This document shows, one piece after another, positions 1 to 35,024 of a DNA stretch of 35,024 nt. The stretch is from the NCBI GenBank assembly GCA_019308995.1, contig JAFDHD010000036.1, positions 1-35,024 on the forward strand, in the 5' to 3' direction. How positions within the stretch are numbered: the stretch's first letter is position 1; each line of letters starts with the position of its first letter. Origin of the DNA: Deltaproteobacteria bacterium. Its GTDB lineage: Bacteria > Desulfobacterota > Desulfarculia > Adiutricales > JAFDHD01. Position numbers and translations under genes: made by a program. A model generated the notes under the pieces. That model searched no databases and had not been told where the DNA came from. It was given only the letters and a program-made list of their open reading frames with translations.

Positions 1-124
1 GAGAAAATAATTCGTCCCGTGTACATCGGTTATCTCCTTCCTCGTTATTGTGGAAAGAGTATTGCCGAAACCCATGGACGAGTTGAAGTCGAAAATAGTC
101 ATTTCTGCTCACAATGTGTTGTCA

Positions 125-172
125 TTACTACTGTTTCATGAAATTACTCAAGCCTTAACCGGACAGTAGTAA
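125..172. repeat. 10-bp inverted repeat downstream of the kinase/phosphatase unit
   Basis: TTACTACTGT (125-134) is matched exactly by its reverse complement ACAGTAGTAA (163-172), with a 28-nt interior. It lies 25 nt past the stop of the 83-aa gene, which is transcribed leftward. No U-run follows on either strand, so a classical intrinsic terminator is unlikely. It could be an RNA-processing hairpin or an operator. Nothing else is recognised in 1-196. Confidence 0.4.
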
Positions 173-196
173 CCGTGGTAATAAAATTCTGGAGTT

Positions 197-448
197 CTAA
201 CCATCATCTTCGGCCTTTTGAGTATCAGCGGCCTTCCTCATGGCCCTGATCTCTTCAATAATCTCGGAACGGGACATAATTTCTTTTCGTTCAAGGATAT
301 TTATCATGGCTTCTGTTGTGTAAATCAAGGTTGTGACCAGATTCCTCAGAGAGGTGGTTGGTTGGTCTTTTTCATCCTTTTTGATCATAATTTCCAGCCA
401 GTTATTTTCACGAATGAGTCGAGTTCTGAGATCAGGTTCTTTTGACAA
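197..448 (-). CDS. 83-aa hypothetical protein at the end of the kinase-phosphatase unit
   Basis: Not recognised as a named family. The protein is short, charged and predicted to be largely helical. It has a basic and acidic N-terminus, a central segment rich in Thr, Leu and Ile, and a Glu/Arg-rich C-terminal helix. No signal peptide, membrane segment or cysteine is seen. The frame opens with TTG at 446-448 and overlaps the 3' end of the PP2C phosphatase gene by 17 nt. That indicates translational coupling and supports its being real. No strong Shine-Dalgarno is visible, and an internal ATG about 21 codons in is an alternative start. By position it may be an accessory or substrate of the kinase/phosphatase pair; this is inference from location only. 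Confidence 0.6.
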   Translation of the reverse strand: MSKEPDLRTRLIRENNWLEIMIKKDEKDQPTTSLRNLVTTLIYTTEAMINILERKEIMSRSEIIEEIRAMRKAADTQKAEDDG

Positions 449-1250
449 TCTTACTAAAAAATTTCTTAAATGTCTTGCCTTTGGACTCTACCGCAGCGAG
501 CACCACGGTTACATTGTCCACTCCTCCCCCAGCCAGGGCCAGTTCGATTAAGTGGTGCGCCTTCTTGTCAAGGTCTTCATCCAAGGCCAGAACCTGCTCG
601 ATCATTTCTTCAGACACCATGTCGGTCAATCCGTCACTGCAAAGCAGATAAATATCCTCCTCTTGAAGGGGTGTTTGCATGATTTCAGGCATGACTTCAG
701 GTTTGATGCCCATGGCCCGTGTCAGGGTATGGCCCATTGAAGAGATCACGGTCGAATCGTAGTTAATAACTCCCTTGAACTGGGGATCCTCTGAAAGCCG
801 GTGATCCACAGTCAAACGATTCAATTCACCTGCTCGATGGCGAAAGACTCGGCTATCGCCCACATGCGCCACGAGCAAATCATCGCCCTCGGCCATGATC
901 AGGACCAGGGTCGAGCCCATGTTATGCTGGGCCTTGTTATTTTGAGCTGAAGTATAAACCACCTGGTTTGCCAGGTAAATGGCCTGCAGGACCGTGTTAG
1001 ACACAGGAGAACGATCGCTATCAAAAAAATTATATCTCTCCGGGTCCTCAAAGGGTTTTTTAAAGAAGAACGAAATATAATCGGAAATCGTCTGAGTGAC
1101 GAGGGCGCTGGCCACTTCGCCAGCATTATGTCCACCCATGCCATCGGCCACGAGATACAGCCCCAGGGAGTCATCGAAAAAAAAGGAATCCTCGTTCTTC
1201 TCCCTGGTCAAGCCCACATCAGAGCTAGCTGCGCCGACTAGATGAGGCAA
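432..1250 (-). CDS. PP2C-family Ser/Thr protein phosphatase (Stp/PrpC type)
   Basis: Metal-dependent phosphatase that removes phosphate from Ser/Thr of proteins, typically reversing a Hanks-type kinase. All bacterial PP2C motifs are present in order: REKNEDS near residue 15, VADGMGG near 35, VGDSR near 130, CSDGLTD near 205 and GGVDNVTV near 245. These supply the aspartates for the two-metal centre. Length (272 aa) is normal for a single-domain enzyme, and it ends in a Lys-rich tail. There is no membrane segment, so it should be cytoplasmic. The start is a TTG (1248-1250): an in-frame stop lies just upstream, and a later start would remove the first beta strand. The kinase gene ends 32 nt upstream on the same strand, so the two are very likely co-transcribed antagonists. 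Confidence 0.93.
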   Translation of the reverse strand: MPHLVGAASSDVGLTREKNEDSFFFDDSLGLYLVADGMGGHNAGEVASALVTQTISDYISFFFKKPFEDPERYNFFDSDRSPVSNTVLQAIYLANQVVYTSAQNNKAQHNMGSTLVLIMAEGDDLLVAHVGDSRVFRHRAGELNRLTVDHRLSEDPQFKGVINYDSTVISSMGHTLTRAMGIKPEVMPEIMQTPLQEEDIYLLCSDGLTDMVSEEMIEQVLALDEDLDKKAHHLIELALAGGGVDNVTVVLAAVESKGKTFKKFFSKIVKRT

Positions 1251-1282
1251 GGTTCACCGCCTTCCGGTAGAATGTTTACATC

Positions 1283-3826
1283 TTAGGCCTGGGACTGCTT
1301 CTTGGCAGCCAGTTCATCCAGCTTCTGGGCGACGGTACGCAGATGAGCGGCCATCTGTTCGGCGTTGTGGTAGCGTTTCTCCCGGTCCTTTATTAGGGCT
1401 TTATTGATGATCTGGACAACGGCTTTGGGTACTTTGGGGTTGTATTGCGAGATCGGTTCTGGTTCTTCGGAAGTGATCTTGAAGATAAGCGTGGTTAAAT
1501 CATCAGCCCGAAAAGGCTGAGCACCAGCAAGGAGTTCATAGAGCAACACCCCCAGGGAAAAGATGTCTGAACGGCCATCAACTTTTTCTCCTTTGATCTG
1601 TTCCGGCGACATGTAAAAAGGAGTGCCCTTGACCACTCCGGTCTTGGTCTTGGATGTGGCTGTGGCGCGAGCGATTCCAAAGTCGGTGACCTTGACTCCG
1701 CCACGATCAAGGAGCATGATATTGGCCGGCTTAATATCCCGATGCACAATCCCTTGTTTATGAGCGTAGTCCAGGGCGCTGGCCACGTCGGCTGTGAGGT
1801 CGATGACCTGACGGAGGGGCAGCAGTTTTTCCTTGTTGGTATGTTCCTTGAGATCGTGACCCTCTAGATACTCCATGGCGATATAGCAGAGGTCCAAATC
1901 TTCGCCAGCATCATAGATGGTGACGATGTTCGGATGAGAGAGAATCCCGGCTGTTTCAGCTTCAATGAAAAACTGCTCCTTGATCTTTTTCGCTTCATCG
2001 GGTTCATATTCTTCCTCAAACCGGATGGTCTTAATAGCGGTTATCCGGTTGATCTTGGGATCTCTTCCTTGATAAACCACCCCCATAGCGCCCTTTCCCA
2101 AGATCTTGAGAATCTCATAACGGCCCAGGGTAGGTTTGGTGTCCTCGCTAATAACCAGGGTTCCATCATCAGCCTGCTGGCCTCCGGTGCCCAGACCGAA
2201 TATCATGGTCTCTGAAGCGATATTAAGTTTTTTAATCTTTCCATTAATATCACGGTAATCCGAATCATGCTGGCCGATATACTCATACACTGAAACGGCC
2301 TTGTTCAGCATTCGTTTGCGCTCAAAATCCAGGGCGAGGTTATAGAGAATGTCTTTCAGGCCGTCATCTACCGGACAGCGCCTGAATTTGTCAAAAGCCA
2401 GGTCCAACTGACCCTGAGTTTGAAAATTAAGTCCGAGCATGCGGTTGATCTCGACCGACTCGCCCTCGATTTTCTCTTTACTCGCCTCGGTTACAAAGAA
2501 ACGGGTGGTCGTGACAGCGGCATACCCGAAGATGGTGAGCAGGACGGGATAAGTTATTTTAAACCAGGCGTCCATGCCGATAAAAAGATAGAACCCGATC
2601 ACGATAAGGCCCACGAGGACCACCCCGGAAACGATTGCCCCGGCCCGGGCCCGGAGGCGAGGCAGCAGGAGAGACAGGAAGAGACCGACCAGAAGAATGA
2701 CAAGTAATTCGATAAGGTTCATCATTCCGGAGCGAGTGATAAATCCGCCGCCGAGTAAATTCTGAAGAACATTAGCCGAGAACATACCGGTGGACATGGT
2801 CTTGTCAATGGGTGTCACCTGGGGAATATCAATGCCAGTGGCCGAAACACTGATCAGGGCGATCTTGTCCTTAAAGGCCGCCGGGTCAACCTTGTCGTTA
2901 ATCACATCATAAAAGGAAAAACGGGGGAAGGCCTTAGAGTCAGTGAAGGTGATAAAAAAGTCAAGATTGGGGGGGTTCGTGGGAATAAAGCGGCGGCCGA
3001 CCGTAAGCCCCTCCTCCCCTTGAATCTGAATATTTTCAAAGCTGACTCCCTGTGTCAGCATGGCCAACCGTAAGGTATACGCCGGAAAAGGCAGACCATT
3101 ATAATCAATGAGTAGAGCCTCACGCCGAACCGCGCCGTCCCGGTCTGGCAGGGAATTGATATGGCCCAGGCCTAAAGCAGCTTCAGAAAAAGAAGGAATA
3201 GGAGCTATAATTTTCGCGGCAGGGATCATAAAGCCCTGGCCCATTCCCTGAGCATGTATCACACCGTTCTTGAGCAGCACCTCCTCATACTCAGTCTCTT
3301 TGTCCGGATCAGTAAAGTAATCACCGATTTCAAAAAAAACCGGAAGGACCACATTCCCCGCGTTGGATATGGCCTGGGCCAGCATCTTATCATGATCCAA
3401 GGTAGCCTGAGCTGTAGAGAGCTTGCTGAGAAAATCCTTTGCCTCTTGACCGCCAGTTATCATAAATTTGGCAGGAAAATCTTTTTCCAATTCCTGAATC
3501 AACTTAAGCCCTTCCGCCACCTCAGGTTCAGAAAAAATAACATTCAGCCCAATTAACCTGGCCTTCTGCTCCTTGAGCTTTTCAACCATCTGGGCCACCA
3601 GAGAGCGGGGCCAGGGCCACCGACCGAGCTTGGTGATCGAATCGTCGTCAATCTCAATCACGACAATGTCGGTTTTGGTCATCTCATCCCCGGCCCGAAA
3701 TCGCATACGCAAGTCATAGGTTTTCAGCTCCAGGGATTCCAGGAAATCTATTGGGAAACGAGCTAATAACAGAAAAATCAGCGTCATAAGCAATGCGAGC
3801 CACATGGCAGGATTTTTCTTTATCAT
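1283..3826 (-). CDS. CHASE2-domain transmembrane Ser/Thr protein kinase
   Basis: Membrane receptor kinase of 847 aa. An N-terminal membrane helix (about 8-25) is followed by a large extracytoplasmic CHASE2 sensor (about 30-365, with the characteristic VVIEIDDDSI and GRWPWPR stretches). Two or three membrane helices follow at roughly 370-450, then a TPR-like linker (about 470-535). The C-terminal Hanks kinase domain spans about 567-835. Kinase motifs are intact: GKGAMGVVY glycine loop, AIKTI lysine, HRDIKPAN catalytic loop, DFGIA magnesium loop and MSPEQ. ATG start with GGAGC about 6 nt upstream. A cytoplasmic kinase joined to CHASE2 implies sensing of an external cue, with the ligand unknown. 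It lies directly upstream of its probable partner phosphatase. Confidence 0.93.
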   Translation of the reverse strand: MIKKNPAMWLALLMTLIFLLLARFPIDFLESLELKTYDLRMRFRAGDEMTKTDIVVIEIDDDSITKLGRWPWPRSLVAQMVEKLKEQKARLIGLNVIFSEPEVAEGLKLIQELEKDFPAKFMITGGQEAKDFLSKLSTAQATLDHDKMLAQAISNAGNVVLPVFFEIGDYFTDPDKETEYEEVLLKNGVIHAQGMGQGFMIPAAKIIAPIPSFSEAALGLGHINSLPDRDGAVRREALLIDYNGLPFPAYTLRLAMLTQGVSFENIQIQGEEGLTVGRRFIPTNPPNLDFFITFTDSKAFPRFSFYDVINDKVDPAAFKDKIALISVSATGIDIPQVTPIDKTMSTGMFSANVLQNLLGGGFITRSGMMNLIELLVILLVGLFLSLLLPRLRARAGAIVSGVVLVGLIVIGFYLFIGMDAWFKITYPVLLTIFGYAAVTTTRFFVTEASKEKIEGESVEINRMLGLNFQTQGQLDLAFDKFRRCPVDDGLKDILYNLALDFERKRMLNKAVSVYEYIGQHDSDYRDINGKIKKLNIASETMIFGLGTGGQQADDGTLVISEDTKPTLGRYEILKILGKGAMGVVYQGRDPKINRITAIKTIRFEEEYEPDEAKKIKEQFFIEAETAGILSHPNIVTIYDAGEDLDLCYIAMEYLEGHDLKEHTNKEKLLPLRQVIDLTADVASALDYAHKQGIVHRDIKPANIMLLDRGGVKVTDFGIARATATSKTKTGVVKGTPFYMSPEQIKGEKVDGRSDIFSLGVLLYELLAGAQPFRADDLTTLIFKITSEEPEPISQYNPKVPKAVVQIINKALIKDREKRYHNAEQMAAHLRTVAQKLDELAAKKQSQA

Positions 3827-4089
3827 GAGATGCTCCTTAAAAAAGAGGATCGCTCAATACTGGCACGCCAAAGGACGGCTTTTGAGGAATCTAGTCGTCA
3901 GCAGGCACCAGTCTCACAAGCCTTTTAGGTCATGATTTCTTTGACATTATTGACAAAAGGATAAGCTTTATGATGGTTTAAGTCAAGATAAAACTCCGAA
4001 AAAGGCAACCCCAAACAAGTAACGATAAGGCCCTGGGGTAACACTTCCCCCCAAAAGGACCCCCTCAATTTAAAGGTTTTTCATTTCCT

Positions 4090-6165
4090 TTAGGTGCTGA
4101 TCTTAGAAAAGTCGGCTACCTGGGCGAAGAGCCCTGATACCTCAGTCAATAAAGCCAGGCGATTATCTTTTAACTCCTGATCTGGATCATCCACCAGGAC
4201 TTCATCGAAAAAACTATCCACAGCCGGCTTCAATGCCACGATCTGGTTAAGCAAACTGGTGTAATCATACGCCTGAACCAAATCCTGAGCATGAGTAGAG
4301 GCCTCTTTATAGGCGGTAAAAAGAAATTTTTCCTCATCCTGTATAAACCGATTTGGGTCAAGTTCCCTTCGCTCGCCGAACTTCTTGATAATGTTCACTA
4401 CCCGCTTGAAGGCCAGAGCCAGATCAGCAAACTCCGGGCGTGACTTCACCTTTTCCAGGGCCCAGACCCGGGCTGTGGCCGTGACAATGTTATCATGGTG
4501 GAGACTTAAGACCGCCTCTGCCCCGTCTGTGGAAGCGCCGAGGCTGGTGAGCTGATTTTTGAGCCTGAGTCGAAAAAACTCAAGGACATCCACCCTGATT
4601 TCTGCTTCAGGCCTTTTCATCCAGTCCGTTAGACCTGTCATGGTGTAATTTATGAGCGAATCCAGAGAGATATGATAACCCCTGTTAAGAACGATATTTA
4701 TCACGCCAAGCGCCAGCCTTCTGAGGGCATACGGATCAGCCTCTCCGGTAGGAATAAGCCCAACGCTAAAATAGCCAATAATGGTCTCGATTTTATCCGC
4801 CAGACTTAGAAGCGCCCCGACCGAACTTTGAGGCAGGTCTCCTCCGGCACGAATGGGCAAGTAATGTTCATAAATGGCCCTGGCCACCTCTGGAGGCTCG
4901 CCATCAAGCTCGGCATAGATTTGTCCCATGGTTCCCTGTAAAGAAGGAAATTCGGTGACCAGGCCTGTGACCAGATCGCATTTACAAAGCTCGGCCGCCC
5001 TGATCAGATGCTCTTTAATATCAGGATCAAGCTGGTCAGCCAGATAGGCTGCCAGCCGGGTCATGCGCATGACTTTTTCCCAGGAGGTTCCTAAAAAAGA
5101 GTGAAAGACAACCTTGTTCAGCTCCTCCTGGCATGACTCGAGGGTGGATTTGCGATCCATTGTAAAGTAAAAACGGGCATCATCCAGTCTGGCCTTGAGC
5201 ACACGCTGGTGTCCTCTGGTCACGATGTCCATATCCCGGGCCCTGGTGTTGTTAATAGCAACGAAGTAGGGCTTAAGCGCTCCCTGGTCGTCCGTTATGG
5301 CAAAGTAACGCTGGTGCTCACGCATGGCTGTAATAAGCACCTCGCCTGGCAGATCAAGAAAAGAGCTCTCAAACTGCCCGCAAATCGCGATCGGCTGCTC
5401 GACCATGTTGGTGACCTCAAGCACCAACTCCTCATCAGACAGGACCTGGAGCTCAGGCCCGGTTTCTGCAACTGCTCGATTAATCTCCTGCCGCACCTTT
5501 TTTTGACGCTGTCCAGGAGAAACGATCACATCAGCTGCAGCTAGCTTTTCCTCATATTCGTCAGGCGAGTTGATTTCAATGGGTTCGTGATGAAGGAACC
5601 GGTGGCCATAGCTAAATTTTGAGGCCTTAACCGCGCCCAAAGAAAAATCAAGAATCTTGCCATCAAGGACCGCCAAGACCCAATGAATGGGACGAACAAA
5701 GGTGACTTCCCCCCTGCCCCAGCGCATGGACTTCGGGAAAGGCAACCCTAAAATCAAATCTGGCAGGACCTGGATCAGTATCTCCTCAGCCATGCGGCCC
5801 TTGACCGTCTTGCGCACAGCCACATATTTACCTTTTTTTGTCTCTACCGTAATCAAGTCTGAAACATCTACTCCCTGTCCGCGGGCAAACCCTTGCGCCG
5901 CCTTGGTCAGTTTACCGTCAGCATCATAGGCCGCCTTTACCGGCGGACCGGTCACCTCCTTCTCAACGTCACTTTCTTTATCAATCAAGCCCCAGGCTCC
6001 CACGGCTAAACGATTGGGTGTTCCCCAGGCTTTTATCTTGTGATCTTCCGGTGCTCCAATCAGAAACCTGGCCAGCCCTTGTTCCAGGGCCTTCAGGGCT
6101 GGCGGTAGATACCCTGCCGGAATTTCTTCAGTGCCGATCTCAACCAGTAAATTCAATTGGCTCAT
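4090..6165 (-). CDS. glyS: Glycyl-tRNA synthetase beta subunit
   Basis: Beta subunit of the bacterial alpha2beta2 glycyl-tRNA synthetase, which charges tRNA-Gly together with GlyQ. The 691-aa length is typical. The start [19 protein letters not shown] is the family signature, the central HD-like region and the REHQRYF motif are present, and the C-terminal part carries the anticodon-binding (DALR-like) helices. Its ATG overlaps the stop of glyQ by 4 nt (6162-6165), the usual arrangement for stoichiometric translation. The 263-nt gap to the kinase downstream (3827-4089) shows no convincing terminator. Confidence 0.97.
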
Positions 6166-7064
6166 GAATCATCCTCCCAACGGCCTATCAACGGGTGGCC
6201 CATCTCCTCCCGCTGGGCTAGATAAGCCAAAACCACAGCTCTGGCGAGACTGCGCACGCGTGCAATGAAGCGGGTTCGCTCCGCCACGCTGATTGCCCCT
6301 CTGGCCTCAAGGAGATTAAAAAGGTGGGAACATTTGAGGCAGTAATCATAAGCTGGCAGGACCAGGCCTTGTTCGACCAAGCGACTGGATTCGGCCTCAG
6401 CCAGATCAAAACTTTGAAAGAGCATACCGACATCGGCTTTTTCGAAATTGTACTTGGAATATTCGACCTCCCCCTGATAGTGAATGTCTCCATATCGGAT
6501 ATACTCATTCCAATTCAGATCAAAAATGCTGTCTACATCCTGGAGATACATGGCAATCCGTTCCAGGCCGTATGTGATCTCTACGGATATCGGAGCCAGT
6601 TCCACTCCCCCAGCCTGCTGGAAGTAAGTGAACTGAGTGATCTCCATCCCATCGAGCCAGACCTCCCATCCAATACCCCAAGCCCCCAGCGTCGGGGATT
6701 CCCAATCATCCTCGACAAATCTTATATCGTGATCCATGGGATCAATACCAAAACTTCTTAGGCTTTCCAGATAAATGTCTTGAATGTCTAAGGGCGATGG
6801 TTTGAGGATGACCTGATACTGATAGTAATGCTGGACCCGCATAGGGTTTTCGCCATAACGGCCGTCTGTAGGCCGGCGGCAGGGTTCAACATAAGCCACC
6901 TTCCAGGGTTCTGGCCCGAGGCATCGAAGTAAAGTGGCCGGATTGAAGGTTCCAGCCCCCACTTCCAGGTCATAAGGCTGCTGGATCAGACAACCCTGCT
7001 CGGCCCAGTATCTCTCCAGGGCGAAAATAAGCTCCTGAAACGTTAATTGTTTAGACAAGCTCAT
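6162..7064 (-). CDS. glyQ: Glycyl-tRNA synthetase alpha subunit
   Basis: Catalytic alpha subunit of class II heterotetrameric GlyRS, 300 aa as usual. Family motifs are clear: [19 protein letters not shown] near the N-terminus, [16 protein letters not shown], the [19 protein letters not shown] segment, and the conserved [17 protein letters not shown]. First gene of the glyQ-glyS pair, with a 4-nt overlap to glyS. The ATG at 7062-7064 is preceded by a weak purine stretch. No T-box-like leader was recognised in the 425-nt upstream gap. Confidence 0.97.
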
Positions 7065-7240
7065 CTATCACTCTCACAAAATAAAGATAAAATAATTCAA
7101 ATACATACTCTCCTGGCTGGTACGTGTCAAGCCTTGAGAACCCATGAGAACCCAGAAGGCGGTAATTTCTCATAACTCACTCGCTCTTTAAATTTATGTT
7201 AATTTTAAACCGGTCCCCCTGTGTCTGAGCCAATTTCTAC

Positions 7241-7269
7241 TTGACGTGTAATTTACCAATACCTTATAG
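7241..7269 (+). promoter_or_regulatory. Sigma-70-like promoter for the small-protein unit
   Basis: TTGACG at 7241-7246 and TTATAG at 7264-7269 are separated by exactly 17 nt. They lie about 115 nt upstream of the 26-aa frame and 220 nt upstream of the zinc-ribbon gene, both on the plus strand. Call based on consensus match only. Confidence 0.5.
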
Positions 7270-7383
7270 CTTTATGGATCGAGTAAATAAGAACCTAATG
7301 AAATCACCAAGCCTAATTCCAGGCACACAGGGACGTTTTTTAAGGTTTTGACCCTTTTAAATATGTAACAACAGGAGCCTTGG

Positions 7384-7464
7384 GTGAACACAAATTTATC
7401 ATTCAGATGGATACTCCTTGGCATGGCTTTAGTGGTCATGATGATCATTTATATTATTCATTAA
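7384..7464 (+). CDS. 26-aa single-pass membrane peptide (putative small ORF)
   Basis: GTG start with AGGAG at 7373-7377, a 6-nt spacing. The frame encodes 26 residues: a short polar N-terminus (MNTNLSFR), about 16 hydrophobic residues (from WILLGMAL through MMIIYII), and a terminal His. The stop is 26 nt before the zinc-ribbon gene and the frame lies behind the same promoter candidate. A good binding site, a membrane-like composition and same-strand linkage argue for translation. Length alone cannot prove it. No function can be assigned. Confidence 0.45.
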   Translation: MNTNLSFRWILLGMALVVMMIIYIIH

Positions 7465-7490
7465 CACACCAATTGAGTGGAGGTTAAATC

Positions 7491-7697
7491 ATGTCGAGAA
7501 TGGCTACTGAAGAGGAATTTGAGGAATATTCTGACAGTGGATTGTGTCCATACTGTTACGCTGAAGATATAGTCAAGGATAAAACCGAGTGGAAAGGGAA
7601 AACTTTGAGGCAATCCCTGTATTGCACTAAGTGTGAAAAGAGGTGGACCGAAATCTACACCATGACCGGCTTATTCCTGGATGATGCAGAGGACTAG
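7491..7697 (+). CDS. 68-aa zinc-ribbon protein
   Basis: Small acidic soluble protein with two cysteine pairs, CPYC (residues 19-22) and CTKC (about 45-48), about 23 residues apart. This spacing suits a single structural zinc ribbon. An aromatic and basic stretch (KRWTEIYTM) follows the second pair, and the tail is acidic. ATG start with GGAGG at 7479-7483, 7 nt upstream. Zinc ribbons of this size often act in nucleic-acid or protein binding, but no specific family is recognised, so function is left open. It lies convergent to glnS with a 60-nt gap. Confidence 0.75.
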   Translation: MSRMATEEEFEEYSDSGLCPYCYAEDIVKDKTEWKGKTLRQSLYCTKCEKRWTEIYTMTGLFLDDAED

Positions 7698-7710
7698 CCC
7701 CGGATTGAAG

Positions 7711-7759
7711 AAAATTTACCCGAACCAGCTTACTGAGCATTGAAGTTTTCGTAAATTTT
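7711..7759. terminator. Possible bidirectional hairpin between convergent genes
   Basis: AAAATTTAC (7711-7719) and its reverse complement GTAAATTTT (7751-7759) flank a 31-nt interior between the zinc-ribbon gene and the 3' end of glnS. The stem is AT-rich and the loop is long, so termination function is uncertain. Confidence 0.25.
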
Positions 7760-9467
7760 ACTCTGGAAACATGGAGTCGAAACGACTAAGTCGGCCCCAG
7801 GTATCACGCAGCGAAACCGTCCGATTAAATACGAGTCCATCTTTGGAAGAATCAACGGAATCAACGCAGAAATAGCCCAGTCTTTCGAACTGGTATCTGC
7901 TTCCTGGAGCCGCTTCGGCCAGGCTCGGTTCCACACGGCACGACTTCAGTACCTCCAAAGAATTCGGATTCAGGTAATCATTGAAATCAGAACCATCCTC
8001 CACATCACTCAACTTCTCTTTTACAAAGAGATGATCATACAGGCGCACTTCAGCCTCAAGCGCGTGGGTAACCGAAACCCAGTGCAGGGTGGCCTTGACC
8101 TTACGCCCGTCAGGGCTCCCACCACCTCCGGTCTTTGGATCATAGGTACAATGAAGCTCAATGACCTCGCCTGTTTTTTCGTCCTTAACCACCCCTACAC
8201 AGGTGATATAGTAGGCGTATCGCAGCCGGACCTCACGACCAGGGGTCAGGCGGAAAAACTTCCTGGGGGGGTCTTCACGAAAATCGTCTCGTTCGATATA
8301 AAGCACGCGTGAGAAAGGAACCTTCCGGGAACCCATGCTGGGATCCTCCGGGTGATTCGGGAAATCTAGCTCTTCTTCCTGGTTTTCAGGATAGTTGTCA
8401 ATAATCACCCGAAGTGGACGCAATACGGCCATAACACGCGGGGCCTTTTGATTCAAATCCTCACGAAGGCAATGCTCGAGCAAGGAGATATCAACGATAC
8501 TATCCCTCTTGGCCACGCCAATGCGTTCACAAAAATTTCGGATGGACTCCGGTGTGTATCCACGCCGCTGCATCCCCACCAGTGTCGGCATACGGGGATC
8601 ATCCCAGCCACTAACATGCCCTCCTTCGACCAATTTAAGAAGCTTTCGTTTGCTCATCACGGTATATGTAAGATTGAGGCGCGCGAATTCGATTTGCTGG
8701 GGATGATAATCAACATTCAACATATCAAGAATCCAGTCATACAAAGGACGATGATCTTCAAATTCCAGTGTACAGATTGAGTGAGTTACCCCTTCAATGG
8801 AATCCGATAGGCAATGGGCATAGTCGTACATCGGATAGATACACCACCTGTCGCCCGTTCTATGATGTGTCTCGTGTCGAATACGGTAAAGGGTCGGATC
8901 CCGCATATTTAAATTCGGAGAGGACATATCAATTTTTGCGCGCAGGACGAGGGCGCCATCCGTAAATTCTCCGGCCCGCATACGCTTGAATAAATCCAGG
9001 TTTTCTTCGACCGAGCGGGTACGATATGGGCTGTCCTGGCCTGGTTTCGTCAAGGTGCCGCGGTAATCTCTGATTTCCTCTGCGGTCAAACTATCAACGT
9101 ATGCCTTACCCAATCTGATAAGCTGAACCGCATACTCGTATAATTGCTCAAAATAGTCAGACGCATAATACAGCCGATTACCCCAATCGAATCCAAGCCA
9201 CTGGACGTCCCCCTTGATTGATTCCACATATTCAACCTCCTCCTTAGTGGGATTGGTATCGTCAAACCGCAAATTGCACAGGCCTCCATATTCAGCCGCG
9301 AGGCCAAAATTGAGACAGATGGATTTGGCGTGGCCAATATGCAGATATCCATTCGGCTCCGGCGGAAATCGAGTCATAACCCGGCCGTCATTTTTATGTG
9401 CCTTTATATCTTTGCTGATAATATTGCGAATAAAGTTGGGAGTGAGCTTAGAATTATTTATAGTCAT
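7758..9467 (-). CDS. glnS: Glutaminyl-tRNA synthetase
   Basis: Class I aminoacyl-tRNA synthetase that attaches glutamine directly to tRNA-Gln. The 569-aa length is normal. The N-terminal Rossmann domain has [17 protein letters not shown] (HIGH motif, near residue 40). The KMSKS-equivalent is VMSKRKL near 270, and the tail carries the two beta-barrel anticodon-binding domains found in GlnRS/GluRS-B. The GlnRS-type [10 protein letters not shown] motif is present. ATG start with an AGGA-type binding site upstream. Its presence means glutaminylation here need not depend on the GatCAB transamidation route. Confidence 0.97.
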
Positions 9468-9931
9468 AATGAGGATTTCCTTCTTGCCTATTTTTAAATT
9501 GTATTTTAATGACTTCAGTGAAATGTTTATAAAGTTGCCGTGATATTGTCAATAAATTCCCTCGCCCTGTCAACTGGATTCTAACTCTCTAAATGGTCCA
9601 GTCTATGGGGGCAGGTCACTGGCAGCTTTTCAATTTGATGAATGATATGGTATATTCCATTAATGTGAACAAGACGATCCTTTGGTATTTTTAAAAATAG
9701 TTTTAAATAGATAAGAACGACTCAGTTTAGAAAAAATATCAATGTTTGTATGTTGTAATATATCGGAGGGAATATGTTTAGCAGTAAATTTATTATTGGG
9801 CTAGTAATATCGCTTATATTGTTAGGGGTTGGCTTTTCTTTCCAAACAATGAAACTAGTACAAGAAAAAAATAAATAGAAGAAAGCTGGGTTTATTTCTG
9901 CTTGGATAATCATATTGCCTCGATAACGTCG
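9468..9931. other. 464-nt region upstream of glnS
   Basis: AT-rich. It holds a 34-codon plus-strand frame (9774-9878, listed separately). The minus-strand open frame across 9722-9913 is its shadow and lacks a plausible binding site. It must also contain the glnS promoter. I see no clean boxes and no repeat. Confidence 0.4.
9774..9878 (+). CDS. 34-aa single-pass membrane peptide (putative small ORF)
   Basis: ATG start preceded by GGAGGG at 9765-9770, a strong but closely spaced binding site (3-4 nt). The frame encodes a short N-terminus (MFSSK), a hydrophobic run of about 17 residues (from FIIGLVIS to LGVGF), and a short basic/polar tail ending QEKNK. Such sequences are typical of bacterial single-span membrane peptides. 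It is too short for family recognition. It lies divergent to glnS and convergent to the RodZ-C-domain gene. Confidence 0.45.
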   Translation: MFSSKFIIGLVISLILLGVGFSFQTMKLVQEKNK

Positions 9932-10525
9932 TCAAGGCAGAATCACTTCCCTCACCTCCCCGTGACCTCCAAGAGAAGGCAGTGCCTGGCCATCAAAGAA
10001 AAGCCTTAACCCTCCGGCGTTACCTATCCTGAGTTTAAAATTTTCTTTCGCTTGCCATGTCATGGACTCACCAGGTTTGAAAAGATATTCCCTTATCACA
10101 TCTTCATCAATGTGAATCCGAAGCCAGGTCTTTTCCCAAAAGATTGCTTTTAAGGTGTATTCGCTTTTTTCCATCTGAGCCGGCGTTTCGTCCAAAGCAG
10201 TGGCTTTTATTGAGGATGGCATTTGAACCTTGCCTGACACATGACTTTGTCCTGGTGTTATCTTACTTTCTGTGGCTAATTTTTCTGTCTGCATCGGCTT
10301 TTTTAACAACTCATGAAAACTTGTTCGTTCCGGGATAACCAGGAAGGCATTCTTTTTTTCATCATTAACAAAATAGTAGATTCCCAGGAACAACCCCAGG
10401 ATCAGAATCAAGACCAGAATTCGCTTTTGGGACGCCAATATCTTGGTTGTTCTTGATTTTTCCGTCTGGCTCTTCTGCATCGCCTTGTGTAGCTGGGATT
10501 TACGAGACGCCCCTTTCTCACTCAT
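9932..10525 (-). CDS. RodZ C-terminal-domain (DUF4115) membrane protein lacking the HTH
   Basis: This 197-aa protein has a basic cytoplasmic N-terminus (about 1-33), one membrane span (about 35-52), a Pro/Ser/Thr/Lys-rich linker and a C-terminal beta domain (about 120-197). The C-terminal part has the RodZ pattern: a LKAIFWEKTWLRIHID-type strand, then FKPGESMTW, FKLRIGNAGGL and a final lGGHGEVREV. Full RodZ has an N-terminal HTH_25 domain that contacts MreB; none is present, and the first 33 residues are too short to hold one. It may be a RodZ-like periplasmic module with a different cytoplasmic role. ATG start with a GAGAGG-type site. Monocistronic as far as seen. Confidence 0.75.
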   Translation of the reverse strand: MSEKGASRKSQLHKAMQKSQTEKSRTTKILASQKRILVLILILGLFLGIYYFVNDEKKNAFLVIPERTSFHELLKKPMQTEKLATESKITPGQSHVSGKVQMPSSIKATALDETPAQMEKSEYTLKAIFWEKTWLRIHIDEDVIREYLFKPGESMTWQAKENFKLRIGNAGGLRLFFDGQALPSLGGHGEVREVILP

Positions 10526-11313
10526 CTTCTGCCTCTCTTTCTTAAATGTTGCTTTTAAGCTAGTATCTAAAGAGATGTTTGTTACGGTTTCAGCCTTTTA
10601 ATCCTGACTCCCAGCCGGACATAGGCTTTCAGGCGATTCTGAAATGAAACAAGCGAACTGTCAAGCCAAATGGTTCAAGCCAGTTAATGAACAACCTTGC
10701 AGCAGGTTGCAGAGTATCATAGAACAAAAAGCTCAACTTGATGAAAACCGGTTTCGCTTTGGCCCTGTCGTTTCACATACCTCACTGTGTCTTCCTTTTG
10801 GTTACCGTGTATCCATATTAGCATATGCTACCATGCTGGCAGCAAGCTGAGCGGAATTCCAAGTTGAAATAAGCGATCTGCTGTCTCGATTCAGACCATC
10901 CCGACACGCTTTCAGATTTGTCTCAGAGAGAATTTTCTCTGTCGAGGACCTTCTTTTACAGGAATGGCAGCGTTGTTTGAGGGAAGCCATGGCCTTATAT
11001 GTTTACCTATTCTTTCTTCCTTGCCCATGGAACATTTGCTTTATCTTAAATTTTTACTTGACAATATCTTTTTCCAAACTATCATTTCAAACTGATCTTC
11101 GAGATTATGTTTCTTTTGTCTTCTTTTTTTTCACTTGGGTTTCTGCTTTATCAGGAACGACAACTAGGTAAACTGTCATTCCCGCGAAAGCGAGCGTCTA
11201 TATAAGAAAAATATTTTAAACAATTACTTAAGATCTGCCGTTCTTAGTATCTATTTTGGTGAGGCCTTAACTTGGGGATTATTTATGAGAATTTCTGAAG
11301 GAGGTTTTCTGCG
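10526..11313. other. 788-nt non-coding stretch upstream of the ABC/CoA island
   Basis: No open frame here has both a binding site and a recognisable protein; the frames at 10644-10850, 10802-10990 and 10977-11171 look accidental. Visible structure includes a short palindrome AGCATATGCT around 10818-10827 and an 18-nt hairpin (CAGAGA/TCTCTG, 10924-10941). A segment near 11176-11194 resembles half of the widespread CATTCCCGCGAAAGCG intergenic repeat, but its second arm is not maintained. A good promoter sits at 11058-11085. The stretch may be an eroded gene or the seam of the accessory island. Confidence 0.45.
11058..11085 (+). promoter_or_regulatory. Sigma-70-like promoter for the ABC/CoA-transferase unit
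   Basis: TTGACA (11058-11063) and TATCAT (11080-11085) are 16 nt apart, matching 6/6 and 5/6 consensus positions. This implies a leader of about 220 nt before the substrate-binding-protein start at 11314, long enough for leader regulation. No riboswitch was recognised. Confidence 0.55.
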
Positions 11314-12906
11314 ATGATTAAAAAAGTATTAAAACCGTCTTATCTGTCAATCCTGATTATCATCTTTTGTATGGGGATTTTTATCTCTCCATCCAAGACC
11401 TGGGCCGTGAAAAAAGGAGGAGTATTGAAGATCGGTTTTGGGATGACTGCCGTGAAACTGGACCCGCATGCTTCTTCTGGATCGGGTGACGTCTACATTA
11501 TGGCTCATATCTACGAAAGGCTACTTACTTTCAAACTTGATGAAAAAACGAAAAAACCTGTGGTTATGCCTTCTCTGGCTGCCAAATGGGAAGTTACACC
11601 GAATAAAATGGCTTGGATTTTCTATCTCAGAAAAGATGTAAAATTTACCGATGGGACGCCCTTTAATGCTGAGGCGGTCAAGTTCAATATTGATCGTTTG
11701 CTCGGACCGCCGCCCCTGGCAAATGCCAGAAATTATGGCTTTTTAATAAAAAATACAGAAGTGATTGATGAATACACGGTTAAAGTAAATCTAAAAATTC
11801 CGGCTGTCCCGGTAGAATCATACTTTGTCCAGAGCTATATTGGCATGATTAGCCCAGCCGCCGTCAAGAAGTGGGGGGACAAAATCGGCACTCATCCGGT
11901 TGGTACGGGGCCCTATAAATTAAAGCAATGGGTACACGGAGAAAAGGCCGTCCTGGAAGCGAACACCAAGCACTGGAAGGGGAGGCCGAATTTAGACCAG
12001 GTCGAGTTTAGATTTATCCCTGAAAGCGCCTCCAGGTTAAACATGCTCAAGACCGGCCAAATTGACCTGGCCTTTAACCTCGATGTGCCAGACCTTGTAA
12101 GGGCGCAAAAAGAAGGGAAGTTTGACGTCATCGAATGGCCCACCACAGAACTTCTTTACCTCGTTCTGAACAACCTGGCAAAACCAACTAATGAAACGGC
12201 GGTTCGCCAGGCCATTAAGCTGGCCATCAATCGCAAGGGGATCGTGGAAAAGATATTGCAGGGCCATGCCACCATCGCCAACACCTATATATCGCCAATC
12301 TGCATGGGAAGCATCCCCAGCGATCCTATGATCTTCGATCCGGAGAAGGCCAGGAAGGTATTGGCTGAGGCGGGCTGGGTGGATAGCGACAAAGATGGAA
12401 TCCGAGAAAAGGGCGCGGATAAGCTTCGCTTAAAAATTCGCTATCCGAGCGGCCGCTATCCCATGTGTGACGAAATGGTGGCGGTTATTCAAAATCAGTT
12501 GAGCAATGTTGGCTTTAAGTGCGAGTCGGAAAAAATGGGCTTTGGGGCCTGGATCACCGCCCTGGTTCAGCCTCCAGATAAATCCACCGGGGATGCCTTT
12601 ATCGTTTCCTGGCCTTCCAAGGAAGACCCGCAATGGGCCCTCTTCGCCATGCAGCCATATAGCCCCTTAAGCTATTACCAGAATAAAACGGTGGCCCAGC
12701 TGTCCATGGCGCAGCTGGTTGAATGGGACCAGGCGAAACGGATAGATTTTCTTAAAAAGATCCAAATGATCGCGGAGAAGGAAGCCTTTGGGATAAATAT
12801 ATTATTTATGAATTACAATATTGTTAAAAATAAAAACGTTCACGTAAAACCAACTTATGTCCCGGTTTCAGACACGTTCAATGTCTATAACGCCTGGGTT
12901 GAATAA
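11314..12906 (+). CDS. ABC transporter solute-binding protein (SBP_bac_5, Dpp/Opp type)
   Basis: Periplasmic binding protein (530 aa) of the peptide/nickel/organic-acid class. It begins with a Sec signal peptide (MIKK, hydrophobic core about 10-27, probable cleavage after TWA near residue 31). Family signatures follow: KIGFGMTAVKLDPHASSG, the WIFYLRKDVKFTDGTPFNAEAV segment near 105-125, and HPVGTGPYKL near 195-205. AAGGAGG at 11298-11304 gives a strong start. Ligand cannot be read from sequence. The permeases lie 2.4 kb downstream, with a CoA-transferase and an amidohydrolase-fold gene in between. This favours an organic acid or amide over a simple peptide. No ATPase gene lies in the cluster. 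Confidence 0.92.
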   Translation: MIKKVLKPSYLSILIIIFCMGIFISPSKTWAVKKGGVLKIGFGMTAVKLDPHASSGSGDVYIMAHIYERLLTFKLDEKTKKPVVMPSLAAKWEVTPNKMAWIFYLRKDVKFTDGTPFNAEAVKFNIDRLLGPPPLANARNYGFLIKNTEVIDEYTVKVNLKIPAVPVESYFVQSYIGMISPAAVKKWGDKIGTHPVGTGPYKLKQWVHGEKAVLEANTKHWKGRPNLDQVEFRFIPESASRLNMLKTGQIDLAFNLDVPDLVRAQKEGKFDVIEWPTTELLYLVLNNLAKPTNETAVRQAIKLAINRKGIVEKILQGHATIANTYISPICMGSIPSDPMIFDPEKARKVLAEAGWVDSDKDGIREKGADKLRLKIRYPSGRYPMCDEMVAVIQNQLSNVGFKCESEKMGFGAWITALVQPPDKSTGDAFIVSWPSKEDPQWALFAMQPYSPLSYYQNKTVAQLSMAQLVEWDQAKRIDFLKKIQMIAEKEAFGINILFMNYNIVKNKNVHVKPTYVPVSDTFNVYNAWVE

Positions 12907-12911
12907 ACCGG

Positions 12912-12945
12912 TAAGAGGGGCTAGACCGAAAAAAGGCCCCTCTTA
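12912..12945 (+). terminator. Intercistronic hairpin after the solute-binding-protein gene
   Basis: TAAGAGGGGC (12912-12921) pairs perfectly with GCCCCTCTTA (12936-12945) across a 14-nt loop, 6 nt after the binding-protein stop. The U-run after it is poor, so readthrough is expected. Such hairpins behind binding-protein genes commonly stabilise the upstream mRNA or attenuate transcription, giving excess binding protein over permease. Here that role is inference. Confidence 0.6.
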
Positions 12946-13014
12946 AACCTTTATGCTAATGCAGGGTTCAGGAGAGATGAACTCAGTGATAAAGCCGGCG
13001 CATCGGAGGCTAAT

Positions 13015-14196
13015 ATGCTCAAGAACATAAGGGTGCTTGATTTCAGCCGCGTATTATCCGGACCCTTTTGCACGCGTATGCTGGCTGACCTTGGGGCTGA
13101 AGTCATAAAAGCCGAGTCGTTGAACGGAGACCTCATGCGGCAGGCGCCACCCTTCAAAGGCAAATTTGCAAGCTATTTTACACAGTTTAATTTGGGCAAG
13201 AAAAGTATCAGCGTCAATCTTCAACATGAAAAAGGAATAGATTTAATCAAGAAGCTCGCAGCCAAATGCGATGTCGTTATTGAAAATTTTCGTCCGGGAC
13301 TCATGACGGAAATGGGATTGGGATATCCTGTCTTGAGGGCCATCAATCCAGATATTATTTACTGCTCCATCTCAGGGTTCGGCCAAACAGGGCCGGAAGC
13401 AAAACGACCCGCCTATACGGATATTATTGAAGCCTATAGCGGTCTGGATTATGCCGCCGGCGAGATGTACGGCTCAGACGGGACGCCGCCTGGATTTCCT
13501 TTCTCCCTGGGAGACACCTATGCTTCCCTCAATGCAACGATCGCGATCCTGGCAGCCCTGTATCATCGTGAGTTAACCGGTGAAGGTCAGCTTATTGATA
13601 TTTCCATGCTGGACTGTATTCTGGCGGCCAATGACTCCACGCTTCAAAAATATATCTTCTCCGACGGTGAGGATGACATTCCCACTCTAGTCTTCAGACC
13701 ACCCCTGAAAATGAAGGATGGCTACATGGCGGCCTCGATTGCCTTGGGTTTTGAGAGGACTGTCCAGGCCATTGGTCGGCCTGAACTCCTTGAGGACGAA
13801 TGTTTCAAGACTCTCGAGGCCAGGAGCAAGCATTTTGATATCTTCATCCAGGTGGTCAAGGAATGGGCCCAGGAAAAAACGATCGAGGAGGCAAGCGAAA
13901 TTTTTAATAAATTCGATATTCCTTACAGTAAGGTCAATTCAACCGCGGAAATCATCAACAGCCCTATAATCCGCGAACGGAAGATGTTAGTTGATGTTGA
14001 ACTCCCAGGTGTTGGCAGCCTGCCCATAGTGAATACCCCTTTTAAATTCTTCAAAAACGCAAGCCAACCACAGGGTCCTCCTCCCCTCCTGGGTGGACAC
14101 AATCAGGAGGTCTTCGGTGAACTTCTGGGATTGTCTGAGAGTGAGCTTGACCAACTCACCCGTGAGGGAGTCATTTCCCAGGAAGAAGCCCCGTAA
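13015..14196 (+). CDS. CaiB/BaiF family (family III) CoA-transferase
   Basis: Moves CoA from one acyl-CoA to a carboxylic acid through an aspartyl-CoA thioester intermediate. Family features over 393 aa: VLDFSRVLSGPFCTRMLADLGAEVIK at the start, IENFRPGLMTEMGLG near 90-103, SGFGQTGP near 120-127, and the LGD motif whose Asp167 aligns with the catalytic Asp169 of formyl-CoA transferase. PLLGGHNQEV-type closing sequence is near the C-terminus. GGAGG at 13005-13009, 5 nt before the ATG. It follows the binding-protein gene and precedes the amidohydrolase-fold gene, suggesting that it activates the imported acid. Substrate cannot be fixed from sequence. Confidence 0.93.
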   Translation: MLKNIRVLDFSRVLSGPFCTRMLADLGAEVIKAESLNGDLMRQAPPFKGKFASYFTQFNLGKKSISVNLQHEKGIDLIKKLAAKCDVVIENFRPGLMTEMGLGYPVLRAINPDIIYCSISGFGQTGPEAKRPAYTDIIEAYSGLDYAAGEMYGSDGTPPGFPFSLGDTYASLNATIAILAALYHRELTGEGQLIDISMLDCILAANDSTLQKYIFSDGEDDIPTLVFRPPLKMKDGYMAASIALGFERTVQAIGRPELLEDECFKTLEARSKHFDIFIQVVKEWAQEKTIEEASEIFNKFDIPYSKVNSTAEIINSPIIRERKMLVDVELPGVGSLPIVNTPFKFFKNASQPQGPPPLLGGHNQEVFGELLGLSESELDQLTREGVISQEEAP

Positions 14197-14207
14197 TACG
14201 GGCTTTT
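14186..14207 (+). terminator. Weak terminator-like hairpin overlapping the CoA-transferase stop
   Basis: AAGCCC (14186-14191) pairs with GGGCTT (14200-14205), extended by GT/AC around an AAT loop with one bulged C, and followed by TTTT (14204-14207). The TAA stop lies inside the hairpin. The short U tract suggests partial termination or attenuation before the amidohydrolase gene. Confidence 0.4.
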
Positions 14208-14277
14208 GCCTTGTGTGCAAGGTTTGTAATGCTGATGCCTCAACATGCATCTAAGCCTAGCTGAAGGAGATAATAAT

Positions 14278-15222
14278 ATGGTCATTGATATCGAATGTGA
14301 TATCCCTACCCGGGAAGTCTATCAGGCGGACCTGGATTCCTTGGAGCAGAGTGGAGACCAGGGCATGGCCAATTATATTAATATCTTTGGCCCTAAATGG
14401 GCCTCTGACATAGGGATGAGCCCTGCTGAATTTGAAGAAGCTAAGGAAACAATAGGGCCGGTAAAATTAAGGAGAATGATTACCGAGAAAGCCATGGAAA
14501 AGGCCATGACCGAGGAAGAATTTATCCGCATGCTGGATGATGCGGGCGTGACCTATGCTTGCATCGGAACAGGTCGGTTTGCCTCATTTGAACATACGGC
14601 CAGGCTGGCTGAGAAACATAGAGACAAATTAATACCATGGTGCAGAATAAGCCCTCACCTTGGAATGGCTGGCGTTAGAAAGCTGGAGTATTGTGTAAAG
14701 GAGCTTGGATTTAAAGGCTTAGAAGTATCTACCTTTAGAGAAAGACTATATGCCAATGATAAAAAATATTATCCCCTCTATGCTAAATGCGTTGAGATGA
14801 ATATTCCGATCAGGGTCTATACAACTATGAATTATGCTACAGATCGGGCTATGGATCTTGGACGGCCGCTTTATCTTGATGAGGTTGCGCGTGATTTTCC
14901 TGAGTTACCCATCATTGCAGGCTTGGGCGGGTGGCCCTGGGTGCCTGAGCTGGTTGGATTGGCGCGAAGACATACTAATTTATACATTGATTTTGCCGCG
15001 CATCGCCCGAAATATATTGCCAAACCTGGAAGCGGGTTCGAGATGCTGCTTCAGTTCGGGAATACGCTTCTTCAAGATCGAATTCTCTTCGCCAGTTCAT
15101 GGATGACGCTTGGGCTCCCTTTAAAGCAGATCATCCAGGAGACCAAGGAGCTTCCTTTGAAAGATTCGGTCAAACCAAAGTGGCTGTATGAAAACGCTGC
15201 TCGGATTTTGAAGCTTGGCTAA
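14278..15222 (+). CDS. Amidohydrolase-2-fold protein lacking the metal ligands
   Basis: 314 aa. The fold is recognisable: GFKGLEVSTF (144-153), PLYAKCVEMNIPIRV (166-180), DFPELPIIAGLGGWPW (206-221), TNLYIDFA, then DRILFASSW (267-275) and ENAARIL near the C-terminus. Relatives in PF04909 (ACMSD and aromatic decarboxylases, lactonases) have HxH, two single His and one Asp binding a metal. Here those positions read IECD (5-8), VYTT (180-183), IAGLGG (213-218) and FASSW (271-275), so every ligand is replaced. Start at the ATG with AAGGAGA 7 nt upstream; an earlier in-frame ATG at 14245 has no site. It lies in the CoA-transferase/transporter unit. It is likely metal-independent or non-catalytic. 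Confidence 0.85.
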   Translation: MVIDIECDIPTREVYQADLDSLEQSGDQGMANYINIFGPKWASDIGMSPAEFEEAKETIGPVKLRRMITEKAMEKAMTEEEFIRMLDDAGVTYACIGTGRFASFEHTARLAEKHRDKLIPWCRISPHLGMAGVRKLEYCVKELGFKGLEVSTFRERLYANDKKYYPLYAKCVEMNIPIRVYTTMNYATDRAMDLGRPLYLDEVARDFPELPIIAGLGGWPWVPELVGLARRHTNLYIDFAAHRPKYIAKPGSGFEMLLQFGNTLLQDRILFASSWMTLGLPLKQIIQETKELPLKDSVKPKWLYENAARILKLG

Positions 15223-15265
15223 AGATTACGCCCATTTGCTATAGTTACTTATTTCATTATACAAT

Positions 15266-16186
15266 ATGCTCGCTTACATCGTCAGACGGATTTTACTGCT
15301 GATTCCTGCCTTACTTGCCATTACCCTGGTGGCCTTTCTTATTCTTCAGTTGATACCGGGTGATCCGGCCAGAGTCATAGTCGGTATTGACGCAGATGAA
15401 AAACAATTAGAAGCAATCCGCCATCAATTAGGACTTGATAAACCTATTATCGTTCAATATGGAATTTTTTTAAAAAGCATAGTCAGGTTTAATTTTGGCC
15501 AATCCATCAGATCACAGGATGATGTTATAAATCAAATCCTGCCCAGGTTCAAAAACACTCTGCTGCTTGCCTTGGTCAGCATCACCATATCCGTTATTGT
15601 TGGTGTACTGGCGGGTGTTATTGCCTCAACCAAACAAAACACATCCTTAGATTATGCGATTACCAGTTTAGTTCTTTTAGGCATTTCCGCGCCAACTTTT
15701 TGGATCGGACTCCTTCTAATTTTGTTCTTTAGTGTTTTTGCCGGCCTGTTTCCAGCTGGAGGGATCGAGGGACTTAAGAGTATTATTTTACCGGCTATAA
15801 CCCTGGCCGCCCCATCAGCAGCAGTGACAGCAAGGATGACGCGCTCCTCCATGCTGGAAGTTCTTCGCATGGATTACATCAAGACGGCCAGAGCCAAAGG
15901 TCAGAAGGAAAGTAGAATTGTTTTCAAGCATGCCCTTAAGAACGCTCTCCTGCCAACCATTACTATCGTGGGTATTCAATTTGGTTATTTAATGGGTGGT
16001 TCGGTTCTGGTTGAGACAGTTTTTAGCTGGCCAGGTTTAGGCTGGTTAATCGTGGATGCCATTTTTGCCAAAGATTATCCTGTGGTTCAAGCATGCGTTA
16101 TCTTTTTTGCCTTCAGTTTCATTCTGGTAAATCTGGTGGTGGATATACTTTATGGCTACATTAACCCCAGAGTGACTTATGATTAA
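15266..16186 (+). CDS. ABC transporter permease (DppB/OppB type)
   Basis: Inner-membrane subunit of a peptide/opine/nickel-class importer. The 306 aa begin with the typical MLAYIVRRILLLIPALLAIT helix and QLIPGDPARVI periplasmic motif, and contain about six membrane spans. The EAA-loop RMDYIKTARAKGQKESRIVFKHALKNALLP (about 195-225) contacts the ATPase. FGYLMGGSVLVETVFSWPGLG is the family signature that follows. No Shine-Dalgarno is visible in the AT-rich 20 nt before the ATG, although the start fits the family, so translation may be weak. It is followed after 20 nt by the partner permease. Confidence 0.95.
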   Translation: MLAYIVRRILLLIPALLAITLVAFLILQLIPGDPARVIVGIDADEKQLEAIRHQLGLDKPIIVQYGIFLKSIVRFNFGQSIRSQDDVINQILPRFKNTLLLALVSITISVIVGVLAGVIASTKQNTSLDYAITSLVLLGISAPTFWIGLLLILFFSVFAGLFPAGGIEGLKSIILPAITLAAPSAAVTARMTRSSMLEVLRMDYIKTARAKGQKESRIVFKHALKNALLPTITIVGIQFGYLMGGSVLVETVFSWPGLGWLIVDAIFAKDYPVVQACVIFFAFSFILVNLVVDILYGYINPRVTYD

Positions 16187-16206
16187 CTGACTTGCATGTT
16201 TCATAA

Positions 16207-17100
16207 ATGACGAACTCTTTTAAGGTTACTATGAACTCGGGCATTAATGATGAAAAGAGAAAAACCAATTTGAAGCTTGCCTGGCTTCGGCTTAAGCGCA
16301 ACAGGATAGCTCTGACCGGGATGGTAATCATTTTATTGTTTTTTTTAACTGGCATATTTGCCTCTCATTTAGCCCCTCATGATCCTTTCAAACAAGACCT
16401 TGATAAGATCAGGACAGGTTTGAGTTTTGAACACCCGCTGGGCTGCGATCAGGTGGGAAGAGATGTATTGTCGAGAATTATTTATGGAGCCTTGATAACT
16501 ATCAAAATAGTTATAATCTCTGTGGCCATAGGCCTATTTATAGGTTCCACTATTGGGATAATTGGTGGCTATTACGGCCGGAAGGTGGATATGGTCGTCA
16601 TTTTTTTAGCTGACCTTCTCCTAGCCTTCCCAGGATTGATTTTGGCCATTGCGATCATAGCAGCGGCAGGAACAGGGTTAACTGGCGTGATTCTGGCCAT
16701 TGGTCTTTCATCCATTCCACAATTTATCCGGGTCACGAGAAGCGTCGTCATTGGTGAGAAAGAAAGCGATTATGTCCTTGCGGCCAGGGCCATAGGAGAA
16801 GGCGATCTTAACATTATGGTTCGTTACATATTACCTAATTGCCTCGCCCCTATTGTGGTGCTGGTGATGCTCCGGATAGCGATCATCATTCTTATTGCGT
16901 CCGGTTTGAGTTTTCTGGGTTTGGGGGTTCAACCTCCCACACCGGAATGGGGCGCTATGCTGGCCGAAGGACGGGCCTACTTACAGATCGCGCCTCACAT
17001 CGTGATATTTCCCGGACTGGCGATCATGATTGTCGTGCTGGCCTTCAACCTTTTCGGAGACGGTCTGCGGGATGCCTTGGACCCAAGGATGAAGATGTAA
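16207..17100 (+). CDS. ABC transporter permease (DppC/OppC type)
   Basis: Second membrane subunit of the Dpp-type importer, 297 aa. Features include the LAWLRLKRNRIALTGM first helix with a preceding cytoplasmic tail, LAPHDPFKQD and HPLGCDQVGRDVLSRIIYGA signatures, and five or six membrane spans. The EAA loop (YVLAARAIGEGDLNIMVRYILPN, near 190-212) and SFLGLGVQPPTPEWGAML near the C-terminus are also present. An internal ATG at 16231 has AAGG 5 nt upstream and is a credible alternative start giving 289 aa. The gene ends the plus unit 49 nt from the convergent lyase gene. No DppD/DppF-like ATPase follows. Confidence 0.95.
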   Translation: MTNSFKVTMNSGINDEKRKTNLKLAWLRLKRNRIALTGMVIILLFFLTGIFASHLAPHDPFKQDLDKIRTGLSFEHPLGCDQVGRDVLSRIIYGALITIKIVIISVAIGLFIGSTIGIIGGYYGRKVDMVVIFLADLLLAFPGLILAIAIIAAAGTGLTGVILAIGLSSIPQFIRVTRSVVIGEKESDYVLAARAIGEGDLNIMVRYILPNCLAPIVVLVMLRIAIIILIASGLSFLGLGVQPPTPEWGAMLAEGRAYLQIAPHIVIFPGLAIMIVVLAFNLFGDGLRDALDPRMKM

Positions 17101-17149
17101 CCTTATTTTTTTCTCCAGCTTCGATTCTGGCAGTAAGTTTGGATTGCGA

Positions 17150-18037
17150 CTAGACATCCAGACCGATTGAACCGGCGAATTCAAGCATTTCCCGTGCGGT
17201 TTTGGCCATGGCGTAATCAATCATATCTCCTTCATAAACAACAGCTGCTGTTCCTTTTTTCTCTGCCTCTTCCAAAGCCTTGATCAATCCCTTGTAAAAA
17301 GCGATTTCATCAGCGGTCGGAGAAAAGACCTTGTTAACCACCGGAACGTGTGTGGGATGAATGACCGTTTGGCCTCTAAACCCAAGCTGTCGGTTCAAAC
17401 GTGCATCACGCTCAAGCCCTTCCAAATCCTTGATATCCCACCAGGAGCTGATGGTGGGATACTGTATCCCTGCGGCCCGGGCATCAAGCACCGCTTTTGA
17501 TCGGAGATAGAGGGTTTCTTTGCCTTGCTTAGACCATATATAACCGACAGATCGGCTGGCATCACCGCCGGGACCGGCGGCCAGAGAAAGGCCCTGAATC
17601 CGCGGAAAGGAGATAGCTATATTGTAAGCGTTTCGCATCGCTTTAGCCGTTTCCAGGGCCAAGGCTGTTTTGATGCTCCCAATCTCAATATTGTTACGCC
17701 TCTCCAGATGAGTAAGCAATACATCCAGTTCTCTCATATCCTCAACAATCTCCACCTTGGGTAATGATACACTTTCCAGCTCTGGACACATCACACCCTC
17801 AAGATCATCAAGAGTCATGCCCGTGGCCAGGCCGTTGATCCTGACCGCACAGGCTTGCCCGGCTTGCTTTAAAAATTTCAGCGCCTCTTTAACCAGAGGC
17901 CGGGCTAATGTCTTTTCGTGATCCGGGACCGAATCCTCCAGGTCAAGGATAAGCGAGTCCGCGCCGTAATTAACCGCCTTTTCCATCCAGGCAGGCTTAT
18001 TACCAGGAACGAATAACGATGACCGCCTGAGTCTCAT
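17150..18037 (-). CDS. CitE-like C-C lyase (HpcH/HpaI aldolase family)
   Basis: TIM-barrel enzyme of the citrate-lyase-beta / malyl-CoA / citramalyl-CoA lyase group (295 aa), which cleaves or forms 3-hydroxy-acyl-CoA bonds. Signatures: RRSSLFVPGNKPAWMEKA at the start, ILDLEDSVP near 30-37, AVRINGL with Arg67, the acidic metal ligand Glu129 in ALALETA, and Asp159 in GPGGDASRSVG. LGFRGQTVIHPTHVPVVN lies near 220-240. The full set suggests an active lyase. AGGAGA 8 nt before the ATG. It is last in a minus unit behind the acyl-CoA dehydrogenase and hydratase, which would fit the final cleavage step. Malyl-, methylmalyl- or citramalyl-CoA are candidate substrates by family, not proven. Confidence 0.9.
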   Translation of the reverse strand: MRLRRSSLFVPGNKPAWMEKAVNYGADSLILDLEDSVPDHEKTLARPLVKEALKFLKQAGQACAVRINGLATGMTLDDLEGVMCPELESVSLPKVEIVEDMRELDVLLTHLERRNNIEIGSIKTALALETAKAMRNAYNIAISFPRIQGLSLAAGPGGDASRSVGYIWSKQGKETLYLRSKAVLDARAAGIQYPTISSWWDIKDLEGLERDARLNRQLGFRGQTVIHPTHVPVVNKVFSPTADEIAFYKGLIKALEEAEKKGTAAVVYEGDMIDYAMAKTAREMLEFAGSIGLDV

Positions 18038-18064
18038 GGTTCATTCTCCTATTTAAAATAAAAA

Positions 18065-19228
18065 TTAGGTTAAAGTTCTCGCGATAACCATCCGGTGCAC
18101 CTCTGAGGGCCCTTCACCGATTCGACGGGTCCGCAATTCGCGATACCAGCGTTCAAGCGGCAGCTCTTTGGCTAATCCCATCCCCCCATGTATCTGCATG
18201 GCTCGATCAACAACGTTCAGAGCTATTTCACTGGCCATAAGTTTGGCCATGGACGATTCGATCTGAAACGGTTTATTTTCAGCTCTTAATCGAGCCGCAT
18301 TATAAACGACCAATCTGGCAGCATGGACTTCCAGAGCAGAATCAGCCAGCATCCATTGGATAGCTTGCCTTTGTGAAAGCGGCTTGCCAAACGTTTCCCG
18401 GATCTTGGCGTATTCAGAGGCCATCTCCAGTGATCTTTGCGCAATGCCCACACATTGTGCCGCATATGGAATACGATTCTGAGTAAGCAGAGATTTCAAA
18501 AGCTCGAAACCATTACCACGCCCGCCCAGCACCTGCTCTTCTGGTACCAAGCAATCTTCAAAAATAAGCTCATATGGAGCCTCAGGCCGAATAACGGGAA
18601 TGGCATTGCCGATGTGGTAACCCGGGGTTCCCTTCTCTACAATAAAACAGGTGATTTCACCTCGCGTCCCAATAGGGCTGTCGTCGGTTCGAACGAAAAC
18701 CGTTACGAAATCGGCTTTTTTAGCATAAGAAATCCAAATCTTGGTGCCATTGATTACCCATCCCTTTGATGTCTTGACCGCACGGGTTCTAATGGCTCTG
18801 GCCGGATCTGATCCACCGGAAGGTTCCGTAATGGCAAAACAGCCGCGAATCTCACCCCAAACCCAAGGCAGGAGATATTTCTCTTTTTGCTTTTCAGTGC
18901 CTCCATACAGGAGAGGATTAATCTCACGGCCAAAGGCGCCGCCGCCGGCATTATACAATCCCTGCCGGTGCTGACTAAGCTGCTCCATAAAAACGGTGTT
19001 TGAAAAAAAATCCAGACCCGCACCCCCATATGCCTCAGGCACCGACGGCTGATACATCCCCATGGCCCGGGTCTTTTCCTGCAGGCGAGCCACATCTTCC
19101 TCAGGAAATTCTACAGCGTCCGGATCCAGGTTGTGTTCGACCGGGATAATCTCGTTTTTTACAAACTTCTGCACCGTCTCTGTGAGCAACTTAAGCTCGT
19201 CGGAAAACCCATAATCGTGCTCATGCAT
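18065..19228 (-). CDS. Acyl-CoA dehydrogenase
   Basis: FAD-dependent alpha,beta-dehydrogenase of acyl-CoA, passing electrons to electron-transfer flavoprotein. Standard domain order: N-terminal helices, a middle beta domain with CFAITEPSGGSDPA, and a C-terminal helical domain with QRQAIQWMLAD, MQIHGGMG and RRIGEGPSEVHRMVIART. The Glu in GEGPSE aligns with the catalytic base in the usual YEGT position. The start is set at 19228, where AGGAGG lies 8 nt upstream and MHEHDYGFSDELK begins as in the family (387 aa). The frame extends 36 codons further to 19336, but that extension is unlike the family. Substrate cannot be told from sequence; position suggests a dicarboxylyl- or branched acyl-CoA. 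Confidence 0.93.
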   Translation of the reverse strand: MHEHDYGFSDELKLLTETVQKFVKNEIIPVEHNLDPDAVEFPEEDVARLQEKTRAMGMYQPSVPEAYGGAGLDFFSNTVFMEQLSQHRQGLYNAGGGAFGREINPLLYGGTEKQKEKYLLPWVWGEIRGCFAITEPSGGSDPARAIRTRAVKTSKGWVINGTKIWISYAKKADFVTVFVRTDDSPIGTRGEITCFIVEKGTPGYHIGNAIPVIRPEAPYELIFEDCLVPEEQVLGGRGNGFELLKSLLTQNRIPYAAQCVGIAQRSLEMASEYAKIRETFGKPLSQRQAIQWMLADSALEVHAARLVVYNAARLRAENKPFQIESSMAKLMASEIALNVVDRAMQIHGGMGLAKELPLERWYRELRTRRIGEGPSEVHRMVIARTLT

Positions 19229-19353
19229 GATCAAAACCTCCTGTTTATGAACAATCGCGTCTATCTTTTCCAAGATACGAGTTGGGCGGCAGGATCGAAT
19301 GAGGCCCTCTGATGAATCAAGAAGGTGACCTGCCAATCAAGGAACAGATAAAA

Positions 19354-20127
19354 TCATCTGCCTTTATAATTAGGCTTTCTCTTTTCGGCAAACGCCCTCG
19401 GTCCTTCTTGAGCGTCTTCGGTGGTGCGGAGAAATGCCTGAAACGACTGTTCCAGCCGGAGACCTTGTTCTAGAGGCAGACTCTGGGATCTGATGGCCAA
19501 TTCTTTGATAGCACGGAGGGCCAAGGGTCCGCATTCACACAATCTCCTGGCATAATCCTGTGCCGCTGGCAGAAGATCTTTCATCGGAACGACCTTGTTG
19601 ATCAGACCGTAAGTCAGGGCCTCTTGAGAAGTCAGACGTCGGCCGAGCAACAACATTTCCATGGCAATGGGGAAAGGAAGGTTTCGTAAGGCCCTCTGGG
19701 TTCCCCCATTTCCTGGCAGGATACCTCTCTTCACCTCGGATATTTCAAATACGGCGTGTTCGGCCGCAATCCGGATATCGGTTGCAAACAGAAGCGTCAT
19801 GCCACCAGCCAGACAGTACCCGTTCACTGCGGCTATCACGGGCTTCCACACCTCCAGGCCCCGATTGAGCAGCATATCCTTCTGGGTCAGCCAAAAATCA
19901 GCCTTTTCCTGCTCTCGAGGTATGGCCGTTTTGAGATCCGCGCCCGCGGTGAATGCCTTCTCGCCCGCTCCGGTAATAATGGCAACCCAAACATCGGGGT
20001 CATCGCGAACGTTTATCCAAGCCTTTGAAAGCAGTTCATAGACCTCCGGGTCCATAGCGTTCATGGCTTCAGGCCGGTTGATGGTGATATACGCCACTTT
20101 ATCTTTCACTTCATAGATAAGTTTCAT
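19354..20127 (-). CDS. Enoyl-CoA hydratase/isomerase (crotonase) family protein
   Basis: Crotonase-fold CoA enzyme, 257 aa, first gene of the minus unit. Oxyanion-hole elements are present (AFTAGADLK near 59-67; CLAGGM near 105-110), as is ILPGNGGTQRALR (136-148). Of the two catalytic glutamates of classical hydratase (rat Glu144 and Glu164), only the second is kept (Glu131 in ISEVKRG). The first position is Thr111 (AGGMTL in place of GGCEL), exactly 20 residues earlier. The reaction may therefore be an isomerisation, a different hydration or another crotonase chemistry. ATG with an AGG site about 9 nt upstream and a promoter at 20144-20172. Confidence 0.92.
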   Translation of the reverse strand: MKLIYEVKDKVAYITINRPEAMNAMDPEVYELLSKAWINVRDDPDVWVAIITGAGEKAFTAGADLKTAIPREQEKADFWLTQKDMLLNRGLEVWKPVIAAVNGYCLAGGMTLLFATDIRIAAEHAVFEISEVKRGILPGNGGTQRALRNLPFPIAMEMLLLGRRLTSQEALTYGLINKVVPMKDLLPAAQDYARRLCECGPLALRAIKELAIRSQSLPLEQGLRLEQSFQAFLRTTEDAQEGPRAFAEKRKPNYKGR

Positions 20128-20456
20128 GATCGTCTAACCTCGCTTATAAATATTGACAATGCCGCGATTCAAATACAGTTATTAAAAACGGTTTAAAAAG
20201 GGATAAGGCCATGGAGATTCTAATGCTCTGGTCGGTGAGGGTCAGAGACATAATAAAGTGATAACGAGGAAAGTAATGGTAGAAAAAAACCTAGCCTGTA
20301 AAAACCTTGATATTTGCTCCAGTATAAGACACGTTTATATCAGGTAACATGATAAAATCAATATAAAAGACAATTTTTATTACGTTCGGTTCGCAAACCA
20401 ATTGTCATTCGTTAACTCAATGCTATTATGGATTACCCTTGGTAAATAAAAGTTAT
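20128..20456. other. Intergenic region between hydratase gene and regulator remnant
   Basis: It contains the minus-strand promoter (20144-20172). It also holds a 23-codon plus-strand frame (20276-20347) with GAGGA shortly upstream, too weak to call. The rest is AT-rich with no repeat or RNA structure that I recognise. Confidence 0.4.
20144..20172 (-). promoter_or_regulatory. Sigma-70-like promoter for the hydratase-dehydrogenase-lyase unit
   Basis: On the minus strand TTGAAT (20172-20167) and TTATAA (20149-20144) are separated by 17 nt. The -10 ends 16 nt before the ATG of the crotonase gene, so the leader is very short. This is the only good candidate for the three-gene minus unit. Confidence 0.55.
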
Positions 20457-20966
20457 TCAGCTTTTAACCTCCTCTGTTATAATTAGACTCAGATCAATAT
20501 TTTCCTCGCTTGATAAGGCATTAAACGTCGAGATCCCTTCAGTATACCATAATATGCGTTCATCCGGGTCAAAGCACCGCCATGCCAAGTGAAAAAGCGA
20601 TGTTCCCTCCGGAATATCAAGAAGCTCAGCCATCTCAGCATCGCAGACCCAGGGGCGGATTGTCTGGTGAATGCTTATCGTCTTACTAATATCCAGGCGG
20701 CCTATGACCTGAATGACGGGCTTATACAAGAGTTGTTCGAGGTCTATACGATCAACTAGCCAGGCGGGCAGGAAAGTATCGCTAATGCGTTTGTTCCTCA
20801 GATTCTTTGTATCCTGCCTCATCCTTTGCAGTTTGTATATGCGTCCCTGCCGAAAAGCCTCCGGCTGGTTTGAAAACAAGGCCCTGACTCGACGGGGTGC
20901 TTCGATCCACCCGTCAGAAAAAGGAAGTTGGTTGATACCACAATATCTGGATCTATTAAGTCCGAT
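20457..20966 (-). pseudogene. GntR/HutC-family regulator remnant: UTRA ligand domain only
   Basis: The frame is open from 20966 (after a TAG at 20969-20967) to the stop at 20457 and encodes a near-complete UTRA domain. It includes RRVRALFSNQPEAF, IYKLQRMRQD, DTFLPAWLV, a LLYKPVIQVIGR stretch and LLDIPEGTSLFHLAWRCF. UTRA is the effector-binding half of HutC-type repressors. The N-terminal winged-helix DNA-binding half (about 70 aa) is absent in all frames that I followed upstream. Translation could only begin at a TTG (20879) or an internal ATG, cutting into UTRA. I judge it a decayed regulator, probably once of the flanking genes. A rare stand-alone UTRA protein is the alternative. Confidence 0.65.
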
Positions 20967-21038
20967 CTATTTGATGAACTCTTCCGCTTGCACACCAGCC
21001 TAATTTTTCCATACTCCTTTTTGAAAAATAAAGATTTC

Positions 21039-21067
21039 TTGTCACTCTCTTGCACTAGTAGTAAGAT
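21039..21067 (+). promoter_or_regulatory. Sigma-70-like promoter for the phosphodiesterase gene
   Basis: TTGTCA (21039-21044) and TAAGAT (21062-21067) are 17 nt apart, ending 45 nt before the gene start. A partly symmetric sequence centred on ACTAGT lies between the boxes (about 21050-21065) and could be an operator, but the symmetry is imperfect. Confidence 0.5.
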
Positions 21068-21112
21068 AAAAAAGCGAAATTCAACTATTATAGCTAAGGA
21101 GGTTATGCCCAA

Positions 21113-23152
21113 ATGAGTAACAGAAAAAAAGCCATGCTTATCGGTGTTGACGCAGTAATCTACCCGATGGTGCTCAGGTTCATTGAACAAGGACATCTGC
21201 CCAACCTGAAACGCCTTATCAATGAGGGCGCTGGCAGCGAGGCTGCTTGTTGCCTACCGCCATACACTCCAACTAACTGGGCTACCCTTTCCACCGGCTC
21301 GTGGCCGGATACCCACGGCGCCGGGAATTGGGTTGACTACAAGGTGAGCGACCTTCCGGGAGGCCCTGCCATGTCCACCTTTGATTCCCGCACCATCACT
21401 GCTGAGACGATCTGGGAGGCAGCGGAGCGCGCGGGACTGAAGAGCCTCTGTGCAGCCTACCCTTCGGCCTTCCCCAGGCGTACCAAAAATGGCTATGTCA
21501 TTGCCCCCCTGCACCGCGGGCTGGTGACGATGCTCATGATTCGAGGCAACGAGTACGCCACAGCCCCCTCTATGCGTGGCGGGGTGAAGATTGAGCTTCA
21601 ACCGGCTCAGGACTGGCGCGGAGCGCCTGAAGGTTCACTGGAGGCGGTCCTGGTGGTGCAGGAGACCCCTGGCACAGAGAGTGTTGTGTCTCGTGTGGGC
21701 GCGACAGAAGATGGAGCTGACTTCCAGGGCGAGGCTGTCGCCCCTGATGCAGCGGCGCCTGCGGCCCAGGGCGTCCAGTTTGACCTGCTGCTTATCAACT
21801 CCAAAGGACAGGGCTATGACCGAGTTCTTTTGTGTGAGAACAAGGATGCTGAAAACCCCGTGGCTGAACTCAAGCAGGGCGAATGGACTCCTTGGATATT
21901 TCGTGAATACAATACCGCTCAACGTGAAGGTCGGATGGCAGGGTTGCTGACAGTGGCCTTTTCCAAAACTAAGGTGGACCTTGAGGGTAAACGGGAAGGC
22001 TCCACGCGGTTTAAACTGCTTCACCTTTCCCCTGATGGCAAAGACGTTCGCCTGGTTCGTTCCGAAGTCTATCCCACCACAAATTTCACCGACCCCGCCT
22101 CGCTAAGTGAAGAACTCATCCGCGAAGTGGGGCCTTACTTTGAGCACTCGGTAGGCCGTCTCACTGAAGATGTGATTGAAAGAGACAAGGAGATACTGGA
22201 CACCATACTCGATGATATGCGTTATCAAGCATTATGGCACTCTAAGGCGGCCAAATACGTGATGGAACACTATGGTTGGGACATCTATTACCTCCACTGG
22301 CACTGGCCCGATACCGTAGCCCATGAGACAATGCGCGTCATTGAGCCTGAAGGGCCGGGTTACGACCCTGCCAGGGCGCCTGCTTATATGGATGTCATCC
22401 GGCGTTCCTACCAGATAATGGATGAGATGGTGGGCGGTTTCATGGAATTGGCCGACAAGGATACCTACATCGTGGTAGTAGCCGATCATGGCTGCACCCC
22501 CGATTACCGGGTGGCCGATGTATTTCGCCTGCTGGCCCAGAAGGGTCTCAGTGTCTTTAGCGGTGACTCTTTTGCTGTCAGCGCTCTTGACCTCTCAAGG
22601 TCGCGAGCATACCGCAACGGCGCCTGCCAGATAACGGTCAACCTTAAGGGGCGGAATCCTCATGGTATTGTTGAGCCTGAGGATTATGAGAAGGTTCAGG
22701 AGGAGATTATTGACGCCCTCCAGACGTGGCGTGACCCTGATAATGGCAAGCTGATCATCTGCTTTGCCTTTAAAAAAAGAGATGCTCAACTTTTCGGTTA
22801 TTGGGGTGAAAGAACAGGCGATGTGATATACCTCTTCAACCATGGCTATTGGTGGGGGGATCCAACTATTGCACCTATTTTCGCTGCAAATCCCGGTGCT
22901 ACCGTGGTTGACGCCCCGCCTCTTTCAGCCCATCATGGGCCCAACCTTCCTACCGACAGGACCAGCATGACCTCAAATCTGGCCACCTTCATTATCAGGG
23001 GGCCTGGTATCAAGGCTGGCTATTCACGCGACCCGGAGCGACGAGGCTTTGTGCGACTGATGGATGTGGTACCGACCCTGAGTCACCTCCTGGGTTTCCA
23101 GCCGCCTCAGGAGTGTGAGGGAACGGTGCTTTGGGATCACTTTGAGGACTAG
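21113..23152 (+). CDS. Alkaline-phosphatase-superfamily phosphodiesterase/nucleotide pyrophosphatase-like protein
   Basis: 679-aa metal-dependent hydrolase of the type I phosphodiesterase (PF01663) group. Two-zinc-site residues are visible: MLIGVDA (Asp near 10), PPYTPTNWATLSTGSWP with the nucleophile Thr near 50, HWHWPDTVAHE near 390 (Asp and His), VVVADHGC near 460 (Asp-His) and the late AHHGPN His near 610. A 150-residue insertion of beta character (about 150-310) separates the nucleophile from the later ligands and may set substrate range. No signal peptide, so probably cytoplasmic. AAGGAGG 10 nt before the ATG. It is divergent from the headless regulator. GC-rich codon use compared with its AT-rich flanks may indicate transfer. 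Natural substrate unknown. Confidence 0.88.
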   Translation: MSNRKKAMLIGVDAVIYPMVLRFIEQGHLPNLKRLINEGAGSEAACCLPPYTPTNWATLSTGSWPDTHGAGNWVDYKVSDLPGGPAMSTFDSRTITAETIWEAAERAGLKSLCAAYPSAFPRRTKNGYVIAPLHRGLVTMLMIRGNEYATAPSMRGGVKIELQPAQDWRGAPEGSLEAVLVVQETPGTESVVSRVGATEDGADFQGEAVAPDAAAPAAQGVQFDLLLINSKGQGYDRVLLCENKDAENPVAELKQGEWTPWIFREYNTAQREGRMAGLLTVAFSKTKVDLEGKREGSTRFKLLHLSPDGKDVRLVRSEVYPTTNFTDPASLSEELIREVGPYFEHSVGRLTEDVIERDKEILDTILDDMRYQALWHSKAAKYVMEHYGWDIYYLHWHWPDTVAHETMRVIEPEGPGYDPARAPAYMDVIRRSYQIMDEMVGGFMELADKDTYIVVVADHGCTPDYRVADVFRLLAQKGLSVFSGDSFAVSALDLSRSRAYRNGACQITVNLKGRNPHGIVEPEDYEKVQEEIIDALQTWRDPDNGKLIICFAFKKRDAQLFGYWGERTGDVIYLFNHGYWWGDPTIAPIFAANPGATVVDAPPLSAHHGPNLPTDRTSMTSNLATFIIRGPGIKAGYSRDPERRGFVRLMDVVPTLSHLLGFQPPQECEGTVLWDHFED

Positions 23153-23230
23153 AGGCATTGGGCTGGTAGAAGTATCGTCAAAATGGAGCATGAAGATATT
23201 ATATCAAGCTGCGATCAAACATTTGCTAAT

Positions 23231-23335
23231 GAATCGTCATTGTGAGCGCCCGGCCTTCCGGCAGAAGCCGCAGGGTTATTTGGCAAAGAAACTGTTTTCA
23301 AGCTTTGGAAGAGGGCGGGGATAAACCCCGCCCCT
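23231..23335. repeat. Intergenic palindromic repeats (CGTCATTG-type and GGGCGGGG hairpin)
   Basis: Two motif types common between genes in many bacteria occur side by side. CGTCATTGTGAGCGCC begins near 23234 and is followed by a CCGGCCTTCCGG-like partial palindrome. GGGCGGGG (23313-23320) pairs with CCCCGCCC (23326-23333) across ATAAA. They look like eroded REP/MITE-like elements. No flanking coding sequence is disrupted. Confidence 0.45.
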
Positions 23336-23360
23336 ACCTCTAAAACTTTAAATCGGTATT

Positions 23361-23400
23361 GTTAGGGGCTCCAAAGAGCCCCTAACCCCTTAAAATTTTT
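23361..23400 (+). terminator. Strong hairpin between the phosphodiesterase gene and tRNA-Leu
   Basis: GTTAGGGGCTC (23361-23371) pairs perfectly with GAGCCCCTAAC (23376-23386) around a CAAA loop, an 11-bp stem. On the plus strand TTTTT follows after about 9 nt (23396-23400), making a plausible but not ideal terminator for the phosphodiesterase gene. It also sits just past the 3' end of tRNA-Leu on the minus strand. Confidence 0.55.
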
Positions 23401-23487
23401 GGTGCCGGAGGTCGGAATCGAACCGACATGGAGGCAAGCTCCGGGGGATTTTGAGTCCCCTGCGTCTACCAGTTTCACCACTCCGGC
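23400..23487 (-). tRNA. tRNA-Leu (anticodon CAA)
   Basis: Class II tRNA of 88 nt with encoded CCA. Acceptor GCCGGAG pairs with CTCCGGC (discriminator A). The anticodon stem GGGGA/TCCCC closes the loop CTCAAAA, giving CAA. A long variable arm (GGAGCTTGCCTCC region) and T-loop GGTTCGATTCC are present. A clean promoter lies just upstream. Confidence 0.96.
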
Positions 23488-23924
23488 ACATCAAATCTAT
23501 AATATTTTTCTCATAACATTGTCAACTGATTTGTCCCCGTTTCCCAGGGTGACTCTAATACATGGACTGCATGACCAGGTTGTACTTCAACCTTTTTCAT
23601 GTATAAAAATGGTAAGTTCCAGAATCAGGCAACAAAGGCTCTTATCAGGGACTTGTCATGGGAATCTGGAATAGTTGATAAAAAGGGCCATTGATACAGC
23701 CCCTTGATGTCATTATATTTCTTGTTATCTGATACCCTATCTTTCTATTTATTAATAACACCTTAGCTGCGGCTGAATTATACCTTCTTGTACCCTGGTC
23801 TATATTGTTCATTAATATTATAGTAGCAAAATGGCAGTATTGTCTATTGCATAATTTCGGTTGTCCAGTTTCCAGGGATAGGCTTAGATTGGAGCTTACT
23901 TTTACTGAAGATGGAGTATTAAAA
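23488..23924. other. Intergenic region between tRNA-Leu and the GMP-synthase gene
   Basis: It contains the tRNA-Leu promoter at its left end. The remainder, to the stop of the GMP-synthase gene, is AT-rich and without recognised genes. No clear terminator for the leftward GMP-synthase gene is visible. The open frame running in from the tRNA antisense strand is spurious. Confidence 0.45.
23497..23525 (-). promoter_or_regulatory. Promoter of tRNA-Leu
   Basis: On the minus strand TTGACA (23525-23520) and TTATAG (23502-23497) are spaced by 17 nt, and the -10 lies 9 nt before the mature tRNA 5' end. Confidence 0.7.
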
Positions 23925-24890
23925 CTAGATTGCCTCCATGGTGGATGGCGGTTTTGAAGTAATATTGTACGTCACACAGACCACACCAGGGACTTCGTCT
24001 GGAATGCGCTCGCCCAGACGCAACAATGTCTCAAACGGTATTTCCATGGGCGCTGCCGTACGGGCGTCCACGCTCTTCCAGCTTCTGACTTGTATCACCT
24101 TCCCAAATTCTCTTTTACCGTTGCGCATGCCAGTTACACGATCATCGTGCAAGATCGCCATATTCTGGAAAGCATTAAATGAGTCAAGCTCCTCCTCCAT
24201 AATAACAGTCGCCTGGCGCACGAGTTCAATCTTTTCAGGCGTCACGGCCCCAATGATTCTAGCCGCCAGCGCCGGTCCAGGGAAAGGGGGTCTATTATAA
24301 ATTTTCTCAGGAAGACCGAGGGTTTCAGCGACTATTCTCACCCCGTCTTTGCGAAGTTGTAACAGGGGTTCGATGATTTTGTAGCCAAACTCTTGTTGAG
24401 GATCAATACCCAACTGCGCAAAGACATTATGCTGCCTTTTGATGCCTGCGACTGTTTCGTCTATATCCGTAAGAATCGTCCCTTGAAAAAGGTATTTCGC
24501 ACCACTCTCTTTTACCAACCGGCCAAAAATCTTCCGGTAAAAAGTCTGAGTAATGGCTTCCCTTTTCTCTTCTGGATCGGTGATTCCAGCCAAGGCGGCG
24601 AAAAACTCCTCCTTCGCCTCAATGAGCTCGACAGGTACTCCGAGGTTCGCAAAGATAGAAACAATTTTTTGAGGTTCGTCTTTCCGCATCAAGCCATTAT
24701 CAATAAAATACGTTATAAGTTTTGCCCCCAAGGCCCTGTGCGCCAGTATGGTCGCCGCCGAAGAGTCAACTCCCCCAGACAGGGCGTTGATGGCAGTATC
24801 ACCTGCAACTGTGTCTGATATTTCTTTTACCTTGTCTTTGATAAATCGCTCCGCATCCAACTCCTGGGGTTTTATTTCTTTGATTGCCAT
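23925..24890 (-). CDS. GMP synthase ATP-pyrophosphatase-type protein without glutaminase domain
   Basis: 321-aa protein that matches the C-terminal two-thirds of bacterial GuaA. It has the PP-loop ALSGGVDSS (near 38-46), YFIDNGLMRKDE, QGTILTDI, and RPPFPGPALAARIIG near 200-215. It ends KPPSTMEAI, against KPPATIEWE in E. coli. The class I amidotransferase domain is absent, so it would use free ammonia or a separate glutaminase subunit, as in archaeal two-subunit enzymes. It differs from typical GuaA at IKRQHNV (usually IKSHHNV) and LRKDGVR (usually LFKDEVR), hinting at a divergent paralogue. AAGGAGG directly before the ATG. It lies near purM/purN but separate from them. GMP synthesis is likely, not certain. 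Confidence 0.85.
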   Translation of the reverse strand: MAIKEIKPQELDAERFIKDKVKEISDTVAGDTAINALSGGVDSSAATILAHRALGAKLITYFIDNGLMRKDEPQKIVSIFANLGVPVELIEAKEEFFAALAGITDPEEKREAITQTFYRKIFGRLVKESGAKYLFQGTILTDIDETVAGIKRQHNVFAQLGIDPQQEFGYKIIEPLLQLRKDGVRIVAETLGLPEKIYNRPPFPGPALAARIIGAVTPEKIELVRQATVIMEEELDSFNAFQNMAILHDDRVTGMRNGKREFGKVIQVRSWKSVDARTAAPMEIPFETLLRLGERIPDEVPGVVCVTYNITSKPPSTMEAI

Positions 24891-25000
24891 GGTCTTCCTC
24901 CTTCATGACGTCTCTTTTTCAATCTGCCGAAGATATAATTTATTGAATAGGAATCATGTATTCATTGATTTCCACAATACATTGATATAAATAGCTTTTT

Positions 25001-25105
25001 CGGAGCTAAATTAATAAGGCCCTTTATTAAAAGGCCTTTTTAAGTTTGTAATCGGAGCTAAATCAATAAGGCCCTTTATTAAAAAGGCTTTTTTAAATTT
25101 GTAAT
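25001..25105. repeat. Tandemly duplicated 52/53-bp terminator-like unit
   Basis: Two adjacent copies (25001-25052 and 25053-25105) each run from CGGAGCTAAAT to TTTGTAAT and differ at only a few positions. Copy 1 holds the stem AAGGCC/GGCCTT with T5 after it on the plus strand. Copy 2 has the same left arm, with AAGGCTTTTTT on the right. They sit past the 3' end of tRNA-Val (minus), so they are likely its termination region or a bidirectional terminator, duplicated by slippage. Confidence 0.7.
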
Positions 25106-25136
25106 GAGTATCTATCTGTTATTCTTTTGTTTTAGG

Positions 25137-25212
25137 TGGTGGGCGGTGGGAGATTTGAACTCCCGACTTCCACCGTGTGAGGATGGCACTCTAGCCGCTG
25201 AGTTAACCGCCC
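25137..25212 (-). tRNA. tRNA-Val (anticodon CAC)
   Basis: 76-nt tRNA with encoded CCA. Acceptor GGGCGGT pairs with ACCGCCC. The D-arm is CTCAGCGGCTAGAG. The anticodon stem CCATC/GGTGG closes the loop CTCACAC, so the anticodon is CAC (codon GUG). T-arm GGGAGTTCAAATCTCCC is intact. Confidence 0.96.
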
Positions 25213-25224
25213 ACAGCAGAAAGG

Positions 25225-25253
25225 ATCATAGCCAAGTATAAAATTTAAATCAA
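25225..25253 (-). promoter_or_regulatory. Promoter of tRNA-Val
   Basis: On the minus strand TTGATT (25253-25248) and TATGAT (25230-25225) are separated by 17 nt, with the -10 lying 12 nt before the mature tRNA. Confidence 0.65.
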
Positions 25254-25321
25254 GGAAAAAGCTGCCTCTTTAAAATACTAAAGCAAGGGGGTAAAGCCTA
25301 TCTGTCTATTGTGACGGCTTG

Positions 25322-25765
25322 TTAGGAGGCGGCTTTGGCCTTTACCTCCACTACTTCAAATCCAGCCTGAGTCAGCAGGGCCGCACAAACTCCCTGCCTT
25401 CTCGAGGCCTCCTTATTATCCATGATTAGCTCGAACCCGCATGAAGGCGAACGATCCTTAAGATAGCACCTCTTCACTTGCAGCCTTAAGGCCACATCAA
25501 GGCTTATCTTCGCTCCACGAAGATAAGCTCCGGTTACATCGTCTCCTTCCACTGTGACAACTCGCGCCAGGCCGGTTAACACATCAGCCCCATCGCCGCC
25601 TTCAACTCGAGCGGGGACGCGAGGGGTCGGCAGTCCACCCAACTGTTCCGGACAGACTGCCACCCAAGACTCATGGGCCAGCTTCTTCACCAGGTCATGG
25701 CTCAACGAGTGCCGCCCATCGTACCGACATTTAAATCCGACTAAACATGCACTGACCAGGATCAT
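25322..25765 (-). CDS. DUF523 domain protein
   Basis: Single-domain DUF523 protein of 147 aa. Conserved features: SACLVGFKCRYDGR at the start, WVAVCPEQLGGLPTPRVPAR near 33-52, the AYLRGAK segment near 80, and LKDRSPSCG near 101-109. The conserved cysteines (Cys7, Cys13, one near 38 and one in SPSCG) suggest metal or thiol chemistry. The biochemical role of the family is not established to my knowledge. The start lacks a clear Shine-Dalgarno. It follows purN after 38 nt on the same strand and may be co-transcribed with purM-purN. Confidence 0.88.
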   Translation of the reverse strand: MILVSACLVGFKCRYDGRHSLSHDLVKKLAHESWVAVCPEQLGGLPTPRVPARVEGGDGADVLTGLARVVTVEGDDVTGAYLRGAKISLDVALRLQVKRCYLKDRSPSCGFELIMDNKEASRRQGVCAALLTQAGFEVVEVKAKAAS

Positions 25766-25803
25766 AATGGCATGGTTTTAATGAGTTGTTTCGAAAGTGG
25801 CGG

Positions 25804-26463
25804 CTATTCGAGCTTAGGATTGGTCAAGTTCGCCAAGTCGAGCGATCTGTCCCTCGGACGAACCTTTACCCGGCGGTCTTCTATTTCAAGCCGCCCTTCG
25901 GCAAAAAGCTGAATGGCTCGAGGGTAGATTTTGTGCTCCTGTTTGAGTATCCGTGCTGCCAGGCTATCGGCGTCATCATCATCCAATACAGAAACCACTG
26001 ATTGAATGATAATCGGTCCGGTGTCGGTTCCTTCATCCACGAAATGCACTGTACATCCAGAGAATTTGACACCATAATCAATGGCCTTCTGCCAGACATG
26101 AACGCCAGGGAAGGCAGGCAGGAGTGCCGGATGGATATTCATAACACGATTCGAGAAAGCCCGCAGAAAGGTTGGGGTCACAACACGCATGAATCCGGCC
26201 AGGACAACCAATTCGACATTATTTTGCTTAAGCACCTCAACCAGACGCTCATCAAAGGCTTCCCGAGAAGGGAAATCCTTATGATTGACTAGCGCAGTGT
26301 TAAGGCCGTGGTTTTGGGCGCGTATTAAACCATAGGCATCAGGTTCGTTAGAGATGACTACTTCTATTTTGGCCGAGAGATGTCCTGCTTCAATATTATC
26401 AATAATGGACTGAAGATTGCTGCCGCTGCCAGAGATGAGCACACCTAATTTGACCTTGTTCAT
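25804..26463 (-). CDS. purN: Phosphoribosylglycinamide formyltransferase (GART, folate-dependent)
   Basis: Third step of de novo purine synthesis: transfer of formyl from 10-formyl-THF to GAR. Motifs include KLGVLISGSGSNLQSIID at the N-terminus, VISNEPDAYGL, LVVLAGFMRVVTPTFL near 85-100, and MNIHPALLPAFPG with the catalytic Asn/His pair. The formyl-site Asp lies in HFVDEGTDTGPII. At 219 aa it is slightly longer than usual because of a charged C-terminal tail. GAGGA about 9 nt before the ATG. It lies 31 nt downstream of purM, giving a purM-purN unit. Confidence 0.96.
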   Translation of the reverse strand: MNKVKLGVLISGSGSNLQSIIDNIEAGHLSAKIEVVISNEPDAYGLIRAQNHGLNTALVNHKDFPSREAFDERLVEVLKQNNVELVVLAGFMRVVTPTFLRAFSNRVMNIHPALLPAFPGVHVWQKAIDYGVKFSGCTVHFVDEGTDTGPIIIQSVVSVLDDDDADSLAARILKQEHKIYPRAIQLFAEGRLEIEDRRVKVRPRDRSLDLANLTNPKLE

Positions 26464-26494
26464 CGCTTCAATTCCTCGCTGGAAAGAAAAGTGT

Positions 26495-27598
26495 TTAGAC
26501 GAGGACTACCGGTGGCTTGCCTGCCGACCGTTCTTTGATTTCACCGATCAGATAAACTGGTTCGTCCATGCCGTTAAGCCGTTCCAAAACCTCGGCAGAC
26601 TGAACCGATGGAACAATGATGACTAAGCCCACCCCCATGTTAAAAGTACGGAACATCTCACCCTCGGCCACGCCTCCTTCTTTTTGTATAAAATCAAAAA
26701 TAGGAGGGCGCTTCCAGGAATCTTTTTTCAAGACGGCTTGACAAGTCTGCGGCAGGACGCGGGAGATATTTTCCAGAATTCCGCCGCCGGTGATATGAGC
26801 AATACCTGTAATTTTAAAATCTCGTAGGAGCATATGGACGGTATTGACGTAGATCCGGGTTGGACGAAGCAGCTCTTCACTCACAGTGGTATCTAATAGC
26901 CTATCAGTCACTTTCATTTTTAGATCATCAAAAATGATGCGCCTGACAAGTGTATATCCATTGCTATGCAAACCATTCGATCCAAGGCCGATAATTTTAT
27001 CTCCAACACGTACTTCTGAATTATCAATAATCTTATCGCGTTCGACAACTCCCACAACAAAGCCCGCCAGATCGTATTCACCGGAGAGATAAAAATCTGG
27101 CAGCTCCGCCGTCTCTCCTCCAATCAGGGCGCAAGGAACCTCCTGACAGGCCTTGACAATGCCCTTCATGATTTCAACGGCCTGATCTGGAATTAACTTA
27201 GATACTGCCAAATAATCTAAAAAAAACAAAGGCCGAGCACCTTGGGCCAGGATGTCGTTCACGCACATGGCTACGAGGTCAATTCCCACGGTATCGTGAA
27301 TATCGGCCATGAAGGCAACCTTGAGCTTAGTTCCAACACCGTCTGTGGAGGAAACCAGGACAGGATGCTCATAAAAGGCTGGATCAAAGTTATACAGCCC
27401 GGAAAACCCGCCAATGTCAGTCACGACCCTGGAATTAAATGTTTTTTTGACCAAAGGTGTAATTCGACGCACAAACTCGGCACCGGCATCAATGTCCACC
27501 CCTGCTTCCTTATAGGTTCTACCTTTTTTTCCGGCCTTCTTTTCGACGCCAGGTACAGATCGGGGCCGACGCTTCCCGGTTTTATCTTTAGTGTTCAT
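26495..27598 (-). CDS. purM: Phosphoribosylformylglycinamidine cyclo-ligase (AIR synthetase)
   Basis: Fifth step of purine synthesis, closing FGAM to AIR with ATP. Family signatures: TYKEAGVDIDAG, LVSSTDGVGTKLKVAF, DLVAMCVNDILAQGARPLFFLDY, LIGGETAELPDFY, GLGSNGLHSNGYTLVR and HITGGGILENISRVLP, all in order. At 367 aa it is about 20 residues longer than usual. The excess is a Lys/Arg-rich N-terminal extension (MNTKDKTGKRRPRS), and the start is supported by GAGGTG 9 nt upstream. A minus-strand TTGACA (27753-27748) with AT-rich -10 candidates lies about 150 nt upstream. First gene of purM-purN(-DUF523). Confidence 0.96.
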   Translation of the reverse strand: MNTKDKTGKRRPRSVPGVEKKAGKKGRTYKEAGVDIDAGAEFVRRITPLVKKTFNSRVVTDIGGFSGLYNFDPAFYEHPVLVSSTDGVGTKLKVAFMADIHDTVGIDLVAMCVNDILAQGARPLFFLDYLAVSKLIPDQAVEIMKGIVKACQEVPCALIGGETAELPDFYLSGEYDLAGFVVGVVERDKIIDNSEVRVGDKIIGLGSNGLHSNGYTLVRRIIFDDLKMKVTDRLLDTTVSEELLRPTRIYVNTVHMLLRDFKITGIAHITGGGILENISRVLPQTCQAVLKKDSWKRPPIFDFIQKEGGVAEGEMFRTFNMGVGLVIIVPSVQSAEVLERLNGMDEPVYLIGEIKERSAGKPPVVLV

Positions 27599-27796
27599 CA
27601 GTAAGCCACCTCTTTGATGAGATATTGCTGGTAGATGTATTTTACCTACAATTCCCTTTTCTTATTAAGAAAAATTCCTTTAGATAAAATAACCGCCAAG
27701 CCAGCCGAAAATGTATTATATAATAAATAATCTTGGACGACTGAAGATGTCAATTGATTTTTTCATGCTAGATTTGAAACTCAAACTACCGATGGA

Positions 27797-29929
27797 ATGG
27801 TCGCGAATATGCTCCCTTTGCCCGGACATCCTAGCCTGACTAAGGATCTACGCTCCCTCAAAGGAGTTGGCCCTCAACTGGAGCGCATCCTTCAGGAAAA
27901 AGGGTTTCAAACCGTTGGCGATCTTCTGTCCCTGATGCCGAACCGTTACCAGGACCGCCGCGCCTTGACTCCCCTGGACCGATTGAGGGCCGATTCTGAA
28001 GCCCTGATCAACGGACAAATCGAGGACCTCAGACCAAAACGGTCAGGGAGAACCGGCCGCAGGTTTTTTGAAATCATTATTTCCGATGATACCGGTCAAG
28101 TGACCGCCTTCTGGTTTCGTCTACCGGCTTACCTGAGGCGAACCATGAAAAAAGGTGACCGGGTACTCCTATTTGGACAGGTTAAAGACTATCAAAATCG
28201 GCTCTATATACTTCACCCAGAGATCATCCCTTGGCAAGGCAAAGAACCACCGATCCCGGAAATCCGGCCGGTTTATCCGGAATTAGAAGACATTAAACCA
28301 GGAGTGTTGAGACGGATTATGGCTCAGGCCTCCCGTGAACTTTCAGGGGTGCCAGCCATCTTTCCTCAAGCCTGGCTTAAAAAGCAAAACCTATCTGACC
28401 CGATCACCTCCCTGATGACCATACACCGGCCGCCAGCCAGAAAAACGGGTCCCCTGCCTCGGTCGGATCAATCCAGAGCCTGGCGATCCCTGTCCCTGTT
28501 TGAACTCATCTTCATTCAACTCGCTCTGGCCCGAACGCGAGCCCGGCTGAATCGAGAACAAGGCTTGACCTTCCCAATCCAATCTCGACTGGGTAATCAG
28601 TTCCTCTCCAGCCAGCCTTTTAAATTGACCCCCTCCCAGGCTCAAGTGCTGAAAGAGATCCAACAGGATATGGCCGCACCGCGTCCGATGAACCGCCTTC
28701 TTCAAGGTGAAGTGGGGAGCGGTAAAACCGTTCTGGCTATGACAGCCGCCTTGGCTGCCATTGATGGCGGCTTTCAGGCCGCCTTCATGGTTCCAACTGA
28801 AATTCTAGCCCAACAGCATTACCAAACCCTGACTCCTTATGCAACAAGACTGGGATTAACCATAGACCTTCTTGTCGGCAGCCGCACAGAAGCGGAAAAA
28901 AATTTATGTCAAGAGCATCTCGCCTCTGGCAAGATACAGCTCGTGTTTGGAACTCACGCCTTGTTTTCGAAAGCCGTGCAATTCAAATCCCTGGGGCTGG
29001 TTGTAATAGACGAGCAGCATCGTTTCGGGGTGGCTCAACGATTAGCCCTCAAGTCCAAGGCGGCACGGCCAGACCTGTTGGTCATGACCGCCACACCCAT
29101 ACCTCGATCTTTGGCACTGACACTCTATGGCGACCTGGATTTATCCATGATACAGGGTCTGCCTCCCGGGCGTCAGCCAGTCAAAACAAAGATTTTCAGC
29201 TCGCAGAATCGCGTGGAGGCTTACCAGAATCTAGCTCAAGAGGTCTTAAATGACGGACAGGCCTTTGTCGTCGCGCCGCGGATTGAAGCGAAGGAGACGG
29301 AGACTAACGTATCTGAAGACCTTTCAGCGGCTAAAGATCTGTTTCGATTTATATCTCAGGAGGTCCTGCCTCAGGTCGAAGTTGGCCTGGTACATGGTCG
29401 GATGAAGATCCAAGAACAGCAGGCTGCCCTTGAAGCCTTCCGTAAAGGCCGAATCAGGGTCCTGGTAGCGACCACGGTCATTGAAGTTGGACTGGACGTA
29501 GCCGACGCGACCATGATTCTGATCGAAGGTGCGGATCGCTTTGGACTGGCGCAGCTTCACCAACTGCGCGGACGTGTCGGCCGAGGCCCCAGGCCGGCTC
29601 GATGCATACTGATAAGCGGGTCGGAGGATAGCCCCTCGGAAAGTCGCCTGCAAATTATGGCCCGAACCAGCAATGGTTTTATCCTGGCCGAGGAAGACCT
29701 CAAGTTTAGGGGTCCGGGAGATGCAGCCGGTTTAAAGCAGTCTGGAATGCCATCTCTAACCTGGGCGCGCCTGCCTCACGATTTGCCGCTCCTGCTTCAG
29801 GCTCGCAAGCTGGCCCAGGAGATTATTGCTTCAGATCCGGAACTTGATGATCCGAACTTCAGGCTGGTTCGGGATGTCGTCAATCAGATAGATCGTAAGA
29901 TGCAAGGTGAGCTGGTTGAGGCGGGATAA
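27797..29929 (+). CDS. recG: ATP-dependent DNA helicase RecG
   Basis: Branch-migration helicase that regresses stalled forks and resolves recombination intermediates. 710 aa: wedge/OB domain (about 1-270, with LKGVGPQLERILQEKG and RYQDRR) followed by two SF2 helicase domains. Walker A GEVGSGKT near 305, DEQHRFGV (motif II) near 410, MTATPIPRSLALTLYGDLD (motif III), VATTVIEVGLDV and QLRGRVGRG (motifs V and VI) are intact. The ATG at 27797 has no good binding site; an in-frame ATG at 27809 is possible. It is divergent from purM and convergent with the methyltransferase-like gene 6 nt downstream. Confidence 0.97.
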   Translation: MVANMLPLPGHPSLTKDLRSLKGVGPQLERILQEKGFQTVGDLLSLMPNRYQDRRALTPLDRLRADSEALINGQIEDLRPKRSGRTGRRFFEIIISDDTGQVTAFWFRLPAYLRRTMKKGDRVLLFGQVKDYQNRLYILHPEIIPWQGKEPPIPEIRPVYPELEDIKPGVLRRIMAQASRELSGVPAIFPQAWLKKQNLSDPITSLMTIHRPPARKTGPLPRSDQSRAWRSLSLFELIFIQLALARTRARLNREQGLTFPIQSRLGNQFLSSQPFKLTPSQAQVLKEIQQDMAAPRPMNRLLQGEVGSGKTVLAMTAALAAIDGGFQAAFMVPTEILAQQHYQTLTPYATRLGLTIDLLVGSRTEAEKNLCQEHLASGKIQLVFGTHALFSKAVQFKSLGLVVIDEQHRFGVAQRLALKSKAARPDLLVMTATPIPRSLALTLYGDLDLSMIQGLPPGRQPVKTKIFSSQNRVEAYQNLAQEVLNDGQAFVVAPRIEAKETETNVSEDLSAAKDLFRFISQEVLPQVEVGLVHGRMKIQEQQAALEAFRKGRIRVLVATTVIEVGLDVADATMILIEGADRFGLAQLHQLRGRVGRGPRPARCILISGSEDSPSESRLQIMARTSNGFILAEEDLKFRGPGDAAGLKQSGMPSLTWARLPHDLPLLLQARKLAQEIIASDPELDDPNFRLVRDVVNQIDRKMQGELVEAG

Positions 29930-29935
29930 TCAAAG

Positions 29936-30586
29936 CTAGCTCAAAGCGCGCCTTGTTCCCAGCCTCCACAGCCACCCAACCCGCGAGGCATACCGGCCAT
30001 ATTCAGGGAAGACGGCCATAATCTTCTTTTCCTCAAGACTGGCGCGGTAGATTTGAAAAATACAGAAGACTCCGAAAATACATACGTTTAGAATATGATA
30101 ATAATTCAGGAGTATACCTAACGATGAAAAAATAGAGCCCAGATACATCGGGTGGCGCGACCACCTGTAAATGCCGGAAAAAACCGGCTCCCTTACTTCA
30201 GCCATGATCGAAAAGGAGCGTCTGAGATAAAATATACCGGTAATGATGAAAAGGGTGCCTAGAGTCATGAGGCCGATGGAGAAAGGTTCGAGTTGGGTAA
30301 GCGCCACACCTTTGGGCTTAATCGGATAATTCTCCAAGGCGAAAGGCATGGCCGCACAGATAAAAGGAAAGACTATCTCTCTGAATCCACGGGCATGTTG
30401 GAGCGCCTTATGGCGGCTAAGGTAAGCAACCACAAAAAGCACAAACTGAAAGGTTATAAGCCACCAGAGGAAAGTGGGTCGGTAGTGAAAATAGTATCGC
30501 TGCCCGATCCAGAGAGTGAAGAACACCCCCCCGGTCCATGAGGCCAGGCGGTCGTTTATAATGATTTTCATCAAGGAATTAATCAT
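29936..30586 (-). CDS. Isoprenylcysteine-carboxyl-methyltransferase-like (ICMT/PEMT family) membrane protein
   Basis: Integral membrane protein of 216 aa with about five spans. The C-terminal half has the family motif GIYRWSRHPMYLGS (near 138-151), which in ICMT/PEMT-type enzymes binds S-adenosylmethionine. A further conserved stretch with Glu residues follows near 180-200 (YRASLEEKKIMAVFPEYGRYASRV). Substrates of bacterial members are mostly unknown; phospholipid or small-lipid methylation is possible, protein prenylation is not expected. It ends 6 nt from recG, tail to tail, and is divergent from the aminotransferase operon. Confidence 0.8.
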   Translation of the reverse strand: MINSLMKIIINDRLASWTGGVFFTLWIGQRYYFHYRPTFLWWLITFQFVLFVVAYLSRHKALQHARGFREIVFPFICAAMPFALENYPIKPKGVALTQLEPFSIGLMTLGTLFIITGIFYLRRSFSIMAEVREPVFSGIYRWSRHPMYLGSIFSSLGILLNYYHILNVCIFGVFCIFQIYRASLEEKKIMAVFPEYGRYASRVGWLWRLGTRRALS

Positions 30587-30689
30587 AAGTGAGAAATTAG
30601 CGAAAAGAAATTTTCTCTAATCGAGACAATACAAAAATGAGATTTGGGTGTCAATTAGGTATTAATCTGAGAAAAAAACTCCTAACAAA

Positions 30690-30718
30690 TTGACAAGTGT
30701 ATTTCAATCATATATTCA
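30690..30718 (+). promoter_or_regulatory. Sigma-70-like promoter for the alaC-hom-apgM operon
   Basis: TTGACA (30690-30695) and TATTCA (30713-30718) are 17 nt apart; TATATT at 30711-30716 overlaps as an alternative -10. The boxes lie about 50 nt before the preferred ATG (30768). This argues against the longest open frame, whose TTG start falls inside the -35. Confidence 0.6.
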
Positions 30719-30767
30719 TAACACCTTATTAGAAGCACACCCAACAAAACAAGAAGAGAATGGAGAT

Positions 30768-31946
30768 ATGGTTAAATTCGAGTTTCCAAGGATAAAAAGG
30801 CTACCGCCTTATATTTTTACCGCAGTTGATGAGTTGAAGATGTCTGCCCGGCGTGCCGGAGAGGACATCATTGATCTGGGCATGGGTAATCCTGACCTGC
30901 CCACCCCCGACCATATCGTAAAAAAAATGGTCGAAGCAACTTGCAAGGGCCACAACCATCGCTACTCTGCGTCGCGCGGCATCACCAAATTGAGGCATGC
31001 CATTGCAGCCTGGTATCGGCGGCGCTACGACGTGGATATTGATCCGGAAACTGAGACTGTGGCTACTATTGGGGCCAAGGAAGGCTTGAGTCATCTGATG
31101 CTGGCCATGATCAGTCCAGGGGAGGTCGTTCTATCCCCTAATCCGACATATCCTATCCATGCCTACTCAGTCATTATTGCCGGTGGCGACTTGAGGTCTA
31201 TTCCCATGGCGCTGGATCGGGACTTCATGGAGGATTTGACCGTGGCCGTCAAGCAGACTTGGCCGGCGCCCAAGGCGTTGATTATCTCCTTTCCCCATAA
31301 TCCGACCACAGCGGTAGTTGATCTGAAATTTTTCGAAAAAATCGTGGATTTCTGCATGGACCACAATATCTTGCTCATTCACGACCTGGCTTATGCAGAC
31401 CTGACTTATGATGGCTATGAGGCCCCAAGCCTCTTACAGGTCAAAGGGGCCAAGGATATTGGTGTTGAAATCTTTTCCATGTCAAAAAGTTACAGCATGG
31501 CGGGATGGCGAATCGGCTTTGTTTCAGGTAATCGAGAGATGGTCCACGCCTTGACCCGTCTTAAAAGTTATATGGATTATGGGGTTTTTCAACCTATCCA
31601 GATCGCGGCCATTATTGCCCTTAATGAAGACCAATCCTGTGTCGAAGAGATTAAAAAAACTTATAAAGAGCGCCGGGACACATTGATCACCGGCCTCAAA
31701 CGTATTGGCTGGAACATCCCGGCGCCTAAAGGAACAATGTTTGCCTGGGCCGAGATGCCGGAGCAGTTCAGTCATATGACCTCTGTTGATTTCTCGAAGA
31801 TGCTAATCCAAGAGGCGAAGGTAGCGGTTAGCCCGGGCCTGGGTTTTGGAGAATACGGTGAAGGTTATGTCCGTTTTGCTCTTGTAGAAAATAGTCATCG
31901 TATAAATCAGGCTATCCGTGGTCTAAGAAAGGTGCTTGAAAAATGA
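30768..31946 (+). CDS. alaC: Alanine transaminase / LL-diaminopimelate-type class I aminotransferase
   Basis: PLP enzyme of fold type I, 392 aa from the ATG at 30768. It closely follows E. coli AlaC as I recall that sequence: [12 protein letters not shown] at the start, [49 protein letters not shown], and the PLP lysine Lys240 in [16 protein letters not shown]. It probably makes alanine from pyruvate and glutamate; aspartate or LL-DAP aminotransferase activity is possible in related enzymes. The open frame runs 26 codons further upstream to a TTG, but that part overlaps the promoter. Its stop overlaps hom by 4 nt, tying it to aspartate-family synthesis. Confidence 0.9.
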
Positions 31947-33250
31947 AGCCAATCAATATCGGTCTCATCGGGTGGGGCACGGTCGGCTCAGGCACATCCA
32001 AAATCTTGATAGAAAACCATGATTTGATCCAAAAGAAGCTGGATAGGCCCTTGCTCCTTAAAAGAATCGCTGATCTGGACATCAAAACTCCTCGCCCGGT
32101 CCAGGTGGACCCCTCCATTTTGACCACTAATGCAGAGGATATTATCAAAGACCCAGAGATCGAGATTGTCATCGAACTAATTGGTGGGCTTGAGCCGGCT
32201 AGAACCCTGACGCTCGCAGCTATGGCGGCAGGCAAACACGTCGTCACAGCCAATAAGGCCCTTCTAGCCACTCACGGCCAGGAAATATTTGAAGCAGCGG
32301 AAAAAAACAAGGTGGAGATCCTGTTTGAGGCCAGTGTGGGCGGGGGTATTCCCATAATCCGGACCCTAAAAGAAGACCTTGCGGCCAACTATATCAACTA
32401 CTTCTTTGGCATTCTTAATGGAACGGCCAATTATATCTTGACAAAGATGAGCTCAGAAGGGATGGACTTTAACCAGGCCCTTAACGAAGCCCAGGCAAAA
32501 GGCTTTGCTGAAGCAGACCCCACTTTTGATGTTGAAGGTGTGGATACGGCCCACAAGCTGGCCATCCTCGTTTCACTGGCTTACGGACACAAGATCGAGT
32601 TGGACAAGATCTTTGTCCAAGGCATCAGCCAACTGGCGCCTGTGGATATCCAGTTCGCAGCTGAATTCGGATATGTTGTCAAACTGTTGGCCATATCATC
32701 CCTGAATGCGTCGGAAGTCGAGGCCCGTGTCCATCCGGCTTTACTTCCTATCAGTCATGTCCTGGCCGGAGTTAATGGACCATTTAACGCCATTCTTTTC
32801 AATGGCCATGCCGTGGGAGACATCCTCCTTTATGGACAGGGCTCGGGCATGATGCCTACCGCCAGCGCAGTGGTTAGCGATGTTATCGAGCTGTCCAGAT
32901 CTATTTCAAGAGGCGCTTTAAATCGAGTTCCTCCCCTGGCCTGGAGAGAGGTAGGTCAGGAAAATTTAATTCTTAAGCCCATAGACGAAATAACGACTAC
33001 CTACTATTTCCGCTTCTCAGTAATTGATCGCCCGCTCGTCCTATCCAGGATCTCAGGGATTTTAGGAGCCCATAATATCAGTATCAGCTCGGTCATTCAA
33101 AAAGGTCGAGAACTAAAGGGCGCTGTTCCCATTGTCATGCTGACGCATGAGGCCCAGGAGGCGAACGTTAAAAAAGCCCTGGCCGAAATTGACCAGCTCG
33201 ACATAATCCGGGATAAGACCGTACTGATCAGAGTGGAGGATCGTTCTTAA
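31943..33250 (+). CDS. hom: Homoserine dehydrogenase
   Basis: Reduces aspartate semialdehyde to homoserine, the branch to threonine and methionine. 435 aa: NAD(P) Rossmann motif [12 protein letters not shown] (near 7-18), [22 protein letters not shown], the catalytic block [16 protein letters not shown] and [14 protein letters not shown], and [22 protein letters not shown]. The C-terminal ACT domain (about 350-430, [20 protein letters not shown]) probably gives threonine feedback inhibition. Its ATG lies in the stop of alaC (ATGA) and its own stop overlaps apgM by 1 nt. Confidence 0.97.
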
Positions 33251-34452
33251 TGAAGTATGCCATCCTGGTTGGTGACGGCATGGGGGATTATGCGATTCCG
33301 GAACTCGGTAATCAAACTCCGCTGGAATCGGCTGACACGCCTCATATGGACGCCCTGGCCCAGGGCGGTCTCCTCGGCCTGGTCCGAACCATTCCCAAAA
33401 ACATGGAGGCCGGTTCAGATGTAGCCAATCTGTCTATCATGGGTTATGATCCCGCAGTTTATCACACCGGACGAGCGCCGTTGGAAGCGGCCAGTATGGG
33501 CGTCAGCCTGGCCGACAACGAGGTCGCCTTTCGCCTCAACCTGATCAATCTTACATTCAAACGCGGCGGTCACCTGATTATGCGCGATCACAGCGCTGGC
33601 AATATCAGCACGGCTGAAGCCCACGCCATAATTGAAGACCTGGCTGGCAAGCTGCCCTTAGAGAAAGGTCAAAAAATCTACCCTGGAGTTAGCTACCGCC
33701 ATCTACTGGTCTGGCCAGGCCTGAAAAGCAGCCTCCCGACTATTGCGCCTCATGATTACCTGGATCAGGATGTAACGGCTTATTTGAATCAATCCGGTGA
33801 AATGAAGCCTCTTTTAGACCTTATTCAAGCTTCCTGGCCCTTACTTGAGAAAAACCCGGTCAATCTGAAACGGAAGGCCAAAGGGTTACTTGTGGCTAAC
33901 TCTATCTGGCCCTGGGGGCAAGGACGCGGCCTGACCATGCCGACTTATCAGGAGCGCTGGGGGATAAATGGAGCTGTGGTCTCGGCCGTGGACCTCATTA
34001 AAGGCCTCGGGGTCTATGCCGGTCTTAAACCTATAAACGTGCCCGGCGCGACCGGGTTTATTGACACCGATTATGAAGCCAAGGTCAAGGCTGCCTTGAA
34101 TTCCTTAAAAAGGACAGACCTGGTTTTCCTTCATATTGAGGCGCCGGACGAAGCCAGCCATCAGGGAAATCTCCAAGAAAAAATCAAGGCCATAGAGTTC
34201 TTTGATAGTCGAGTCGTCGGGCCCATGAGGGCTGGGCTGATAGAGATGGGTGATTTCCGAATGCTGATCCTCTGTGATCACTTTACTCCCATATCAGTTA
34301 AAACCCACACTCCAGAACCAGTACCCTTTATTATCTTTCCCGGCCCCCTCCCTTCAAACCGCGCCTATTCTGAAAAACAGGCCAGCGAGGCTGGAATCTA
34401 TTTTGAACAGGGTCATACTTTAATTGACCTCTTTTTGGATAAACAGAAATGA
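33250..34452 (+). CDS. ApgM-family (cofactor-independent phosphoglycerate-mutase-like) protein, probable homoserine kinase
   Basis: 400-aa alkaline-phosphatase-fold protein of the archaeal-type aPGAM family. Metal and phosphate residues are seen: VGDGMGDY (Asp9), SDVANLSIMGYDP (Ser62), a RDHSAGN segment near 115, HIEAPDEASHQGN near 295, and LCDHFTPISVKTHTPEPVPF near 345-365. Members next to hom or thrC are grouped in a subfamily proposed to be homoserine kinase (TIGR02535, from memory). Here it overlaps hom by 1 nt, and no ThrB of GHMP type is in the window. I therefore favour homoserine phosphorylation; phosphoglycerate mutase is the alternative. The following gene overlaps by 4 nt. Confidence 0.85.
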   Translation: MKYAILVGDGMGDYAIPELGNQTPLESADTPHMDALAQGGLLGLVRTIPKNMEAGSDVANLSIMGYDPAVYHTGRAPLEAASMGVSLADNEVAFRLNLINLTFKRGGHLIMRDHSAGNISTAEAHAIIEDLAGKLPLEKGQKIYPGVSYRHLLVWPGLKSSLPTIAPHDYLDQDVTAYLNQSGEMKPLLDLIQASWPLLEKNPVNLKRKAKGLLVANSIWPWGQGRGLTMPTYQERWGINGAVVSAVDLIKGLGVYAGLKPINVPGATGFIDTDYEAKVKAALNSLKRTDLVFLHIEAPDEASHQGNLQEKIKAIEFFDSRVVGPMRAGLIEMGDFRMLILCDHFTPISVKTHTPEPVPFIIFPGPLPSNRAYSEKQASEAGIYFEQGHTLIDLFLDKQK

Positions 34453-34871
34453 ATGCTTCAGATAATGTTTCCAGGACTCGCTACCGGGTTATCTATGGCG
34501 ATCTGGACCCAATGGGCGTGGTATATTATGGCAACTACCTCCGACTTTTTGAACGGGGCCGGGCCGAGTTTGTCCGTGAGCGCGGTTTAACTTACAAGGA
34601 GATTGAAGAGAAGGGCTTTGCCTTACCTGTCACTGAAGCCTTTTGTCATTACTTTCAATCCGCTCGTTATGACGACTTGCTCCTGATCGAAACCAGTGTG
34701 GGCCGGATCAGACGCGCCAGTCTCCGCTTTGATTACAAAATATATCAAAAAGAGGGCGATACACAGCCTCTGGTTACCGGCCACACCCTCCATGCCTGTA
34801 TCAACCCTGAGGGCCATATAGTTCGGATACCCGAATTTGTATTGTCCGTGCTGGCAGAACCCTCAAACTAG
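34449..34871 (+). CDS. Acyl-CoA thioesterase, YbgC/4-hydroxybenzoyl-CoA thioesterase type
   Basis: Single hot-dog domain, 140 aa. The YbgC signature is intact: RYRVIYGDLDPMGVVYYGNYLRLFERGR, with catalytic Asp18 in DLDPMG. DDLLLIETSVGRIRRASLRFDYKIY follows in the central sheet. Cytoplasmic. It probably hydrolyses short acyl-CoA or acyl-ACP esters. The ATG overlaps the apgM-like stop by 4 nt, placing it in the amino-acid operon for reasons not evident from chemistry. No terminator is visible before tRNA-fMet. Confidence 0.9.
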   Translation: MNASDNVSRTRYRVIYGDLDPMGVVYYGNYLRLFERGRAEFVRERGLTYKEIEEKGFALPVTEAFCHYFQSARYDDLLLIETSVGRIRRASLRFDYKIYQKEGDTQPLVTGHTLHACINPEGHIVRIPEFVLSVLAEPSN

Positions 34872-34902
34872 GGGCCAGGTTTATTTTACTCTGACAAAAT
34901 CC

Positions 34903-34929
34903 TTGACAATTTCGCGTCAAAACTATAAG
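34903..34929 (+). promoter_or_regulatory. Promoter candidate of tRNA-fMet
   Basis: TTGACA (34903-34908) with TATAAG at 34924-34929, a 15-nt spacer that is shorter than ideal. The -10 lies 17 nt before the tRNA 5' end. Confidence 0.5.
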
Positions 34930-34946
34930 GTTCTTCTACAATTTGC

Positions 34947-35023
<77 letters not shown>

Positions 35024-35024
35024 A

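Follow-up and report, generated by a model that had tools for sequence, protein, structure and literature searches.

A PF04909-fold protein with all five metal-ligand positions replaced, encoded in a CoA-activation and transport unit of a deltaproteobacterium

Results

The locus and its gene

The window (the whole 35,024-nucleotide stretch of contig JAFDHD010000036.1 analysed here, from a deltaproteobacterial assembly) contains a row of transporter and CoA-activation genes, in the middle of which lies the gene under study:

11314..12906, + strand: SBP_bac_5 oligopeptide/dipeptide-type solute-binding protein (PF00496, E 1.6e-88)
13015..14196, + strand: CaiB/BaiF family III CoA-transferase of 393 aa, directly upstream of the gene under study (PF02515, E 1.8e-98)
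14264..14269, + strand: AAGGAG, Shine-Dalgarno-like site, 8 nt before the ATG at 14278 (from the sequence)
14278..15222, + strand: ligand-less PF04909 (Amidohydro_2) fold protein of 314 aa (PF04909, E 4.6e-31; AlphaFold2 pLDDT 94.9; best Foldseek match 3irs)
15266..16186, + strand: OppB/DppB-type permease, 43 bp downstream of the gene under study (PF00528, PF19300)
16207..17100, + strand: OppC/DppC-type permease (PF00528, PF12911)

These five genes, in the order SBP, CaiB, ligand-less gene, OppB and OppC, all lie on the + strand, separated by 20-108 bp, and are presumably co-transcribed. No gene for an OppD/OppF ATPase was found in the unit (11314-17100), and the contig (C36) gave no match to the Opp/Dpp ATPase C-terminal domain. 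Convergent to the unit, on the - strand at 17150-20127, is a row encoding a CitE/HpcH-type lyase, an acyl-CoA dehydrogenase and an enoyl-CoA hydratase; further along, at 21113-23152 (+), a 679-aa protein has a weak partial match to TIGR02335 (phosphonoacetate hydrolase), far below the cut-off.

The open reading frame at 14278-15222 is intact and real. The program-made list has it as 14245-15222; we adopted the ATG at 14278 as start because it follows the AAGGAG at 14264-14269 and agrees with the starts of homologues (MIIDIECD...). In public plasmid records, proteins of this branch are named 'amidohydrolase' or 'amidohydrolase family protein'.

The same genome (G000, 3.78 Mb) encodes a paralogue with 49% identity on another contig (C16), in a row made up of OppA, the paralogue itself, three CaiB, type I CoA-transferase A and B, OppB, OppC and two ATPases. 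The window CaiB groups in a fully supported clade with the three gammaproteobacterial CaiB next to ligand-less genes that entered the tree. Sister to this clade, out of 30 CaiB matches of the genome, stands a CaiB from the paralogous unit. Since the genome has 30 CaiB (PF02515) and 34 Opp/Dpp ATPase C-terminal (PF08352) matches, neighbours of these kinds are nothing unusual there, and one case taken alone counts for less. It also has one BamA-type ring-opening hydrolase (C30:15116-16201), and this, with the abundance of CaiB and Opp genes, suggests an acid- and aromatic-degrading specialist.

Fold and family

The 314-aa product matches PF04909 with 109.1 bits (cut-off 26.4, E 4.6e-31), its sole Pfam match, and no NCBIfam model matches it. 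An AlphaFold2 model computed from an alignment of 31 homologues is confident (pLDDT 94.9, pTM 0.92), and Foldseek against the PDB ranked 3irs (BB4693) first, followed by LigJ, LigY, 5-carboxyvanillate decarboxylase (4qrn), ACMSD and resorcylate decarboxylase, the best matches all being PF04909-type barrels. Because the model is confident and its matches are of this kind, the predicted structure is a distorted (beta/alpha)8 amidohydrolase-2 barrel, and the protein is, as judged from profile and model, a PF04909 (amidohydrolase-2/ACMSD-like) member by descent. A family match above the cut-off and a predicted amidohydrolase barrel are thus what came of the HMM alignment and structure model that the first-pass annotation had proposed. 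Its claim of a PF04909 scaffold is supported; the profile alignment covers residues 101-313 only, and the equivalence of strand 1 rests on MAFFT alignments.

All five metal-ligand columns are replaced

Homologues gathered from public genomes, from the same genome, from its relatives and from plasmids were aligned (MAFFT) with canonical PF04909 members, 'canonical' being a group of 22 with four or five ligands, of which 19 have all five. Strand 1 is anchored by I3-D4, shared with the canonical members, D4 being 100% conserved in all groups. Canonical controls from the same and related genomes have HxH/H/H/D at exactly the columns where the window protein has other residues:

14293..14301, + strand: codons for E6-C7-D8 in place of the strand-1 HxH (alignment columns)
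14818..14820, + strand: codon for Y181 in place of the strand-5 His (Y in 21/23 of the clade described below, H in 22/22 canonical)
14923..14925, + strand: codon for L216 in place of the strand-6 His, just before the invariant G218-W-P-W221 (L or C in 23/23 of the clade, H in 22/22 canonical)
15001..15006, + strand: codons for H242-R243 after strand 7 (each 21/23 in the clade, unconserved in canonical members)
15097..15099, + strand: codon for S274 in place of the strand-8 Asp (alignment columns; D in 22/22 canonical)

The alignment therefore lacks, for this protein, every residue by which a metal-dependent amidohydrolase is recognised (strand-1 HxH, strand-5 and strand-6 His, strand-8 Asp), as the first-pass annotation had correctly read; the replacing residues read E6/D8, Y181, L216 and S274. 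The fold appears to have been kept by descent, but the defining site of the metal-dependent type is missing from the sequence, and from this loss of ligands we infer a protein without metal.

A ligand-less clade and the order of loss

In a tree of 83 proteins, built with the five ligand columns excluded, all five ligands are absent from 23 of the 23 proteins of one clade (SH-aLRT 97), which spans Desulfobacterota, gamma- and alphaproteobacteria, Chloroflexota and SAR324. Its neighbours in the tree retain one to three ligands and mostly lack the HxH, and the canonical proteins lie outside. The fewest changes on the tree are two for the first His of the HxH, three for the second, three for the strand-5 His, two for the strand-6 His and seven for the strand-8 Asp. 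In the sampled tree the simplest story would be loss of the HxH first, repeated loss of the strand-8 Asp, and, at the base of the clade, loss of the strand-5 and strand-6 His as the final step; with midpoint rooting, several long branches and a quick tree, this order is one interpretation and is not proven. The five-to-zero series of ligands offers a natural system for how a fold loses its metal yet keeps or changes its chemistry, and the ligand pattern of the whole branch contradicts the metal hydrolase that the 'amidohydrolase' labels suggest. A literature search on this branch, on BB4693 and on PF04909 proteins of CoA pathways that lack a metal site gave no specific result.

Whether the replaced positions are conserved among homologues, a check suggested at the outset, was answered in the affirmative across the 23-protein clade: Y181, Y186, H242 and R243 are each conserved in 21 members, D8 in 18, and E6 and R154 in 16, while in a subclade of ten E6, D8, R123, R154 and R243 are all invariant (10/10). 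In the secondary structure of the model the conserved replacing positions sit at or just past the C-terminal strand ends, where barrels carry their active sites. Because these positions are conserved, the site at the barrel mouth was rebuilt rather than eroded, with E6, D8, R154, Y181, Y186, H242 and R243 beside the invariant GGWPW segment.

Nonsynonymous differences to the orthologues amount to 0.15-0.27 per site and synonymous sites are saturated, hence no dN/dS ratio is given. The exception is the orthologue in G001, a congener and the sole further genome from this genus in the comparison; it has two frameshifts and GLGDWPW for GLGGWPW (L085:6461-7399, C327) and may be a pseudogene or an assembly error; a second paralogue in that genome (L086) is intact. 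With 23 of 23 proteins lacking all five ligands, the replacements conserved and nonsynonymous differences low against saturated synonymous sites, the loss of ligands is, on these comparisons, best read as neither chance nor decay. That the gene is maintained, with an intact frame and a good ribosome binding site, had been proposed earlier, and the AAGGAG, purifying selection and the clade-wide pattern all agree with it.

CoA-activating neighbours across relatives

A CoA activator lies on the same strand within 500 bp in 10 of the 23 clade members, 10 of the 38 partly depleted relatives and one of the 22 canonical proteins (Fisher p 0.004 for clade against canonical, an optimistic value to be taken as an indication and not an exact probability, since the rows are related and the flanks vary). 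The activators of the clade belong to several families. They are CaiB in the window and in L008-L011 and L084, with a type I CoA-transferase further along L084; AMP-forming enzymes, within 150 bp, in L020, L021 and L023; and ADP-forming enzymes in L018 and in Bosea and Rhizobium plasmid operons. In four gammaproteobacterial relatives the CaiB is directly upstream, within 3-27 bp as placed by tblastn. On the Bosea and Rhizobium plasmids the ligand-less gene is followed by a complete Opp/Dpp transporter and by the ADP-forming ligase, 5.5 kb away in the same gene row. In the partly depleted relatives the activators also include a type I CoA-transferase and a protein of the acetyl-CoA hydrolase/transferase family. 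No same-strand activator within 4 kb was found in nine of the 23 clade members, including the closest relatives L006, L007 and L012, some of these loci being short. In the two closest relatives a protein with a lactate-racemase N-terminal domain (PF09861, LarA-type) is encoded upstream, in the place of CaiB (L006:2583-3854, L007:6099-7430).

The setting in a CoA-activation and transport unit, first noticed for the window, holds also for the paralogue and many relatives. The swapping of the activator family across the clade is a stronger argument than any single neighbour. Since the neighbouring activators come from unrelated families, a partner specific to one protein is unlikely, and the earlier suggestion of a structural partner of the CoA-transferase loses ground, the activator often being an AMP- or ADP-forming synthetase and not CaiB; a better fit is a protein that converts or binds what the activators have in common as product, be it the acid or its CoA ester.

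Discussion

Proposed function and alternatives

What the neighbours have in common is an acid and its CoA thioester, and for this reason, together with the precedent of CouO and HpeF described below, we favour a metal-independent enzyme that acts on the CoA thioester of an imported acid, within a catabolic transport and activation unit; on the sequence evidence this may well be the function, at about an even chance. The Opp-type transporter would import the acid, the neighbouring CaiB CoA-transferase would convert it to the CoA thioester, and the ligand-less protein would then act on the thioester by hydrolysis, by retro-Claisen or other C-C cleavage, or by isomerisation. Acid-base chemistry would proceed without metal, with conserved arginines holding an anionic group. 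Catalysis itself, the type of reaction, and the thioester over the free acid as substrate are the conjectural parts of this scheme. Counting against it are the nine clade members in which no nearby activator was found, the abundance of CaiB and Opp genes in this genome, the missing ATPase genes of the window's unit and the broken G001 orthologue.

Instead, and again without metal, the protein might use the free acid as imported, or a precursor in the form of a lactone, an amide or a peptide-like compound, ahead of its activation with CoA. Transporter genes do adjoin the ligand-less gene, and peptidases or amidases are encoded nearby in some relatives (M19 in L009, M42 in L044, S15 in L024, amidase in L131 and L136), but a CoA activator is what was most often found close by, and the sole experimental precedent found for such a pairing, CouO/HpeF, acts after activation, so we consider action before activation unlikely. 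A pseudoenzyme without catalysis, serving to bind acids or CoA esters or to stabilise the CoA-activating enzyme, would account for the loss of every metal ligand and for the CaiB of L008-L010, which form one clade with the window CaiB and abut the ligand-less gene by few bases or overlap it; it is rather unlikely, however, given the unrelated enzyme families found elsewhere in the place of CaiB and polar strand-end positions conserved beyond the expected needs of a scaffold. We regard as improbable a metalloenzyme with a different, rebuilt metal site made of, for example, E6, D8 and H242: these residues are placed after strands 1 and 7 and are well conserved (E6 and D8 10/10 in the subclade, H242 21/23 in the clade), but E6 is R or A in seven and D8 varies in five of the 23 clade members, and metal ligands do not usually sit on strand 7. 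A copy in decay that has survived by chance, to which only the two frameshifts (perhaps an assembly error) in the G001 orthologue would point, is highly improbable against an intact frame with a ribosome binding site, a pattern fixed in 23 proteins of several phyla, and purifying selection relative to the other orthologues.

We tentatively suggest, with somewhat less than even confidence, a widespread, undescribed PF04909 branch that carries out metal-free chemistry on acyl-CoA thioesters. It would do so through a rebuilt site of Asp, Tyr, His and Arg and would be a module that can be exchanged between import-and-activation units, whose activators come from several unrelated families. Relatives of the branch that keep one to three of the five ligands would then be living intermediates in the dismantling of the metal site.

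Comparison with known systems

BB4693 from Bordetella bronchiseptica (PDB 3irs, 3k4w) is closest among solved structures both in sequence (profile E 4e-43) and in fold, and no function for it was found in the literature. Like the window protein, it shows neither a strand-5 His nor a strand-8 Asp in the alignment and carries the WPWV.E segment; unlike it, BB4693 retains the strand-6 His (SSHGNWPW). The two share ~22% identity in the fold alignment, and the first strand of BB4693 falls outside the alignments. LigJ, LigY, 5-carboxyvanillate decarboxylase, ACMSD and gamma-resorcylate decarboxylase share the barrel of the window protein, but these PF04909 enzymes hold a catalytic metal by the residues that it lacks. 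LigI (2-pyrone-4,6-dicarboxylate lactonase) is an amidohydrolase-superfamily enzyme reported to work without metal; it belongs to another family than the window protein and keeps several canonical residues.

For action on a CoA thioester the likeness is to CouO and its homologue HpeF, amidohydrolase-superfamily enzymes on acyl-CoA that are each paired with an AMP-forming synthetase (PMC4737184, PMC9618137). These Rhodococcus beta-ketoacyl-CoA hydrolases have an aromatic acyl-CoA substrate and a gene beside that for a CoA synthetase, and serve here as a functional precedent. ThnN and BamU, of the anaerobic naphthalene and benzoate pathways, are amidohydrolase-superfamily proteins of unresolved function in gene clusters for CoA thioesters; ThnN is encoded near a CoA-transferase and acyl-CoA dehydrogenases, and the review that describes them expects a metal mechanism (PMC12016498). 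Identity of the window protein with BamU or ThnN was considered and rejected: in Desulfobacterota relatives, the PF04909 genes within ~10 kb of BamA-type genes (L140, L141, L142, L147 and L150) keep the HxH and are closest to the canonical L098, and it is these that are candidates for BamU-like proteins. The neighbour pattern of the ligand-less clade points to acyl-CoA metabolism, and the idea of an enzyme for the activated acid can be put to the test on those amidohydrolase-type genes of anaerobic aromatic degradation that still lack an explanation.
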